From a virus: 64,000 nucleotides of DNA. Both the position numbers and the translations under genes were made by a program. Location of the stretch: positions 1-64,000 of IMG/VR virus record IMGVR_UViG_3300038428_000448; one strand, written 5' to 3'. Position 1 is the first letter of the stretch. The number at the start of each line of letters is the position of its first letter. Positions 1 to 64,000 of the stretch are shown here, piece by piece. The notes under the pieces are model-generated. The model was given only the letters and a program-made list of their open reading frames with translations, was not told the DNA's origin and searched no databases.

Positions 1-861
1 AAACGACATAAATTAAAAGAAATAGAATATCCTCTCGCTAAAGGGAAGGAAATTGAATCACCATATGCCGCAATGGAAGGGTGGATTGGAAAAGTTATAT
101 GGATGACTCCTGACAAATTTTTGAGTCTTACTCCTACCCTTTTCAATCCCAATCCAGCATCTTTAAAATATCTTGAAAAGAAAATAAAAAGAAATATTCC
201 CATCGATTCTTTGATGTTATGGGTCAACATTGATACCAACACGGTAATCAGTCATGAAGGAAGACATAGAGCGGAAACAGCCAAGAAATTAGGTATCAAA
301 AAAATTCCTGTAATGGTAATAATTTATAGCCCCAAATTACATCATAGTGGTGGGTACTTAAATGTTCCATCATGGACAAAACAACAACACGATTATATAA
401 ACAAAGCTGAATTTATGCCTCAAAGTGGGAAAAATTTGAAAGAAATTTACAAAGGAGGAATACCAAGATATCTTTATCATGCAACATTTTGGGAACTTAC
501 ACCTTCCATATTTGAAAAAGGTATAGTATCAGGAGGAACACAATATATCAATTTTATAGGTAATGACCCCGGTGTGTATTTAACTCCTGATAAAAATCTT
601 GCGGTTTCGTTTGTTGAAACTTCAGAAAACGAAGAAATTCCCAAGGAATGGTTTGATGAAATTGTTATATTAACCATAGATTTAAGGAAATTGGATAATA
701 AAAAACTATTTGAAAAAGACCCTCATTGGAATGTTGGTAAAAAAGTGTCTAAATCTTTCTTGTATAAAGGAGTAATTCCACCATCAGCTGTTATAAAAAT
801 GGAGGATGAACACGGTCATATATTGCCTATGACATCTTCTTCACAACTTGGTCTTACTTAA
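1..861 (+). CDS. ParB-like / ADP-ribosyltransferase-like fusion protein (5' partial)
   Basis: The frame is open from base 1, so the gene probably starts outside the window; the Met at 73 is an internal candidate and residues here are counted from it. Residues 40-85 resemble the ParB/Srx fold: a strand, then H61-E-G-R-H-R, then an IPVMVI strand, as in ParB DGxHR-type nuclease/CTPase motifs. Residues 132-245 resemble the ADP-ribosyltransferase/RNA 2'-phosphotransferase (ART/KptA) fold: Y135-H-A-T at motif 1, G-V-Y169-L-T-P at motif 2, and a late Y-x-G-x-IPP-x-x-I motif. Phages use ART proteins to modify host proteins or RNA. Both assignments are motif-level, and the exact ART catalytic Glu is not certain. 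It is on the same strand as the next gene, 15 bases away. It could equally be an ART-fold protein without activity. Confidence 0.6.
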   Translation, partial: KRHKLKEIEYPLAKGKEIESPYAAMEGWIGKVIWMTPDKFLSLTPTLFNPNPASLKYLEKKIKRNIPIDSLMLWVNIDTNTVISHEGRHRAETAKKLGIKKIPVMVIIYSPKLHHSGGYLNVPSWTKQQHDYINKAEFMPQSGKNLKEIYKGGIPRYLYHATFWELTPSIFEKGIVSGGTQYINFIGNDPGVYLTPDKNLAVSFVETSENEEIPKEWFDEIVILTIDLRKLDNKKLFEKDPHWNVGKKVSKSFLYKGVIPPSAVIKMEDEHGHILPMTSSSQLGLT

Positions 862-864
862 AGA

Positions 865-872
865 TATTTATA
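865..872 (+). promoter_or_regulatory. TATTTATA candidate late promoter
   Basis: TATTTATA lies in the coding direction with four bases between it and the ATG at 877. The same octamer at similar spacing precedes several other virion genes here. If it is the -10 element, the mRNA would start at or next to the ATG. Confidence 0.5.
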
Positions 873-876
873 TTCA

Positions 877-1404
877 ATGAAACTAAAAACTTTAATCCAA
901 ATAAATGAATGGATAAGTCATGCTCCAACCGTTAATAGATCGCCGGACCTTAATTTGTACCCTACGCCCGGAGGATTAAATGACGGTTCTCCAAATTGGG
1001 ATGGTATCGTTGAAGGTAAGGATTGGTTCTGTTATATGGAAGGAAATGATTGGCAAACCAAACGTTCAGGCGCTTCCATTTACATCAATGAAGATGAAAA
1101 ACCTTATAAAATTTGGGTTAAAATAAAGACCAATGGCTTGCGCAAACCAAATGACACAAATGAATCCTACAAGGAAAGAGTTCGTAAACATACGAACAAA
1201 GTGGCTCGTTCGTGGATGTCAGAAGCAAGAAGAATTTTCAAAAATATAGAAATCAACGAAGCGGGTAATCCTGTTCCCATAACGTGGAAACAAGCTTTTC
1301 GTGAAGCATTGAAGAACCCAAAGGTAAAAGCGCATTTGGCTGACTGTGGCGAACAGGAAATAGCCCCTCTGATGGATCCGGTCAACTTTACTCCAAGAAA
1401 ATAA
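877..1404 (+). CDS. Putative capsid-associated protein with MCP-like C-terminal peptide
   Basis: A 175-residue protein of unrecognised family. Its N-terminus (MKLKTLIQINEW) is short, basic and amphipathic, like T4 capsid-targeting sequences, with I-N-E as a weak prohead-protease-type site. Its last residues contain DPVNFTPR, identical to eight residues near the C-terminus of the major capsid protein encoded at 14082-15923; the two DNA copies differ mainly at third codon positions, so the peptide rather than the DNA is conserved. The middle is rich in Trp and charged residues (SWMSEARRIFKNI). A late-type TATTTATA box precedes it. I infer a late, capsid-associated protein, but the function is unknown. 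It converges with the next gene: the stop codons are one base apart. Confidence 0.65.
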   Translation: MKLKTLIQINEWISHAPTVNRSPDLNLYPTPGGLNDGSPNWDGIVEGKDWFCYMEGNDWQTKRSGASIYINEDEKPYKIWVKIKTNGLRKPNDTNESYKERVRKHTNKVARSWMSEARRIFKNIEINEAGNPVPITWKQAFREALKNPKVKAHLADCGEQEIAPLMDPVNFTPRK

Positions 1405-1405
1405 C

Positions 1406-1903
1406 TTAGTTAGTTTCTCCAATTGCTATTGCTTGCCAATGCACCAACGAAGACAACGAATGTCTTGAATTGGAGTTTATGGTGAATCCTGATAAAGTTT
1501 GGTTTTGAACCACCCAAGTTCTAGCATCTCCGCCAATCACCGTTATAGAATACATTGATGGAAAGGGCGTAACAAAAGCCACGCTGTAAGTCAATGAACC
1601 ATTTGCTATATTAAATGATGAACCACTGACTACTCCTGCCTTTATTATTTGACCGGGAATACCTGAAACATAAGAAGCGGTTAAAGCGTATGATGATGAA
1701 ATTGCACTATTAGCTTGTGATGCTTGTATTGCATATGAAGCTGACGTTGCTGTAGAAGCATTTCCTTGTAAATTTCCAACAAACGAACCACTAACTTGTG
1801 TCGCCTGTGAAAAATCTATAATTGACCCTGTTGATGCATGTAAAGAAGACTCAATATTTACATCAACAAAACTAGCTGAATTTATGTAGAAAATCTGATC
1901 CAT
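1406..1903 (-). CDS. Short tail-fibre tip protein with H-type-lectin-like end
   Basis: A 165-residue protein. Residues 45-85 carry the Ser/Ala/Tyr repeat of phage fibres (SATSASYA, ISSSYALTASY). The last ~75 residues follow the pattern of small phage tip domains resembling the H-type lectin fold: V-x-F-x-T-x-F, a V-x-G-x-D-x-R-x-W strand, then SGFxIxSNS and a final V-x-W-x-AIG. Two other genes (1964-2458 and 45304-46608) end in a related domain. It lies downstream of the giant fibre gene on the same strand, suggesting an alternative or accessory receptor-binding tip. The lectin comparison is pattern-based. A near-match to the late box (CATAAATA on the + strand, about 1930-1937) lies upstream. 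Confidence 0.65.
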   Translation of the reverse strand: MDQIFYINSASFVDVNIESSLHASTGSIIDFSQATQVSGSFVGNLQGNASTATSASYAIQASQANSAISSSYALTASYVSGIPGQIIKAGVVSGSSFNIANGSLTYSVAFVTPFPSMYSITVIGGDARTWVVQNQTLSGFTINSNSRHSLSSLVHWQAIAIGETN

Positions 1904-1963
1904 ATTATCGTATTAAAATTATACTCGGGCATAAATATCGTTCAATTTTTATAAAACCAAGAA

Positions 1964-2458
1964 TTATTCGTCTGTCATCCAATAAACATAACCTGTAAAA
2001 GGAACATGACTGTTAGATGATATTATAAAACTAGAAGTTGTTTTATTAAATATAGACCACAATCTAATATCTTCACCTGTAACTATAACCACATAAGATA
2101 CATCTGAATAAAGAGTTTCTAAAGCCACTTCATAACTTTTAGGATTTCCTTGAAATAATGACCCAGCAATTCCTCCAAACTGAACGTTTTTTGGTGCCCA
2201 AGATGCTGATAAGGATGTTTCTGCTAATAATGCTACATTAGAAACCAATGATGTATTGGAAATATTTGCATAAGAAGCTGTTTGGTCTTGAGTTAATATT
2301 GATTGTCCAATAGAAGAAGAAGGAATATTTGCGACCACATTTCCATAACCATCAAGTAACCAATTAGTTCTTCCATCATTATACGTTTGAACAATATTTT
2401 GATAAGAATTAGAAATGTATTGATTTGTTAAATCCTTCTGTAAAAATTTAGGAATCAT
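1964..2458 (-). CDS. Short tail-fibre protein sharing the giant fibre's N-terminal anchor
   Basis: A 164-residue protein. Its first ~75 residues match the N-terminus of the giant fibre at 2519-11020: DLT-x-QYIS-x-SYQ, then WLLDG-x-G, IPSSSIG and ILTQDQTAS. The C-terminal ~75 residues are the same tip type as in 1406-1903 (VVIVTGEDIRLW, then SFIISSNS and VYW). It is in effect the giant fibre with its shaft deleted: anchor joined straight to tip. The common anchor suggests both attach to the same virion site, as alternative or mixed fibres. No Shine-Dalgarno is evident; a TATTTATA box lies 19 bases upstream of the ATG. Confidence 0.7.
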   Translation of the reverse strand: MIPKFLQKDLTNQYISNSYQNIVQTYNDGRTNWLLDGYGNVVANIPSSSIGQSILTQDQTASYANISNTSLVSNVALLAETSLSASWAPKNVQFGGIAGSLFQGNPKSYEVALETLYSDVSYVVIVTGEDIRLWSIFNKTTSSFIISSNSHVPFTGYVYWMTDE

Positions 2459-2477
2459 ATCTATAAAGTAACAACGT

Positions 2478-2485
2478 TATAAATA
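2478..2485 (-). promoter_or_regulatory. TATTTATA candidate late promoter
   Basis: Read on the minus strand this is TATTTATA, 19 bases upstream of the ATG at 2458, in the 60-base gap after the giant fibre gene. Confidence 0.45.
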
Positions 2486-2518
2486 GTTATCACTTTTATA
2501 AAGATTTCAATCTTATTT

Positions 2519-5500
2519 TTACAAAGCTTCTATTGCACATTCCTGTAATGTAAATGAACCTGTATTAGTTTGAGCCGTTATATCAATAAACCACGGACTG
2601 GAAGCCGCAATTGTTGCTACGGCTGGAGCAAGAGTTGAGTTAATCATTGATGAACTGTAATAAGCCATACCATCACAATTAAATGTAGTTAATGAACGAA
2701 CAGTCCCAATTAAACTAAATCCTGCTCTAGTATTGGTTACAGTTGCAGCCGAGCTTGTAACCGAAGTCCATGCTAAGTTATCTGACGTTGTTCCATTAGC
2801 TCCAACACGAATTCTAAATAGAATTGAACCCGTCGAGCTGTTTGTACCGACACCTAATATTCTAAAATTTTGCCCAATTCTAACGCTATTGGCTGGAATT
2901 TTACAATTGAATAATAGAGTTTCATTTGCAGTAGAAGTTGCTACTGTGCCTGCTAATGCTGCATCAGCTATTCCATTTGATGCATCACCAATATTATTTG
3001 CAATGATAGGACTTCCGGTTATTGGTCCAATATTAAGATAAGGAGCGGTATTGTTACTACTTACATTATTACCTTTAATTTCAAAACTACTACTTGCACT
3101 TGAAGATGGAAAATTGATTGCATATTTTTGTGTATTCGTCGCCGTTCCAGCAGTTCCTATTGTGCATCCTTCTATCATCCAATTGCTAGCATTTTGACAA
3201 ATATCAAAACCGTTATATACGCCTGAACTAGATTGGCTATTACCTGCTACCGTGCAATTACTCCATAATATATTGTTAGCCCCGGAATATAACCACTTGA
3301 TACCATCACAATAATTGTTAAGAATACGGCAATCAGTAAACTTAACATCATCAATAATACCAGTATTACTACCACTAATTACTATTCCATAAGACTGAAA
3401 ACCTGCTGTATTCGTGCTCGGATTTACAGTTTGTGTACCCGTTGTTCCACTAAACCATGCATCTTGAAATATCATACTTCTTGCACGAGCTGTTGTAGAA
3501 CCAGCAGGATTAATGAGTAATGCAGCTAAACCACATGCGTCAAATAAACAATGGTCACAGAAAATGAAAGACACATCATTATTAGCTAACGGGTCTATAA
3601 CTAATCCATAATTAAATGCAGCTACATCAAGTTTGAATAGTGAAGTGAACCCCGTTTGAACAATTTCAATACCATTCATTGGTTTTGTAGTTGGAGTATT
3701 AGAGAAAACAAGATTACTGATATATGTGTCACCGGTTGGTCCGTTGACAACACGAATTGCTGAGCCGCTGCCGGGATTACCACTATTGATAAATCCTTGG
3801 TCAACTCTTACAACTGATGAACTGTTTTGTATCAATATTCCATAGTAATAATTTGTAATACCAACATCGTAAATGAATACATTATTAGCTTGGTTAATGT
3901 TAATACTTGAACCTGAAGTTCTTGCAGAGTTACCATAAATCTGCATATGTCTTAATTCTATTACGTTTGTAGAACCTGCTGTATTATTACCAATTTGTAG
4001 AATATCACCCGTTGTTGCTGTATTCAATATTACTGTAGAACCAATGCCCGAACCAATTAACGCAACGTTATTTCCAGACATTGAAATTGGCGCAGAAACT
4101 TTATAAATACCCGGCGGAAAGAATAAGTCAACACTACGCGTGGAAGGATTTGGAGCGGCTAAAGAATAAGAAATAGCTAATTGAATAGCAGCAGTATCAT
4201 CAGTGCTATTATTACCAGTAGCTCCAAATTGTTTTACGTTATAACCAGTCCATACAGGCCCAGTAAATTGTGAACTGCTTAATATTGTTGCAGTCAATGA
4301 ACCAGATGATGGATTGACATATAAACTACTGGTTGTATATTCTGCTGTGCTTCCTGTATTAGTTGCAACGAATGTAAGATACCAATTAGCATTTGATGCG
4401 GTAACATAAAAAGATTGTATGGAAGAAGTTAAAGCATTACTAGCCCAACTTGCTGTTCCCCAAACACTTCCCGTCACGGATCCATTACAAAAACTAGCAG
4501 TATTTGATGTTAAAGCATTTGACGCCCACGAAGCCGTGCCCCATACTGACCCTGTAGCAGGTCCGTTCAAAAAACTTGAACTAATAGAAGCTGAAGCCCA
4601 ACTTGATGAGACAGCCCAAAATGATTGTGATGCCCAAGAAGCTGATATTGCATAACTACTTGGTGTTGATGGTGCAAATGAAGCACTTACTGCATAACTA
4701 GAAGAAATTACATTAGTAGCCCACGATGAAGTTCCAAAAAATGAAGCCGTAATACCAAATCCACTTCCACTCATTTGAGTGGTCGAAGGATTGTAAGTCA
4801 AGTCTGTATCAATGTAAATTGATTGATAACCTGACGAACCTGTTGACAAGTTAAAATTGTAAATCGTGTTATTACTTGTGGCAGCAATGGATGAACTTAA
4901 TGAGGCACTTGCCCATGAAGCAGACGTTGCATACGTTGCGCTTTGAACTGAACCTAATAACAAACTTGATGTTCCAGCATAACTTGATGAAATTATAGTT
5001 CCTGTGATTCCACTGGAACTTATATTGCTAGCCCAGCTAGCCGTACCCCAAAGTGAAGCTGTCGCATTTCCACTTAGAAAACTTGATGTTCCAGCATAAC
5101 TTGATGAAATTATAGTTCCTGTTATACCGCTTGAGGAAATATTACTTGCCCAAGAAGCAGTTCCCCATGTGGAACCTGTATGAGAACCATTCAAAAAACT
5201 AGAACTAATTGCATTAGTTGACCAGCTTGCCGTGCCCGCTAAATTATTTGCCCACGATGCTGTTCCTGCTAAATTGGAAGCCCAACTTGCTGTTCCATTA
5301 AGATTGTTTGCCCAAGATGCTGTTCCCCATGTGGAACCTGTATGGAAACCGTTTAAAAAACTAGCAGATATTGATGCAGACGCAAATGATGATGAAAATG
5401 CAACAGTTGAAGAACTTGCATAAGAAGCAGACGTTGCAACGGATGATACACTTGCATAGCTTGAACTAATTGAAGCAGAAGCCCACGATGAACTTACAGA

Positions 5501-8500
5501 AGTATTTGATGAACTTGCATATGAAGCTGAAAATGCAACAGTTGATGCAGAAGCATATGATGATGAAATTATATTGTTTGCCCAAGATGCCGTACCCCAA
5601 GTAGAGCCTGTGTGTGACCCATTCAAAAAACTTGCACTCGTTGATGAACTTGCATACGAAGATGAAAATGTTATGGTTGATGCGCTAGCGTATGAAGCTG
5701 AAAATGCAACTGTTGATGCGCTAGCGTATGAAGCTGATAGTGCCGTTACGTTTCCTGTAATACCGCTTGAAGAAATATTACTTGCCCATGACGCTGTTCC
5801 AAAAACCGAACCTGTAGAATTTCCATTTAAGAAACTTGCGCTAACTGACGAACTTGCCCATGATGAACTTATAGAAACACTTGATATACTTGCATATGAA
5901 GCAGAAATAACATTGGATGCCCAACTAGCCGTTCCCCACACCGAAGCCGTTGCATTACCATTTAGAAAACTTGCACTAACCGACGCAGAAGCCCAACTAG
6001 ATGATACACTAACTGTTGATGCACTAGCGTATGAAGATGATGTTGTAAATAATGAACGGGATGCAAATGAAGCGCTTGTGGTAAATAATGATGAACTAGC
6101 CCAACTTGATGATACATTAAATAATGACTGTGACGCCCATGATGCTGAAGTTGCATATGTTGCACTATTGATTGAACCTATTAAGAAACTTGCAGTACTT
6201 GCATAACTTGAACTGATTGATGCCGATGCCCAACTTGCACTATTTGATGGTCCACCAGAAGAAGGTGCCCAAGAAGCACTTATTGCATTACTAGCTGTTC
6301 CAATTAATGAACCTGTTAATAGAGTGAGTCCACTGGCATCAAAATATGCCATCTGAAAAGAATTACTAATAAGAAATCTAATCGAATTATTCGTGTTGGT
6401 TGATAACCATAAATCGCCACCAGCCATTTGAATATAACCATCCAATGGTTTAACCCAAGGCCAATCCCCATCATTATAATTGGAACTACCAATACCTAAA
6501 TCTATATAATGTGTTGTTTGACTTCCAATGTCAGCAGTTGCAACTATATCAGTAGAGGCACTTTGATTATTAGAAAAATTTTGATTATAGATTTGGAAAT
6601 AGTTGTTAACCGTTCCATAAGCCCCAATACAATTTACTGAAGATGTATTGATTTGAAATACAAGTAATGCTTCAGGATTAGTTGGAGTTGGACTACCAGA
6701 ATTAATAAGAACATATTGGCCACCATAAACCTGAACACTACCAGTCAACGTTAAACTTTGGTCGGGAGCCCAATACGGAATATGATATGGTGTAGCACCA
6801 ACGAATTGAGGCTTATTTGCCCTTACAAATACACCCGTTCCTGTACCTGTATATTCATCTTTAGTTAAATGATAATATTCACCACCCTGACCGCCTTGTA
6901 ATCCCAACAAACTGTTATGTTGAGTAACCGTAGCCGGAGCAAAGATTGTATTATAAGCTGATTGAACTGTTGGAGATGTTGAACCACTCTGAACAACAAT
7001 AGAACCAACCAATAAGCCAATGGCTTGTAATGTTGTAGGTATATTTGCTGGTGGTTGAGCAGATGTTTGTGCTTCCACTAAAGTAGGATATTGCTGAGAG
7101 CCTAATACAATAACAGCATCAGTTTTATTATCACAGACAAGAGTATATATAAAATTAACTGACCAAGAATTTGGCGTCAATGCAGTTAATCCGCCTATTC
7201 CATTATAATGAAGATTATCATAACCATACCCCGTTGAATAAGTCCAATTACTTGATGAATTAATATAATGGTAAGTTGTGCAACTTGCAGTTTGAGACGA
7301 TTGAAATTGTGAAATAAAATGTTGATTTGGTCCAAACCATACACTACCAGCCGTAATACCAAAATCCGAACCTGTTGTGAAAAGGGTGAAACCAGCTTGT
7401 CTCTCAAATTCATGTAATGTTATATCTTTATATTGCAAATTATTTGCAACTGCTAGTCCTGAAATACCTGTATTAAGTTGATGTATGTCCCAAGTGATTC
7501 CATTAAAATCAACATTTAACAAAGAAACGGCACATACACTAAGATTATCAATATAGTATGGATTTAATGATAATTCATATTGAGCACCACTACCTGAATG
7601 AGATGTAACAATAAAGTTAGTATAACCGGGTATCAGACCAAGGGTTGTTTGCGGTAGTGAATACTGAGTTACAACACCTGTTCCTGTTGAATCAGGGTAT
7701 AGATTGACACTACCTGTTGAAATAGTAATTGTTCCATTATTATTATTTGTTACAATGATATTTGATATTACACCAGCATATCGGTTTATGGTATTATCAG
7801 CATATGAAGAAGTTGTAGCATGTGATGAACTTATAGCATTTGTAGAAAAACTAGCCGATGTAGCTGAACCTTGTAAATTTCCTATAATATTAGAAACATT
7901 TAATGTAAAATCGGACATGTCATAACTTATGCCATTATTCTGGTCGGTATAAACCGATTGAACACCTGTATTAGTTTGAACAAATACAGGATACCATATT
8001 CCGGTATTTGTTTCATTTGTCTGTATATTTACAGCATTATAGGCGTTTGAAGAAGTATCAGAGAAACTTGCACTTACCGCATATGATGCAGTTCCACTAG
8101 ATAATGAGGTATATGATGCTGAAGTTAAATGATAATATTCACCTGATTGACCACCTTGAAGGCCACTCAAATCATTATGATATGTTATTCCCGAAGGAGA
8201 GAAATTTTGAACAAAAGCCGAATCTACTTGTGTTGCGGTGGCATCACCTTTATGATAGATTGCCCTACCAACCAAAATAGCAATATCAATAAGATGTTGT
8301 GGTGGAGTTGGTGGTTGTGATTGTTGAGCAGCAAGTAATGACCCATAATCCGGACTATACATTACTATTGTTGCATTATTATTTCCAACACCACGATAGA
8401 TATAATTGACAACGTAATGATTTGTACCCGATCCTAATGCTACAATATTTGTTCCATCATCACATTGAGTGCTGGTCATTTGTGTAATCAATGACCCTGA

Positions 8501-11020
8501 CCATACAGAAGCAGAATGTGCAACTAATATTGTTCTACTTGTGGACGAATTTACTGCAGGCAAAATTATTTGGCTTGCGCCCATCCACACACTACCTGAA
8601 GTTATGGAAATATATTTAGAACCACTTTCAGATAAATTTAGTCCATTCCCCCGTTGTATTCCTTGTGTCCATCCAACTTGCGTAAGCAGTTTATTAGCAA
8701 GTAATATACCGGGATTATCATATGATACGTAAGAAGGTGTGTTACTGGCACCATTTGTTATTGTATAAACATATGTAGTTTGTATGCTATCAACAACCGT
8801 TCTATCATAGGTAAGTTGATAAATTGGGCTTCCACTATTATAGGTGACAACAATATATCCAGCATTTAAGAACGATGAAGTATCAAAATTAAATGATGAT
8901 GATTGTAATGGATAATTTCTTACAAATCCGGTTCCATCTGATGTTGTGCATAGATTAACACTGCCCGTTCCAACAATAAAACTTGAACTATTAAGAAACG
9001 TAATAGAAGGCACATTCGTCATTCCAACAAATGGATATGGGCGTTGGCCCAAATTACTGACGTAAACTTGAACAATACCACTGCCACTATTTGCTGCTAC
9101 AACATATCCAACACCAACCGTTTGTGCTGGGTCAGGCAATGGAAATGGAACTATAGAACCCGACGTGGTATTTGATAGATATACTTGTTGACCCGGAACA
9201 AACATTGAAGTATCCAAGTTATAAATCAATCCCAACGTTGTAATAACACCAATACTACCACTATTGATTGCTTGTGGAGCCAATCCAATAACCGCTGACT
9301 TTTGACTGTTATTAACACCATCTGCTAATGCTAGTTTAACAATAGGAACATTACCGATAGAACCTGTAGAATATACAGAACTTCCGTTTGGTATGTATTC
9401 TCCAGCATAAGCTCTTATCCAAGTTTCTTGTCCAATTTCCAAAGGTAAGTTTGGAACATCTGAATACATTGCATAAGTCTTCGTAGAATCATCCCACCAC
9501 ATTTCTGCTGCTTTATATGGTGGTGTAAAAGAACTTGTTACAGATAAAATATATGATTGAGACAAATAGATATTAGCACCCGGATTTAAATAACTTGCTG
9601 AAAGTGATGACGATGCCCATGAAGCGCTTACAGATGAACCGCCACCCGGTGCCCAAGATGCACTTATAGAATTACTTGATGTTCCATACAACGAACCTGT
9701 AAATGATGGAGCCGTCAATCCACCTGTCATTGTATCACCTGTTCTTAATACAAATGTGCTTGAAGGTACGGGAATGGTTACACCAGCAGCAGTACCACCA
9801 TCTACAATCATGTGCATATCCGGTGTTCCTGTTCCATTATCACATTTGAATTTACAAACCAATCTATCGGTAAGATTTATTGCTATACTTGATGTGTTAA
9901 TGACTGGAACAGTAAAAGAGTCATTAACATTGGTTGTTATTGGAACGGATGATGGAGAAGGCAATTCAATATATTCAACACTTGCACTTCTTATATAAAT
10001 TTCAGGATGAACGGTATTAGCAGCAACACCACCAACCCTATAAAGATGAAAATGAACATTGATTGTTCCTTGAGAAATATTTTGAACATTAAGTGCTGGT
10101 GAAACGAACTCCATAAAATACTGTGAAGCCGAAACACTTGTAACAACGATTGCTGAAGTAGAAGCACTTAATGGAGATGTTAATTTTAACATCTGTTCAT
10201 ACCCCGGAATATCAGATGAAGCAGAACGAAAGTAGTAATCAAGTCCTTGTGGACTAATGCTGTCAACATAGTTTTTTGTGGCAACTTGATTTGCAGCCGT
10301 TGGATCAAGTGTTACAATATTACTAGCACTAATATATGATGCTGTAATACTATTTACTAAAATATTTTGTTGTTGTGATGACCAAGATGCACTTAATGAT
10401 TGCGATGACCATGAAGAACTGATGGATGTGTTAGAATCATCGGCTAAAGAAGCTGTTTCAGCTAACAATGCTACATCAGAAACTAATGACAATGATGCTA
10501 TATTTGCATATGATGATGACAAAACATTAAAAGCATAACTTGCGCTAATTGATGACGAGGCCCATGAAGAACTAACAGAGACATCTGCACGATAAGAAAA
10601 ATCGGTAAAATTAGATAAAATTGCTAATGATGCTGTATCTGTAATTTCTGCAAATGTTGAATAATTTGAAGTATCAGAATGATTTGCTTCAACAGCATGT
10701 GATGCACTTAAAGCTGTATCGGAATATGATGAACTCAAACTTTGTGATGCCCATGATGCAGATATAGTGGATACCACAGAAGAAGTAACATATGTTATCG
10801 AAGAAGAGACAGCATATGAAGCTGTGCCGGCCCATGAGGCAGTTTGGTCTTGAGTAAGAATAATATTACCAATGGAAGATGATGGGATTCCTCCTATAAC
10901 ATAACCAAGACCATCCAAAAGATAAGTGGTGGAGCCTGTCGGGTCAGCATATCTTTGCACCACATCTTGATAAGATGTAGAGATATATTGTTGAGTTAAA
11001 TCTCTTTGAGGAAATTGCAT
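2519..11020 (-). CDS. Giant tail fibre / receptor-binding protein with beta-helix domain (2833 aa)
   Basis: Mosaic fibre. Residues 1-50 are the virion anchor shared with the 1964-2458 protein. Around 220-260 is the fibre motif ATKNYVDS, and further on RTGDTMTGGL. About 660-965 and 1075-1387 are two diverged copies of one domain, each ending HN-x-L-x-GLQGGQ-x-GEYYHLT. About 1577-2203 is a Ser/Ala/Tyr/Trp array built from units such as GTASWASN and SASYASAS. About 2259-2677 matches pectate-lyase-3-type beta-helices (NVKQFGATGNNSTDDTAAIQ, FFPPGIYKVSAPI), the fold of phage depolymerases and tailspikes. The last ~155 residues form a beta-rich cap (LLFNCKIPAN, STGSILFRIRVGA) common on phage fibre ends. 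Likely trimeric and recognising or degrading surface glycan; the enzymatic activity is inferred. Antisense frames through the repeat array stay open only because of its codon bias. Confidence 0.88.
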   Translation of the reverse strand: MQFPQRDLTQQYISTSYQDVVQRYADPTGSTTYLLDGLGYVIGGIPSSSIGNIILTQDQTASWAGTASYAVSSSITYVTSSVVSTISASWASQSLSSSYSDTALSASHAVEANHSDTSNYSTFAEITDTASLAILSNFTDFSYRADVSVSSSWASSSISASYAFNVLSSSYANIASLSLVSDVALLAETASLADDSNTSISSSWSSQSLSASWSSQQQNILVNSITASYISASNIVTLDPTAANQVATKNYVDSISPQGLDYYFRSASSDIPGYEQMLKLTSPLSASTSAIVVTSVSASQYFMEFVSPALNVQNISQGTINVHFHLYRVGGVAANTVHPEIYIRSASVEYIELPSPSSVPITTNVNDSFTVPVINTSSIAINLTDRLVCKFKCDNGTGTPDMHMIVDGGTAAGVTIPVPSSTFVLRTGDTMTGGLTAPSFTGSLYGTSSNSISASWAPGGGSSVSASWASSSLSASYLNPGANIYLSQSYILSVTSSFTPPYKAAEMWWDDSTKTYAMYSDVPNLPLEIGQETWIRAYAGEYIPNGSSVYSTGSIGNVPIVKLALADGVNNSQKSAVIGLAPQAINSGSIGVITTLGLIYNLDTSMFVPGQQVYLSNTTSGSIVPFPLPDPAQTVGVGYVVAANSGSGIVQVYVSNLGQRPYPFVGMTNVPSITFLNSSSFIVGTGSVNLCTTSDGTGFVRNYPLQSSSFNFDTSSFLNAGYIVVTYNSGSPIYQLTYDRTVVDSIQTTYVYTITNGASNTPSYVSYDNPGILLANKLLTQVGWTQGIQRGNGLNLSESGSKYISITSGSVWMGASQIILPAVNSSTSRTILVAHSASVWSGSLITQMTSTQCDDGTNIVALGSGTNHYVVNYIYRGVGNNNATIVMYSPDYGSLLAAQQSQPPTPPQHLIDIAILVGRAIYHKGDATATQVDSAFVQNFSPSGITYHNDLSGLQGGQSGEYYHLTSASYTSLSSGTASYAVSASFSDTSSNAYNAVNIQTNETNTGIWYPVFVQTNTGVQSVYTDQNNGISYDMSDFTLNVSNIIGNLQGSATSASFSTNAISSSHATTSSYADNTINRYAGVISNIIVTNNNNGTITISTGSVNLYPDSTGTGVVTQYSLPQTTLGLIPGYTNFIVTSHSGSGAQYELSLNPYYIDNLSVCAVSLLNVDFNGITWDIHQLNTGISGLAVANNLQYKDITLHEFERQAGFTLFTTGSDFGITAGSVWFGPNQHFISQFQSSQTASCTTYHYINSSSNWTYSTGYGYDNLHYNGIGGLTALTPNSWSVNFIYTLVCDNKTDAVIVLGSQQYPTLVEAQTSAQPPANIPTTLQAIGLLVGSIVVQSGSTSPTVQSAYNTIFAPATVTQHNSLLGLQGGQGGEYYHLTKDEYTGTGTGVFVRANKPQFVGATPYHIPYWAPDQSLTLTGSVQVYGGQYVLINSGSPTPTNPEALLVFQINTSSVNCIGAYGTVNNYFQIYNQNFSNNQSASTDIVATADIGSQTTHYIDLGIGSSNYNDGDWPWVKPLDGYIQMAGGDLWLSTNTNNSIRFLISNSFQMAYFDASGLTLLTGSLIGTASNAISASWAPSSGGPSNSASWASASISSSYASTASFLIGSINSATYATSASWASQSLFNVSSSWASSSLFTTSASFASRSLFTTSSSYASASTVSVSSSWASASVSASFLNGNATASVWGTASWASNVISASYASISSVSISSSWASSSVSASFLNGNSTGSVFGTASWASNISSSGITGNVTALSASYASASTVAFSASYASASTITFSSSYASSSTSASFLNGSHTGSTWGTASWANNIISSSYASASTVAFSASYASSSNTSVSSSWASASISSSYASVSSVATSASYASSSTVAFSSSFASASISASFLNGFHTGSTWGTASWANNLNGTASWASNLAGTASWANNLAGTASWSTNAISSSFLNGSHTGSTWGTASWASNISSSGITGTIISSSYAGTSSFLSGNATASLWGTASWASNISSSGITGTIISSSYAGTSSLLLGSVQSATYATSASWASASLSSSIAATSNNTIYNFNLSTGSSGYQSIYIDTDLTYNPSTTQMSGSGFGITASFFGTSSWATNVISSSYAVSASFAPSTPSSYAISASWASQSFWAVSSSWASASISSSFLNGPATGSVWGTASWASNALTSNTASFCNGSVTGSVWGTASWASNALTSSIQSFYVTASNANWYLTFVATNTGSTAEYTTSSLYVNPSSGSLTATILSSSQFTGPVWTGYNVKQFGATGNNSTDDTAAIQLAISYSLAAPNPSTRSVDLFFPPGIYKVSAPISMSGNNVALIGSGIGSTVILNTATTGDILQIGNNTAGSTNVIELRHMQIYGNSARTSGSSININQANNVFIYDVGITNYYYGILIQNSSSVVRVDQGFINSGNPGSGSAIRVVNGPTGDTYISNLVFSNTPTTKPMNGIEIVQTGFTSLFKLDVAAFNYGLVIDPLANNDVSFIFCDHCLFDACGLAALLINPAGSTTARARSMIFQDAWFSGTTGTQTVNPSTNTAGFQSYGIVISGSNTGIIDDVKFTDCRILNNYCDGIKWLYSGANNILWSNCTVAGNSQSSSGVYNGFDICQNASNWMIEGCTIGTAGTATNTQKYAINFPSSSASSSFEIKGNNVSSNNTAPYLNIGPITGSPIIANNIGDASNGIADAALAGTVATSTANETLLFNCKIPANSVRIGQNFRILGVGTNSSTGSILFRIRVGANGTTSDNLAWTSVTSSAATVTNTRAGFSLIGTVRSLTTFNCDGMAYYSSSMINSTLAPAVATIAASSPWFIDITAQTNTGSFTLQECAIEAL
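4410..6290 (-). repeat. Degenerate Ser/Ala/Tyr/Trp fibre repeat array
   Basis: Coding tandem array in the giant fibre with short units (SASYAS, SSSWAS, GTASWASN, SFLNG-x-x-TGS). Higher-order copies are visible: a 39-residue (117-base) unit containing GTIISSSYAGTSS recurs with starts near 4962 and 5079, with a long stretch of identical bases. A related array lies in the gene at 45304-46608. Confidence 0.8.
6860..9040 (-). repeat. Tandem duplicated ~310-residue fibre domain
   Basis: Two diverged copies, about 8125-9040 and 6860-7790. Each begins with a V-x-x-I region and GSVNL, contains a SGSVW(M/F)G motif and a long segment ending in VG(R/S), and closes with HN-x-L-x-GLQGGQ-x-GEYYHLT. Divergence is high at the DNA level, so this is an old protein-domain duplication. 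Confidence 0.65.
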
Positions 11021-11029
11021 ATGTTATAA

Positions 11030-11626
11030 TTATCTTAATAATCCATTTATTCCCCGCAAAATCGTTCTAGCATGATAATTATATTCAGGATTGGCTTTAA
11101 AATATTCCTTTAGTATTTGAACAAAGTCTTTTTGTTTTCTTTGAAAATTACTTTTTCTTATACCAAACTGTTCACATATTATTGCAATTTCTTTTTTCGG
11201 AATCAAAATGTTAATGTCTTTTCTTTTTGATGAAAGAATATTCGACGACTTTTTTTCAGTATGACTTAATATTGGACGTGTTTTAATCTTGACAACGGGC
11301 TTTGTTGATTGTTTTTGTTCATTGACTTTTACTTTTACAGAAGTATGTTCTTCAACGATAAAATCGGATTGCCAAGGCCGAAAATAGGTGTCTTCCACTA
11401 TCACTTCAAGATGCATGTTGCCGCGGGTATTTTCATCTAATATTCCCTTCAATCGTTTGATGGGGATGATACATTTCTCTCCGTTTAATTGACCATTGAA
11501 TACCAAATTAGGCCCATTGACAGATTCCACAATTAAACGTGCGATAGAACCTTTTAGTGTAGCATTTTTAACCGATACCTCACATTCAAAGTTCTCGTTT
11601 TTATCAACATAAAGTTTATATGACAT
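11030..11626 (-). CDS. Unknown phage protein, beta-domain plus basic C-terminal region
   Basis: A 198-residue protein of unrecognised family. The first ~100 residues look like a beta-sandwich (CEVSVKNATLKGSIARLIVE, then LNGEKCIIPIKRLKG and MHLEVIVEDTYF). A Lys-rich linker (about 110-145) follows, then a helical segment with FGIRKSNFQRKQKDFVQILK. It has one of the strongest ribosome-binding sites in the window, GGAGG six bases before the ATG (11633-11637). It overlaps the upstream gene by 11 bases, so the two are probably translationally coupled. Position beside the fibre gene suggests a virion or assembly role, but nothing in the sequence proves it. Confidence 0.6.
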   Translation of the reverse strand: MSYKLYVDKNENFECEVSVKNATLKGSIARLIVESVNGPNLVFNGQLNGEKCIIPIKRLKGILDENTRGNMHLEVIVEDTYFRPWQSDFIVEEHTSVKVKVNEQKQSTKPVVKIKTRPILSHTEKKSSNILSSKRKDINILIPKKEIAIICEQFGIRKSNFQRKQKDFVQILKEYFKANPEYNYHARTILRGINGLLR

Positions 11627-12062
11627 TTTGTTCCTCCAATTTTACATCCAAATCAATGCCCGTAACAGCTTTTACAACCATTTTAACATCATCCACTGAA
11701 ATTTTCATATCTCCCACTTCTTTTTCTTCCTCATAAGTTTGACCTTTTACCTTGCAAATCAATTTTATCAACCGTTTTCTTTTATTAAATTCACCAGCTC
11801 TATAGGGATTCCACTGTTCTTCCGCTTGCCACGGCTGAATTAGGGTCGTAGCATCCAAACCTACCGGTTGCAATTGAACCGGTAGAGCGGGTGGAAAAGA
11901 TTGCGAACATTGTGACCATATAAGGTTTTCATTTTTCCACCATACACCTTGGTTGCTCCATGTGGCACAAATTTCTTGCACCAACTCACAATCTGCCCAC
12001 GTCCAATTTCCATTTTTCCAAGGAATTCCTGCAAATTCCCAATAATAACAAAATTTAATCAT
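11616..12062 (-). CDS. Unknown Trp-rich protein
   Basis: A 148-residue protein of unrecognised family. Its first half is unusually Trp- and Cys-rich with a repeated layout: WEFAGIPWKNGNWTWADCELVQEICATW aligns loosely with the next WWKNENLIWSQC segment, suggesting two small Trp-centred repeats (sequence given in parts: WEFAGIPWKNGNWTW, then ADCELVQEIC). The second half is charged (KLICKVKGQTYEEEKEVGDM) and ends in a predicted strand-helix. TATTTATA lies two bases upstream of the ATG. It overlaps 11030-11626 by 11 bases and probably shares its transcript. Confidence 0.55.
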   Translation of the reverse strand: MIKFCYYWEFAGIPWKNGNWTWADCELVQEICATWSNQGVWWKNENLIWSQCSQSFPPALPVQLQPVGLDATTLIQPWQAEEQWNPYRAGEFNKRKRLIKLICKVKGQTYEEEKEVGDMKISVDDVKMVVKAVTGIDLDVKLEEQNVI

Positions 12063-12064
12063 AT

Positions 12065-12072
12065 TATAAATA
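12065..12072 (-). promoter_or_regulatory. TATTTATA candidate late promoter
   Basis: TATTTATA on the minus strand ends two bases before the ATG at 12062. A Shine-Dalgarno cannot fit, so either the mRNA is leaderless or translation depends on a longer transcript. Confidence 0.5.
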
Positions 12073-12112
12073 GAATTGGCTTACTTCTTAATCATAATGT
12101 ATTACGTTAAGT

Positions 12113-13519
12113 TTAATCATAATAAGTTATATCAAATGGCCCCTGACGGGCCACATCACTAATGGCTTCAAATAAGTTACTCTTTTTGGTCGCAGCGACC
12201 TTGGTTCGCAAATACCTACTTAATGCGGTCAAATGTTTACACAAGCCTTCGCCATAATCGTAAGCGGGTTTTGGTCTCCTATTTATACAGCCACTTAAAC
12301 TATCAGGGCCAACGTCGCTAGCGCCTTGCTGCGTATCGTTATAAGCAAACCGATACATGAAATCAGGACAACCACAATCCACCTTGCATTCCAAATTCAT
12401 AGCATCGTCACCATGTTCCACTTCTCCTTTGAGAAATAGAATATGGCCTTCAAACGGTTCATCTGTTACCGTGGTCTGCGGACTTGATTTGTATCGGAAA
12501 TTCCATTGTTCCTGACCTTCTTCAATACTAACAGGAATTGAACGTACTCTTACGTTGGCCGCACGTTCTTTTCTATCATCGGTGGTCAAATCCAACAATT
12601 CCTTGTAAGTCATGGTTTCGTTTACAGATGATTGTTCACAAATTTCATTGAGTTTTTCTTTAATAAATTTTAAATGGGAATCTTCCTTGCGCAAGCATAC
12701 TTTTTGATATTCCTCCGGTGTATATGTTCTGTTAATTTTATTGGTAACATATGCAACTTCTCCCTTGTCAGGGTCAAAGCCCCACTCTTTCCATTGTTTT
12801 CTTGTTGGGTCGAATTTTCTTCCATTTTTAAATTCAATCCACGTATGAGCCGACCAATTATCCTCATCATCTTCATCATAATACTCGGGAAAATAAACCC
12901 ACCCTTCAACAATTTTAAAATCGGTTATTCCCCTTTTTAACAAATAATCGGTAGCTAATGCCGTTGCTCCCAAGCAACTCCCCAAAGTATGTCTATTAAA
13001 TCCTTTTGGAAACATTCCTTCGCTTTGTTTTGGTGGCGTTTCTTGATTGTATTCATAAACTTGTTTGGTAATTTCTTTCAAAAACAATTTAAATTCTTCT
13101 TTAGCTATCCAATTTTCTTTGATTTTTACTATTGAAAACGTTTTAGAAAAACTATTAAGAGGAGTAGGTGAAAAAAACAAATCATCTTCATGAACATTTG
13201 AATGATAATCGGAATATTCGGCTGACCAAATTTTTACTGGTATAAATTCCTGTCTTTTTGAAACATAATCAACAAGTGCATAATAGTCATGAATTCTTGT
13301 AATAAATTGTCCTGTTTTGAGATTATACACCACTTCAATAGGTTCTTTTTTAACATGTACTTTTCTTTGCCTTACGTCTAATATGGCTTGAGACATTGTG
13401 TTTCTTGATAAAGACAATGCTTTAATCGGGAATTTATCTATAAAAAGAGCATTGGGTTCATCCACCCCTGCTTTTAGAATATCAAACAATTCACCATATG
13501 TCATGCGAGCAATAGCCAT
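12113..13519 (-). CDS. Transglutaminase-like / SWIM zinc-finger protein with ParB-like N-terminus
   Basis: A 468-residue protein that appears to have three modules. Residues 45-100 resemble a ParB-like fold (EPIEVVYNLKTGQFITRIHD, then a FIPVKIW strand). Residues 170-245 fit a transglutaminase/papain-like Cys-His-Asp triad: GSC182LGATALATDYLL, SAH225TWIEF and FD237PTRKQW. Residues 375-430 are a SWIM-type zinc site, C382-G-C384-PDF then C427-K-H429. A second module start is visible because MTYGELFDIL (residues 6-15) is echoed by MTYKELLDLT (303-312). SWIM domains bind DNA or protein; the Cys-His-Asp part could cut or crosslink peptides. M6 is a possible alternative start. A TATTTATA box lies five bases before the ATG. 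Confidence 0.65.
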   Translation of the reverse strand: MAIARMTYGELFDILKAGVDEPNALFIDKFPIKALSLSRNTMSQAILDVRQRKVHVKKEPIEVVYNLKTGQFITRIHDYYALVDYVSKRQEFIPVKIWSAEYSDYHSNVHEDDLFFSPTPLNSFSKTFSIVKIKENWIAKEEFKLFLKEITKQVYEYNQETPPKQSEGMFPKGFNRHTLGSCLGATALATDYLLKRGITDFKIVEGWVYFPEYYDEDDEDNWSAHTWIEFKNGRKFDPTRKQWKEWGFDPDKGEVAYVTNKINRTYTPEEYQKVCLRKEDSHLKFIKEKLNEICEQSSVNETMTYKELLDLTTDDRKERAANVRVRSIPVSIEEGQEQWNFRYKSSPQTTVTDEPFEGHILFLKGEVEHGDDAMNLECKVDCGCPDFMYRFAYNDTQQGASDVGPDSLSGCINRRPKPAYDYGEGLCKHLTALSRYLRTKVAATKKSNLFEAISDVARQGPFDITYYD

Positions 13520-13524
13520 ATAAG

Positions 13525-13532
13525 TATAAATA
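13525..13532 (-). promoter_or_regulatory. TATTTATA candidate late promoter
   Basis: Minus-strand TATTTATA followed by CTTAT and the ATG at 13519. The downstream box at 13993-14000 has nearly the same layout (CTCAT before its ATG). Confidence 0.5.
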
Positions 13533-13534
13533 AG

Positions 13535-13987
13535 TTACCATATTTGAAACCCACCACATGTTCGAAGAAATTTGATAAATTTCTGAATGGTTCCAACATT
13601 AGTTTGATAGGGTTCTTCGCCGGGCTTTAAATGTGTGCCGGGTTTTATACCGGGTACGGTTTTTGGTAAATTTCGCCCTCTTACAGGACGATTATATGGT
13701 TGTTTCCCTATTAAAGATTCAAGAGCATTAGCGAGTTTATTACATTCTTCTTGAGTTTGCAAACCTTGACCATTATTATCTTGCCATCTATGCAAATCTT
13801 TAATACCTAAATTAAATTTAGCATTGGCTTGGCTTATAAGTTCAAGCAATGGACGATATTCCCAAGATGTGAGTGAGAACCGATTTATCGATAAAGCTAA
13901 CTTTGGAGTTCTTGGGATAAAATCAAACGTCTCATTAATTTGTTGAACGATTTCCTTAATAAGCCATTTTAATTGTTTTTTGGTCAT
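13535..13987 (-). CDS. Small unknown protein with capsid-targeting-like N-terminus
   Basis: I place the start at 13987, giving 150 residues from MTKKQLKWLIKEIVQQINE. A longer reading upstream would run through the terminator after the capsid gene and overlap that gene. The N-terminus is the basic amphipathic K-x-Q-L-x-x-x-I-x-E-I-V motif also seen at 28207 and, more loosely, at 32441, with I-N-E as a possible prohead-protease site. The middle is helical (YRPLLELISQANAKFNLGIK) and the C-terminus is Pro/Gly-rich. TATTTATA lies five bases before this start. It may be a late capsid-internal protein; the family is unknown. Confidence 0.6.
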   Translation of the reverse strand: MTKKQLKWLIKEIVQQINETFDFIPRTPKLALSINRFSLTSWEYRPLLELISQANAKFNLGIKDLHRWQDNNGQGLQTQEECNKLANALESLIGKQPYNRPVRGRNLPKTVPGIKPGTHLKPGEEPYQTNVGTIQKFIKFLRTCGGFQIW

Positions 13988-13992
13988 ATGAG

Positions 13993-14000
13993 TATAAATA
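13993..14000 (-). promoter_or_regulatory. TATTTATA candidate late promoter
   Basis: Minus-strand TATTTATA followed by CTCAT and the ATG at 13987. It lies just past the terminator that closes the capsid transcript, so it would restart transcription for the downstream genes. Confidence 0.55.
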
Positions 14001-14021
14001 TTCAAGGAATATTGAATCGAC

Positions 14022-14054
14022 GCAAAAGAAAAGAGCCGTATTTCTACGGCTCTT
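14022..14054 (-). terminator. Intrinsic terminator after the major capsid gene
   Basis: A perfect 10-base-pair inverted repeat (14031-14040 with 14045-14054) encloses a GAAA tetraloop on the minus strand and is followed by a T-rich tract (TTTTCTTTT). It begins 28 bases after the capsid stop codon. It is the clearest terminator in the window and supports the downstream start at 13987. Confidence 0.9.
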
Positions 14055-14081
14055 TTTGAATTAATAATTATCCTGTTCAGA

Positions 14082-15923
14082 TTATACCGTGTCCAAATCT
14101 GCGATATAGATTTTACCGTAGAATTCAGGACGAACAATCTTCTTCGCGTAACGGGTCATTACACCGCGTCTTGGCGTGAAGTTCACAGGGTCATACACTA
14201 ACGGTGTTTGAACCAATGGGATGTACGGAGCATATACTGCACCGGTTTCCAAGAAGTTATTACCACGGAAGCCCATTAGAATGATGTTATCAGTCATGTA
14301 TGGGTTCTTGTAAACTTGGAATCTTGAGGCAAATGAGCCTACTCTTGAAACGCCCATAGCGAACTTCGCTTGGTCGCCGTCGGTATTCACTACAAATCCC
14401 GGAATACATTCAAGGATGGTTGCCACTGATGGGGAGATAACCATGAAGTTAGCACCACCACGAAGCGTCAATTGGTGAATTCTGTTGGATACCTTTTGAA
14501 TCTTGTTGCCAAGAGTTTGGTACCATGTTGCCTTGGTGTAATAACCACCAGTACCTGCCGCTGTAGTTTGAACAGCAGTATAAGTACCAATACCCGTAGG
14601 AACGATTTCGGTGTTGAGACGAGCGCTCCAACGTTCAATATTAATAGGTAATACTGCGTTAATCAACATATCCAAGATTTCCAAATCAATTTCCATAGAA
14701 ACGTATTCAGAAAGCAAGGCTGTCAATTCTGCTTCCGCGTCAATGCTGTGATAAGCATTCAAGTCCTGAGCAAGTTCAGGCGTCCAAACGGCTTTCAACT
14801 TACGTGTCTTAGCTACGATTGGTTCGGAGTTAAGTTGCAAGTTTACTTCAGGAATACCGATATCCTTGTTGAGACCGGTATCTGTGGTTGACTTACCTGT
14901 TGGATAAGGGAATCCTGTATCAGCACCTGCGACGTTTGTATTTTGAGTGTTATCTTCGAAGTCACCACGGTCTTGTGGGCTTGTCTGAACACTGTAAATA
15001 ATACTACCCGTTACAGAGTCACTGACACTAGCAGATATGACAAATTGGACTTCTCCAACTTGCGCACCACCGGCATCAATACCCGTGCCCAACACGAATT
15101 TCGTGAATGGCGGGAAGTAAATGTCGCCGCTTACTCCAGCACTTGCGGTTGCAAATGAGCCGGAAGAACCGACAGCTTGTACTAGGCCAAACGGCACAAA
15201 AGAACGAACAGCTAATGGGTCAAACGGGTTTCCTTGGGAAACTGATTGATTATAGAAGTTCGTGCTCTTAATAGTAATAAGTTGACCGTTTACAAAGGAG
15301 TTGGAAATACTATTTACAACACTTTGTACGGAGCCGGATGCAGCCGTTTGGGTGTAATAATTTGCTAGCCAATCAATATCTTCCAATGTCGATGTGGCGG
15401 TAGTAAAATATATTGAACCGCTTGTTGCAACCTTTTGATTGATGGAATAACCATATCGGCCTGCGCCGTATAGACCACCACTAAATGTATCGGTAGAACC
15501 CAGCTTGATACCAGTACCACCGAACAATGATTGATAATATGAACCTGATTGGTCAGCAGGGCTGCCGCCGTGTTGTGAACCATACTTGAAATCCAAGTAG
15601 AACACAAGACCAGATGGAAGGTTCATCGGCTGAACGGATACGAATTCCTTCGCAGCAAATTCAGCGAATACACGTCTGACCAATGGTAGAGCTACGCCCG
15701 CCCATTGTTCAGAGTTTGCAGAGGTACCTGTGGCGGTTGCTTCTTCAATCAGCTGTTTGGCTTGATTTTCGAGCAACACTGCCATGTTGGATTTCTCCAC
15801 ATCACTCTTAATACCATCAAGAAGACCGGTTTTATCCCACTTGGTCACAAGACCACGGGTTTCCTGCATCAAACGAGCTTGAGGATTTAGAGTGTTTGTT
15901 AACAATGATTTAATATTTTCCAT
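14082..15923 (-). CDS. 23: Major capsid protein, T4 gp23-like
   Basis: A 613-residue protein with the gp23-family signature: WAGVALPLVRRVFAEFAAKE followed by VSVQPMNLPSGLVFYLDFKY, then KAVWTPELAQDLNAYHSIDA and a C-terminal APYIPLVQTP, DPVNFTPRRG and MTRYAKK. It is longer than T4 gp23 (521 residues), with Ser/Gly-rich insertions around 120-300. Residues I59-E-E61 followed by A62 match the T4 prohead protease rule, close to the E65/A66 maturation cut of T4 gp23, so an N-terminal propeptide of about 61 residues is predicted. It follows the scaffold gene and is closed by a strong terminator. The leader is A-rich with no clear Shine-Dalgarno, which is odd for the most abundant virion protein. Confidence 0.95.
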   Translation of the reverse strand: MENIKSLLTNTLNPQARLMQETRGLVTKWDKTGLLDGIKSDVEKSNMAVLLENQAKQLIEEATATGTSANSEQWAGVALPLVRRVFAEFAAKEFVSVQPMNLPSGLVFYLDFKYGSQHGGSPADQSGSYYQSLFGGTGIKLGSTDTFSGGLYGAGRYGYSINQKVATSGSIYFTTATSTLEDIDWLANYYTQTAASGSVQSVVNSISNSFVNGQLITIKSTNFYNQSVSQGNPFDPLAVRSFVPFGLVQAVGSSGSFATASAGVSGDIYFPPFTKFVLGTGIDAGGAQVGEVQFVISASVSDSVTGSIIYSVQTSPQDRGDFEDNTQNTNVAGADTGFPYPTGKSTTDTGLNKDIGIPEVNLQLNSEPIVAKTRKLKAVWTPELAQDLNAYHSIDAEAELTALLSEYVSMEIDLEILDMLINAVLPINIERWSARLNTEIVPTGIGTYTAVQTTAAGTGGYYTKATWYQTLGNKIQKVSNRIHQLTLRGGANFMVISPSVATILECIPGFVVNTDGDQAKFAMGVSRVGSFASRFQVYKNPYMTDNIILMGFRGNNFLETGAVYAPYIPLVQTPLVYDPVNFTPRRGVMTRYAKKIVRPEFYGKIYIADLDTV

Positions 15924-15969
15924 ATTGTTTTCTCTATTTTTCTTTTTGTTGTTTGCTCACTATTGTAAA

Positions 15970-17580
15970 TTACTTCTTTTCAGGAGTAGCTTTTGGTGCA
16001 TCCTTGATTCCAGCGAGCTTCTTGAATCTCAGAGCCATCTCGTTACCTTCGGTAATTAACTTGGAAGGTTTCGTTGATGATACCGGCTTTGATGCGAATC
16101 CTTCGGTAATCTGCTTGACTTGGCCCTTTTGTGGAATTGGTTTTGCAACCGGCTTCACAGATTGGATTCTCGTCATATGCGTACCGAAATTTAGGGACTC
16201 CGCCAATAGGGCGTAGGCCAGCTTGACTTCACGAACACTCTTTGTTAGGTCAAATGATTCGACGATCTTCATACGATATGGGTCGTCCAAAACACCTGCG
16301 AATTCTTTAAACAACTTGTTCGTGTAGAGTAGTTTAGCATTCAACAGATTAACCTCATTAATTTGTCCACGAAGGAATTCAATGGTTTTATAAGCTTCCC
16401 TCAAAGCAACTTTGTATTGGGTAGCTTCTCCCATTGTTGGCTTACCAGTTCCCTCTGGGGTGCCTATATTACCTTTACCACTAATATTGTGGTTCTTGCC
16501 CGTGAGCTGTTTCTTACTAGCATCCGGGCCTGCTGGATAACCCTTTACTCCACCACCTTTGTTCTGACCAGCAAGTTCTGTGGTCGGAATCCCTTGGTTT
16601 TGTAGAGCTTCATCCATTTCTTCTTCCTCTTCCTCTTTCTTTCCTTCGTCTTCCTCTTCCGCTTCTTCATTGAGAGCGGCGAGTAATTCTTCAAGATTGA
16701 TATTTTCATCATCTTCGTCTTCTTCTCCCGGTGCTTTTGCAACAGGAGGTTCCTCAACGCCTCCAGCATTCATGCCGGCTGGCGCGGTGGCGGCCGCGGC
16801 ATCATCTTCTGGAGCAGCACCGTCTGCCGGTGGGCCATCAAGATTAATATCAACTGCGCTACCCGGTTCTGCATCAACCGGAATTTCTGCTTCCGGTTCA
16901 CCATCACCTGCGGCAGCAGGGGCCGGTGGTAATTCTGCATCTCCACCATCTATTGGTGCGGGGTCTTCTGTCGGAGCGGGGGCTGGAGCAACCGGTTCGT
17001 CTTCCACCTTTTTACCCTCTTCTTCATCAGCTACTTCATTTTCCAATTCCGCAATAATTTCATCTAAATCTTCCGAAGTCAGGCCAGCTTCACTAACGGC
17101 TTCATCACAGGTGCATAGGCTGGCGGGTTTACCACAAGTCTTGCATTCCTCAACAGATTCCTCTTCTTCATCGGCTACTTCGTCCATTTTTTTGCCTTCT
17201 TCTTCCTCTTCTTCGGCTGTCTCATTAACTTTTTTGCCGAGTTTTGGAACACCTGTTGGGCCTAACCCAGCTTGAACGGCTTTAAAACTTGTGTCACCAG
17301 CGCCACCTTTTGGTGTCTTTGGATTACCTTTAGTAACGGCTTTGGTTGCTGGGCCTTTGGCTTCGCCGCCTTTACCTGAAACTTGGTTTGGGGCTTCTAC
17401 TTCCTGTAGTCCCTCTTCTTCTTCCTCTTCTTCGGATTCCTCTTTTAGTCTGTCGGCAAACATTGCCTCAAAGCGAGGAGCGAAGGCTTCTTCAAGAGCA
17501 GCTTTAGCATTGGCGAGAGCAGTAGCTCTTACTGCCTTAGCATCAGCAATTGCTTCTTTTAATAGTTCGCTATTAATCAT
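15970..17580 (-). CDS. 22: Prohead core scaffold protein, gp22-like
   Basis: A 536-residue, strongly acidic protein directly upstream of the capsid gene, as gene 22 precedes 23 in T4. It has a helical N-terminus (KEAIADAKAVRATALANAKA, then FAPRFEAMFADRLKEE), long Glu runs and Pro/Ala linkers, a Cys cluster near 145 (CKTCGKPASLCTC), and a helical C-terminal part from about 410 (LREAYKTIEFLRGQINEVNL, then LFKEFAGVLDDPYRMKIVES). Candidate protease sites are L58-Q-E60|V61, L7-K-E9|A10 and L29-E-E31|A32, fitting a core that is degraded on maturation. The paired Cys motif could bind zinc and is not a feature I associate with T4 gp22. It is much longer than T4 gp22 (about 269 residues). Confidence 0.85.
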   Translation of the reverse strand: MINSELLKEAIADAKAVRATALANAKAALEEAFAPRFEAMFADRLKEESEEEEEEEGLQEVEAPNQVSGKGGEAKGPATKAVTKGNPKTPKGGAGDTSFKAVQAGLGPTGVPKLGKKVNETAEEEEEEGKKMDEVADEEEESVEECKTCGKPASLCTCDEAVSEAGLTSEDLDEIIAELENEVADEEEGKKVEDEPVAPAPAPTEDPAPIDGGDAELPPAPAAAGDGEPEAEIPVDAEPGSAVDINLDGPPADGAAPEDDAAAATAPAGMNAGGVEEPPVAKAPGEEDEDDENINLEELLAALNEEAEEEDEGKKEEEEEEMDEALQNQGIPTTELAGQNKGGGVKGYPAGPDASKKQLTGKNHNISGKGNIGTPEGTGKPTMGEATQYKVALREAYKTIEFLRGQINEVNLLNAKLLYTNKLFKEFAGVLDDPYRMKIVESFDLTKSVREVKLAYALLAESLNFGTHMTRIQSVKPVAKPIPQKGQVKQITEGFASKPVSSTKPSKLITEGNEMALRFKKLAGIKDAPKATPEKK

Positions 17581-17747
17581 AGTTTTGTTTTTCTTTGTTT
17601 TCTGGAGCTATTTGGAGCTTCAATGAAGTTTACGTTTTGAATACGTGGCAGCAAATGAAGTTGCTGCATTTCTGATAAATAAATAGTGTTATTTTTTCTA
17701 AAATACAAAAAATCTTACGGAATGATTGATAATATTTATGTGGTGTT
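17581..17747. promoter_or_regulatory. Divergent promoter/leader region between scaffold and plus-strand cluster
   Basis: This 167-base gap separates divergently transcribed genes. Toward the scaffold gene it holds minus-strand TATTTATTTATC (17672-17683), then a perfect 7-base-pair hairpin with a 6-base loop (17648-17667) and an A-rich leader without a Shine-Dalgarno. Toward the plus strand it holds TATTTATG (17733-17740), seven bases before the ATG at 17748. The hairpin sits in the predicted 5' leader of the scaffold mRNA. Confidence 0.45.
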
Positions 17748-18122
17748 ATGTATAATCATAAAGAATATCAGAAACAATGGAGAGAAACACATAAAGAATA
17801 TAAGAAAACGTGGTTCCAAAAACACAAAGAAAAATACAAAAAGAAATACAAAGAAAGTCAAAAAAATAGTTTTCTAGTTAAGAACTACGGCATTTCTATT
17901 GAACAATACAACGAACTGTTTCTTAAACAAAATGGTTGTTGTAAAATATGTGGCAGGCATCAGTCTGAATTTAAGAGAAGCCTTGCGGTTGACCATTGCC
18001 ATGATACAAAGAAAATTAGAGGATTACTATGTCATCACTGTAATCAAGGTATAGGTGCATTTTTTGAAGATATTTTAATAATGGAGAGAGCAATAAACTA
18101 TATTAAAGAATCTTCTAATTAG
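17748..18122 (+). CDS. Recombination endonuclease VII-like HNH nuclease
   Basis: A 124-residue protein. The N-terminal ~45 residues are a Lys/Glu-rich helix of repeated HKEY-K-K type. The C-terminal part is the endonuclease VII/HNH zinc nuclease: C-K-I-C-G-R, VDHCHDTKKIRGLLC and H-H-C-N-Q-G-I-G, giving the two zinc CxxC pairs and the D-H catalytic pair. T4 gp49 of this fold resolves branched DNA during packaging; free-standing HNH nucleases of this family also act as homing-type enzymes, so a selfish role is possible. It is the first gene of a plus-strand cluster that splits the capsid-assembly genes. Confidence 0.88.
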   Translation: MYNHKEYQKQWRETHKEYKKTWFQKHKEKYKKKYKESQKNSFLVKNYGISIEQYNELFLKQNGCCKICGRHQSEFKRSLAVDHCHDTKKIRGLLCHHCNQGIGAFFEDILIMERAINYIKESSN

Positions 18123-18160
18123 GTTAATTCTTGTTATATTTATTAGACAGAATAAATCAT

Positions 18161-18922
18161 ATGCCAAGCAAATCAATAAAACAGCAACATTTTTTTAAAG
18201 CAGTAAGACGAGCAAAACATGACCCTGATTATGGGGATGCGCGTATTAGAAAGGTAGCAGGGTCAATGAGTGATTCTGATATCAACGATTTTGCCAATTC
18301 CTTGGCGGAATTAAAAACAAAAAAAGCTGTATTATCAATTCTTAAAGATATCCGTGAACCAATGTATCTTGATGAAGCGGGTGAAGAACCTACCTCAATT
18401 AATCCTGTGGCCACCACATTTCATGTGAAGGAAGAATGGGCAACATATATAAAACCTTATGTTGGACAACCCTTTACACCAAGAGAATTGGATGCATTGG
18501 GTAATTTCAAGGAAAAACAGCCCATTACCACGGCTAGAACTGAAATTTGGTATAAAGCCACGGATACATTTGGAATCAGTCATATTACCGTCATCAAAAA
18601 GATGAAAGACAGCGGGCAATTTTCTTTCACCGCTTTCCAAAAACAGGAAAAACCGGAGTCGGAAGAAGAAAAGAAAAAGAAGGAACAGGAAAAATCGATG
18701 AATGCTGGCGGTATTCCTCTTGGTGGCCCTGAACTCGGCGGACCGCCGGAAACTCCCCAAGGTGAACTTCCTCCGGGTTCCCCCAACCCACCAGCTACCT
18801 CTAAAAAACCTGAAGAGGAAGAGGAAAAAGATGACATCATTGTAACAAAATCAATACTATTTAAAGATGATATAAAAGGCGCCGCTATTTTGGTGGAATT
18901 TCTAAAGAAATTGGATTTATAA
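18161..18922 (+). CDS. DUF3008-like N-terminal protein with acidic Pro/Gly-rich tail
   Basis: The start is set at 18161 (MPSKSIKQQHFFKAV); the TTG at 18131 is less likely. Residues 1-45 follow the pattern of DUF3008 proteins: MPSKSxxQQxFF, then a basic stretch and K-V-A-GSMSDSDINDFAN. The middle (about 95-165) has an alpha/beta look. The C-terminal third is low complexity, Glu/Lys-rich then Gly/Pro-rich, with MNAGG resembling a motif in the scaffold linker, and it ends in a short helix (AAILVEFLKKLDL). Y-L-D-E|A-G-E-E at about residue 68 is a candidate prohead protease site. Likely a late, capsid-associated protein; function unknown. The next gene starts two bases after its stop. Confidence 0.6.
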   Translation: MPSKSIKQQHFFKAVRRAKHDPDYGDARIRKVAGSMSDSDINDFANSLAELKTKKAVLSILKDIREPMYLDEAGEEPTSINPVATTFHVKEEWATYIKPYVGQPFTPRELDALGNFKEKQPITTARTEIWYKATDTFGISHITVIKKMKDSGQFSFTAFQKQEKPESEEEKKKKEQEKSMNAGGIPLGGPELGGPPETPQGELPPGSPNPPATSKKPEEEEEKDDIIVTKSILFKDDIKGAAILVEFLKKLDL

Positions 18923-18923
18923 T

Positions 18924-19232
18924 ATGATTAAACTAGCAGAATTATTACAGCATATTGTCCGAGATGAAAGTGACCAAGGGTTGACGCCTGTTGATAATTG
19001 GAAAGCAACCGATGCGATGTTTATTGAAGATATGGGATTTAAGAATGATGGTATGTTTTATTACGCTCTTAAAAAACCGGAAATGAGGTTAAGTCATAAA
19101 AAGGGCGTCGGTTTCATTATTGAGGATAAAGTCAAAAAGGAAAAGAGAACGTTTCCAAAATTCAGGGATCTTGAAGAGTATTTCGCAAATTACAAACAAA
19201 AGTTTGAAAATCAACCATATGATGACCATTAA
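18924..19232 (+). CDS. Unknown small protein
   Basis: A 102-residue protein of unrecognised family, starting one base after the previous stop and therefore probably cotranslated. The N-terminus MIKLAELLQHIVRDE is a short amphipathic helix, loosely like the capsid-targeting-type N-termini elsewhere in this window. The rest is a compact alpha/beta pattern: FIEDMGFKNDGMFYYALKKP, a basic VGFIIEDKVKKEKRTFPKF, then an aromatic FANYKQKFENQ helix. Confidence 0.6.
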   Translation: MIKLAELLQHIVRDESDQGLTPVDNWKATDAMFIEDMGFKNDGMFYYALKKPEMRLSHKKGVGFIIEDKVKKEKRTFPKFRDLEEYFANYKQKFENQPYDDH

Positions 19233-19264
19233 AGAAATCGGAGACGTTTTAACAAAACAACCTC

Positions 19265-19272
19265 TATTTATA
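19265..19272 (+). promoter_or_regulatory. TATTTATA candidate late promoter
   Basis: Plus-strand TATTTATA four bases before the ATG at 19277, the same spacing as at 865-872. Confidence 0.5.
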
Positions 19273-19276
19273 TGAT

Positions 19277-19834
19277 ATGAAAGAAAATCTCGAAGTAAAA
19301 GAATTCAGTCTAAAAAAGATTTTAGAAAATCTTGACAATATTCCCCGTGACGGCGGTGCCAAGTTTGGCAACGAACAGCAAAAACTAACCCCACAACAGA
19401 AAAAAGATTTGATGGAAAAGGTCCGCAAATTCAATGAATATGGTAAAGTTCTGCGTTGTGAAACTGCCCTCATGGAAATGGCAAACACTCTTTCTGAAAT
19501 TGGTCAAATGGCGGAATCATATGCTATGACTGAATCCGGTGATTATTTTCAAGCCGAAGTTGTAAAAAGAGATTTCAATGAAGTAAAAAAAATTACCAAG
19601 GATTTTTCAAAGAGAGCTAGAGAATGTTACGGTGGACTTCAGCAATTAAATGCTCTCTATGAAGATATGGGCAGAAAAATGGAAAGATACTTTGAGATTC
19701 AATCTTTGGATGAAATTGCTTCAGTAATTACACAAGATGAATCTTCAGCACCTTCTCCGCAAATTGGTGAAGTGGCTGACGAAGAAGAGGAAGAATCTAT
19801 TTCTCTTCAAGAAGTTATTAAAAAAAAAGTATAA
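19277..19834 (+). CDS. Putative capsid-internal protein, upstream part of a frameshifted pair
   Basis: A 185-residue helical protein of unrecognised family (QKKDLMEKVRKFNEYGKVLR, CETALMEMANTLSEIGQMAE, then KKITKDFSKRARECYGGLQQ). It ends in an acidic linker and SLQE|VIKKKV, where L177-Q-E179 matches the prohead protease rule. The final lysines are coded by nine consecutive A (19820-19828). A -1 shift there reads straight into the next gene with no stop, giving a fusion of roughly 720 residues. The zero-frame product stops two codons after the A run. Whether the shift is programmed, transcriptional slippage or a sequence error cannot be told by reading alone. Confidence 0.7.
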   Translation: MKENLEVKEFSLKKILENLDNIPRDGGAKFGNEQQKLTPQQKKDLMEKVRKFNEYGKVLRCETALMEMANTLSEIGQMAESYAMTESGDYFQAEVVKRDFNEVKKITKDFSKRARECYGGLQQLNALYEDMGRKMERYFEIQSLDEIASVITQDESSAPSPQIGEVADEEEEESISLQEVIKKKV

Positions 19835-19862
19835 TAAATGAAGAGGGTCAACCCCTTGACCC
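19820..19862 (+). promoter_or_regulatory. Candidate -1 frameshift or slippage site (A9 plus hairpin)
   Basis: Nine A at 19820-19828 give an A-AAA-AAA heptamer in the reading frame, followed 16 bases later by a 7-base-pair GC-rich hairpin (19845-19851 with 19856-19862, loop CCCC). The -1 frame has a TAA at 19819-19821 and is open from there on into the gene at 19873. The A run is long enough for RNA polymerase slippage as well. The hairpin is further away than in typical -1 sites (5-9 bases). Confidence 0.6.
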
Positions 19863-19872
19863 CTACAAAACC

Positions 19873-21426
19873 ATGTGCGTAATAAAGCACAAGGGCAAAG
19901 AAGTTGGAAAAATTCCCGCATGCGCCGTAAACGCAGAAGCATATATAAATGAGCTAGCTAGTCATTATGGTGATCTCAACATAGAATATGTATATGATGC
20001 AAACGCTGCATTTTTAGCAGCTATGCATGGTGGTGTAAGAAGAGATATACCTAAAATAGATTCCAATAATGAAGAAGAGGAAACCACTTCTCTTCAAGAA
20101 GCTTCTTTAAAAAAAAAGATTCCTAAAAATGTAAAGGTTTCGGATGACCCGAAATTAGTACGCAAGTACAATGACATAATTAAATGGTTTAATGCTAGTC
20201 GAGCTAAGCAAGCTAAGCAAGCAGGCAAAAAAGCTCCGGCACCACTCCCATTGGCTCAATTAATTAAACCAAGTCAATTGGCTGCCACAACTAAACCAAC
20301 ATCCAAGTTAGGTAAATTAATTCAAAAAGCAAGAGAAAAAGGACCCACAGGAGGTAAAATGGGTTCAAAACTTACAGCTCCTTCAATATATAAAATGCGG
20401 GTTGGAAAAGCTAGAGGAAAAGCACCATCACCTAAATCAGTAGCAGTAAAAACAATTGAACCTACGATTCCATATGTGCCATTTGAACCTAAATGGAAAG
20501 AACCAAAGATTGACATTATCCGAGCACCGGAACAACCTGCTGTTCCTATAACGCAACCCACCAAATTGCTTGCTCCTCCAGCACAACCTAAATTACTTGC
20601 ACCGCCATCTGATGCAACACAACCGACAGCCGCTCCGACTCCAAAGGTAATAGCACCACCACCGGAAACATTACCTGATACAACTCCACAGATAACAAAA
20701 GATTACAATGATACCACCCATTACTTTGACCTAAATACAACAAAACAATATGAAATAGAAAGAAGGGCTAGGGATGAAACAGCAATTGAAAAACGTAACT
20801 TTCAAACAACAAACCCTGAAATGGTTGAGAGACTTTCAAAGTATATAGAAATAAGAAATAAAAGACTGGAAGAATGGAGAAAAAAATTAAAAAATGAAGT
20901 AATATCTCTTATTGAAGGTTTGCCTATGCATAAAATGATTCTTTTTTCTAGCGCAAGCCGAAGAACCAATGTGTTTATCCGCAAAGCAATGAAATTGGGA
21001 ACAATGCATTACGGAATAATTGATGTAGGTTCGGAAACGCGGTGGGTTGACCGATTGGAATTTTATGGAGAAACTGCTACTCCTCAAAAAGACCTATTAA
21101 GAAGAGAACCTGCTCCAATGCCTTATTATGTTCCACCTGAAGCAAGAAAATTTAAACATGAAAAATTATATGAAATTGATAAATTGATATACCGTATGAT
21201 TGGTGTAACCGACAGACCGGCATTAGGTTTGTTTGCATTGGACAAAGCGTTGGTCAAATACAAATTTTTGGATAAATCCATATTTGGTTTTAAGGATGAA
21301 GAACCATTTACTCGCACTTGGGACCCATCAAAGGGTGGCCGCCCATTGGAAGAACTAAGAGAAGTTATACGCGAAAGAATAGCTGAAAAATTGTTATTTG
21401 AATATATACATTCTTCTGCGAAATAA
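19873..21426 (+). CDS. Unknown protein, probable downstream part of a frameshifted polyprotein
   Basis: A 517-residue protein from the first ATG; the same frame is open back to 19822, and those extra codons (NEEGQPLDPYKT before MCVIKHKGKEVGKI) look like genuine coding sequence. Residues 1-55 form a small alpha/beta domain. Residues 66-83 hold an acidic linker with L74-Q-E76|A77 and another A9 run (20109-20117), closely mirroring the end of the previous gene. Residues 90-270 are basic and Pro-rich (repeated LLAPP). Residues 285-517 look folded (MILFSSASRRTNVFIRKAMK, then LGLFALDKALVKYKFLDKSI). The family is unknown. No Shine-Dalgarno precedes 19873. It is likely a protease-processed capsid or ejected protein. 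Confidence 0.65.
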   Translation: MCVIKHKGKEVGKIPACAVNAEAYINELASHYGDLNIEYVYDANAAFLAAMHGGVRRDIPKIDSNNEEEETTSLQEASLKKKIPKNVKVSDDPKLVRKYNDIIKWFNASRAKQAKQAGKKAPAPLPLAQLIKPSQLAATTKPTSKLGKLIQKAREKGPTGGKMGSKLTAPSIYKMRVGKARGKAPSPKSVAVKTIEPTIPYVPFEPKWKEPKIDIIRAPEQPAVPITQPTKLLAPPAQPKLLAPPSDATQPTAAPTPKVIAPPPETLPDTTPQITKDYNDTTHYFDLNTTKQYEIERRARDETAIEKRNFQTTNPEMVERLSKYIEIRNKRLEEWRKKLKNEVISLIEGLPMHKMILFSSASRRTNVFIRKAMKLGTMHYGIIDVGSETRWVDRLEFYGETATPQKDLLRREPAPMPYYVPPEARKFKHEKLYEIDKLIYRMIGVTDRPALGLFALDKALVKYKFLDKSIFGFKDEEPFTRTWDPSKGGRPLEELREVIRERIAEKLLFEYIHSSAK

Positions 21427-21428
21427 AA

Positions 21429-21725
21429 CTAGACTAAAAAACTGTGTAACACTTTAACTTTTTTTACAGGTTCGGTGGGCAAATCTTCTTGTTTACATGC
21501 TTCTATATAGCGTTTTATCCAACGCATAAAATATATCGCTTTGTCTTCGGCAAGAAAAGTTGCTTTACCTGTAGTTGCTTCTTGTATGGAAATTGGAAAT
21601 AACAATCCATCTTGGTGCTGATACCAAAATTCATTATCTCTAAAGTAAGCAAATCTTACAACTTTATTGTCTTTTACCAAGTCAAGCATGTTGACTGTTT
21701 TTGGGTCCACGTAGGTATTACTCAT
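21429..21725 (-). CDS. Unknown conserved-looking phage protein
   Basis: A 98-residue protein. The core VVRFAYFRDNEFWYQHQDGL followed by FPISIQEATTGKATFLAEDK and a FMRWIKRYIE helix is a layout I recall from small phage proteins of unknown function. Its stop is two bases from the stop of the convergent plus-strand gene. Its start overlaps the end of the small frame at 21718-21855, suggesting coupling in the accessory operon. Confidence 0.65.
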   Translation of the reverse strand: MSNTYVDPKTVNMLDLVKDNKVVRFAYFRDNEFWYQHQDGLLFPISIQEATTGKATFLAEDKAIYFMRWIKRYIEACKQEDLPTEPVKKVKVLHSFLV

Positions 21726-21855
21726 TATTTTGTATTGATATATTCTTTATAAACTTTGCAGAACATCTACCTTTATTACAATTCAAAATTAAATAGATGG
21801 TTCCATCATAGTAAATATAAATTCTGTTTTTAGCATAAATTTCAATTAGTTTCAT
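21718..21855 (-). CDS. Small protein (45 aa), hypothetical
   Basis: A short frame, MKLIEIYAKNRIYIYYDGTI then YLILNCNKGRCSAKFIK, which fills the otherwise empty space between two minus-strand genes. Its start overlaps the preceding gene's end by 14 bases and its stop overlaps the next start by 8 bases, the tight packing seen throughout this operon. Tyr/Ile-rich with two Cys; the family is unknown. It could be chance, since it is very short. Confidence 0.4.
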   Translation of the reverse strand: MKLIEIYAKNRIYIYYDGTIYLILNCNKGRCSAKFIKNISIQNNE

Positions 21856-22159
21856 TTTTTACAAACTTTCCTATGTTACTTTTTATGAAAATCTTTTTTT
21901 GACCATCCCAAGCATATATCCAACAATCATCCTGTTTATCGGATTTACAAAAGAATATGGGCGCGCCTTCATCACATTTGCCACCTTCATCAAAGATTAC
22001 AAGTTTTTCTTTTTTTCCTTTTTTTCCTTTGCCATCAATATTACATTCACGTTCTCCCAAACAAACTAAAAACATATCTTTCATGGGACGTATCAAGTTA
22101 TCTGATTTAAACTTGATGGATAGATTTTCCCATTGTGTTACAAGTTTTCTATTTGTCAT
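21842..22159 (-). CDS. Unknown small protein
   Basis: A 105-residue protein, unrecognised. It has a basic patch (GKGKKGKKEKL), three Cys in C-N-I-D, GGKC and FFCKS contexts, and a final beta-hairpin-like DDCWIYAWDGQKKIFIKSNI. Its start overlaps the preceding stop in an ATGA arrangement (22156-22159), so translation is probably coupled. Confidence 0.6.
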   Translation of the reverse strand: MTNRKLVTQWENLSIKFKSDNLIRPMKDMFLVCLGERECNIDGKGKKGKKEKLVIFDEGGKCDEGAPIFFCKSDKQDDCWIYAWDGQKKIFIKSNIGKFVKNETN

Positions 22160-22497
22160 ACGCCGTCTTTGTCATCTTGTGTTGGTTGATCATTTGGCAT
22201 TTCGCCACCTATAAATCTTATTTTGGGCGTCCATTTTCCTTTAATTCCACCACAATTCTTTTCATTAAGAGTACAAGGTGAAACAAATGCTTCATCATAA
22301 TGAAATAAGGCACCATCCCATTCCTTCTTTGAAGGAAACTCCATTATACCAATCGGTGTCCATTGAACTATTGGTTGGTCAAATAAATGCGAAACCTTGT
22401 ATGTTGGACAATAAATATGCCAACGACGCCAACACCACCATGTAATGAATTCCCACACATCTTGTTTAATTACCCTCTTCGCACTCTTGGAGAACAT
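22156..22497 (-). CDS. Unknown small protein
   Basis: A 113-residue protein, unrecognised, with a striking aromatic N-terminal region (VWEFITWWCWRRWHIYCPTY) and a later IMEFPSKKEWDGALFHYDEA. The ATG start overlaps the upstream gene by 28 bases; a GTG at 22458 (reading VWEFITWW) would begin 11 bases after that stop and is a reasonable alternative. The cluster of Trp and Arg could be a nucleic-acid or membrane-surface contact, but no known motif is seen. Confidence 0.55.
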   Translation of the reverse strand: MFSKSAKRVIKQDVWEFITWWCWRRWHIYCPTYKVSHLFDQPIVQWTPIGIMEFPSKKEWDGALFHYDEAFVSPCTLNEKNCGGIKGKWTPKIRFIGGEMPNDQPTQDDKDGV

Positions 22498-22694
22498 ATT
22501 GGATGTTTTTCTATTTCCTCACCCAATTTTTCATAGTAACAATCGTCACAACAATAGCCCTCCGGACATTTATTTCTATCCGTAATAAAACCCTGTAATG
22601 GAATTTTGCAATATGCACAATGCTGTCTATGCTTATCATAAAAAGCATCCAATAATCTTGGATTTTTAATTAACTCTGTAAGAGGGATTGCCAT
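22470..22694 (-). CDS. Small treble-clef-like zinc-binding protein
   Basis: A 74-residue protein with paired Cys motifs: HCAYCKIPL, then CPEGYCCDDC, fitting a four-Cys zinc ribbon or treble clef of a kind common in small phage nucleic-acid-binding proteins. It lies one base from the next gene upstream and is part of the accessory operon headed by the nucleotidyltransferase at 24124. No specific family is recognised. Confidence 0.6.
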   Translation of the reverse strand: MAIPLTELIKNPRLLDAFYDKHRQHCAYCKIPLQGFITDRNKCPEGYCCDDCYYEKLGEEIEKHPICSPRVRRG

Positions 22695-22895
22695 TTAATC
22701 TGTTCGTGTCAATATTTCCAAAGTGTCTCCACAATATTTACATTGGCGGACACCACCAACTATAAAATCTTTTTTGTGAGAACATGGAAGTCTGATTTCC
22801 AATGTTTCCATTGGGTTTGTAAGCAAATCTTTTATTTTTTCAAGATCTGTTTCAGTCCAATCAATACTAAATATGCTTCGATATCTGATTTTCAT
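22695..22895 (-). CDS. Small zinc-binding protein
   Basis: A 66-residue protein. The C-terminal half carries C-S-H and then C-K-Y-C-G (LPCSHKKDFIVGGVRQCKYC), a likely zinc-binding site. The N-terminal half has a helix SIDWTETDLEKIKDLLTNP. It is tightly packed between neighbours (one and five bases). Function unknown. Confidence 0.6.
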   Translation of the reverse strand: MKIRYRSIFSIDWTETDLEKIKDLLTNPMETLEIRLPCSHKKDFIVGGVRQCKYCGDTLEILTRTD

Positions 22896-22900
22896 AACTA

Positions 22901-24124
22901 TTACATGAAAAATTTATTTTCCAATGGAACGGAAAGAACTTCATTATTCATTAAACAAATTCGTTTTACCCTTACGTCAGCAATAGCGCCTCCTAATGAC
23001 AGTGATTCCTTGTGATAACCTTCATACAATTTATGATAAAGTTCATTTACTTTTTCATAATTTACACTCTTTGGAAGCGTGGTCGTTTTGTAAGCTTCAT
23101 CCAATTTCTTTTGCGTGGATTCTGCAAATTCCATGACCTGCTCATAAGACCATGCACCGTTTTTGACGGCCAAGATTTCTTCACGGTCAGGACGCTTGAC
23201 AACAACCTTGTGGTCATTCAAGATTTCCAAACCCATTCGCATCAATCTGACAAGGTGTGAAGCATGTTTGGTATCATAACCGGATTTGACTTCCAATTCA
23301 TGTCTTGCCGGATTCCTATTCTTCTTCCAATTAAGCCAAGAATTGTAAGCTTCCATTTCCTTTTTGTAAAGTCTTTCCCTTTGCAGAATATCAACAATTT
23401 CTTCCTTCAAGTTGTATTCCTTGGACAAACGTTCAATGACACCGGCTTCATACATTTGAGGCCAATTACCTTCATTAACATCAACCTGTGAAACATTTTC
23501 AACGAGTTCCCAAATGGTTGATTTTAATTCATCGCGTTCCATTTCACTCAACGGAAATTGTGAAAGATTCCAGCGTTCAACTTCGGACTTGATTAAGCCA
23601 AAGATATCGTTCATTTGCTTTGGACGTTCAGCCGGCAGACCAAAATCTTCTCTTTTTGGTTGCTGAATTTCACCACGAACAATCCATTTTCTATGTCGTT
23701 CAATTTTTTTGGCTTGTGCATACGCATAACCGGCGAAGGTAAACTTTGCCTTGGATGATAGAAATAAATCTCTGTTCTCCATAAGAGCATCCATAGGAGA
23801 ATGAAAAACAAAGTGGTCGGTTGGGTCAGTCCACAATAATTCAATGATGTTTGGATTGACATTAGCGGCTAAAACCATGAACTTTTTCAAGGAATAAAGT
23901 GTGGATTCAAACTTAGGATTCTTTGGATTTTTTAAATGTGCCAAAAGTTCCTCAATTGCAGGATTATTCTCCGCCTGCTCAAATCGGTGAAAAAGATTAT
24001 TTTCCACTTCCTTTGGCGGAATAACAATACCCTTAACATCCACGTCTGATAACTCATTGTTCAGGCCATAAGCTTGTGAACCGTGAAGGGTTATATAGAT
24101 TGTATTTGGGACAAGCCACTTCAT
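22901..24124 (-). CDS. RlaP-like predicted nucleotidyltransferase (pol-beta fold)
   Basis: A 407-residue protein. HGSQAYGL followed by SDVDVKGI (residues 14-32) is the G-S-x(n)-D-x-D metal/NTP-binding motif of pol-beta-fold nucleotidyltransferases; with the following ESTLYSLKKFMVLAANVNPN and IIELLW it fits the COG3541/RlaP group linked to RNA repair. The C-terminal half is helical with KKNRNPARHELEVKSGYDTK and AYKTTTLP. Substrate unknown; phage copies may repair host-cleaved tRNA. A textbook host-type promoter (24131-24159) sits six bases before the ATG, predicting early, nearly leaderless expression of this gene and the small genes after it. Confidence 0.8.
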   Translation of the reverse strand: MKWLVPNTIYITLHGSQAYGLNNELSDVDVKGIVIPPKEVENNLFHRFEQAENNPAIEELLAHLKNPKNPKFESTLYSLKKFMVLAANVNPNIIELLWTDPTDHFVFHSPMDALMENRDLFLSSKAKFTFAGYAYAQAKKIERHRKWIVRGEIQQPKREDFGLPAERPKQMNDIFGLIKSEVERWNLSQFPLSEMERDELKSTIWELVENVSQVDVNEGNWPQMYEAGVIERLSKEYNLKEEIVDILQRERLYKKEMEAYNSWLNWKKNRNPARHELEVKSGYDTKHASHLVRLMRMGLEILNDHKVVVKRPDREEILAVKNGAWSYEQVMEFAESTQKKLDEAYKTTTLPKSVNYEKVNELYHKLYEGYHKESLSLGGAIADVRVKRICLMNNEVLSVPLENKFFM

Positions 24125-24130
24125 GAAGAA

Positions 24131-24159
24131 AGTATATCAGAATGGGCGTAAAATGTCAA
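24131..24159 (-). promoter_or_regulatory. Sigma70-type promoter
   Basis: On the minus strand: TTGACA (24154-24159), a 17-base spacer, TATACT (24131-24136), then six bases and the ATG at 24124. With normal -10 to +1 spacing the transcript would begin at about the start codon, so the mRNA is predicted to be leaderless. Confidence 0.8.
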
Positions 24160-24163
24160 GCGT

Positions 24164-24508
24164 TCACAAAATATTATCTTGTAGTTCTTTTTTATGACCT
24201 TTTAAAAGACGAATTTTTGCTTTTTGTTTCCATTGGTCTGCTTGTAATTGCCATAATAATTGAAGTTCATAATCAGATGCATTCCAATAATCATCAAGTA
24301 TTCTGATTCGCCTTTTCAATCTATGCAATACCAATTTTTCATCAACATATTTACCCGTAATAAATCTACAATATTCACAACCACACTCTTTTCGCCAACA
24401 TTGATGTGTATGGCGATTGCGCAAAATAGAAAACAAACGTTCAACTGTGTCACCAAAGCGAGCGTCTGCTTCCTTTTGAACACGGTGAAGTATTTCTTTA
24501 GGAGTCAC
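24164..24508 (-). CDS. Small zinc-binding protein, paralogue of next upstream gene
   Basis: A protein of about 114 residues from a GTG at 24508. That start is chosen because VTPKEILHRVQKEADARFGD then aligns with MTPQQIHNRVQKEADARFGE of the gene upstream; an ATG at 24529 would overlap that gene by 32 bases. After the shared helix comes a Cys cluster (CWRKECGCEYC) likely to bind zinc, then a basic helical tail (LHRLKRRIRIL). Function unknown. Confidence 0.6.
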   Translation of the reverse strand: MTPKEILHRVQKEADARFGDTVERLFSILRNRHTHQCWRKECGCEYCRFITGKYVDEKLVLHRLKRRIRILDDYWNASDYELQLLWQLQADQWKQKAKIRLLKGHKKELQDNIL

Positions 24509-24698
24509 GGCAATTCTCACAAACTTCAATTAATTGACCTTTATAGTGTTGAAAATACAAACCATCACAATAACATCGCCTAACACAATTTTTTAGTTTT
24601 TGTTCATATTCCAAAAGAAAAAGAAGACGCTCGATGGTTTCACCAAAACGAGCGTCTGCTTCTTTTTGAACCCGATTATGTATTTGCTGGGGCGTCAT
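24498..24698 (-). CDS. Small zinc-binding protein, tandem paralogue
   Basis: The start is taken at 24698 (MTPQQIHNRVQKEADARFGE), giving 66 residues; the ATG at 24728 would overlap the upstream gene by 53 bases. It shares its first ~24 residues with the gene at 24164-24508 and continues into Cys motifs C-V-R-R-C-Y-C and C-E-N-C, a probable zinc site. The pair looks like a tandem duplication with diverged zinc ends. Confidence 0.6.
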   Translation of the reverse strand: MTPQQIHNRVQKEADARFGETIERLLFLLEYEQKLKNCVRRCYCDGLYFQHYKGQLIEVCENCRDS

Positions 24699-25077
24699 CG
24701 GTCTTGGCTTCTGCCGGTTGGCCACCACCCTTTACCAATTCATACAATTTATCCCACACGCCCTTTTCTGTAGCATTAGTGACTACAGTTTCAATTTTGG
24801 CAAGCTTCTCTTCCAATTGTTTTTTTGCCTTGAATGCTTTTTCAGAAAATGTTTCAGCTTTGGTTCCATCCGCCGCAATAGCTACTTGGTCGGGCTTGGA
24901 AGCCTTTCGCAAATCACGAAAAGTATCTTCCGATAGTTTGATTGCGGAGGCAAGAGCATCAGCTCTCTTGGTTACTTCTGCAGTAACCAATTTGTCCACA
25001 ACCGCCGTTATTACTTTCTCAGAACCGAGCTTTTCAACTTGTTCTGCCACTGCTATGTTTATTGATTTTGGTGTCAT
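24676..25077 (-). CDS. Unknown helical protein
   Basis: Start at 25077 (MTPKSINIAVAEQVEKLGSE), 133 residues; the longer reading from 25116 would begin inside the predicted promoter. Entirely helical and rich in Ala, Lys and Glu (KLVTAEVTKRADALASAIKL, then KAKKQLEEKLAKIETVVTNA), probably a coiled coil, with a disordered acidic C-terminus. Its MTPKSI start resembles the MTPQQI/VTPKEI starts of the two genes that follow, so the three may be distant paralogues. Function unknown. Confidence 0.6.
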   Translation of the reverse strand: MTPKSINIAVAEQVEKLGSEKVITAVVDKLVTAEVTKRADALASAIKLSEDTFRDLRKASKPDQVAIAADGTKAETFSEKAFKAKKQLEEKLAKIETVVTNATEKGVWDKLYELVKGGGQPAEAKTDDAPANT

Positions 25078-25087
25078 AAGTGGAAAA

Positions 25088-25116
25088 AGGATACCACACC
25101 TTATTACAAAAGTCAA
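25088..25116 (-). promoter_or_regulatory. Sigma70-type promoter
   Basis: Minus strand: TTGACT (25111-25116), a 17-base spacer, TATCCT (25088-25093), with the ATG at 25077 ten bases later. It lies between the epimerase stop and this gene and supports the shorter start. Confidence 0.65.
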
Positions 25117-25119
25117 TTA

Positions 25120-26118
25120 TTAAAGCGAACCGGCATTCCCCGTATGATATTGCTGCTCAATCCATTTGTAAGTAATGGCTAAACCTTTGTTTAATGACGT
25201 GTGTGGTTCCCAACCAAATACCTTCTTTATAAATGTATTGTCAGAATTCCGGCCAGCAACACCTTTGGGTGCAGTAAGGTCATAATGGCGATTAAGTTTT
25301 ACACCTGCAATTTTTTCAATTTTCGAGAGTAATTCATTGACAGAAACAAGTTCGCTGGAACCAAGGTTTATCGGTGTAGCAATCAATTTGTCACAATGCA
25401 TAATCATGTCAATACCTTTCACACAATCACTGATATACATAAAGCTTCGGGTAGCCGTGCCATCACCCCAAATAGTGATGTTCATATCCTTTTTATCAAT
25501 AGCTTCAATGACTTTGCGGCATAATGCTGCAGGTGCCTTTTCACGGCCTCCATTCCAAGTACCATTCGGTCCATAAACATTATGGAAACGGGCCATAAAC
25601 GTCTTCATACCACGTTCATGCCAATATTCCTGACAAACCATTTCTGAAAATAACTTTTCCCAACCGTAACCTCGCTCGGCCATTGCTGGATAAGCATCAG
25701 ACTCTTTCAATGCTTGAACTTTGGGGTCTTGTTGTAGTAAAGTATTATATGCACATGCAGAACTTGAAAAGAAATAACGATTTGCTCCTGCTTTATAGGC
25801 GGCATCAATCATATACATATTAATAAGAACCGAACGCATGCATTCCACACGAAACCGTTCTATAAATCCCATACCGCCCATATCGGCCGCAAGTTGATAA
25901 ACTTCAACCGCACCTTCACAAACACGTTTGCAATTTTCCTCACTACTTACATCAAAACAAAGATTGGTCACACCGGGAACCCGAAGACACCATTCGTAAA
26001 GAGGTTTCTTATCCACTGCTCGAATGTTGTTAAAACCTCTTTTTTTAAAATATAGAGCCAAATTCCCACCTATAAACCCACCTGCACCGGTGATAACAAT
26101 TAAATCATTTTTTTTCAT
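25120..26118 (-). CDS. NAD-dependent epimerase, GDP-mannose 3,5-epimerase-like
   Basis: A 332-residue extended short-chain dehydrogenase. ITGAGGFIGGNLA at residues 9-21 is the NAD-binding GxxGxxG loop; SSSACAYN and Y-G-W-E-K carry the catalytic Ser/Tyr/Lys. The stretch HNVYGPNGTWNGGREKAPAA closely follows the hallmark of GDP-D-mannose 3,5-epimerases, as do VYQLAADMGGMGFI and RSFMYISDCV. That enzyme converts GDP-mannose to GDP-L-galactose/gulose. A phage copy would feed glycosylation of virion proteins, DNA or host surface sugars; no glycosyltransferase is recognised in this window. Length is normal for the family. The substrate is inferred from motif resemblance only. Confidence 0.88.
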   Translation of the reverse strand: MKKNDLIVITGAGGFIGGNLALYFKKRGFNNIRAVDKKPLYEWCLRVPGVTNLCFDVSSEENCKRVCEGAVEVYQLAADMGGMGFIERFRVECMRSVLINMYMIDAAYKAGANRYFFSSSACAYNTLLQQDPKVQALKESDAYPAMAERGYGWEKLFSEMVCQEYWHERGMKTFMARFHNVYGPNGTWNGGREKAPAALCRKVIEAIDKKDMNITIWGDGTATRSFMYISDCVKGIDMIMHCDKLIATPINLGSSELVSVNELLSKIEKIAGVKLNRHYDLTAPKGVAGRNSDNTFIKKVFGWEPHTSLNKGLAITYKWIEQQYHTGNAGSL

Positions 26119-26126
26119 AGTTAAAA

Positions 26127-26651
26127 TTATTTTGATAAATTTTCAAACGGCTTCTCACAAAGCAAATCTACAAACACCATGATTTCCTTGTAAGTTTTAT
26201 CATCCTTGGAAAAATTCCAACGTTTGGTGGCTACTTCATCGATATAATCCTTCAACGAAGAACCAAATTCTTCTGAACGAGCTTTCCAATCACATACCAT
26301 TTCCGCCACATAAACTCTTGGCATTTTTTGTATTTCACCCCAATATTCCGGGTGGTGTGGATTGATTTTGCGATGATGATTGACTGCCATTTTCATCTTC
26401 AATTTGGCAGATTCTTCTTTGGTAGGGGCGCCGGGAGCCATGTTATCCCATTCAATTCCATGAAATTTTGATGCGTCATGAACAAAACCGTTGGCTATCA
26501 GGTCGTGGCCCAATTCTATTTCACCGTTCATTATTAATTTTTCACCAAGAAGAAGGCAATTGTCTTCAACATTGCGCATATGCCGGGTAATACCACGAAT
26601 TTTCTCCATAGTTTTTTCGGCTTCCTTGTGGATTCTCTCGGTCTTTTTCAT
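26127..26651 (-). CDS. DUF5662-like protein
   Basis: A 174-residue protein matching the DUF5662 pattern: an HDASKF motif (about 73-78), AVNHHRKINPHHPEYW, then MPRVYVAEMVCDWKARSEEF. The conserved His/Asp residues suggest a metal site like that of HD-type hydrolases, but no activity is established for the family as far as I know. It sits between the epimerase and NADAR genes with gaps of eight and four bases, so one transcript is likely. Confidence 0.8.
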   Translation of the reverse strand: MKKTERIHKEAEKTMEKIRGITRHMRNVEDNCLLLGEKLIMNGEIELGHDLIANGFVHDASKFHGIEWDNMAPGAPTKEESAKLKMKMAVNHHRKINPHHPEYWGEIQKMPRVYVAEMVCDWKARSEEFGSSLKDYIDEVATKRWNFSKDDKTYKEIMVFVDLLCEKPFENLSK

Positions 26652-26655
26652 ATCT

Positions 26656-27171
26656 TTATTTCCAAAATTCTCTTATTTTCATCAACAATTTACCAAGGTT
26701 ATTTTGCCCACCCAACTTGATATCCACACCCCAAAAGGTATCTTTCCAATGATTTGTTTCTTCCAAAAACTTGTTGCCTGTATCGAGAAGTTTTTGACGC
26801 AATTCCTTGTTTCTGTAAAATTTATCAAAAAGTATGATAGACATTACCTCATATCTTCTACCATCCCATTCCTCTTTTGAGGAATCCATCAATGGATGTT
26901 TCTTCCATTCCTTTTTTGATTGATTGGAAGAGCAAGCTTGAAGATGATGGCGAAAATCAGAATCTATCTTTGCAGCTTGATAAGCATTTTCCGAAGACGG
27001 ATATAACAATCCTTCAAAATATACAGGACACCCATGAAAATTTGACAGCCACCGATAATCACCAAAGAAACCTTTAACATTGTCGTTATCATGAATGGCA
27101 TATAATTTCCAATCGCCAAATTTGTAGAAATTTCCCACAACAGGAGTTTCGTTAAACATTAATTCTGACAT
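26656..27171 (-). CDS. NADAR (YbiA-like) domain protein
   Basis: A 171-residue protein with the NADAR signature: RWLSNFHGCPVYFEG, Y-P-S-S-E-N-A-Y-Q-A-A-K and the C-terminal DTFWGV then GGQNNLGKLLMKIRE. NADAR proteins are N-glycosidases acting on ADP-ribose-linked substrates, including reversal of guanine ADP-ribosylation. Here it may protect phage nucleic acid or metabolites from NAD-based host defence, or balance the ADP-ribosyltransferase-like protein at the left edge; both are inference. A possible terminator of the gene upstream lies before it. Confidence 0.85.
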   Translation of the reverse strand: MSELMFNETPVVGNFYKFGDWKLYAIHDNDNVKGFFGDYRWLSNFHGCPVYFEGLLYPSSENAYQAAKIDSDFRHHLQACSSNQSKKEWKKHPLMDSSKEEWDGRRYEVMSIILFDKFYRNKELRQKLLDTGNKFLEETNHWKDTFWGVDIKLGGQNNLGKLLMKIREFWK

Positions 27172-27220
27172 ATATTTTGACGACTTAATCTCTAAGTTCT
27201 CTTCTCCGAACCAAATATTT

Positions 27221-27243
27221 CAAAATCCAACTTCTTTGTTGGA
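27221..27243 (-). terminator. Possible intrinsic terminator
   Basis: A 6-base-pair stem (27226-27231 with 27238-27243) with a 6-base loop, followed on the minus strand by TTTTG. It lies 45 bases after the stop of the gene at 27288-27722, in the 116-base gap before the NADAR gene. The stem is modest, so it is tentative. Confidence 0.45.
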
Positions 27244-27287
27244 GATATTTATACTGCTCAATCAATTTAGAAAACCAATATGATGAT

Positions 27288-27722
27288 TTAGAACTTTCCA
27301 TCCGTAATCAGAACTCTTGTTAATTCCTTTGTTTTAATGCGAATCTTCTTTTCTTTTGTAAACTTGGCTTTCAACCCTTCAAACAGTTCAACAAGATTGG
27401 TCATCATGTGTTTTTTCCGCTTGGCGGCCTCGTTTTGAGACTTGGCTGCATCTTTCAATTTGCTAAGAATCAAACCAGCATCAGCATCGGCTTCTTGCTG
27501 AACCACCCAACCGGCGATTTCTTTTCCGGTCAGAAATCCCTCTTTATCATTCAAAACGATAACATATTCCCATTTTTGCTTTGGACCGGCTGTCGCAGCA
27601 TTGTCGGCTTTAATTTCTTCAGCGACTTCCTCAAGTTCTTTGATGACTTCAGCGACTTTAATAGGGTCAAAATGCTTTTCAAGCAATTTCGCTTCTACTT
27701 CTTCAATGGCTATTTTACTCAT
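27288..27722 (-). CDS. Unknown helical protein
   Basis: A 144-residue protein, unrecognised. Two helical parts (VEAKLLEKHFDPIKVAEVIK, and ILSKLKDAAKSQNEAAKRKK) flank a beta-like KWEYVIVLNDKEGF segment. Preceded by AAAGGAAT as ribosome-binding site and a host-type promoter at 27750-27778, so probably early. Bounded by terminators on both sides, it is probably a single-gene transcript. Confidence 0.65.
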   Translation of the reverse strand: MSKIAIEEVEAKLLEKHFDPIKVAEVIKELEEVAEEIKADNAATAGPKQKWEYVIVLNDKEGFLTGKEIAGWVVQQEADADAGLILSKLKDAAKSQNEAAKRKKHMMTNLVELFEGLKAKFTKEKKIRIKTKELTRVLITDGKF

Positions 27723-27749
27723 TTTTATATTCCTTTTGTTGACGTTAAA

Positions 27750-27778
27750 ACAATATCACAAAATCAATGGTTTGTCAA
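27750..27778 (-). promoter_or_regulatory. Sigma70-type promoter
   Basis: Minus strand: TTGACA (27773-27778), a 17-base spacer, TATTGT (27750-27755), then a leader of about 20 bases with AAAGGAAT before the ATG at 27722. Confidence 0.75.
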
Positions 27779-27790
27779 TGGAAACATGGA

Positions 27791-27823
27791 CAATAAAAAT
27801 CCCCATAGTATAAACTATGAGGG
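27791..27823 (-). terminator. Intrinsic terminator
   Basis: CATAGT/ACTATG (27804-27809 with 27814-27819) plus three G-C pairs beyond a one-base bulge, followed on the minus strand by ATTTTTATT. It lies about 37 bases past the stop of the gene at 27860-28207 and immediately before the promoter at 27750-27778, so it separates the capsid-assembly transcript from the accessory genes. Confidence 0.65.
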
Positions 27824-27859
27824 AAATCAAATTATTGTAATATTGAGTTAAGTATTATT

Positions 27860-28207
27860 TTATTCCCATATTCCTTGCCCACCTTCTTCTTCTATCATGT
27901 CTCTAGCCGTTTCCATAGCTTGCTGAATGGCAGAATCATATTTACCGTCTTTTAACAAAACCTCTATTGCATCCAATCCATTAGCAAAAGTCGCAGTATC
28001 AGCCAAATCGGCTGATGATAATCCAAGTCTTCGTTCCAAAACCGTATCTATCAATTTTACGGCAGTTTTTCTATCACCAAGTTCTTTTCGCCATTTTTCA
28101 AGTGTAGCAATGCTTTTTGGAGATAATGCTTCATTCACTCTTTTTTCAAACAATTTAGCTTGTTTTACAATTTCTGAAATTATCAATCTTAATTGTGATT
28201 TTTTCAT
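27860..28207 (-). CDS. Small unknown protein with capsid-targeting-like N-terminus
   Basis: Start at 28207 (MKKSQLRLIISEIVKQAKLF), four bases after the previous gene; 115 residues. The N-terminus is almost the same pattern as MTKKQLKWLIKEIVQQINE at 13987 and MKRTQLKSFVRNIVKEAILK at 32441. The rest is helical and acidic (ALSPKSIATLEKWRKELGDR, then LEVLLKDGKYDSAIQQAMET as EVLLKDGKYDSAIQQAMETA). It is the last gene of the prohead-protease transcript, ended by the terminator at 27791-27823. May be a capsid-internal protein. Confidence 0.6.
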   Translation of the reverse strand: MKKSQLRLIISEIVKQAKLFEKRVNEALSPKSIATLEKWRKELGDRKTAVKLIDTVLERRLGLSSADLADTATFANGLDAIEVLLKDGKYDSAIQQAMETARDMIEEEGGQGIWE

Positions 28208-28211
28208 AATT

Positions 28212-28466
28212 TTAAAATATTTTATCCCAACAAGAATTACAAATCCCACTTTTGAGGATTTCTCGTTCGTCAGGCTTTAGATATGGAAAGGCATTTTGAA
28301 TCAACGTACCTGCACGCCATCTTTCATAATCACGTTTTTCAACTGTCACCGAATTCTCTTTTTTACAAAGAGGACATATTCTCTTAATTGTTATTTTTGA
28401 AGAAACATCTATCTCTTTTACAAGTTTGAATTGATTTCCATTAACATTTTCAAATAGTTTCTTCAT
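28212..28466 (-). CDS. Small zinc-ribbon protein
   Basis: An 84-residue protein with C-P-L-C (RICPLCKKEN) and C-N-S-C near the C-terminus (GICNSCWDKIF), a typical four-Cys zinc ribbon split by a helical AFPYLKPDEREILK. It lies one base after the prohead protease stop and five bases before the next start, so it belongs to the capsid-assembly transcript. Role unknown. Confidence 0.65.
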   Translation of the reverse strand: MKKLFENVNGNQFKLVKEIDVSSKITIKRICPLCKKENSVTVEKRDYERWRAGTLIQNAFPYLKPDEREILKSGICNSCWDKIF

Positions 28467-28467
28467 T

Positions 28468-29097
28468 TTATCCGATTTCAGTCAAGATGTCCCTAATAAT
28501 GGTTTCAATTCTTTCCCATTTTTGATTGATGGGATTTTGAACCATGTTTTTTACACCTTCCTGAAGATTGCCTGATGGAAACATGAAGGCGCCCCTTGTG
28601 CTTGGATTGGATACAAAGTCGAAAGCAATGAGTTCAAAATCATCTTGAACCACATCTGCTTCTTCGTTCATACTCTTATTGACTGTTCCCAATCCACGAC
28701 TAGAAATACCCAATCGAATATTAGCTTTGAACAATTCTCTTAAAATATTTCCATTTGGGGTGGGTAAAACTTCCACCGTTCCTATAAGGTCGTCGCCTTC
28801 CCAATGCATTTCCACAACATTATGGGAAACGTTTTGAAGATTGACCACGGAAGATTCCGGGTGGTCCAATTCACCCAAAGCTCGTCTTTCTTTTATGAAA
28901 TTTTCCTCATATTTTTTAGATTCACGAAAGAGAGTGTCCTTGGGATACATTCTACCGTTTTGGTTCTTTATACCAGCACGCTGTAAAATACCCTTGACAA
29001 CCAATCTTCTTCCATCAGAACGAATGGCTTCCTCAAAGAGATTGTCTTTGACAAACTCGAAAGTTATACAATCTACCAATAATTGTTTAGTGTTCAT
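28468..29097 (-). CDS. 21: Prohead maturation protease, T4 gp21-like
   Basis: A 209-residue protein of the gp21/family S80 pattern: LVVKGILQRAGIKNQNGRMY, then ALGELDHPESS carrying the catalytic-type His, and RLGISSRGLGTV carrying the Ser, followed by ELIAFDFVSNPSTRGAF. In T4 it cuts scaffold and capsid after (I/L)-x-E; such sites are visible here in the scaffold, capsid protein, portal tail and several others. It is encoded between the core proteins and a zinc-ribbon gene, and is separated from scaffold and capsid genes by about 11 kb of unrelated genes, unlike the contiguous T4 order. Confidence 0.92.
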   Translation of the reverse strand: MNTKQLLVDCITFEFVKDNLFEEAIRSDGRRLVVKGILQRAGIKNQNGRMYPKDTLFRESKKYEENFIKERRALGELDHPESSVVNLQNVSHNVVEMHWEGDDLIGTVEVLPTPNGNILRELFKANIRLGISSRGLGTVNKSMNEEADVVQDDFELIAFDFVSNPSTRGAFMFPSGNLQEGVKNMVQNPINQKWERIETIIRDILTEIG

Positions 29098-29101
29098 AAT
29101 T

Positions 29102-30214
29102 TTAAACGTTCCATCCTACTTCTTTGATATATTCCAAAAGATAATATCTACCATTTTTAACTATATCAATGGAACCCTTTGAATGTTTTCCATAAAGTGT
29201 TTGTTGTCTCATGGAATCAATCGCAGCCAATCGGACATCTCTACCATCCACATTACTTATCATGTGGCTTTCAGGAATTGACAACTGACAATGAATTGTA
29301 GTAGAATTTTTCCCTTCTGACAACATGGTTGACAAATCTTTCATATAAGGGAAGAAATTAACCTTGTTATTTTCATTCTTTACATTATCGGACATAAATT
29401 CTACAAGGAACTTATTCAAGTCGTTTTGAACCTGTTCAGCCACAGGCAAACCCTTCTTTTTCTTTTTTCGCGGGTCTTCGGGTTCCGGTTCTGCTGGAGC
29501 AGGTTCCGCTGGTGCCGGAGCTTGCTTTGGAACTTGCTGTGGAGCCATTGGTGCCGGTTCCTGAGTATTGACTTGCGGAACAGCCTTGGGTGGTTGTTCT
29601 TCCGGTGTTGGCGGCGCACCACCCGGTGGAGCAACATTCGGTGATTCTTCCTTGCCGCCTGCTGTTGGTGGTTGACCTTCCGGTTCAACTTCGCCAGCGG
29701 CTGGTTTCTCTTCACTGCCCGGAGCCGGTTCAGAACCTTCACTTTCAATCTTGATATTGATACCCGGAGTCAAAAAATATTTTTTGTCATTTTGGTCGGT
29801 GGCTATGACCACATAATCCTTATACCAAAATTCCACGCTGATTTTCTTGACGTTTTCTATGGTGTAATCGGTCTTTGGTTGTCCATAGCCCCGCGATGAA
29901 TTTGCCACAATGGTTTTATTGAGCAACCTCTTGTTCATTTTGTCCAAGAGAATTTTCTTAGCTTCTGCTTCAGCCTTGTTTTTTTTATCCTCAAACGCCC
30001 TAAAGTCGCGGGTAAAATCATATTCCGATGGATCTTCAGGTTCAGGTGAAGTTTCAGGTGCAGGAGTTTCAGGTGCTGGTGTTTCCGGTAATCCAGCACT
30101 CATGCCTTGTGGGGGCGCAACCGGAGCAGGCACGGGAGCCGCCGGGCTCATTGCTGGCGGCTGTGGAGCCTGTTCAGTTAAATTCAACAAGTTTCTCAAT
30201 TTTAATCTTTTCAT
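29102..30214 (-). CDS. Candidate prohead core protein, Pro/Ala-rich
   Basis: A 370-residue protein. The N-terminus MKRLKLRNLLNLTE|QAP is short and basic and ends in L-T-E, like a cleavable capsid-targeting sequence. Pro/Ala/Glu-rich linkers flank a small beta domain (about 95-155, EFWYKDYVVIATDQNDKKYF); a second folded region occupies about 260-370 (LNKFLVEFMSDNVKNENNKV, then TTIHCQLSIPESHMISNVDG). It lies between the 741-residue protein and the protease with gaps of one and four bases. By position it corresponds to the T4 core-protein genes 67/68, but I see no sequence proof. Function inferred. Confidence 0.65.
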   Translation of the reverse strand: MKRLKLRNLLNLTEQAPQPPAMSPAAPVPAPVAPPQGMSAGLPETPAPETPAPETSPEPEDPSEYDFTRDFRAFEDKKNKAEAEAKKILLDKMNKRLLNKTIVANSSRGYGQPKTDYTIENVKKISVEFWYKDYVVIATDQNDKKYFLTPGINIKIESEGSEPAPGSEEKPAAGEVEPEGQPPTAGGKEESPNVAPPGGAPPTPEEQPPKAVPQVNTQEPAPMAPQQVPKQAPAPAEPAPAEPEPEDPRKKKKKGLPVAEQVQNDLNKFLVEFMSDNVKNENNKVNFFPYMKDLSTMLSEGKNSTTIHCQLSIPESHMISNVDGRDVRLAAIDSMRQQTLYGKHSKGSIDIVKNGRYYLLEYIKEVGWNV

Positions 30215-30215
30215 A

Positions 30216-32441
30216 TTACTTTAGTATGTTCTCTTCCTCAGATATGGATTTTGCTACTTTAAACCCCAATTTCTTTGTTACATCCAATGCTCTTTTGCTA
30301 CCATCTTTATTCTTTGTAAAGGCAAACGGCGTAGCATATCCTGCTACGGCACCTGTTCCTGTCATTTCTTGAATATTCGTATCTTCTTGAAAATTTCTAA
30401 CAAACATATTGGTTGGTACAAATCGTTCTTTGCTTTCATCCCATACTTCAAAAGGTCTGTTTACACCATGAAATCTTACAAATTTTCTAACCCAATCTGG
30501 TCCTAAATAGACTTCAAACACAATATCATCAGGACCATTTTTATATGCTATTTGAATATTTTCCACGTTAGCTTTAAAAAACTTATAAGATGCATTCTTT
30601 ACCCTTTTAATTATCTGATAATCAAGGCCTCTTTTATTTGCTTCATCCAATGTATAATCAAAATATGATTTCAAATATTTCATAAGTTCGGGCATTGTAC
30701 CAACGCTTCTATCAGAAATCACTTTAATAAGGTCAGCTCTAGCCCTTTTTATATCATCGTCTTTAATGGAAGGATTCTTTATTTTAATCATGCCCAATAA
30801 ACGGTCTATGTTAGCCTCCGTTACAGGCAAATTTTTCCATCTACTTTTTAAACTAGTGCGAAATAAATTTCCAAGTGCATTGTAAATCATGGAAGCAAGA
30901 GTAGCGGTCATAAATATTCCTGTTTCTATGGTATTTCTTATATTAACTTCTTCCAATTTTTTTGAGTTCAAATATTGTTGTAAATCCTCTATGGTTGTTA
31001 TTTTATTCGCATCTAATGCACTGAGCACTTCTTGTTTAAAATAATAGAGTTCTTCATCTTTCAGTTCCGGATGACGCATTTTTACGGCTTTAAATATAGA
31101 ATCGATGACCGCCACCGTTAATTTTTTTCTTCTCCATTGTTTGTCAGTAGCTAAATTATCAATTAAACTTCGCAAGATTTTGTAAACCGCAAGACCTCCT
31201 GCCGCAGAAACTAAGGCTGCACCAAAACCAGCAATTTCACCGATATTTCGTCCACGACGCTTTGTGGAGCGCAAATCTTTCAATGTTACTGGTTTTCCTT
31301 TTCTTCCCTTATCATCACATTTCTTACACACCCTTGCCAATGGTTTACCTCTAGCATCCAATTTAACATATGAAGGCAATCCGCTTCCACAAGGACATGG
31401 TTGCCTATGAACATGTGTGTCTTTATCATACATTGGTACTGATTCAGAAAGACCGGAAATACTCTTTAATTGAAGGGCACTTTCCATATCATCCACATAT
31501 CTTCCATCAGGACCAATTTTTTCTCTTACTTTCTTTTTTTTAAAAGCAAATGGAGAAGAATACGCTCCGGCTGCACCTGAACTTGTTTGTTCATCTTGCT
31601 CATCCGGTTCAATCGGCTCATCTACATCGGCCTGAGTGTAATGTTTTAGAATTTCAGGTCGATAATGTGATAGTTTCTCTTTTCTACATCTATCACATAC
31701 TCTTACCAAAGGAATACCTTGTCCATCCAATGCCCATTCACTTGGCAATCCACTACCACAATCACATTTCCTATCCTCTTCTTTAAGGGCTTTATCCTTT
31801 AAAAATGGAAATGGAAGTTGTAATCTGCTTGCCGGAAATGATGCCACATGACCGTCTTCAAATTTCACGGACAACCAGCCTTTCGGTAGTGGTTTATAGG
31901 CTCCGGGCTCATTGGGAATTAACCCACCGGCAGTTTGTTTAAATTCAGTTGGAACTATGACACCAATTTTTCCACTATCCACACCTGAACCATCGGCAAC
32001 TTGAACTGTATCTCCTTCTTTTTTGGAAGCTTCTTCAACATTGACCGCTTTCATTACTGCTTCTCGTCCATCATCAAATTCGTGGTCATTTTTAACACCA
32101 CCAACAGGCTGGCCTTCACCCATTACACCTTTTAAAAATGTCCTAACATCTAATTGATCCCTATTAATACGACCATTTGGTGCCACATTAGCCCATCTAT
32201 TACCACCTGCTACTTCTATACCATAAGGTAACTCCAAAACTATATTAACCCGGTTATTACCGGCATCTGTGTATTTTACAGGTTTAAATTTTCTCTGCAT
32301 CAAAGCCGATACAACCTGTCTTTGGTTTGGTGTTAAGCGAGTGGTAGCCGCAGCCGCATCAACATTGTCACCGGCCATTTCTTTCAAAATTGCCTCTTTA
32401 ACAATATTTCTGACAAATGACTTAAGCTGCGTCCTTTTCAT
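30216..32441 (-). CDS. Large virion/prohead-associated protein with two zinc motifs
   Basis: A 741-residue protein, family not named. It starts MKRTQLKSFVRNIVKEAILKE|MAG, a capsid-targeting-like N-terminus. It has two near-identical zinc motifs: C-D-C-G-S-G-L-P-S with V-C-D-R-C (about 226-260), and C-P-C-G-S-G-L-P-S with V-C-K-K-C (about 350-380). Two copies of a GAVAGYATPFAF-type peptide occur (GAAGAYSSPFAF near 295; GAVAGYATPFAF near 705, just after N-I-Q-E|M, a possible protease site). The middle is helical (LRSLIDNLATDKQWRRKKLT). It overlaps the upstream gene by 20 bases. Late and capsid-associated by context. Confidence 0.65.
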   Translation of the reverse strand: MKRTQLKSFVRNIVKEAILKEMAGDNVDAAAATTRLTPNQRQVVSALMQRKFKPVKYTDAGNNRVNIVLELPYGIEVAGGNRWANVAPNGRINRDQLDVRTFLKGVMGEGQPVGGVKNDHEFDDGREAVMKAVNVEEASKKEGDTVQVADGSGVDSGKIGVIVPTEFKQTAGGLIPNEPGAYKPLPKGWLSVKFEDGHVASFPASRLQLPFPFLKDKALKEEDRKCDCGSGLPSEWALDGQGIPLVRVCDRCRKEKLSHYRPEILKHYTQADVDEPIEPDEQDEQTSSGAAGAYSSPFAFKKKKVREKIGPDGRYVDDMESALQLKSISGLSESVPMYDKDTHVHRQPCPCGSGLPSYVKLDARGKPLARVCKKCDDKGRKGKPVTLKDLRSTKRRGRNIGEIAGFGAALVSAAGGLAVYKILRSLIDNLATDKQWRRKKLTVAVIDSIFKAVKMRHPELKDEELYYFKQEVLSALDANKITTIEDLQQYLNSKKLEEVNIRNTIETGIFMTATLASMIYNALGNLFRTSLKSRWKNLPVTEANIDRLLGMIKIKNPSIKDDDIKRARADLIKVISDRSVGTMPELMKYLKSYFDYTLDEANKRGLDYQIIKRVKNASYKFFKANVENIQIAYKNGPDDIVFEVYLGPDWVRKFVRFHGVNRPFEVWDESKERFVPTNMFVRNFQEDTNIQEMTGTGAVAGYATPFAFTKNKDGSKRALDVTKKLGFKVAKSISEEENILK

Positions 32442-33327
32442 CTTTTTTTACTTCCGCCTGTTTTTTAATTTCCTTTAATAATTCATAAGACAATAAAACA
32501 ACCATTATTTGATTGTCTTTGACTATTTTATTTGGAACAGGTTTTACTTTATCCAATTGACGAACAACTTCATTGATTTTAATTTTTATTACCTCATTGT
32601 CTCCAATTTTAGATGATAATTCACTCAATTGTTTCTTTACATTATTGACTTCTTTTATAACATATTCGCCTAATGAATTGGTATTGGAAATATTATTGAT
32701 GTATTCACGAAGAACGTTCTTTTGATTTTCATCCAAATCCTTATATTTTTTATTCATACCTTCAACCAAGATACGATAAGACAAAAGACGAATATCCTCG
32801 TTCTGCTGCGCATAAAACTTGAGAATATCTTCCTCTTCACCCAGCCTCTTTGGTCTATCAACAATATTTTCAATAATACATGTTTTTGCTTGATAAACTT
32901 CCTTTGCATCAAACTTTAAGTCTTTGGAAGATGCATCCTCGAAGAGTTTGAATATAGAGGCCAAATTCCTATAATTTTTGATACTTGCTTTTAAAAAATC
33001 ATCAATAGGATAAAGATTCTTAATTTCTTTAATTAATTCGTATTTTTCTCTTGCTAATTTGGAATTACTAAGCTTTTTACGTTGTTCTATGATTACAGAC
33101 AAAAATCGGTCTGCATGTTGTTCGTCTTTTATCTTTTCAGATAGGAGAAAATTATAAAGACGCCATTCCCTTCCTAACTCAGTGTTTTCTTTAAAGTATT
33201 TGAAAAGCAAATCTTTAGCTTCTGACCCATCTTTGCCGGCAATAATGTCTGCGGTTACTTGTCGTGTCAACAATTCAAACAAAATACCTGTATTTTTAAA
33301 CTTCGAATGGCGCATTTTCTTTGGCAT
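32422..33327 (-). CDS. Unknown helical protein of the capsid-assembly cluster
   Basis: A 301-residue, almost wholly helical protein. It begins RHSKFKNTGILFELLTRQVT, a start I recall from portal-adjacent genes of T4-like environmental phages but cannot assign a role. Charged helices follow (LLSEKIKDEQHADRFLSVII, then YVIKEVNNVKKQLSELSSKI). A GGAAGAG ribosome-binding site precedes the ATG, and TATTTATA lies 23 bases upstream. It sits between portal and core-protein genes, suggesting an assembly or chaperone role. Confidence 0.65.
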   Translation of the reverse strand: MPKKMRHSKFKNTGILFELLTRQVTADIIAGKDGSEAKDLLFKYFKENTELGREWRLYNFLLSEKIKDEQHADRFLSVIIEQRKKLSNSKLAREKYELIKEIKNLYPIDDFLKASIKNYRNLASIFKLFEDASSKDLKFDAKEVYQAKTCIIENIVDRPKRLGEEEDILKFYAQQNEDIRLLSYRILVEGMNKKYKDLDENQKNVLREYINNISNTNSLGEYVIKEVNNVKKQLSELSSKIGDNEVIKIKINEVVRQLDKVKPVPNKIVKDNQIMVVLLSYELLKEIKKQAEVKKDEKDAA

Positions 33328-33350
33328 ATATTCAACTCTTCCACTTAATT

Positions 33351-33358
33351 TATAAATA
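33351..33358 (-). promoter_or_regulatory. TATTTATA candidate late promoter
   Basis: Minus-strand TATTTATA 23 bases upstream of the ATG at 33327, leaving room for the GGAAGAG ribosome-binding site, in the 62-base gap after the portal gene. Confidence 0.55.
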
Positions 33359-33389
33359 TGAGATTAATACGTGAAAATGTATTATTTCC

Positions 33390-35474
33390 TTATTCACCAA
33401 TTATGTTGCTCTCGTCGAGAATCGATTTACTTCCTGTCGTTCTAGATTCTTTGATCAACTCCTTTTTTTCCGTTTTTGATTTCAAATAAGAACTGAGACT
33501 TTGAAGCAAGTTACCCCTTTCAAGAGTCTCAAGACTCAATGGAGAACCTTTGGCCCATTTTGGAGTCAAAGAGTCACTACCCTTTCTATGTTTTTCATTA
33601 TTTTCCAAATTACCCAATGGGTCCTCTCCAAAAGGATGTTGTCTTCGAGCATCATGTTCACCTTCTTGTGATGGTCGTTCATAATCCTCAGCATGTTCAC
33701 CGTGTTCCTCTTCTAAACTTCCGGTATTTTCATTAACCATTTGCTTCCATTTAGCATGATTGGCATCTCCTTGAATTTTTGCTTCCTGCAATGGTGGTAA
33801 TCCCCCACCACCAACCGGGCCGCCAGCGCCCAATTCAGGCAATGCTCCACCCGGACCACCCAAATCAGGTAATCCACCACCCGGACCACCACCGCCCAAT
33901 TCAGGCAATTCGCCACCCGGCGGTGCACCGCCCTCAGCGTTTGGATTAATCTTTTGAAATGGTTTTGCAGGGTCATTACCCTCTTCTTCAATGGATTTGA
34001 ATCTCCACATTTGTTTGGAATCTTCAACAATTTCATCAAGAAGTTGGTCGGAATCGTCTGCGGATAAGTTAAACACATTCTTATAAATCCATTTCTTGGA
34101 GAAAAGTTTATTTTCCATCATGTTTCTAGCCAGCTCGGTTTTGTTGCCCCAAACTTCAATTTTTTCCTTTTCAAAAATGGTGGAAGGATTGGTAAGTTCC
34201 AACTTGAAATTAACCAAACTTTCATCACGATAGCCTTGGGAATACAGATGAACAATGGCAATTTTTTCAAGTTCAGATATAATAACCCTCTGAATACGCT
34301 GAATAGTTCTAGCAAATCTGACATCTTCCGATGCTAAGGTAGCCTTGCCTGAAAGTTCTTCTTCATAACCCAAGAAAGCTTTTGGAATCTTCAACGCAGC
34401 CATCAATTTATTGCGAAGATATTCAATATCATCAATACCTGTCCATTCAATACCACTCAAGGTTTCGATGGATGTTCCGCTATCACTACCACGAACAGGC
34501 AAAACATAATCTTCTGTCATGTTTTGAAGATTAAATCTAAGGTTATAATCTCCGGTTTGTGGGTCAACATACGGAATTCTCTTTAATTTGGTAATTTGCT
34601 TTTCTATGAATGAATCAATATCTTGTGGGGGAATATTTCCAACATCCAATTTGAAAATACGTCTTTCCGGTGCGCGCATGATACGATTGATTAACATAGC
34701 GTCTTCCATCAAGGACAACTGTTTCCAAACACGTCTTGCACCTTCAATCATGGCCTTACCGTAAGGTAAAAAGTTGGAATCCGAAAGTAATCTAAAGTGA
34801 GCACATTCAAAGAATTCCAAAGTTTCAACTTGTGATGTGTCGGTTGGTCGGATTTGGAATTTTACGTAATTCTTGTTAAGCGGGTCTGTATTTTCAAGTC
34901 GTTCGACATTGTATGCAGAAATAGGTTCAATTTGATAAACGCCATATTCAGGTGATACATAAAGGCGCATGTAAAAGTCACCATATTTAGCCATGTTTCT
35001 TGTCCAAGACCAAAGATTATGTTCAATGTTTAAAACATCATAAAAAAGGTTGGTAAGAATACCTTTAATATTATCATCGTCCGCATGGACAACCAAAACC
35101 TTTCCCAATTCATTCACCGTCAAGGATTCGTCTGCGTAAATATCCAAAGCAGATGCAATAATCGGATCCATATCCATTGTGTCATAGTCTCTAAAAAGGT
35201 CTATACGAGCCGCTTGGTACGCTAATGAAAAATCTCTAGTGTAAGCATTATATGACGTGGAACGAACGCGATTGAAACGGTCACGCAAACTGTTTCTATC
35301 CGTCGCGTACATTAAATCGCTGGTATCTTTTACTTTAAGTTTCTTACCACCAACGTTACGAACTACTACGCCCGAAGAAAACAATTTCTTCAAACGCGCA
35401 AACAACGATTTTTGCTTAATATCTATTTCATCGTTATCTACTCTTACTTCTGGTCTTATAGGTGAATCAGGCAT
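33390..35474 (-). CDS. 20: Portal protein, T4 gp20-like
   Basis: A 694-residue protein with gp20-family features: MDMDPIIASALDIYADESLT, RNMAKYGDFYMRLYVSPEYG, GKAMIEGARRVWKQLSLMED then LINRIMRAPERRIFKLDVGN, and KLMAALKIPKAFLGYEEELS. It forms the dodecameric DNA channel at the capsid vertex. The C-terminus is extended beyond T4 gp20 (524 residues) by a Gly/Pro/Leu-rich linker and L562-Q-E564|A565, a candidate prohead protease site, then an acidic tail ending SKSILDESN. Loss of about 130 C-terminal residues on maturation is therefore possible. AAAGGAT lies before the ATG. Confidence 0.93.
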   Translation of the reverse strand: MPDSPIRPEVRVDNDEIDIKQKSLFARLKKLFSSGVVVRNVGGKKLKVKDTSDLMYATDRNSLRDRFNRVRSTSYNAYTRDFSLAYQAARIDLFRDYDTMDMDPIIASALDIYADESLTVNELGKVLVVHADDDNIKGILTNLFYDVLNIEHNLWSWTRNMAKYGDFYMRLYVSPEYGVYQIEPISAYNVERLENTDPLNKNYVKFQIRPTDTSQVETLEFFECAHFRLLSDSNFLPYGKAMIEGARRVWKQLSLMEDAMLINRIMRAPERRIFKLDVGNIPPQDIDSFIEKQITKLKRIPYVDPQTGDYNLRFNLQNMTEDYVLPVRGSDSGTSIETLSGIEWTGIDDIEYLRNKLMAALKIPKAFLGYEEELSGKATLASEDVRFARTIQRIQRVIISELEKIAIVHLYSQGYRDESLVNFKLELTNPSTIFEKEKIEVWGNKTELARNMMENKLFSKKWIYKNVFNLSADDSDQLLDEIVEDSKQMWRFKSIEEEGNDPAKPFQKINPNAEGGAPPGGELPELGGGGPGGGLPDLGGPGGALPELGAGGPVGGGGLPPLQEAKIQGDANHAKWKQMVNENTGSLEEEHGEHAEDYERPSQEGEHDARRQHPFGEDPLGNLENNEKHRKGSDSLTPKWAKGSPLSLETLERGNLLQSLSSYLKSKTEKKELIKESRTTGSKSILDESNIIGE

Positions 35475-35518
35475 ATATTATCCTTTCAATTTTACTGTGT
35501 GTATGTGTTTCGGGTAAG

Positions 35519-35526
35519 TATAAATA
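35519..35526 (-). promoter_or_regulatory. TATTTATA candidate late promoter
   Basis: Minus-strand TATTTATA 44 bases before the portal ATG, within the 60-base gap after the terminase gene; a GAAAGGAT ribosome-binding site lies between. Confidence 0.55.
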
Positions 35527-35534
35527 TGTGTAAT

Positions 35535-37148
35535 TTATCGTAACAACCACGTCAAACTTTCCACATCGCCCGGTTTACTGCCGAATTTCATTTGCCATTG
35601 GTCACGACCTGTGGTTTGAGTCCTTCTAGTGGGATAAATTGGAGTATTATTTTCACTTTTGCCCACATGTATTCGGTCCAGCATGGTTTTTGTTAAAACC
35701 ATTTTTTCGCTGCGAAGTCTTAATGCTGTGTCCCTTACCCACAAGCCGATACCCAAGGCGATAACCAAATCATCGTTATAATTTTGGGCTGCTTGCGCTT
35801 TTCCGTTTTCCCAAATAAATGTTTTCAATTCGTTAATCAATCGGATGGAATGAACAATGACCAATTTTTCCCTGAAATACTCCTCTATTTTTGAAATTAA
35901 CAACGGTCTTGTTTTAATGGTAGTGGAAAATCCCGGTAATAACTTGGCTTCATCGCGGTTATATCGGTTTGATACATTATGATACACATCAGCAATTTTT
36001 GGGTCATTAGTGTTTGAATAGAAAGTATTTTTATATTGACGGTCAATAATTTGTTGAAGAACGGCCCAACCAATATTTTCACGTTCCACCACCAACAACG
36101 CATCGTTGTATTCTGTCGCCAAATTTACCAACATATCACCATATTCCCTTGTACCCAATTGGTCTTGAAATTCTGCAACCTGCTCCAATGTCTCTATATC
36201 AAACACATGTGCTGCAGAAAGGTCTGAACCATCACCTCGGGCCACGTCTGCGCATACAATATAATCTTGACCTTGTTTTGGATATTCAAATATCCATAAA
36301 GCTTCTCCCCGCCTTTGCTCTTTTCTATCCATGACCATTTTTGGATTCTCTTCATACCATTTTAGAGTCATCAAATCCACCACGTTCGTTCCTGATGATA
36401 AGAAGTCACAATCACATTCCTGACTAGCACCCTTGGCTCCCAATTGTTTTGTTTGTTCTTCACGCCAACGTTGGTCACGTTCAGGGTGTAAATGCCAAGG
36501 CAACTTGATGAGTTTAAAATCATTTTTTTTCTTTTCAGCATTTACCCACATTTTATGAAACCAATTACCAACACCGTTTGGAGTTGATAGAATAATAGCC
36601 TTACCCCCGGTGGAGAGAGTTAAAAAGGCAGAAGTCCATATTGTTTCTGCTTCCTCTATAAAAGCAGCTTCATCAACAATCAACAAACTCAAAGCTTTGG
36701 AACGGCCTGCATCTTTTGCGGATGACGTTGCGGAGATTTGGGAGCCGTTTTTAAATCTCAAAGACATGTGATTGTTGGTCGTTTCTTTTTCCTTCAACCA
36801 TGATGGCAGGTGTTCATTAGCAAAGCGGACTTTTGTAATGATTTCTTTTGAAACTTCCTGCTTGATGGAAATAATTAATACATTCTTATCACTATTGAAT
36901 AAGGACAACCAAAGGGAATAGGCTGCAACCAAAGTAGTTATACCCAATTGTCTTGATTTGAGTATGAGGGTAAATCTATTTTGAAAATCTTTCAGCGTGT
37001 CTTCCTGAAATGGATACAAATCGAACGGTATTGTACCTTTGTTTGGGTGTTGAATTTTGACATATTTTCGCATAAAATACACGGGGTCTTCCATGCATTT
37101 TTTCGTTTCTTCTCTTATTACATCCCGTAGAGTAGGTTGATTTGGCAT
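35535..37148 (-). CDS. terL: Terminase large subunit, T4 gp17-like
   Basis: A 537-residue packaging motor. The ATPase domain has a Walker A-position loop S65-R-Q-L-G-I-T-T and Walker B LLIVDEAAFIEE, with coupling motif ILSTPNGVGNWF. The RNase H-like nuclease domain has CADVARGDGSD, LLVVERENIG and a late NDDLVIALGIGLW, supplying the metal-binding acidic residues seen in gp17. The usual Walker A lysine (K166 in T4) is Ile here, so Arg66 may contact the phosphate as in variant terminase loops. It directly precedes the portal gene; the T4 sheath and tube genes that lie between them in T4 are absent from the window. Confidence 0.94.
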   Translation of the reverse strand: MPNQPTLRDVIREETKKCMEDPVYFMRKYVKIQHPNKGTIPFDLYPFQEDTLKDFQNRFTLILKSRQLGITTLVAAYSLWLSLFNSDKNVLIISIKQEVSKEIITKVRFANEHLPSWLKEKETTNNHMSLRFKNGSQISATSSAKDAGRSKALSLLIVDEAAFIEEAETIWTSAFLTLSTGGKAIILSTPNGVGNWFHKMWVNAEKKKNDFKLIKLPWHLHPERDQRWREEQTKQLGAKGASQECDCDFLSSGTNVVDLMTLKWYEENPKMVMDRKEQRRGEALWIFEYPKQGQDYIVCADVARGDGSDLSAAHVFDIETLEQVAEFQDQLGTREYGDMLVNLATEYNDALLVVERENIGWAVLQQIIDRQYKNTFYSNTNDPKIADVYHNVSNRYNRDEAKLLPGFSTTIKTRPLLISKIEEYFREKLVIVHSIRLINELKTFIWENGKAQAAQNYNDDLVIALGIGLWVRDTALRLRSEKMVLTKTMLDRIHVGKSENNTPIYPTRRTQTTGRDQWQMKFGSKPGDVESLTWLLR

Positions 37149-37149
37149 A

Positions 37150-37767
37150 TTATTTCTTCAATTCGGATTCAAGAGTAGCTATTTCTTTTTCCATTTTTTC
37201 TATTTCTTTGTTAACTTTTATAAAATCACTTTCTGCATCCTTTAACCATTGGGAATTACATTTACCCGTCCAAGTCATCATTTCACCATTAGACATGACC
37301 TCACCCACCTTACCTGAATCATTTTTAAGATAATTGATTGATTCTATAACCTTTTCCTTAAATTCTTTCAAGGCGCCAAGTTTATTTTTCATCACCTTCA
37401 TTGTTTCATAATTTTCCCACTGCTCTCCGTTAATCCGATACTGCATTTCTTCAGCTTCGAGACAATCATAACACTTACCTGTTTTTGGAAACACTTTTTG
37501 GTCTAATTTATTCCCATACGCTCTAACATTTGTACCACACACAGAACACTTTGAAGCTTCATTAATTTTGTCAAGTATGGGAGTGTCAATTGCGTTTATT
37601 TGAACTTTATAGCCATTTTTCTTTTGCCATTTTCTTCCTTGGGAATCCTTCCATATTTCACCTTCTTTTTTTTTGGAAAGGTCGGCTTCATAGCCAATTT
37701 GAACAAATGGATGTTCTCCATCAAGAACTTGTTGTATTGTAGTATAATTCCATTTTCTTCTAGCCAT
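37150..37767 (-). CDS. Zinc-finger/coiled-coil protein, candidate small terminase partner
   Basis: A 205-residue protein one base upstream of the terminase. The N-terminus (TIQQVLDGEHPFVQIGYEAD, then GRKWQKKNGYKV) precedes a zinc site C-S-V-C-G and C-Y-D-C (about 93-120) and a long C-terminal coiled coil (DFIKVNKEIEKMEKEIATLE). I recall this gene type beside terminases in T4-like environmental phages, but the role is unproven. Position and coiled coil make it a candidate for the gp16-like small subunit; there is no clear helix-turn-helix. AAAGGAT precedes the ATG. Confidence 0.65.
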   Translation of the reverse strand: MARRKWNYTTIQQVLDGEHPFVQIGYEADLSKKKEGEIWKDSQGRKWQKKNGYKVQINAIDTPILDKINEASKCSVCGTNVRAYGNKLDQKVFPKTGKCYDCLEAEEMQYRINGEQWENYETMKVMKNKLGALKEFKEKVIESINYLKNDSGKVGEVMSNGEMMTWTGKCNSQWLKDAESDFIKVNKEIEKMEKEIATLESELKK

Positions 37768-37816
37768 AATATATCCTTTTTGTATTATATAGTTTACAAA
37801 AATTCTTCATAATATT

Positions 37817-37824
37817 TATAAATA
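37817..37824 (-). promoter_or_regulatory. TATTTATA candidate late promoter
   Basis: Minus-strand TATTTATA 50 bases before the ATG at 37767. The overlapping + strand TATTTATA at 37813-37820 makes this site symmetric, so direction is judged from the genes. Confidence 0.4.
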
Positions 37825-37830
37825 AGTGAA

Positions 37831-40092
37831 TTATGGCGCAGTCTGAACAATTTTTGTGCTTCCTGACCAATAAATTTTCCTTCCATATGTTGATGAATTG
37901 TATTCCGAAGCCAATGATTTTTTCGTGGCAATTTGTGTCGTATCCGTTCTGTTGGATGACGCATCCAAGGTTAAGTACAAATATTCACTATCATAGGTAG
38001 CATCAACCATCGGGTCGAAAACCATCGAACCATCCGACGCAACCGATATTATTCTACTTTGACTTATGGCTGAACCACCGGGTCTTGGCAGCATATTTGG
38101 TATGTACACATCCCCATATTGAACTATTGCACTTTTGGAAACATACAATGTTCCTGACACAAACAAATCTTTATACGATCCGCCTCCCGGAATGTAAGGC
38201 ACCAATGTACTGCCCGATGGGTCAAAATTTTGAAAGGCTTCCAAATCGGAATAAACCAAACTGCTATTAATGTCAAATAATTCAGCTTTAATATCAAAAC
38301 ATTCATTGGCTACGGATACCGGCCAAGGAATTCGTGTACTATAAGCATCCGGCGAAAAACCGTCATCACCATAAACTCGAAATGAAATACCCCTGATGTA
38401 TGCTTGGCAAAGACGGGGAACGACCACCAAAGTTCCGTATAAATCATTTTGGGGGGTAAAAAAGGCTATTAAATTATTAAAGTTAACGGTTGATTCACCA
38501 ACTGTATCTGCGATTACATTTGCAATATTGACTCCAAAAGTATTTGTATAAGCTGGTTCTTGTTGAATGGCTGGAATGGAGCTGGTAAAATAAAATGAGA
38601 GTCCAGCAGTGGTTTCGGCTGGGTTTTTCATTATTACTGCAGAAATTTCCACAATATACTGAACATTAGCCTTCAACGCCATGAAATTGGAATCATACGC
38701 AGACCCCGATTCTTCCAAAAATTGAGTCATATCAAACGGCACATATTGAGCATTTCTATTCTTGGGTATAGAATCATTTTTTACCATGAAATAATCACTA
38801 CCTGACAATGAAGTATATGATGGAGAGGAGACAAACATGGAATTCACAGCATAACTCGGAGAATAATGCAATGATATGTTGTTGGAACTTGTAAACCAAT
38901 AACGGTCTATATGCTGATTATTGTAAAAAGTCCCAAGAGAACTGTAATATGAATTTTGAGTCACATTATCTGCTAACAACTCATTTACTGCGATCGGTTC
39001 ATCAGCAATGACTGAAAAATCGGAATTAGTCAGCAGACTTTTTCTGTATATTTTGTGGCGCGCCACATATCCTGAAAATGTTCTAATATTTCTATAAGTT
39101 ATATCCGCGTAGGATTGCTGAACAATATATGTTACCCCGCCTATATTTGTAGTTTGATAACTAGCTGTGGCATTGTTATAAGTTATAAATGGATATTGGA
39201 TTGAAAAGTTTGCATTGACTATGTTAGTTATCGCATTATTACCATATTGATCCTTGTAGTAATAAGGAGTGGAAATTTGAAGAGTATTATTATTTATAAC
39301 ATTGGTGATAACATATGATGCAGTTGCCGACACGGGAATTTGAGTAGTGGACAATGGAGATTGTATTGTATTAATATTAAGATTGACCGTTGCGCCCACC
39401 ATTTGCGAATTAAAAGCATTATTATCAGCCGTTGTATTTGTAACTACAGGATTTATCAATGTCAACCTATAATCTATATTCGTATTTCTTTTATTAATTG
39501 TATCTAAATTTGTATCCTTTGGAGGGGTCACGGCCAACCCCTGAACGGTTCCTGTAAAGGTTATATTATCGACCAAACCCAAAGAAATATTGGAACTTAA
39601 AATAGGAACTTCAGCCGGGTCTACTTCCAGTACAGGCGATTGATAAAATCTTACTCGTGAAGTGTTTTTTAGAGTTTTATTAATGGTAATATTCTGCATC
39701 CATTTGACTGTTCTGCCATCAATCAAAGTTCCATAGAGAATAATATGACCTACACCTTCGGCTGTATCATCAAAAACATGAATGGAAAAAACAAAAGACG
39801 AACCTTCTTTGTAGGCATACGTAACCGCAGAAACATCAGAAGATTGCGCTAGTTCCATGTACAATGCGTGGCCTTGAGAATCCAAACATTCCGGATAAAT
39901 CAAACTACCTGATTGTAGGTATGTGGACCCATTGAAGGAAAACGCATTCTTACCCGCGGTAAATTGTGGATTGAATTCAGATACAACGAAAAACTGAGAA
40001 AGATATTGTGTATCTGTTACATCTGCTTGTAAGTTGTACAACCCATAATCCACCCCTTTTATGCCGAAACTATTCAATAAATTTAATGCCAT
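37831..40092 (-). CDS. Large virion structural protein, unknown
   Basis: A 753-residue, beta-rich protein without recognised family. N-terminal region LLNSFGIKGVDYGLYNLQAD, a beta-sandwich-like part (residues 60-160, YMELAQSSDVSAVTYAYKEG), many Asn/Thr-rich strands, and a C-terminal region with SGTLYVSKSAIVQYGDVYIP, which resembles phage adhesion or baseplate-attached proteins. TATTTATA three bases before the ATG marks it as late. It starts 26 bases from the divergent gene at 40119. Likely part of the tail or neck. Confidence 0.65.
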   Translation of the reverse strand: MALNLLNSFGIKGVDYGLYNLQADVTDTQYLSQFFVVSEFNPQFTAGKNAFSFNGSTYLQSGSLIYPECLDSQGHALYMELAQSSDVSAVTYAYKEGSSFVFSIHVFDDTAEGVGHIILYGTLIDGRTVKWMQNITINKTLKNTSRVRFYQSPVLEVDPAEVPILSSNISLGLVDNITFTGTVQGLAVTPPKDTNLDTINKRNTNIDYRLTLINPVVTNTTADNNAFNSQMVGATVNLNINTIQSPLSTTQIPVSATASYVITNVINNNTLQISTPYYYKDQYGNNAITNIVNANFSIQYPFITYNNATASYQTTNIGGVTYIVQQSYADITYRNIRTFSGYVARHKIYRKSLLTNSDFSVIADEPIAVNELLADNVTQNSYYSSLGTFYNNQHIDRYWFTSSNNISLHYSPSYAVNSMFVSSPSYTSLSGSDYFMVKNDSIPKNRNAQYVPFDMTQFLEESGSAYDSNFMALKANVQYIVEISAVIMKNPAETTAGLSFYFTSSIPAIQQEPAYTNTFGVNIANVIADTVGESTVNFNNLIAFFTPQNDLYGTLVVVPRLCQAYIRGISFRVYGDDGFSPDAYSTRIPWPVSVANECFDIKAELFDINSSLVYSDLEAFQNFDPSGSTLVPYIPGGGSYKDLFVSGTLYVSKSAIVQYGDVYIPNMLPRPGGSAISQSRIISVASDGSMVFDPMVDATYDSEYLYLTLDASSNRTDTTQIATKKSLASEYNSSTYGRKIYWSGSTKIVQTAP

Positions 40093-40095
40093 GCT

Positions 40096-40103
40096 TATAA
40101 ATA
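40096..40103 (-). promoter_or_regulatory. TATTTATA candidate late promoter
   Basis: Minus-strand TATTTATA three bases before the ATG at 40092, within the 26-base divergent gap. Confidence 0.5.
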
Positions 40104-40118
40104 GATAATTATATTAAT

Positions 40119-40652
40119 ATGAGCGCGTATTTAACGTGGGTAGCATCTCTTGATTCAATTAAGAATACAAAGGAAAAAACCATACTTGAATTGGGGTTGG
40201 GAGAAGGAACAAAAATTTTAATTGAAAAATTTAAGATGGTTTATTCTTTTGAAGTGGTTAAAAGCGATGCATGGTATAAAAGATGTGTGGAAGATTACAA
40301 GTCTTATTCAAATTGGAAATCAACGTTCCATTCAATGAGCGACATAATAGGATTGGACAAGGCTGATGAAGAGTGTCAAATATCGACGGGAAAAACAAGA
40401 AATATAGAACCCATGAAATTGTATTTCAAATTATTGGAAGAATTTGTTTCAGATATAAAAAATATTAATGTGGCGCTTGTTGACCCCGGTTTTCACCTTC
40501 GCTGTGAATGTGTCAATTACTTTATTGAAAAAGAAATTCCTATAATAATAGCTCATGACACTCAAGGAGTTTACGGCTATGAACAAATTAAATTGCCATC
40601 TAATTATACTACAACGAAGTTTACCGATACGACCCATTATTTAAAAATTTAA
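40119..40652 (+). CDS. Rossmann-fold, methyltransferase-like protein
   Basis: A 177-residue protein, the only plus-strand gene in the right two thirds of the window. TILELGLGEGTKILIEKF (about 21-38) fits motif I of SAM-dependent methyltransferases, followed by VYSFEVVKSDAWYKRCVEDY, and a later VALVDPGFHLRCECVNYF and IPIIIAHDTQG suggest the rest of a Rossmann sheet. No catalytic NPPY/DPPY-type motif is seen, so the target is unknown and the activity unproven. Its stop is back-to-back with that of the SbcD-SbcC gene. No clear promoter lies in its short upstream gap. Confidence 0.6.
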   Translation: MSAYLTWVASLDSIKNTKEKTILELGLGEGTKILIEKFKMVYSFEVVKSDAWYKRCVEDYKSYSNWKSTFHSMSDIIGLDKADEECQISTGKTRNIEPMKLYFKLLEEFVSDIKNINVALVDPGFHLRCECVNYFIEKEIPIIIAHDTQGVYGYEQIKLPSNYTTTKFTDTTHYLKI

Positions 40653-43600
40653 CTATTTATACACCACTTTAGAAAATCCATTATCTTTAATTATTTCAAT
40701 GTGTTTATCAACAATATCACGCAAAGATTCTAAATGGGAAACGATCATTATAAAGTCAAAATTGGTCTTTAAATACGAAAACAACGTTTGCATTGAGGAT
40801 AAATTTTCTGCATCCAATACTCCAAAACCCTCGTCGATTATCAAAAAATTTGGTCGGGGTAAATTCGAAATGTTGATCAAAGCTACTCGGATGGCTAATG
40901 ATAGAGCAAATTTTTCAAACCCACTCGTCAAGCTCATCAACCACTTTTTATCATTATAAACAATGTAAGGAATGATGTTTTTACCATCCGTTTCAAACAA
41001 TGAAGTAAACTCTGTAACCTGTCCCAAAATATTATTGACTTCGTTTTGAATTTCCGGGACGGTAGCGGTAATCACACCAAAAGGAATTCCGTCTCTACTC
41101 ACCGCTTGACAATATACTTCGTATAGTTTGTATTTTTGTTCCACAATCTTGATTTGGTCAATCTTACGGTTAATTTCGGAGATTTGATTCTTGCACACAG
41201 AAACCTTACTGTTGATATCCATCAACGTCTTATTTTTTGCTTTGTACAAATAATCCACTTGATTCAATTCCTTATTGTATTCATCAATCTGTCTATTGAT
41301 TTCTTCATTGAATGCCATTGAGTCTTTATTTTTATTATACAATTCAGTATTTTTTTCATGTAACTTGACCTCTTCATCAAATTTGGACAGATTGTTTTTC
41401 AACTTGCTAAGAGAATCGGTGGCTTTGATTCTTTCATCTTTTAATTTGTTTCGTTTGGTCAGAAAGCCCATTAATTTTAGATTTGCATCAAATGCCCATT
41501 TGGTTTCTGTGATTTGTTTATCCACCGCCTCCAATTCATTTTTAATGACCAAAGATTCCCCCTCTATCGTTTTCATCCTTTTGTATGCTTCTTTGGCTTC
41601 CATTGCAACCACTCCTGCATTTTTTACACAATAGGAACAATCGGGGTCATATTCAAGTGATTCTGCTTTTTCGTAAATTTTAAGGTCATTAAGATAATTC
41701 AATTTCATTTGTTCTCGCTTGTTTTGAATATCTTTTTTCTGACCCATTAATTCTTGAAATTTTATGGATAATTCAGTAACTTTTTTATTCTCCAAATCCT
41801 CAATTTCGCGTTCAATTGTTGCCAATTGCCCCGATACGGCTTCCATACTTTTTTCCGTATTAGTAATCACATCTTTTGCATTGACAAAACCAGCCTTTGA
41901 CCTAGACAAAGCAAGTTCACTTGTAGTCAAAGATGGTATCTGAATATCAATTTTAACTAATTTTTTGGTAGTTTCAAGTATTTGCTCTTGAATCGAATCC
42001 TTTTTCTTTCCTATCTCAACCAATGCGGTTGATTCATCTCTATAAAGACTCTCTGCTTGTCCAAGCAGATTGGTATAATCCACCAATTTTTGGGTATAAT
42101 CATCGTTTCTGTAGGCCCGGAGAGTCACAAGTTGTTCCCTCAATCGTTCATTAGCTTCCGTATAAAGGCGGTCAAATACCGTCAAGCCCATGAATTGGGA
42201 AAACAAATCTTTTCGATCTGTATCACCCATGTCAATTACCGAAGCATTATTTTTGCCATTTTGAACACTAAGAGAAGTCAGCACAAAATCATCATAAGAC
42301 CCCAAATATTCCCTAATAATCTCATTCGTATCCTTTCTTTGCTCACCATTCAAATCTATCTCTTGCCCGTTTTCTATTTTCCAAAAACGAACATCAACCT
42401 TTACTTTTCCCTTTTTATCAGCTTTACCTTCACGTTTAATAAAGTATCTTTTACCGTCAATTTCAAACTCAAATTTGCAGTTAAAATCGGTTTTTTGCAC
42501 ATTCATTATGTTGGCAGCCTTGAACTCTCGTTCACATTTGTCAAACAAACAAAATGTCATGGCAGAAAATATACTTGATTTTCCCGACGCATTTGCCGCG
42601 AATAAACCCACAAGGTCTTTGGTCTTTGTGAAATCAATAACATTGCCCTCACCATAAGAAAACATATTATCCCACTCAAATTTGATAGGAATCCAACGAA
42701 TATTTCTGACAAAATCATCCTTCTTGATGGAGTCGTTCATTTCATCATTTATCTTGATGATACCGTCAATAAAAGCGGGACCGGTGATTTTAAGTTTGGT
42801 CTTTAAGAACTCTTTAAGTAGGTCAACTTGATAGCTTTTATCATTAATGTCACCCAAAACCACGTTACCATTAGCTGTTGGAATTCTTGTCAAAGTAACT
42901 CCCGAATCCAATTTTTCATAACAAGATTCAACCACTTCCGTCAATTGCCGAACATGAGTCAAAGCTTCCTTGACTTCGGTTGGCATCGTATTCTTCAATT
43001 GAAAACGAATTCTAGCCTTCTTTGGAAGACCTTTTAAAGTGGTGAAAATGACCCCATTATCAAGAAGAATACTGAAAAATCCATAATCGTTTAGAATATC
43101 TGAATGAATATAATCCCTTTGTTTCAAGTTCCAAAATGAATAACCGTGGCCCTTTATAGGTTCATCATGTTTTTGTTGAATCAATGAACCAGCATAACGA
43201 ATGGCTGGTTTTCCTGTGTTTTCATCATATATTTGAAGATTTTGTTCCTTGTGAACATCACCCAATAAAGCCATATCATGACCATCAAAGGTATTGACAT
43301 TAACCGAAGGATTTAGCAAAGTAAACCCAAGGTCTGTTCTAGCCCCGTCAACTTCTCCATGATAGGTGGCAATGAAATATTCATACTGATTGCGATAAAT
43401 ATTAGGTATATCAGACCCCTTCAAATACTTGTCGGGCGAATCGAACACACTATAATTATTTATACAAATATTACCAAAACCATATAAACCTGATTTTTTG
43501 AGATAGAATAAAGATGGGCGATTCAACGCATCAACAATGGGACTTAAACTGTCCATTCTATGTCGATTTGTCAAATTCGTATCGTGATTCCCCGCAACTA

Positions 43601-43862
43601 AAATGGTTGGTCGAATCGAAGACAATTCAAACAAAAAGTCCGCAGCCAAATCTACACATTCAGGACTCAAATCAATCTTACTATTAACAACGTCACCAAG
43701 AACAAAAATTGCAGTTGTCGGTGGTGTCTTTAAAAGTTCACTAAACAGGTGAGAAAATACCTCTTTGTATTCTTCATGCCTTTTTGTAAGACGAATATGA
43801 ATGTCTGATAACTGAACTACATGACTGAATTTTTGATTTACCGTTAAATGTGTTATTGCCAT
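40653..43862 (-). CDS. SbcD-SbcC (Mre11-Rad50, gp47-gp46) fusion
   Basis: A 1069-residue protein joining two normally separate subunits. Residues 1-345 are a calcineurin-like phosphoesterase: D20-I-H22, L-G-D57, A-G-N-H-D94, YHGE and G-D-V-H (201-204). Residues 390-1069 are an SMC-type ATPase: Walker A A-A-N-A-S-G-K-S (422-429), coiled coil, a zinc hook C742-S-Y-C745 at the apex, second coiled coil, signature SLTSGFEKFALSLAIR and Walker B NFLIIDEGFGVLD. T4 gp46/gp47 resect DNA ends for recombination-dependent replication and degrade host DNA. The fusion fixes a 1:1 ratio. The start overlaps the upstream gene by 89 bases. Confidence 0.92.
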   Translation of the reverse strand: MAITHLTVNQKFSHVVQLSDIHIRLTKRHEEYKEVFSHLFSELLKTPPTTAIFVLGDVVNSKIDLSPECVDLAADFLFELSSIRPTILVAGNHDTNLTNRHRMDSLSPIVDALNRPSLFYLKKSGLYGFGNICINNYSVFDSPDKYLKGSDIPNIYRNQYEYFIATYHGEVDGARTDLGFTLLNPSVNVNTFDGHDMALLGDVHKEQNLQIYDENTGKPAIRYAGSLIQQKHDEPIKGHGYSFWNLKQRDYIHSDILNDYGFFSILLDNGVIFTTLKGLPKKARIRFQLKNTMPTEVKEALTHVRQLTEVVESCYEKLDSGVTLTRIPTANGNVVLGDINDKSYQVDLLKEFLKTKLKITGPAFIDGIIKINDEMNDSIKKDDFVRNIRWIPIKFEWDNMFSYGEGNVIDFTKTKDLVGLFAANASGKSSIFSAMTFCLFDKCEREFKAANIMNVQKTDFNCKFEFEIDGKRYFIKREGKADKKGKVKVDVRFWKIENGQEIDLNGEQRKDTNEIIREYLGSYDDFVLTSLSVQNGKNNASVIDMGDTDRKDLFSQFMGLTVFDRLYTEANERLREQLVTLRAYRNDDYTQKLVDYTNLLGQAESLYRDESTALVEIGKKKDSIQEQILETTKKLVKIDIQIPSLTTSELALSRSKAGFVNAKDVITNTEKSMEAVSGQLATIEREIEDLENKKVTELSIKFQELMGQKKDIQNKREQMKLNYLNDLKIYEKAESLEYDPDCSYCVKNAGVVAMEAKEAYKRMKTIEGESLVIKNELEAVDKQITETKWAFDANLKLMGFLTKRNKLKDERIKATDSLSKLKNNLSKFDEEVKLHEKNTELYNKNKDSMAFNEEINRQIDEYNKELNQVDYLYKAKNKTLMDINSKVSVCKNQISEINRKIDQIKIVEQKYKLYEVYCQAVSRDGIPFGVITATVPEIQNEVNNILGQVTEFTSLFETDGKNIIPYIVYNDKKWLMSLTSGFEKFALSLAIRVALINISNLPRPNFLIIDEGFGVLDAENLSSMQTLFSYLKTNFDFIMIVSHLESLRDIVDKHIEIIKDNGFSKVVYK

Positions 43863-44334
43863 AAGTTATGATTGGTTTTACTCTCAAATCCTTTATCAAA
43901 TCGTAAAATAATTCTTCCCAAGGTTCATAATTACTAAGAAATCCTGCATGAACATATGAGAATCGAAGAGCATCCAATTCGGTTTTTGATGTGGTAAAAT
44001 ATAGTCTTGCTATATCATTATAATTTTCTCTTGTTATTTGGTTAGCTTTACATTTTGGTATTTCTTTTTCTATACCATTAAAATGTTGCCAATGATGCCT
44101 CCATTCATGCGCAATAATATTTTTTTGTGCGCCACTATCATATCTACTACTAACAACAATCGCTCCATGTATCAAAGAATAAGGCTTCCCATCAACATCA
44201 TAGATTTCATTCTTTGAGGATGGAGTATAATAACTACCAGCTCTACCATCACCAAACGGAAAAAACAGTATTTCAGGTATGGGAATTGTTTTATCCACTT
44301 TTCTTCTAAGCCAATTTAATTCCAAGCTTTTCAT
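43774..44334 (-). CDS. HExxH zinc-metallopeptidase-like protein
   Basis: A 186-residue protein. N-I-I-A-H76-E-W-R-H80 (HExxH) with a downstream SKTELDALRFSYVHAG supplying a possible third ligand Glu fits a gluzincin-type metallopeptidase-like fold. No signal peptide is seen. The C-terminal ~30 residues overlap the N-terminal coding of the SbcD-SbcC gene by 89 bases, much more than elsewhere. Its start overlaps the primase stop in an ATGA arrangement. Why a protease-like gene sits between primase and SbcD-SbcC is unclear; it could target a host or replication protein. Confidence 0.65.
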   Translation of the reverse strand: MKSLELNWLRRKVDKTIPIPEILFFPFGDGRAGSYYTPSSKNEIYDVDGKPYSLIHGAIVVSSRYDSGAQKNIIAHEWRHHWQHFNGIEKEIPKCKANQITRENYNDIARLYFTTSKTELDALRFSYVHAGFLSNYEPWEELFYDLIKDLRVKPIITYGNNTFNGKSKIQSCSSVIRHSYSSYKKA

Positions 44335-45263
44335 CTATCTAACCTTGCCTTTATTATGTCAGAAAAATCAAATGCCTTTGAGTTCTCAATCAATTCATGT
44401 GTTGCTTCAAATCCAAGAATAGAGGGGTCTTTCTCTCCCAATCTAATCAAGTGAATATCAATTTGATTGACTTGTAAATCCTCAATTCTATCAAAAATAT
44501 TCACAGCTTGTTTAAGAGCATCATTATCCAAAACAATGTTCACTCTTTTTACTTTGTGGTTAACAATGGCTAATTTTAACATAAATGTCAGGGTAGTTCC
44601 GAATAACGGTATAGCGTTGTTTCTTACAGCCATTGCATCAAACGTCCCTTCCACCAAAGTTATTGGTTCCTGCCAATTTACAAACAATTCAAATCCAATA
44701 ATATCCTTGGACCAAGGTGGCAGCATATATTTGTATAAATTACCTTCATGGTAAGCTCTAGCTGCAAAGAAATTCACATTACCGTCTTTATCGTAGGATG
44801 GAACCAAAACTCTTTGCCTATAGGCGCCCTCTTCACAATAACCAATATTATAACGAATGATATCATCCATCGTAACTCGTCTATCTTTAAGATATGACAT
44901 AGCGTGCCCGTAGTCGAAGGCATTTGACGGTTTCCAAAGAGGTATGAATTCATCCGGTAATGACAAATTTTTTAACCGTTCCTCTTCTTTTTCTTGCCGT
45001 TTCCATGACTTTCCTACGATTTTATACAATTCATCAAAATAGGAGTCTTTGACTTTAAGTTTATAAAAAAGAGAACGAATGGATTTACCACATGAGTTAC
45101 AAACCCAACAATGCCATTCTTGGGTTCTTACATTGACTTCCAATTTCTTTTTATAATGGGAGCAAAAGGGGCAAAAATAAACCGCTTCTTCACCCTTGCG
45201 GATATAAGCAGTTTGATTCAATACCTTGTCAAGAAGGGAAAATAATTGCGACTCTTTTAGCAT
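44331..45263 (-). CDS. DNA primase, DnaG-like zinc and Toprim domains
   Basis: A 310-residue protein. Zinc ribbon at residues 31-58 (C31-P-F-C34, then C52-W-V-C55). Middle (about 95-190) resembles the DnaG RNA-polymerase basal part (DDIIRYNIGYC, VLVPSYDKDGNVNFFAARAY). Toprim motifs are TLVEGTFDAMAV and NIVLDNDALKQA (the catalytic Glu and D-x-D). It is shorter than bacterial DnaG, without a helicase-binding tail, so like T4 gp61 it may work with a separate helicase that is not in this window. A weak host-type promoter lies just upstream. First gene of the primase, metallopeptidase, SbcD-SbcC operon. Confidence 0.88.
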   Translation of the reverse strand: MLKESQLFSLLDKVLNQTAYIRKGEEAVYFCPFCSHYKKKLEVNVRTQEWHCWVCNSCGKSIRSLFYKLKVKDSYFDELYKIVGKSWKRQEKEEERLKNLSLPDEFIPLWKPSNAFDYGHAMSYLKDRRVTMDDIIRYNIGYCEEGAYRQRVLVPSYDKDGNVNFFAARAYHEGNLYKYMLPPWSKDIIGFELFVNWQEPITLVEGTFDAMAVRNNAIPLFGTTLTFMLKLAIVNHKVKRVNIVLDNDALKQAVNIFDRIEDLQVNQIDIHLIRLGEKDPSILGFEATHELIENSKAFDFSDIIKARLDR

Positions 45264-45270
45264 TGAAGAA

Positions 45271-45299
45271 ATGCTATATTATAAAATCTTGATAGTCAA
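45271..45299 (-). promoter_or_regulatory. Possible sigma70-type promoter
   Basis: Minus strand: TTGACT (45294-45299), 17 bases, TAGCAT (45271-45276), then TTCTTCA and the ATG at 45263. The -10 is poor, but the layout and the TTCTTC before the ATG parallel the strong promoter at 24131-24159. Confidence 0.4.
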
Positions 45300-45303
45300 A
45301 TTG

Positions 45304-46608
45304 TTATAATCCTATAGCAGTCCACATCAATGAACCACTCCAAGCTTGAAAGCTTGCAGTAAATCCGGTTGTTGTTAGTGGTGTACTAATGACAGAACCA
45401 GTTAATGGCCAGCTACCTGTCGGTTGTAAAGTAACAACATAATTTACATTAGAAAATGCTGTATTGAATGTCACTTTAGAACCTGTTGCTCCATTGGCAT
45501 AATTTACTATACCGGCTTGAATTTGTGGAATGCCCGTTCCCCAAGAAGATGCACTTGCATATGATGAAGTTCCAAGAAAGTTTCCTTTAATACCACTTGC
45601 AGTTATATTACTTGCCCATGAAGCAGTGCCCCACACTGAAGCAGTAACCGGACCATTTACGAAAGATGCAGTAAGAGCTGTAGAAGCCCAAGACGAAGTG
45701 CCCCAAACTGAAGCAGTTGCATTACCACTCAAAAAACTTGAAGTAACCGACCAGCTTGCTGTTCCGACGAGTCCACTAGCCGATACGTTACTTGCCCATG
45801 ATGCTGTACCATTCAGATTATTTGCCCACGAAGCTGTACCCGCCAAGTTAGATGCCCAACTTGCTGTTCCATTAAGATTGGTGGCCCAAGAAGCTGTACC
45901 GAACATTGAACCGGTTTGTGGTCCATTCAGAAAACTTGAAGTTAAGGAACTTGCAACTGTTCCTGTAATACCACTTGATGTAATATTAGCTGCCCATGAT
46001 GCCGTTCCATTTAAATTGTTTGCCCAACTTGCAGTACCGGCTAAGTTGGAAGCCCAAGATGCAGTTCCCCAAGTTGAGCCTGTGTGTGGCCCACTAACAA
46101 AACTAGCACTTGTTGCAGAAATAATTGTTCCAATAATTCCACTAGAAGTTATATTGGATGCCCATGATGCCGTGCCCCAAGTTGAACCTGTGTGAGGTCC
46201 ATTTGCAAAACTAGCAGTATTTGATGTTAAAGCATTTGACGCCCAAGATGCGGTTCCAAACATTGAACCTGTTTGGGAACCATTTAGAAAACTTGCACTC
46301 GTTGATGCACTCGCATATGAGGCTGATGTAGCAACCACCGCATAAAGAGCATATGATGCACTATCAGCCGGAGAAATATTTAAAGCATATGATGCAGTTA
46401 TAGCAAACGAAGAAGTATCAGTTGGTGATATATTCAAAGCATACGACGCGGTTACAGCATTGGCTGCCGTAACATTCATTACTATATCAAGTTCATTGCC
46501 CAATCCGTCCGAAAATGATGACGATGGATATACAACCTGAACAAGTTGTTCAAAGGTATTTGCTGGTAGTTGGCCTGATAGATTATACGATTGATATACG
46601 TTTGACAT
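45304..46608 (-). CDS. Tail-fibre protein with Ser/Ala/Tyr repeats and lectin-like tip
   Basis: A 434-residue protein. The N-terminal ~55 residues (YQSYNLSGQLPANTFEQLVQ) differ from the giant fibre anchor. Residues ~60-365 are repeats (SASYALNIS, then GTASWASNL, SFLNG-x-x-TGS), sharing units and even long identical DNA with the giant fibre array. The last ~70 residues (IQAGIVNYANGATGSKVTFN, TTGFTASFQAWSGSLMWTAI) are the same tip class as 1406-1903. It lies within the replication island rather than beside the other fibres. Likely receptor binding. Confidence 0.8.
   Translation of the reverse strand: MSNVYQSYNLSGQLPANTFEQLVQVVYPSSSFSDGLGNELDIVMNVTAANAVTASYALNISPTDTSSFAITASYALNISPADSASYALYAVVATSASYASASTSASFLNGSQTGSMFGTASWASNALTSNTASFANGPHTGSTWGTASWASNITSSGIIGTIISATSASFVSGPHTGSTWGTASWASNLAGTASWANNLNGTASWAANITSSGITGTVASSLTSSFLNGPQTGSMFGTASWATNLNGTASWASNLAGTASWANNLNGTASWASNVSASGLVGTASWSVTSSFLSGNATASVWGTSSWASTALTASFVNGPVTASVWGTASWASNITASGIKGNFLGTSSYASASSWGTGIPQIQAGIVNYANGATGSKVTFNTAFSNVNYVVTLQPTGSWPLTGSVISTPLTTTGFTASFQAWSGSLMWTAIGL
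45530..46340 (-). repeat. Degenerate Ser/Ala/Trp fibre repeat array
   Basis: Coding array of GTASWASN, GTASWANNLN and SFLNG/FVNG-x-x-TGS units in the 434-residue fibre. A segment at 46207-46245 is identical over about 39 bases to 4490-4528 in the giant fibre gene. Confidence 0.75.
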
Positions 46609-46630
46609 ATTTTAGTAAAAAGTTATCATT

Positions 46631-46638
46631 TATAAATA
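46631..46638 (-). promoter_or_regulatory. TATTTATA candidate late promoter
   Basis: Minus-strand TATTTATA 22 bases before the fibre ATG at 46608, in the 38-base gap after the RuvC-like gene. Confidence 0.5.
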
Positions 46639-46646
46639 TGGACAGA

Positions 46647-47165
46647 TTATCCAAAAAGCGACGCAACTACAGCATCATACATATCACCATTATGTGCATC
46701 CCAATTACCATCCCTATTCAGTTTTTCAAACTTGGATATATTTGAAACAATTAAAGGAATTTGTTGTTTCACATATTCCTTGGGTTTGATTCCTTTTATT
46801 CTTGCTTTACCAAACACCTTTTTTCTCATGGTGTTGACGTTGCACAAAACAATGGGAAATTTAAAGGATTCGGACAACATATATTCAAAAACTGCGTTCC
46901 AACGGGAAAGAGTAATGATGGTTTGTTGGGAAGTCAAGCCACCACCAAAACCGGATAACGCGGCTTCAAGATTGATATGGTCAACCGAAGAAATCAAGGA
47001 ATGTTTTGACAAGAAATCTATGACAAACTTTCCTTTTTCTTTGTTGGTCTCAAGTTTTGAAACATTAAGAAAACCTGCATCCATTACGGAACCGCTTTGT
47101 GCAAACGACCATCCAACAATGGACGTTGAGGCATCCAATCCAAGAATTGTTTTAAAAATCATCAA
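46647..47165 (-). CDS. RuvC-like Holliday junction resolvase
   Basis: A 172-residue RNase H-fold protein. LGLDASTSIVGWSF supplies the first Asp (D11), HINLEAAL the Glu, and the C-terminal NWDAHNGDMYDAVVASLFG the final Asp pair, in the order of RuvC catalytic residues. The strand pattern and length fit phage RuvC-like resolvases. It would cut four-way junctions formed by recombination-dependent replication, and is placed near the SbcD-SbcC and primase genes. It overlaps the upstream gene by 14 bases. Whether it or the endonuclease VII-like protein serves packaging cannot be told. Confidence 0.85.
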   Translation of the reverse strand: MMIFKTILGLDASTSIVGWSFAQSGSVMDAGFLNVSKLETNKEKGKFVIDFLSKHSLISSVDHINLEAALSGFGGGLTSQQTIITLSRWNAVFEYMLSESFKFPIVLCNVNTMRKKVFGKARIKGIKPKEYVKQQIPLIVSNISKFEKLNRDGNWDAHNGDMYDAVVASLFG

Positions 47166-47685
47166 TTGATTTTTTAATGTTTTCTGCCCTTACACTATTC
47201 ATACTATATGAAGCTGAACATGCTAGAGGAACATATGAGCCTGTAAAAGCATAATTAGCATAACTCGAATTGGTTGTTAAAAACGATTGTCTCCACACCC
47301 ATTTATTTCGAACATAACAATCAAATTCATTACTTTCCAATTCAATTTCCGGGTCAATACTGAGTTCAAGCCTTTTAATGGTTCCTTCATAATCATCAGA
47401 ATGATTTTCAGGAAAAGGTTTTCTCATGTAAAAGTAACCATCTTTTTTCTTTTGTTCGACCATCCGAAGTTCTTTGGAAACTTGTTTTTTCAAATCCTTG
47501 ACAGCTTTAAGATGGTTTTTCTTCAACTGAGCCAATTGATCTTTTTGATATTTTTGTAGAAATTCCTGAGCATCCAACCAATAACCCTGCTCGGCTGCTT
47601 CAAAAATTTCATCATGTTTTTTCTTATTATCTATTACTATACCAAGTAATTCCGATTTTGAAACTTTAACTTTTGATAGGGACAT
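47152..47685 (-). CDS. Coiled-coil protein with fibre-like C-terminal tail
   Basis: A 177-residue protein. Residues 20-80 form a Lys-rich coiled coil (FLQKYQKDQLAQLKKNHLKA, then VKDLKKQVSKELRMVEQKKK). Residues ~95-135 are acidic, including IELESNEFDCYVRNKWVW. The C-terminus unexpectedly carries fibre-type SSYANYAFTGSY and CSASYSMNSV. Its AAGGAG ribosome-binding site is buried in an 11-base-pair hairpin (47691-47733). Family unknown; possibly a late regulator or assembly chaperone for the Ser/Ala/Tyr fibres, by resemblance only. Confidence 0.65.
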   Translation of the reverse strand: MSLSKVKVSKSELLGIVIDNKKKHDEIFEAAEQGYWLDAQEFLQKYQKDQLAQLKKNHLKAVKDLKKQVSKELRMVEQKKKDGYFYMRKPFPENHSDDYEGTIKRLELSIDPEIELESNEFDCYVRNKWVWRQSFLTTNSSYANYAFTGSYVPLACSASYSMNSVRAENIKKSIDDF

Positions 47686-47690
47686 GTAAA

Positions 47691-47733
47691 ACTCCTTGTG
47701 TAACTGTTTCTAATACATAGTCACACAAGGAGT
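47691..47733 (-). promoter_or_regulatory. Hairpin sequestering a Shine-Dalgarno sequence
   Basis: A perfect 11-base-pair inverted repeat (47691-47701 with 47723-47733, 21-base loop). On the minus strand its 3' arm contains AAGGAG, six bases before the ATG at 47685, so folding would block translation. The TTTT after the stem would also let it act as a weak terminator for the gene at 47750-48025. Confidence 0.65.
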
Positions 47734-47749
47734 ATTTTAGAAATTTTAA

Positions 47750-48025
47750 TTAACTTGGATGGGTGCTATCGTAAGGTGTGGTGTTTAATCCTTCTTCATA
47801 TACAGATAGTCCCTCACCATCATTTTTAAATTGACTCACACCAACTTGCTCGCCAGCAATAAATGCGTTCTGATTGCAAAATTCAGCTTCTTGCTGACTT
47901 GTTATCAATTTGTCAGGGCCTACGGTTATAATGTTTCTAGCATTAAACGCTCCCCCTATAGGCTGAGTTGCATATCTGTCAGCTAACGTTATTGTTAACG
48001 ATGGTCTTGATAAAGCGTTTGGCAT
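47750..48025 (-). CDS. Small unknown, probably virion protein
   Basis: A 91-residue protein: ALSRPSLTITLADRYATQPI, then NIITVGPDKLITSQQEAEFC and NQNAFIAGEQVG. No family recognised. A good ribosome-binding site (AAAGGAAAT) and a TATTTATA box precede it, indicating late expression. It lies just after the propeller protein gene. Confidence 0.6.
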   Translation of the reverse strand: MPNALSRPSLTITLADRYATQPIGGAFNARNIITVGPDKLITSQQEAEFCNQNAFIAGEQVGVSQFKNDGEGLSVYEEGLNTTPYDSTHPS

Positions 48026-48043
48026 ATGTTATTTCCTTTTGTC

Positions 48044-48051
48044 TATAAATA
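48044..48051 (-). promoter_or_regulatory. TATTTATA candidate late promoter
   Basis: Minus-strand TATTTATA 18 bases before the ATG at 48025, with AAAGGAAAT in between; it slightly precedes the stop of the upstream gene at 48055. Confidence 0.55.
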
Positions 48052-48054
48052 TAA

Positions 48055-50748
48055 TTAGAAATCAATTTTCACTACAAAATTAATTGGAAAATCAGGGGTA
48101 ATTTTGATTGGTGAACCTAATTTCGCTATTGCTACCAAATCACAACCATCATACAATCCAACCGAAGTGACCGTTGGTGCCAAGTATGAGCCTGTAGGGT
48201 CGTTTCTTGAGTGTTGAGAATACTCCGAAAAGGTGGAATTAATCATCGGTGGCTGACCACGAAGCGTTTTACTATTCATGTAATCTATAATATTCGCTAA
48301 AAACTTATTTTGTGAGTTTGGAGTGATATAGGTCTCATAATTTTTTTGAGTCAATCTATAAATGAAATATTTCCATAGAATATACATGTCATTATAATTG
48401 ATTTTATTATCATTATTGAAATCCAAATCCCCATACATTGTATTATTAATCATGGAATAACTCGATGAAAACAAACTGTCCGTCCCAAACCAAGAAGATG
48501 AATACATGCTATATACGGCCGGTTCTTCATTGGTGGTGGTATCAATGATGGAAGAACTCCAATCCATGCTAGGTTGACCTGTCGCAGTACTGCTACTTTG
48601 ATAAGCCATGTATCTGAGTAATACGTCTGCATCTTGAAAATCAAATCGTCCATTTTTGTTTATATCAAATTCAGCTGCTGGAAAGATGATTGCAGTGGGA
48701 TTTGTACTAACATTAAATTCTCCTATATCCACAGGACAAACAACTTGTTTCTCAAAGATTGTTTGAGACGATGTAAATTCGATGTCATATGCATACTCAT
48801 TATTAATGACTGTATTACTCAATTGCAAACCTCCAAAATTTGAACCTGAAGTCATAATGATTATTTTACCATTTCTGTAAAAACTATTTCCCACATAAAA
48901 ATTTGGTCTAAGATTTTTAAGATTGTAAACATAAGCTTTTCCACTGAGGTCGCCAAGAATGTTCACACTACCAGTAAAACTTCCTGTAGTCGAACTTAAA
49001 TCCATGACCACGGTTGAGCCGGATATAAGCATTGGCGAACCAATCACAATAAATTGATTGGAAATGTTTGCATCCCACCCATAAACACGATAGGGTGACA
49101 AAAATTGTTTTTTGACTTGATAAATGTTGGTTATACCCCAATCTACATTGGTTGTATCCGGTATCGAACCTGTGATTTTATTGTACAAAACAAACTGGCC
49201 GTTTAAAAGCGCATCAACACTATCTCCACAAAACCATTGTTGAAATAAAGACCCGCGCAGATAACATATTGAGGCCGACAAAGCATTTATTTTTGGAACA
49301 CCTGCCACAGCATATTGGTCATAAACCCCAACGGACCAACCCAACATGTTATTGTCAATAATTGTTTCATTGCCATAGGATTTTCTAGCCAAGTAATAAC
49401 CATAATTTGCATTAGCACATCTTTCAAAAAAATACACCGAACCCTGTGCATACAATGACCCACTTTCATATTCCTGTATTATTCTGTCGGTTGGCGCTCC
49501 CACCATTACCGTATTACCATACATTGAAACCGAATGACCGAATGAATCATAAATGTTTGGATAATTTGAAACTAGGGGAAGAGTTGGATAAAATGGAAGC
49601 GGATAAATTGAGCTACTGTCAGGCAATAAAGTAAACGTATTATTCCAATTAGTACCATTAAATTCGTAAACATAAGCCCTAGATTGACTTGGTTTCGAGC
49701 TACCCACCACCATACTCCAACTAAATGAACACGATGCTTTATTCATTCCTATACTTGCACCAAAATTGTCACCACCGCCAATGTCAGAAGGTATGGGTAA
49801 TGTTTGAAATAACGACCAACTTAAATTGTTTCCATTATACTTTCTAAACATGAACACGGCGCCTTGACTGCCCGATTCATTTGGTGAACCAACCGCAAGC
49901 CATTCATCATTTAATGATAAAGAATAACCAAATGACGAGGTTACAGTCGTATTTGGGTTGTATATTGTCGTCAAATAAGGATCGGTTCCAATAATTCCTA
50001 TTACTCGGATAGCCAATCCTGTAAGAGTAGTGTAAGTGGTTGATATATTCACATTTCCACCACTATTTGATGTGGGTGATATGGCTATGTTTGCCCATTC
50101 AGACCCCGGAATGGATAAGTCCATTGTTTGAAACATTACAAATGTATAATTTTGTCCTGCTGGAACATTGGCTTGAATGGTTATAAAGCCGTTGAAAGAT
50201 GAAGAACCAATGATTGTGGGTTGTAATCTTTTAGCATAAGGATCAATGTCCAAAGTGGATACATCAAAGAGGTCAACATATCCTGACCCTGTATAGAATA
50301 ATGACTCCGTTATAAATGTAAATCGACTTATAAAATAGGGATTGCCGACAGCCAATAAAGTCCCACGCAAATCCAAAGCCCAACCGTAACCATCTTCTGA
50401 TGCCGAATAATATTGTCCGACATCAACCGCTAAATCCAAATCCGCAGTATAAGGAACGGAACCTGTGTATTCTGTTTGCAAGTAATAATCCGGCCCGGTT
50501 GAAGCAGTATTATTGGCTTCAGTTGATAATAAAATCAATTCGGGTGGGGTCAAAGGTCTATAAAGAGTCGTTTTGACATCATGAAGGTCCGAATTAATAT
50601 TATATTTGTATATTTCTACCGAACCGGTTCTAATCAGACTGCCGGTTAAGGCATTATAACGAAAAGGATTGGGATTTCCAACTGCTGCCCAATATCCATC
50701 GCATGTTACTGACCAACCGAAATTTTGATTAGAAACATTTGCAATCAT
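48055..50748 (-). CDS. Virion protein: seven-repeat beta-propeller-like plus dockerin-like calcium loops
   Basis: The start is set at 50748 (MIANVSNQNFGWSV), 897 residues; a longer reading would overlap the upstream gene. Seven FG-GAP-like repeats are visible (FGWSVTCDGYWAAVGNP, GYGWALDLRGTLLAVGNP, FGYSLSLNDEWLAVGSP, FGASIGMNK, FGHSVSMYGNTVMVGAP, LGWSVGVYDQYAVAGVP, YGWDANISNQFIVIGSP), predicting an integrin-like propeller. Two calcium loops of dockerin type follow (D-I-N-K-N-G-R-F-D-F-Q-D and D-F-N-N-D-N-K-I-N-Y-N-D, about 48351-48669), separated by about 55 extra residues. The C-terminus (VTSVGLYDGCDLVAIAKLGS) resembles that of the 389-residue protein at 54206. Likely a tail-attached adhesin. 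Confidence 0.8.
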   Translation of the reverse strand: MIANVSNQNFGWSVTCDGYWAAVGNPNPFRYNALTGSLIRTGSVEIYKYNINSDLHDVKTTLYRPLTPPELILLSTEANNTASTGPDYYLQTEYTGSVPYTADLDLAVDVGQYYSASEDGYGWALDLRGTLLAVGNPYFISRFTFITESLFYTGSGYVDLFDVSTLDIDPYAKRLQPTIIGSSSFNGFITIQANVPAGQNYTFVMFQTMDLSIPGSEWANIAISPTSNSGGNVNISTTYTTLTGLAIRVIGIIGTDPYLTTIYNPNTTVTSSFGYSLSLNDEWLAVGSPNESGSQGAVFMFRKYNGNNLSWSLFQTLPIPSDIGGGDNFGASIGMNKASCSFSWSMVVGSSKPSQSRAYVYEFNGTNWNNTFTLLPDSSSIYPLPFYPTLPLVSNYPNIYDSFGHSVSMYGNTVMVGAPTDRIIQEYESGSLYAQGSVYFFERCANANYGYYLARKSYGNETIIDNNMLGWSVGVYDQYAVAGVPKINALSASICYLRGSLFQQWFCGDSVDALLNGQFVLYNKITGSIPDTTNVDWGITNIYQVKKQFLSPYRVYGWDANISNQFIVIGSPMLISGSTVVMDLSSTTGSFTGSVNILGDLSGKAYVYNLKNLRPNFYVGNSFYRNGKIIIMTSGSNFGGLQLSNTVINNEYAYDIEFTSSQTIFEKQVVCPVDIGEFNVSTNPTAIIFPAAEFDINKNGRFDFQDADVLLRYMAYQSSSTATGQPSMDWSSSIIDTTTNEEPAVYSMYSSSWFGTDSLFSSSYSMINNTMYGDLDFNNDNKINYNDMYILWKYFIYRLTQKNYETYITPNSQNKFLANIIDYMNSKTLRGQPPMINSTFSEYSQHSRNDPTGSYLAPTVTSVGLYDGCDLVAIAKLGSPIKITPDFPINFVVKIDF

Positions 50749-50751
50749 AGC

Positions 50752-50759
50752 TATAAATA
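50752..50759 (-). promoter_or_regulatory. TATTTATA candidate late promoter
   Basis: Minus-strand TATTTATA three bases before the ATG at 50748; this supports the shorter start. Confidence 0.55.
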
Positions 50760-50776
50760 GACCAAGAATGCAAGCT

Positions 50777-52027
50777 TTATGCCAACACTCTTCCCCAAGT
50801 GCAAACAAATGACAAAGTTAATGTTTGAACATTAGTTTTTGTTTGATTTTGAGTGAATACACAACAAAAAGCGTTACTACCGGGGCTACCAAGTCCTATT
50901 GTTCTAAGGTCATTTTCTGCTAATAAATTTGTTGAAAATGTTGCGCTTTTATACGCTGTAAAACTAAAAGGTACGTATGCATCCATGCTCGTAGCCGCTT
51001 GAGCATTCGATGTTCCTGACCTATCTACAACTACTCCCGAATTTGGATTTGGTGTAGAACTATTTGAAACAAATATATTAGGAGTACCTGCTGGATCCAA
51101 CCATGCTGTGCCAGTAGTACCGCCACCAACATCTATAACTGAAATATAATACCCACCTACATTCTGATATCCGGGCACCAACGAACCCGTCCCCCATCCT
51201 ACTATAGAAGCTGTAAAAGGTACCCCCGGTGAATTAGCATATGGCGTTACAGCAATATCCAATTCATAAATGAGTCTCATTTTTTGATTGGCAGCAATAG
51301 AAACAGTAGCAGGTAATAACACTCTACTGAAAACATGACTATTAGGAAAAGAAGGAGCATAAACAGAATCATAAGTATATCCGACACCCACTTCAGTAAA
51401 AGTAACAGATGAAGTTTCATAATTGAAATCCCAAGACCTTCTATTTTGAACGACGTTCCCTACGTATGAAGTTCCACAATACCCTGTGCCTGAAAACAAA
51501 TTATTATATCCAACAAGATGAATAGGAGCTTGTAATCCTGTCTGAGATGTTTTAAAAATTGTAAAAGGTTGTAAAACAATTGTTGATGAAGGTGTAATCG
51601 AAGCAGATGTATTTGATACAGCTAAAATTCTTACTTCTGAAGCATCATCAAAATGAAGCATATCTCCAACTTGAACTGCTGATGACCATCCACCGGAAGA
51701 TCCGGTTAAACTTTGAAGACCTGTAGGACCGGGAACAAATGTGAGAGTTGTGCTGGCAACAGAGCCAGAAGAATCTCCTGTATAAATTGAATTTACTGCG
51801 GTTCCATTTCCAGCAAAAGCCACATTCATTGCATTTCCATAATTAAAACTATATAAAGCATCCATGCCTTGATTTAAAATTAAATTCTTTTGCCAATCCT
51901 TTTGCTCCCATACAACATTATTATCTTTATCAATAACGGAAACTTTATATTTACCACTTAAAGTTTGACCGATTGATGTAGGAGGTATAATTTCCTTTTG
52001 GGGTTCTCTTAAATTTACTTCATTCAT
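50777..52027 (-). CDS. Virion structural protein, unknown
   Basis: A 416-residue, beta-rich protein. The N-terminus (GKYKVSVIDKDNNVVWEQKD, then WQKNLILNQGMDALYSF) is a layout found on phage tail or baseplate proteins in my recollection, followed by Gly/Ser/Thr-rich strands and a C-terminal beta domain ending LTLSFVCTWGRVLA. No known catalytic motif. GAAAGGAAA precedes the ATG, and a TATGTATA sequence lies about 20 bases upstream, a poor match to the late box. Confidence 0.6.
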   Translation of the reverse strand: MNEVNLREPQKEIIPPTSIGQTLSGKYKVSVIDKDNNVVWEQKDWQKNLILNQGMDALYSFNYGNAMNVAFAGNGTAVNSIYTGDSSGSVASTTLTFVPGPTGLQSLTGSSGGWSSAVQVGDMLHFDDASEVRILAVSNTSASITPSSTIVLQPFTIFKTSQTGLQAPIHLVGYNNLFSGTGYCGTSYVGNVVQNRRSWDFNYETSSVTFTEVGVGYTYDSVYAPSFPNSHVFSRVLLPATVSIAANQKMRLIYELDIAVTPYANSPGVPFTASIVGWGTGSLVPGYQNVGGYYISVIDVGGGTTGTAWLDPAGTPNIFVSNSSTPNPNSGVVVDRSGTSNAQAATSMDAYVPFSFTAYKSATFSTNLLAENDLRTIGLGSPGSNAFCCVFTQNQTKTNVQTLTLSFVCTWGRVLA

Positions 52028-52058
52028 AATTTCCTTTCACTGTTACTATACATATTTG

Positions 52059-53207
52059 TTACATTAGACTTCCCTGATAAAATGCTATACTTGTAGTCAC
52101 TTGATTAAAACTCATTGTTTGTGGGAAAGTTGTCAATATACGACTTCCTGTGTAGAAAGCCAAATACGTTGAGGCTGAATCAAAACTTGCCGTTTGTGGG
52201 AACGTCGTTAATAGAATACTTCCTGTATAGAAAGCCAAATATGTTGAGGCTGAATCAAAACTTGAAGTAACTGTAGTAACAGTATTTGTTATAAAACCCG
52301 TATTAAACGCCAAGTTTACGGTTGGAATATCTGCAAGACTACCTGTGACCGCTACCATTGTAACTACGTTTTGCATGGAAGCACTATAAAATGATATACT
52401 ATTAGTTATAGTATTAGAATATGGAGGGGCATTAACCACACTACCAGCAAAAAATCTCACAGACAAAGATGCGGTATCTGTTCTTAATTGATTTTCAACC
52501 TTGCCTGAATAAAAATAAACAGACACATTGGATGTGTCATATTCAATTTCTGAATTATTTCCCCAATACCAATCACAATATGATGAAGAGGAATGTGCAT
52601 CAAAAGAATTTGAGAAATAACCAAGTTCCTGTTGGTGGGAAAATATATTTATTCCAGCAAACAAATTACCGTTTCCATCATCCATTATGATATATGGGTT
52701 GTCGGAAGTGTCAACATGCAGATTGATTGTATTTGGTACAATTTTATCACCAAATACGATTCTCGGAACATCAATTAATTGAATTTGGTCAGTTAAATGC
52801 CTTTTGGTTTCAGACAGTTCAAAATCAACATTTTCTTCGCCCCATAATTTGGTGGGGTCTTTATAATTATTGTAAAACATTGTTTTAACTTGAGCATAAA
52901 TCGACCTCTTGTATGTTCCGTCCGGATTTTTGGGTTCAGAATCGGGATACACAATGGAATTGGTAATATTTAATCCCTGCTCCACCGTTGCTAAATCATA
53001 AGGCATCGGGTTTAATGCAATGCTGCACGAACTATTAATTACAGGAAGTCCACTTCCATCACCGTAATCGATATATTGCAATGCAATGGCATAGCCATCT
53101 TGGGTAAGAAGCAAATTGTCACCCGCATCGGTATTATTCAATGCTTGTTTCTTTGTTGCATTGAAAGGCGTCAACTGAACCTGATATTTTTTAAGTAATT
53201 TTATCAT
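52059..53207 (-). CDS. Virion protein, tandem paralogue A with repeat tail
   Basis: Start at 53207 (MIKLLKKYQVQLTPFNATKK), overlapping the upstream stop in an ATGA arrangement; 382 residues. Residues 1-220 are paralogous to the gene at 53204-54196: YIDYG, DLATVEQGLNIT, NPDGTYKRSIYAQV, MFYNNYKDPTKLWGEENVDF, DDGNGNLFAGINIFSHQQEL. The C-terminus instead carries repeated SISFYSAS / LAFYTGS strands, including two 25-residue copies of FDSASTYLAFYTGS. Likely a tail or baseplate component; the family name is unknown. Confidence 0.7.
   Translation of the reverse strand: MIKLLKKYQVQLTPFNATKKQALNNTDAGDNLLLTQDGYAIALQYIDYGDGSGLPVINSSCSIALNPMPYDLATVEQGLNITNSIVYPDSEPKNPDGTYKRSIYAQVKTMFYNNYKDPTKLWGEENVDFELSETKRHLTDQIQLIDVPRIVFGDKIVPNTINLHVDTSDNPYIIMDDGNGNLFAGINIFSHQQELGYFSNSFDAHSSSSYCDWYWGNNSEIEYDTSNVSVYFYSGKVENQLRTDTASLSVRFFAGSVVNAPPYSNTITNSISFYSASMQNVVTMVAVTGSLADIPTVNLAFNTGFITNTVTTVTSSFDSASTYLAFYTGSILLTTFPQTASFDSASTYLAFYTGSRILTTFPQTMSFNQVTTSIAFYQGSLM
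52113..52262 (-). repeat. Tandem 75-base coding repeat, two copies
   Basis: Two adjacent 75-base units coding FDSASTYLAFYTGS plus (I/R)(L)LTTFPQT. The copies differ at only a few bases, so this is a recent duplication. Boundaries are approximate. Confidence 0.7.
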
Positions 53208-54196
53208 ACATCCCAAATAACAGGTCCTAGAGTTTTGTCTTGATCCCAAACATCCGGGTCAGTATTCCACGTTACTATTCCACTCGAACTACTGACGACG
53301 TTTGAAAAGGAAGAGGTACCAAAAAGATTGGCCGCATAAATTTTATACCAATATACTACACTAGAAGAAATATTGGTATCCAAATAATCAATTGTATTAA
53401 CTGATTGTAATACATTATAATTTATGCCATCGGTTGATTTTTCAATAACATAATTATTTACAGGCCAAGGATTTATATTCCACGTCAAATATAAAAATGG
53501 ACTATATATGATGTTTGATATAAACAATCTTGGGGTATCAGGAAGGCTTAATGTATTATAGTAATCGCAATAACCACTACTACCTGTCACTATATTATTT
53601 GAATATTCCCCCAATTCCTGTTGATGAGAAAATAAATTGATGCCAGCGAAAACATTGCCATTTCCATCATCTTTAAAAACATAATTATTATCAGTCGTTG
53701 TATCATACATGACAATGGTATTGGGAAGAATTTTTTCCCCAAAAACTATTTGAGGAATTTCAAACATCTTAAATTTATCGGTTATGAATCTTTTTGTTTG
53801 AGAATTTTCAAAATCAAGATTTTCCAATCCCCACATTTTTGTGGGGTCCCGATAATTGTTATAAAACATACCATAAACTTGTGAATAAACACACCGTTGA
53901 TATGTTCCGTTGGGATTTTGAGGGTCGGTTTCAGGATAGAAAATTCCTGTAACATTTAGTCCATCTTCAAATGTGGCCAAGTCTAGCGATTGCTGTTCTA
54001 ATGCAATATTACAGGCACTAGCGGTTATTGGATACTGAATTCCATAATCAATATACTCCAAAGCGACAGGCAAGCCAGCACTCCCACTATGTTCCATGAG
54101 AATTAAATCATCATTTATTACATTGGAAAGTTCCCAATTTTTTGTAACAACGAACGGTGTGGTTTGCGTATCATCTTTATGGAGTGACTTAAGCAT
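53204..54196 (-). CDS. Virion protein, tandem paralogue B with fibronectin III-like tail
   Basis: A 330-residue protein, paralogous over residues 1-205 with the gene at 52059-53207 (YIDYG, DLATFEDGLNVTG, NPNGTYQRCVYSQV, MFYNNYRDPTKMWGLENLDF). The C-terminal ~100 residues look like a fibronectin type III domain (PRLFISNIIYSPFLYLTWNI, NNYVIEKSTDG, YWYKIYAANLFGTSSFSN). Such domains decorate phage virions and may bind surface carbohydrate. The two paralogues share a base and differ in the exposed tail. Confidence 0.75.
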   Translation of the reverse strand: MLKSLHKDDTQTTPFVVTKNWELSNVINDDLILMEHSGSAGLPVALEYIDYGIQYPITASACNIALEQQSLDLATFEDGLNVTGIFYPETDPQNPNGTYQRCVYSQVYGMFYNNYRDPTKMWGLENLDFENSQTKRFITDKFKMFEIPQIVFGEKILPNTIVMYDTTTDNNYVFKDDGNGNVFAGINLFSHQQELGEYSNNIVTGSSGYCDYYNTLSLPDTPRLFISNIIYSPFLYLTWNINPWPVNNYVIEKSTDGINYNVLQSVNTIDYLDTNISSSVVYWYKIYAANLFGTSSFSNVVSSSSGIVTWNTDPDVWDQDKTLGPVIWDV

Positions 54197-54205
54197 TTCA
54201 TTATT

Positions 54206-55375
54206 TTAGAAATCAAGTCTTACTTTAATAAGCAATTCATTATCAAATGTTTTCATTGCGGGTCGGCTGAGTTTGCCCACCGCAACCAATTCATTGCTAG
54301 CATCATATAGACCAACAGTGGTAATATATGTTGTCGGATTTGTAATAAAATCAGCATTGTATATGGTTCCAGCCGCATGAATACCATCTGTTCCATTATA
54401 AACGTATGTTGGATTGTTGGAATAATTAAAGTCAAGATTCTTTACTCTCACAAAATAATGTTGGGATGGAACATATTCACTCTTGCGGACAGACATTGTA
54501 CCACCTGCATTTTGAATTGCCCAGAAAAATACCTTGTGATTTACAGTGGATGGAACCAATGCTGATTGACCCGGAATGGCTATGCCAGCAATACTGTTGG
54601 TGCAATAATTTGCTATACATGTGGAAACAGGTCCAACTGTTCCTGAAAGATTATTTAAACCTATTAATTGATTAATGACTTGTGCATTAAATACAACTAC
54701 ACCGTCTTCCGGATAAAATAATCCAATACCCTGATAGGCTGGCGAAATATTTGTTGATTCATTGATGGATCCCGTTATCAAATTGTAAACCGATGAAGCT
54801 TGAGCCGTAAAAGGCGAATCATCTATTAAAGTAATGGAACCGTTGGAACCAGTCAGTGTAATTTGAAAAAGTCCTTCATCGACTTGATCTTTCATTTTAT
54901 AGGATGAAAAATTTATAACAAATATGTCATATCCTGTAATCATTTGAGGATTGGAATTACTCCCTGATTGAAATTGAAATAATCCTGTTTCACCTTCCCC
55001 AAGCAATAAATTTTGATATTGTGTATAGATAGCTTTTGGTGCAAAGGCTAAAATACTCCCCGTATCCAAATTAAAATCACCACTACCTGACGCTTCGGCA
55101 TTATAATTGCCATAAGCTACCGAAAAGTATGGGTCATTGTTGGCATATGTGGTAGCATCCGGAAATGCATTAAGATAATACATGGTTCTACGAATATCGT
55201 AAATGGATGATCCAAACGAAGGTGATGGTGTTGCCGATGATTGGGTTAAAGCAAAAAAATCGTCAAGCAAGGAACTTTGGGATAAAAAGGTTGCACCTTC
55301 CGGCCAAAGTCCACTTGTCACAGTACTTGTTCGGCCTGCAACTATGTCCGTAGGATCAAATTGATTAAATATCAT
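54206..55375 (-). CDS. Virion structural protein, unknown
   Basis: A 389-residue protein: MIFNQFDPTDIVAGRTSTVT, SIYDIRRTMYYLNAFPDATT, ILAFAPKAIYTQYQNLLLGE, and a C-terminal TVGLYDASNELVAVGKLSRP ending LLIKVRLDF. I recall this C-terminal pattern from structural genes of T4-like environmental phages; it is echoed at the end of the propeller protein (48055-50748). Probably a tail or baseplate component; the exact role is unknown. Confidence 0.7.
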   Translation of the reverse strand: MIFNQFDPTDIVAGRTSTVTSGLWPEGATFLSQSSLLDDFFALTQSSATPSPSFGSSIYDIRRTMYYLNAFPDATTYANNDPYFSVAYGNYNAEASGSGDFNLDTGSILAFAPKAIYTQYQNLLLGEGETGLFQFQSGSNSNPQMITGYDIFVINFSSYKMKDQVDEGLFQITLTGSNGSITLIDDSPFTAQASSVYNLITGSINESTNISPAYQGIGLFYPEDGVVVFNAQVINQLIGLNNLSGTVGPVSTCIANYCTNSIAGIAIPGQSALVPSTVNHKVFFWAIQNAGGTMSVRKSEYVPSQHYFVRVKNLDFNYSNNPTYVYNGTDGIHAAGTIYNADFITNPTTYITTVGLYDASNELVAVGKLSRPAMKTFDNELLIKVRLDF

Positions 55376-55391
55376 ATATCGTTATATTTTG

Positions 55392-56048
55392 TTATGTTGT
55401 TGTATTAGTAGTTGTTACCGGAACCGTCACCGTGACTTCAATGCTTACACTACCACCGGATTCGTTACCAATAATGGTCAACATTGTGGAAGTGGTCTGA
55501 CCCAAACTACTATTTGGAATAAAAAGAAAACTCTGCCCCACGACCACCTGTGAACTAGCCGAATTGATATCTCCTGCAAAGGAAGGAATTGTACTAGATA
55601 CAGAATTGATTGAATTAGCTTGAGAAACCACCAATACACCCACGTTTTTATTTCCAAGAATAGCTGTGTAACCGAGAGTAAGATTATAGGGTGGGTTGGT
55701 TGAAGGAACGATACTAATTTGACCGGTGTAATTACTAGCCACTGAAATTTTATCTTGTGCAATACTGATGACAGGAATAGACGTAACACCCTGATTAAGA
55801 CTGACCAATTTATATTTCATTACCTGCGTTTCATCGGAAACAGGTTCAAAAACAGGCGTATTTCTTATAGCAATATCATAAAAAGCGCTGCCGTTGGGAT
55901 GATTCGGCTGATAAAGTGTATAATCAATTTCATCATCCGCTAAGGCAAATGAGGTAATGTTTAAATTTCCATTCTGCGCCAAAAGTTGTCGCCCCTTTTG
56001 GGTAAGAATAGCATCTACGGTTATTGTTTGATTGTCTATGTAAGCCAT
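55392..56048 (-). CDS. Virion structural protein, unknown
   Basis: A 218-residue protein. The first ~90 residues (DAILTQKGRQLLAQNGNLNI, then TSFALADDEIDYTLYQPNHP) are a pattern I recall from a widespread small structural protein of T4-like environmental phages. The rest is Ser/Thr/Val-rich beta structure (immunoglobulin-like in appearance) ending in a Thr-rich tail. GGAAGAGAG precedes the ATG. Function unknown. Confidence 0.7.
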   Translation of the reverse strand: MAYIDNQTITVDAILTQKGRQLLAQNGNLNITSFALADDEIDYTLYQPNHPNGSAFYDIAIRNTPVFEPVSDETQVMKYKLVSLNQGVTSIPVISIAQDKISVASNYTGQISIVPSTNPPYNLTLGYTAILGNKNVGVLVVSQANSINSVSSTIPSFAGDINSASSQVVVGQSFLFIPNSSLGQTTSTMLTIIGNESGGSVSIEVTVTVPVTTTNTTT

Positions 56049-56133
56049 ATGGATTTCTCTCTTCCTCTATAAGTATTCTCTTAAATGTGTTTTTTCCTAT
56101 CTTTCCATGATTGATTTATTTTATTAATAAACA

Positions 56134-59100
56134 TTAAGTTGGTCTGCCACTTTGATGAATGCGATTTCTGTGACCACCGCTGCCTCCGGGGTTTGTTATG
56201 GAGGTTTTTGTCACTACACCGCCCCCGCCCGATGGAGTTATTTGCCCCACTGTTGAAGAAGGAACGGTTTGAATAACGTTGCTTGCGTTGACAACATTAA
56301 CATTACTGACATTAGTTGACTGAATGGGTAAACTTCCATCATTGACCCCATTACTATTAATGGTTGAGTTAGATGTTTCTTGGCCTTTGATAAAGATACC
56401 TTGGTTATACGTTCCATATTTTGTCTTTGAAAACTGCTGACGTTTGTGAGAATAATGATTTCTAGGATAACCGGAAGCCAATTCAAAATACTGCGATACA
56501 GGATTGATACTTAAATTAAATATGGTTTTAATAATAGGTGTAAGACTGTTTGCTGAAGCAAGTATATTACTTACTGTTTGGTCGGGAGTTTTAAGAAATG
56601 TATTAGCTCTATGGAGATACGACCCTGATGGCCCAACACCAGCATTGTATGTATAAGACAGACTTGAACTGTCATATTGAGGCAAATACACCAAATCCGT
56701 AAAATAGACCAAATTCCTCATATAATGTTCATCAAATATGACATACTTGTAAAGATACAACGATGCCGATGAATACGCATTATCTGCTGGATTATCGGAA
56801 CGAATATATTCTCCTGTCTTAGAATAGTAATAGTATCTGTCCCAAACCTTCATCATATAGTAAACGATTGGATGGTTTCCCTTATTGAAACCTGAAAAGA
56901 AGAAATTAGAATAATTGACACCATGATCAGGTTCAACCATAAATCTACCGTTATCTGTTTCATGTGTCACCGACCCATGTATTGGAACCGTATCATTGAA
57001 AGGCAGTGGGCCACCGATTGAAGCGGTTTCCCATAATCTAGGGAGAAGTTCAAAATCAGGATAAAAAGAATGTTGAATCTTATCCATATAATCACTATAA
57101 TATCCGCTTCCCATATTGGAAGGTTTTATCTCAGTAGGATCATTTATATATTTGAAATCTATTACTTTACTGTAATTTGGAGGCAACGAATTCCTCGTTG
57201 TTTGTTGTAATTGTGGAGACCCACTATTAATCAACGTCCAATCGGTATTAAAATCGGCCCAAAGAAGATTCTCACCAAAATTATAAATATTCTTGATTAT
57301 CGTTGGCGTTTTGTAAGAGATATCAAGACTAGCAGTTATTGGCCTATTTTTGTATTTTGGTCTTTCAAGAAGTGTCGGTTCAATGATCACACCTGTATAA
57401 GCATTTGCTCGGGCAGGTATGACATTCTTTATGGTTTGAAAAATGGATTTATCAAAATACAGTTTATATACGGTCAACAACTCATTAAAGTATGTTCTCT
57501 TGTTACCATTAGTATTGTATTCATAATTTTTATTGACTAATCCATAATATTTGTTTTCATACAAGTCAGATGGATCCCCAATGAGACCCATAATACCACT
57601 TTTGCCCACATATCTCAAAATATCCTTGTTCTTGGAATCTTGTGGGTCAATAAAGAATCCAAGTTGATTGGATTCACCTGAAACGGTTATATCGGGGTTA
57701 TTGGTTGACCTGTCAAATGGATCAAGCCGAGCATCAAGGTCATAACTTAATGTTCTAATTCTTGTGTTGTTGTATTTGTTTGGTCCAAACTTTGATGCAT
57801 CAATATCTTGTTGATATGTCAGTTCTTGAAATTGATATGGATACACCGATTGAGAAAACCACTGACAGATTGGATAACCAACAAAAGAAGCCGAAAAAGC
57901 GTTGCCGATGGCCTCCGGAAAATTATAAGCAAGTATTTTAACGGAACCAGTCGGGTAATAAGGCTGCCAATATTGAGCAATAATATTTAATGATGCAGAA
58001 TATAGTTCATCATCAATGTTATCAGCACCCCATGCATCATACCAATGACTGTAGTTGGTTGGTAATTGATTCCACGGAGTAGTTGGCATAACATAAGGGA
58101 ACCCATTAACATAATAATTTGGAATACTGTAATAAGGCGATTCATTATTTATCCACACAGAACCACTATAATAATACATATTTTGTGGATAGTCCCAATT
58201 TAATCTTACCCACAAATGTTGATACGGGGCTGAACCACTATAACCATATGAATTTAGGTCGTTCACATGTTCTTCAAAATCATCATCGTCGATAGGAACA
58301 TCCCAAATCAACAATTTATCCAATGTTCCTTTGAACATCCCATTACTCAATCTGAATCTTCCGAATTGAGAAAAGACATCATTATCCGAATCATAAAAAA
58401 TCGCGCTTGAAGTCGATTGAAAAATTGTTCTTCCGTTTTCATTTCTTTGAACGGTCAAATCATATTCAACAGGAACAACATTTGGGTCTATGGCTGGGTC
58501 AAACAAATCGTTTGGATAATTTCTTCTTAACATTACACTGAAAATATCACCATTAAAAATTGGCAACACACTGCTGGTTATGTTGACGCCTGATGACCCT
58601 GATCCCATTTGGAATACGACTTTTCCTGTATATTGCCCCGGAACTCTATAAAATCCCAACGCCCAATTGAAGTTAGCAGAACTTGAATATGGATATGGAA
58701 TGCTAGTAAATAATGGAAAAAACTGAAAGTTTGGATAATAAATGTTCTTTGGGTCAGAACCAATGGAAAATTTGAATTCCGTGGTCATTGTTGAATACGG
58801 TATCGGTCCCTCAACATAATCACCCACACCTGAAAATTGAAGCATGTAGGTTTTTTCATCCAACTCATATGTGGGGGCTGTATCACTAGCATAATCCGTT
58901 CCACCATATTCCCTTATTGTAAGCATTGATGATGGCAAACCATAACACGATAACAAATAATCCACACACTCTTCAGTTCCCTTGGTTTTATAAATGCCCG
59001 GCAAATTGACAAGAATACGATTCCATATGGTTTGAAGTCTTTGTTGGGAAGATAAAGCATTGTAAGATGCCGAATCCATACTGTTCAAATATACCTCATC

Positions 59101-61089
59101 GAGGTCCAACGACCCGATGATATCATCAACATCCCAACCAAAGGAATACAACATTTCCTTTAAAGTATTCATTGGCAGACTTGAACTGATTTCATTTTTT
59201 ACCTGTCTTTCAATAGGCATGGCTGCAATGTAGATGTAGATATTGTCAAAATGATGACCTATCATGTTCAAAAAAGTCATATAATCCGAATAATTTTTTT
59301 GGTCATCAACGATATATTGAGGTATATTGGATGCCAAGCTGTCCCGGTTATTGGCGTCATATTCACCAGCCCTAGCATATTCCGAACTCACATAACTTGC
59401 ACTATAAAATGACCCGGATTGAAAATTGTATTGATATCTTCCTGTATTGAACAAATACGACTCGAAACCATCAAATGAATTGATTAATTGGGTGCTTTGA
59501 GTGGTAAAACTACCCAATTCACTGTAATAATATTGATAAGGTATCGAAGATGACAATGAAGCATTGTATCGGTTGTTAAGTTCTACTATCGAAGAACTTA
59601 AAGCGGTCCATTGAATCATTTTATTTTGAAAAATATTGAGCCGATTTTGTGCCGATGAAAATATGATAAAATTATTATACTTGGTATAATCCGTATTTAA
59701 TTCAGCAATCTTTTTATTAATTGTAATACTACTTTTTACCGCCGATGGATAAGATAGGTCGTTGGCTGAATATAAAGTATTTGACCCTTCTTTACTGATA
59801 AAATTTTGTGTGGCTCCAAAATTCGGAGGAGAAATTGTTATAGTCTGATATTGAACCGGCGATTGTAAAATAGCAGTAAATATATAAGGCACCATGCTAA
59901 AATTGGACACCCAACAGGTATCCTTTATGGCAATGTCCGAAGGGAGTGCGGCTGACAACTTTACAATGAGCGTAAGCGGGTCGGTGAGATTTATTCTTTC
60001 ATCAAGATAATCATGAATCAATATTGAATAATATTTATTATTACCAAAATTTAACACGTTTTTAAGATACCCAAAATATTTGTCTTCGTAACTTAACTGC
60101 AATGGGTCCACCCTAACATTATAAAAATATGTTACAAAAAAATCATAACAAAATTGTCTAGCATCCTTATATCCTTGGTCTTGTGAATTTAAAATTTGAC
60201 CGAATTGTTCATTTAGTCTTGTATTTACAAAGCTTATGTATTGCTGCTCAAGGTCATTGAAATCAGCAATAAGATTGTAATTTTGTAACAAGTAATTGCT
60301 ATAATATGTTCTGATACCTTGAATTCTTTTAATAGTGACAGGTTGTGTAACCGTTGATGGTGTTGGTGTTGTAAATGTATAACGTATGTAATCCTCATAC
60401 ATATTCCTTAACAAATTTATCACCGAAGCATCATCATTAAGAAAGAAAACAAACTTTAAAAAGGAAATACCATTTTGATATCGATTCAAAGAACTCATTT
60501 CCTCATAAATCGCATCATAAGGAAAATTTTTAGTAATGGATATCAAAACAGGAGAAACATCACTGACAGGAAATTTCTTGACACAAAAAGAACTATATTC
60601 AATATCAAATGTATCAGATGGTATGAGTTTGATTTCTGTTCTTGACGGAGAAATATCTTTAATGGTCAGCGATGCGGAAGGATTACCGGCCATCTGTCTT
60701 ACAAAATTATAAGATACTACATAATTTCCGCTGGTAATTCCTATTCCATTCAAATCAGACGAAGGCTGAAACAGTATCGAATTGTTTTTGTAAAGAGTGA
60801 ATGGATTGACCAATTGATTATATGAATAACTCACAGGTATATTGAGATTATTCAAATACGTCAATGTGACCGTTTTCAACGTTTTATCTTGGTCGATTGT
60901 TCCCCACTTTACAAGTGTTTGGTCATCGGTAGAATACGTACCTATTTCAATAACATCATTGGTGGAAAGTCCAAACCAAACGTCTGCACTTTGGGATACA
61001 TACAATAATGATGTATCCTGCACGCTCAAAACCGAAGCGGATTGAACGCTGCCTGTGTACTCACCTAAAATTGTATATGGTAATGACAT
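56134..61089 (-). CDS. Large tail/adhesion protein with LamG-like domain (1651 aa)
   Basis: A very large virion protein. N-terminal beta domains (MSLPYTILGEYTGSVQSASV), a long Tyr/Asn-rich region, a conserved-looking TKGTEECVDYLLSCYGLPSS near residue 710, then about 740-940 with a concanavalin/laminin-G-like pattern (FSVMLRRNYPNDLFDPA, FQSTSSAIFYD, RLSNGMFKGTLDKLLIWDVP). The C-terminus is Asn/Ser/Gly-rich (GGGGVVTKTSITNPGGSGGH). The LamG-like part suggests sugar binding. The 85-base gap before the gene at 55392-56048 holds nothing notable beyond that gene's ribosome-binding site. Confidence 0.75.
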   Translation of the reverse strand: MSLPYTILGEYTGSVQSASVLSVQDTSLLYVSQSADVWFGLSTNDVIEIGTYSTDDQTLVKWGTIDQDKTLKTVTLTYLNNLNIPVSYSYNQLVNPFTLYKNNSILFQPSSDLNGIGITSGNYVVSYNFVRQMAGNPSASLTIKDISPSRTEIKLIPSDTFDIEYSSFCVKKFPVSDVSPVLISITKNFPYDAIYEEMSSLNRYQNGISFLKFVFFLNDDASVINLLRNMYEDYIRYTFTTPTPSTVTQPVTIKRIQGIRTYYSNYLLQNYNLIADFNDLEQQYISFVNTRLNEQFGQILNSQDQGYKDARQFCYDFFVTYFYNVRVDPLQLSYEDKYFGYLKNVLNFGNNKYYSILIHDYLDERINLTDPLTLIVKLSAALPSDIAIKDTCWVSNFSMVPYIFTAILQSPVQYQTITISPPNFGATQNFISKEGSNTLYSANDLSYPSAVKSSITINKKIAELNTDYTKYNNFIIFSSAQNRLNIFQNKMIQWTALSSSIVELNNRYNASLSSSIPYQYYYSELGSFTTQSTQLINSFDGFESYLFNTGRYQYNFQSGSFYSASYVSSEYARAGEYDANNRDSLASNIPQYIVDDQKNYSDYMTFLNMIGHHFDNIYIYIAAMPIERQVKNEISSSLPMNTLKEMLYSFGWDVDDIIGSLDLDEVYLNSMDSASYNALSSQQRLQTIWNRILVNLPGIYKTKGTEECVDYLLSCYGLPSSMLTIREYGGTDYASDTAPTYELDEKTYMLQFSGVGDYVEGPIPYSTMTTEFKFSIGSDPKNIYYPNFQFFPLFTSIPYPYSSSANFNWALGFYRVPGQYTGKVVFQMGSGSSGVNITSSVLPIFNGDIFSVMLRRNYPNDLFDPAIDPNVVPVEYDLTVQRNENGRTIFQSTSSAIFYDSDNDVFSQFGRFRLSNGMFKGTLDKLLIWDVPIDDDDFEEHVNDLNSYGYSGSAPYQHLWVRLNWDYPQNMYYYSGSVWINNESPYYSIPNYYVNGFPYVMPTTPWNQLPTNYSHWYDAWGADNIDDELYSASLNIIAQYWQPYYPTGSVKILAYNFPEAIGNAFSASFVGYPICQWFSQSVYPYQFQELTYQQDIDASKFGPNKYNNTRIRTLSYDLDARLDPFDRSTNNPDITVSGESNQLGFFIDPQDSKNKDILRYVGKSGIMGLIGDPSDLYENKYYGLVNKNYEYNTNGNKRTYFNELLTVYKLYFDKSIFQTIKNVIPARANAYTGVIIEPTLLERPKYKNRPITASLDISYKTPTIIKNIYNFGENLLWADFNTDWTLINSGSPQLQQTTRNSLPPNYSKVIDFKYINDPTEIKPSNMGSGYYSDYMDKIQHSFYPDFELLPRLWETASIGGPLPFNDTVPIHGSVTHETDNGRFMVEPDHGVNYSNFFFSGFNKGNHPIVYYMMKVWDRYYYYSKTGEYIRSDNPADNAYSSASLYLYKYVIFDEHYMRNLVYFTDLVYLPQYDSSSLSYTYNAGVGPSGSYLHRANTFLKTPDQTVSNILASANSLTPIIKTIFNLSINPVSQYFELASGYPRNHYSHKRQQFSKTKYGTYNQGIFIKGQETSNSTINSNGVNDGSLPIQSTNVSNVNVVNASNVIQTVPSSTVGQITPSGGGGVVTKTSITNPGGSGGHRNRIHQSGRPT

Positions 61090-61091
61090 AT

Positions 61092-61571
61092 TTATGACGA
61101 TGGTGGATTTTGTTGTTCAAGCTTCATAGGAAGATACGGATATATCGTTTGAAAATCCGTTGGAACAGAACCCTGCCCCAATTGAATTCTAAGACTGATT
61201 ATCGTATTTTCAACAGATTGCATATCAGCAGAACTACTATTAATTGAACTACTAGCCACCACTGCGTTCAATTGACTTTGCAATTGAGTGTTTTTATATG
61301 TAATTGCATTAATTTGGTCAATCGCTGCTTGTGGAAATAATACCGACGAAGAGACCGAACTTGTTATTGGAACAAATTCAGTAAATGTTGGATCATAAAA
61401 AGACAACACCTTCGAATTGTTATAAACAAAATTTCCAAGTGGAAGACTAAAATACACTTGTTGAAAAATAGACGAAGACTGATTCAAAATTTCGTTACCT
61501 ACATTATCAAATTGATAATTGTATGTACCGTAATTTAGAAACCTTGCTACTTGTTGACTGAAATCTGTCAT
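61092..61571 (-). CDS. Unknown structural protein
   Basis: A 159-residue protein two bases upstream of the 1651-residue gene and four bases after the next. N-terminal half aromatic and Asn-rich (QQVARFLNYGTYNYQFDNVG, IFQQVYFSLPLGNFVYNN); C-terminal half a Ser/Gln-rich helix (AIDQINAITYKNTQLQSQLN) suggesting a coiled coil. By position a tail component; family unrecognised. Confidence 0.6.
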   Translation of the reverse strand: MTDFSQQVARFLNYGTYNYQFDNVGNEILNQSSSIFQQVYFSLPLGNFVYNNSKVLSFYDPTFTEFVPITSSVSSSVLFPQAAIDQINAITYKNTQLQSQLNAVVASSSINSSSADMQSVENTIISLRIQLGQGSVPTDFQTIYPYLPMKLEQQNPPSS

Positions 61572-61575
61572 TTTC

Positions 61576-64000
61576 TTATCTCACAATTTTAAATATATTA
61601 TCGTGATCAATTGTATTGATACTTCCACTTTGTTCGACTTTGATTAAAATCCTAAAATATCTTTCTTGTGGATAACTCGTAGTATCCAATAAGAAATAAT
61701 TTCCGTTAGAATCACATGATATCTGAGTATAATTATCAAAATCGAGTATTATTTGCTCAGTTTCATTATCTTTAATCGCGTAGTATGACGATGTAGGCAA
61801 GTATTGTGGAATAAGAAATTGTGTGAATTGTGTTTGTCGGTCAAAATTTTTAAGAGGGAATTCAGGACGAGCAAAAACCCTTACTTTTATAATGTTACCG
61901 GCATTTACAGACGGTGGAAGACTCTGAATAACCGTCGTAAATGCACTTCTAACATCGACAGGAGAAAGACTACTTGAAGTAATGTTAAGACTGCTCGTGT
62001 AATCATAACTTGATGTTAATACACTGCCTGTAAACGGTGCATGAATTTTCATACCCGCTAGAAATCCGTTAATAAATATACCATCAAAAATACCATAATT
62101 AAAAACATTATTACTAGCCGACAGGCTTGTTATGGATCCAAAAGCAGGCCCACTTACATACGAACCGGAAAATATAACATTTACAGCCGTTGGAAACATT
62201 GGTTGAGGCGAATAACTTGCACTAATGCTGGTACCAAGTATCATGGATTCATTCCAATTACCAACCAACCATCCACGACCAAGGATATAGCCTCTAAAAA
62301 GACTTGAAGTAAATACACTTCCACTAAAAAGACCATCTATCAATGTTCCCATCACATATGACATGGTTGCCATTGTTGGCCCACAACCATCCAGCTTTAT
62401 AGACCCCGGCCCAAATTCATCTTGAAAAACATGGTCGCTCGTCCAATTATATTGATTAAATTCATTAAATGGATGTCCCCACCCATATATGTCATGTCCT
62501 TGATATTGAGTTTGGTCCTGACCACCTTGTAAATATGATAATTGAGATGATATAAATGACGGTACATTGGGACAGGGCGGATACATTGACGGGAATTGGC
62601 CATCAATAACCCAAAAATCTTCATTTGAATTAACCAAATAAGCTTCATCATCACCTGCTCCGGGATAAAATGGAGCAGAATAATCTGAATCATTTACCAT
62701 ATTAAATGCATGTGGGTGGCATTTTCTGCATTTTTTAATCAAGGTAACTATTGAACTACTGACTGAACCGGAAAAATCACCACTAATGGACATGCTGGTT
62801 ATTAAGCAATTGGCTCCTGTAACACTAATTAGTCCGCTAGCTGAACCACTAATACCCATAGTTATATTACCCACACCACTAAAACCACCATAAATTGAAC
62901 CACTGATGGAACCGCTATCCGATACTATTCCTGATACGCCTGCTGGAATGGTAGCAACATTTATACTTGAAGTAACAATACTACCGGTTGACCAAGAAAA
63001 ATCACTCCACCCCACATCCAAAATTGGTTCATAAATGGTATTGGTATCCTTGCTGAAAAAACGCAAGCTCATACCCGACCCTGTTGGTGCAAATTCATCA
63101 CTACTAATCAAAACAATACCATTGTTGGGCACCGTTCCACTCAACCATGCATTGACAATCGGCGTAACATCCATATTAATGTCACCAACCTGATAATTGA
63201 ACGATTGTGTAATACCCAATGATTGCACATACGATGACCCTGTAACCGCCCAAGGCGTTCCACCATCATAATCCCTGTATAACCAATTAGCTCCTTGTGT
63301 TGAACCCCCATCAGACACATAACCATTGCCCATAACCCAACTCTCAGAGATTGGAAAAGCATAAACATTGTATTGAATAGGTAAGTTAAATTCCCTTGCC
63401 ACATATAACTTGAGTCGAAAAACAGGGTCAATAATATCCCCATTGGCAATTGATTGAGAAATTGATGTCAGGTCAAACTGAACCAAAGCTCGATTATTAT
63501 AAGTATCTGTAACAACCTTTGTGGATTGAATATCCAAAATATCGACTCCAGCTATATTTCCTATTAAAATTTGGCCTGTAAATCCACTAATGGAACCATT
63601 GAATATACCTGTAAAACTAGAAGACAAACTTCCCGAAATCAAGCCATTGATGGAACCACTACCTGCCATTACCGTTTGCCACGTTGAAAACCAATTATTG
63701 TATTCGAACAATAAACCATCCCATGTGGAACCTGTTGCAAGGGAGTGAATGACAATACTACCACTGAATCCAGCTATACTTCCTGTCGCATTGGATGAAC
63801 TATAAGGCACACCATTCACCCATCCCACCAAACTGCCTATAAAACTTCCTGAAAAATAATCAACAATAAAAGAAACAGGATCGACACTCGTATCAAAAAC
63901 ATAACCTAAAATATAGGATGCAGAACCATTGAAAGAAGCGGTAGCAAGGGAACCTGAAAATCCCTGAACATGTAAATTGGTAACAAAGGAACCCGAATTA
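61576..64000 (-). CDS. Large tail/adhesion protein with DNRLRE-like domain (5' partial)
   Basis: The frame is open to the right edge, so the start lies outside; at least 808 residues. The visible N-terminal part repeats Gly/Ser-rich units (FSGS, GSLATASFNGSAS, GFSGSIVIHS). The region coded at about 63000-63530 fits the DNRLRE/CBM96-like pattern: NNRALVQFDLTSI, then WVMGNGYVSDGGSTQGANW, VTPIVNAWLSG, NNGIVLISSDEF and RFFSKDT. A short C-R-K-C-H-P-H motif follows (about 62710-62735), which could bind metal. A C-terminal beta domain ends NTIDHDNIFKIVR. Such carbohydrate-binding modules suggest surface adhesion. Confidence 0.75.
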   Translation of the reverse strand, partial: NSGSFVTNLHVQGFSGSLATASFNGSASYILGYVFDTSVDPVSFIVDYFSGSFIGSLVGWVNGVPYSSSNATGSIAGFSGSIVIHSLATGSTWDGLLFEYNNWFSTWQTVMAGSGSINGLISGSLSSSFTGIFNGSISGFTGQILIGNIAGVDILDIQSTKVVTDTYNNRALVQFDLTSISQSIANGDIIDPVFRLKLYVAREFNLPIQYNVYAFPISESWVMGNGYVSDGGSTQGANWLYRDYDGGTPWAVTGSSYVQSLGITQSFNYQVGDINMDVTPIVNAWLSGTVPNNGIVLISSDEFAPTGSGMSLRFFSKDTNTIYEPILDVGWSDFSWSTGSIVTSSINVATIPAGVSGIVSDSGSISGSIYGGFSGVGNITMGISGSASGLISVTGANCLITSMSISGDFSGSVSSSIVTLIKKCRKCHPHAFNMVNDSDYSAPFYPGAGDDEAYLVNSNEDFWVIDGQFPSMYPPCPNVPSFISSQLSYLQGGQDQTQYQGHDIYGWGHPFNEFNQYNWTSDHVFQDEFGPGSIKLDGCGPTMATMSYVMGTLIDGLFSGSVFTSSLFRGYILGRGWLVGNWNESMILGTSISASYSPQPMFPTAVNVIFSGSYVSGPAFGSITSLSASNNVFNYGIFDGIFINGFLAGMKIHAPFTGSVLTSSYDYTSSLNITSSSLSPVDVRSAFTTVIQSLPPSVNAGNIIKVRVFARPEFPLKNFDRQTQFTQFLIPQYLPTSSYYAIKDNETEQIILDFDNYTQISCDSNGNYFLLDTTSYPQERYFRILIKVEQSGSINTIDHDNIFKIVR

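Follow-up and report, generated by a model that had tools for sequence, protein, structure and literature searches.

A conserved run of nine A in T4-like phages may fuse exchangeable, protease-releasable cargo to a head-region protein

Retroviruses and totiviruses characteristically use frameshifting to dope their particles with a minor component that can be cleaved: a minor product is fused to a structural carrier (Gag-Pol), the fusion is packaged via the carrier and the product is later cut (PMC5009743). Extensions of phage capsid proteins through frameshifting are also well known (PMC5009743): in T7/T3 gp10A/10B, Lactobacillus phage A2 and Listeria phage PSA/A118 a frameshift near the 3' end yields a minor, C-terminally extended form of a major capsid or tail protein, and the extension stays attached. 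The internal proteins and Alt of T4 are cargo that has a targeting peptide and a start codon of its own. They are carried into the prohead core and cut free at L/I-x-E, with a C-terminal cut in Alt as well (PMC5694885, PMC9026906); T4 gp21 cuts Alt after the L/I-x-E sequences ITE-6 and LTE-619 (PMC5694885). Lambda-type gpG/gpGT relies on a -1 slip on A-rich sequence close to the end of the gene, and transcriptional slippage in Thermus dnaX, Shigella spa13/mxiE and IS elements occurs at A9/T9 runs with no need for a conserved stimulator. Bacterial transcription slips on nine-A runs, and E. coli genes almost never contain AAA_AAA_AAA (PMC5009743). The PRFect paper remarks on head-associated MuF and VIP2 ADP-ribosyltransferase genes that occur fused and that, where they lie in different frames, might use frameshifting (PMC10885494). 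Our search of the open-access literature found no arrangement in phage heads like the one described below, which is weak evidence of novelty.

We analysed 64,000 nucleotides (the window), most of a 64,556-base virus record from a T4-like phage. One locus resembles Gag-Pol in having a structural carrier that would be joined to a minor product by frameshifting. It differs in that the virus is a dsDNA tailed phage, the payload is neither polymerase nor protease, the protease is encoded elsewhere and there is no conserved pseudoknot; packaging and cleavage are putative here, and gene position makes the carrier a candidate component of the assembling particle. The frameshift near the 3' end and the minor C-terminally extended form recall T7/T3, A2 and PSA/A118, but here a small head-region protein would receive exchangeable payloads flanked by LxE/INE motifs. 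Unlike T4 cargo, the payload seems to ride another protein via slippage. Unlike gpG/gpGT, the carrier belongs to a head cluster beside gp22/gp23 and has no adjacent tape-measure gene and no family match; we considered it as a tail assembly chaperone of that type and rejected this identity, since it does not precede a tape measure gene and lies among gp22/gp23 and small, conserved genes of the head region. In contrast to Thermus dnaX, Shigella spa13/mxiE and IS elements, the slipping machine here could be either RNA polymerase or the ribosome.

Head genes in the window include gp23 (Pfam Gp23, E 9e-71), nearest among named phages to those of Microcystis phage Mel-JY01, Flavobacterium phage immuto and Rhodothermus phage RM378, and the gp20 portal (E 1.5e-66). 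The gp22-like protein gave no family match, its label coming from position and composition; it contains EEEEEEEGLQE-VEAPN. In Mel-JY01 the carrier homologue WWT39310 lies directly 3' of the prohead protease. The motif TATTTATA is likely a late promoter yielding nearly leaderless mRNAs and also precedes the carrier in the relatives L007, L010, L011 and L012 described below. In the window it stands a few bases 5' of many starts (865, 12072, 13532, 14000, 19265, 40103, 50759 and others), and on the opposite strand it reads as the T4 late motif TATAAATA. Coordinates are collected in Table 1.

Table 1. Features of the carrier-payload locus and of related head genes in the window.
Feature	Position	Strand	Basis
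gp22-like core protein	15970..17580	-	Position beside gp23, acidic composition
Putative late-promoter motif TATTTATA	19265..19272	+	Just 5' of carrier start; none before 19873
Carrier protein, 185 aa, widespread T4-like head-region protein	19277..19834	+	At least 535 IMG/VR relatives, mostly distant; beside gp22/gp23
SLQE, putative upstream protease site (cut between LQE and V)	19802..19813	+	Sequence motif; predicted cleavage
A9 slippage run = Lys-Lys-Lys	19820..19828	+	Exactly A9 in window, L003, L007 and L010
-1 frame ORF (payload), 534 codons	19822..21426	+	Open frame; stop at 21424-21426
INE in -1 frame (ATA AAT GAA), putative downstream protease site	19834..19842	+	Overlaps end of zero-frame stop codon
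Hairpin GGGTCAACCCCTTGACCC, GGGTCAA-CCCC-TTGACCC	19845..19862	+	z -3.3 over 80-nt stretch; role doubtful
Payload module 1, small predicted beta-beta-alpha-beta domain, then acidic stretch	19873..20090	+	Single-sequence AlphaFold2
Second junction copy, SLQE + A9 in frame in -1 ORF	20091..20117	+	DNA alignment of two junctions
Payload module 2, Pro-rich linker + helical C-terminus	20118..21423	+	No matches in Pfam, PHROGs, phage tblastn, IMG/VR
gp21-type prohead protease, candidate processing enzyme	28468..29097	-	Pfam Peptidase_S77 E 1.3e-25; phrog_207 E 5e-52

Direct reading confirmed the original prediction that the carrier gene closes with three AAA lysine codons made of the nine A; its 3' end reads ATT AAA AAA AAA GTA TAA, with the zero-frame stop at 19832-19834. 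The -1 frame is indeed free of stops through the next gene (chance of 534 open codons, about 1e-16), and a -1 slip at A9 would produce a fusion of 716 aa, where about 720 residues had been estimated. A/T runs of nine or more number three in the window, against 7.4 expected from dinucleotide shuffles, and two are the junctions of Table 1. The third, a T9 at 37666-37674, was set aside as an in-frame A9 inside a 205-aa minus-strand gene, not a gene-end junction. SLQE occurs only twice among the window's proteins. Together these figures rule out a chance arrangement.

Close relatives of the carrier were collected from 11 IMG/VR contigs in five distinct forms, with 84-89% protein identity in the conserved part. 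Forms with A9 occupy eight contigs (L003 and four identical contigs; L007 and L008; L010), and the forms L011 and L009/L012 have neither the run nor the continuation. A search of homologues for the same split, suggested at the outset, thus gave a positive answer: exactly A9, at the same site and out of frame, recurs in four lineages and nine contigs including the window, and no homologue encoding the second protein alone was seen among the relatives. In the carrier gene the window is 77-84% identical in DNA to the three A9 relatives, the four lineages differing by 16-23%. Beyond the carrier stop the -1 frame continues for 199 (L003), 167 (L007) and 228 (L010) codons, and each of the four -1 ORFs would stay open by chance with a probability of 1e-16 to 3e-6. 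Besides the junction run, the loci of L003 (20.5 kb), L007 (13.0 kb) and L010 (12.8 kb) contain no other run of nine or more; those of L011 and L012, without the -1 ORF, have none at all. L009, L011, L012, L023-L025 and L097 lack the run, a comparable -1 ORF, KKK and a C-terminal LxE. On the tree, L007 groups with L011/L012.

The conserved -1 ORFs lack a near start codon in three of the four lineages that share the run, the window having ATG 19873. In the three relatives none occurs for 25-49 codons past the run, the first ATG/GTG/TTG lying about 28 (L007) and 49 (L010) codons into the -1 frame. The L007 and L010 payloads nevertheless align over about 100 residues (local score z 11.7 against shuffles), and their similarity begins at LNEG/INEG, before any possible start codon, so that the payloads of the relatives could hardly be reached by ordinary initiation. 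The L003 and L010 payloads are likewise homologous (z 9.7 against shuffles). The window payload, however, is unrelated to the other three (z at most 2.2), yet its carrier is closest to that of L003, so payloads have been exchanged. In L012, L024 and L097 the carrier stop is directly followed by a terminator with TTCGGAATGG before it, and in L007 and L010 this block comes after the payload stop; the payload therefore belongs to the transcription unit of the carrier, lying between carrier and terminator. In L012, which has neither A9 nor payload, the same small cluster 5' of the carrier includes an ART-PolyVal ADP-ribosyltransferase gene (8263-8976, +; Pfam E 6.5e-19), a possible head-delivered effector.

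These comparisons, from the conserved A9 to the -1 proteins and their missing starts, lend strong support to the proposal that -1 slippage at A9 joins two genes, and we consider it very probable that this slippage is programmed. The run begins at codon position 1 in the window and L010 and at position 3 in L003 and L007, so exactly nine A are kept in two codon phases, although nine also follows from KKK. An equal length in two phases suits transcriptional slippage, and equally ribosomal slippage on A_AAA_AAA/G; the A_AAA_AAR heptamer is present in both phases, an SD-like AGGA/GGAG is confined to L007/L010, and a strong hairpin to the window. The GC-rich hairpin originally noted is present but probably not a stimulator: it begins 16 nt beyond A9, which is far for a -1 shift, it has no counterpart in L003 or L007, and no downstream stimulator is conserved.

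Motifs of the type cut by gp21 flank the run. Soon after the lysines the -1 frames read KKKSIINE, KKKLNE, KKKVNPFLFEVVRRLNE and KKKTATINE, giving [LI]NE in all four lineages, a motif present in 1.3% of 20-residue windows across the proteins of this phage; the pattern was noticed post hoc, and the four cases are not independent because three of the payloads are homologous. Before the lysines stand LQE (window), LTE (L003 and L010) and MQE (L007), so that a C-terminal [LI]xE is found in three of four A9 carriers and in none of six carriers without A9. The same LQE-V as at the upstream site of the window carrier follows an acidic stretch in gp22 of the window, L003 and L007. The original proposal of prohead-protease-type sites is supported at the level of motifs, LQE and INE in the window being matched by LTE, LNE and INE near the run in relatives, with L007 deviating upstream; cleavage itself is predicted from the motifs.

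We think it rather likely that the locus is a Gag-Pol-like device in which a head/core carrier is tailed by slippage with a gp21-cleavable payload and loaded into the head. Most carrier copies would end just past the three lysines. A minority would enter the -1 frame at A9, whether through an A added by RNA polymerase or through slipping of the ribosome on the AAA codons, and would gain the C-terminal payload. The carrier part would bring the fusion into the assembling prohead core, where the gp21-type protease would cut at LQE before the lysines and at INE after them, freeing the payload inside the head, perhaps for ejection into the next host; slippage frequency would set payload copy number. 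The sequences themselves display the conserved A9, the start-less -1 coding, the joint presence of run and payload, the exchange of payloads and the protease-type motifs. From these we infer that slippage happens and of what type, as well as targeting to the prohead, cleavage and ejection; motifs and gene position are what point to cargo loading and gp21 release. Against this explanation we counted the possible independent start at ATG 19873, the MQE of L007 in place of [LI]xE, and the want of a conserved stimulator. What the original prediction called a 'capsid polyprotein' is better seen as a carrier from the head region to which an exchangeable and releasable payload would be joined.

The main competitor accepts slippage but sees the extended product as a minor head-protein form that stays permanently uncut, as in T7 10B and the phage A2 head protein. 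Frameshift-extended capsid proteins have precedent (PMC5009743), and the three-letter L/I-x-E is common (17% of 20-aa windows). The stricter [LI]NE after every run speaks against permanence, as do a C-terminal LxE confined to A9-bearing carriers and the LQE-V shared with gp22, and payload swapping would be odd for a structural extension; we regard permanent attachment as unlikely. That the two genes are ordinary neighbours, the second starting at ATG 19873 and A9 being incidental, gains from the existence of this ATG. Its lack of a Shine-Dalgarno, correctly noted beforehand, has little meaning and is no objection, as 41 of the 48 genes here have none either. The conserved start-less stretch shared by L007 and L010, the A9 as sole long run in three loci and the missing promoter motif before 19873 nonetheless make ordinary neighbours very improbable.

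Two further explanations turn on the length of the A tract. One added A would join the frames, and a homopolymer error of assembly or sequencing in one continuous gene had been named as an alternative from the start. All nine contigs, drawn from several metagenomes and representing four diverged lineages, show the same unfused A9, followed by different -1 proteins, three of them without start codons; this excludes such an error for practical purposes. Homopolymer tracts are also classic contingency loci, and the tract could mutate within the population between A9 (off) and A10 (on). Such phase variation is in our view highly unlikely, all nine contigs having A9 and none being fused, and a second family described below being uniformly A10 and also unfused.

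Turning to the payload, module 1 of the window was modelled with a block of pLDDT 70-85 (P0001 residues about 11-60, single-sequence AlphaFold2); it has no database relatives, and its profile showed no link to the other payloads. The second A9, at 20109-20117, does follow a second SLQE as originally described, but the -1 ORF contains it in frame (SLKKKIP), so that slippage at this point would shorten the product instead of lengthening it. The second junction, similar in DNA and lying between the two payload modules, is likely a tandem insertion at the same junction type. The window payload matched nothing in IMG/VR, phages, Pfam or PHROGs, and its model was poor and the fold search empty; no relatives turned up among genome contigs, and Rfam gave no RNA family. 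The L010 payload model has a block of pLDDT 75-86 over roughly residues 30-100 (mean 59), with no convincing fold match in PDB or BFVD. An ADP-ribosyltransferase identity for the payload, suggested by motif resemblance alone, was dropped for want of support.

To look beyond this family we scanned IMG/VR for ORFs of at least 80 codons ending at such a run. At least 32 places were listed, and in at least 25 the -1 frame is open for 60 codons or more, several being copies of each other or of the window family. The pattern forces TGA in +1, which makes +1 openness unusable as a control, and INE/LNE in -1, so only open frames and their conservation count there. An unrelated second family (L208, L219, L231, L234/L245), similar to the virion structural protein phrog_14154, has A10 in all members and a zero frame ending LSSKKK; its -1 extension, KKKINE plus about 100-125 residues, is 30-52% conserved, with third codon positions diverging most. 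Run and conserved extension recur in four lineages, and this is possibly a frameshift lacking earlier description. The T4-like contig L232, which encodes gp20 and gp21 of its own, has a C-terminal stretch in -1 after A9 that appears in frame in the LR756500.1 homologue. L158, the L177 group and L214 were rejected as new cases, since they look like tail assembly chaperones, already known.

More tentatively, poly-A slippage at the ends of T4-like head genes could be a general way of dosing cargo that is rapidly exchanged and set free by the protease. It would be a DNA-phage counterpart of Gag-Pol with two unrelated carrier families, the window family using A9 and the virion-structural family A10, and a gp21-type motif just after the slip. 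If true, tailed-phage heads would have a second internal-protein loading route besides the capsid targeting sequence, pointing to head cargo that evolves fast and may consist of host-takeover or anti-defence factors, and annotation pipelines would truncate or miss such proteins. If A9 slips, recoding it to AAGAAGAAG would alter the payload level.

Two other loci have long -1 ORFs. In L247 (reverse complement, 9771), in the head-gene region of another phage, A10 joins an 86-aa ORF to a 494-codon -1 ORF (KKKSINEANSASS...) with no start for 144 codons. At L174:3930 A9 ends a 219-aa, nucleotidase-looking gene with no Pfam match, and the 292-codon -1 ORF begins KKTLNEG, its first start lying 62 codons in. 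In the window, two N-termini resemble T4-type capsid targeting peptides ending L/I-x-E, MTKKQLKWLIKEIVQQINE-TF (13535-13987) and MKRLKLRNLLNLTE-QAPQ (29102-30214, -). Possible NAD/RNA-repair genes encode a NADAR domain protein (26656-27171, -; E 3.7e-20) and an RlaP-type nucleotidyltransferase (22901-24124, -; E 4e-13). Between gp22 and the head-region cluster lies an Endonuclease VII-like HNH gene (17748-18122, +; E 8.8e-21), probably a homing endonuclease, and a similar ORF is present in L007.
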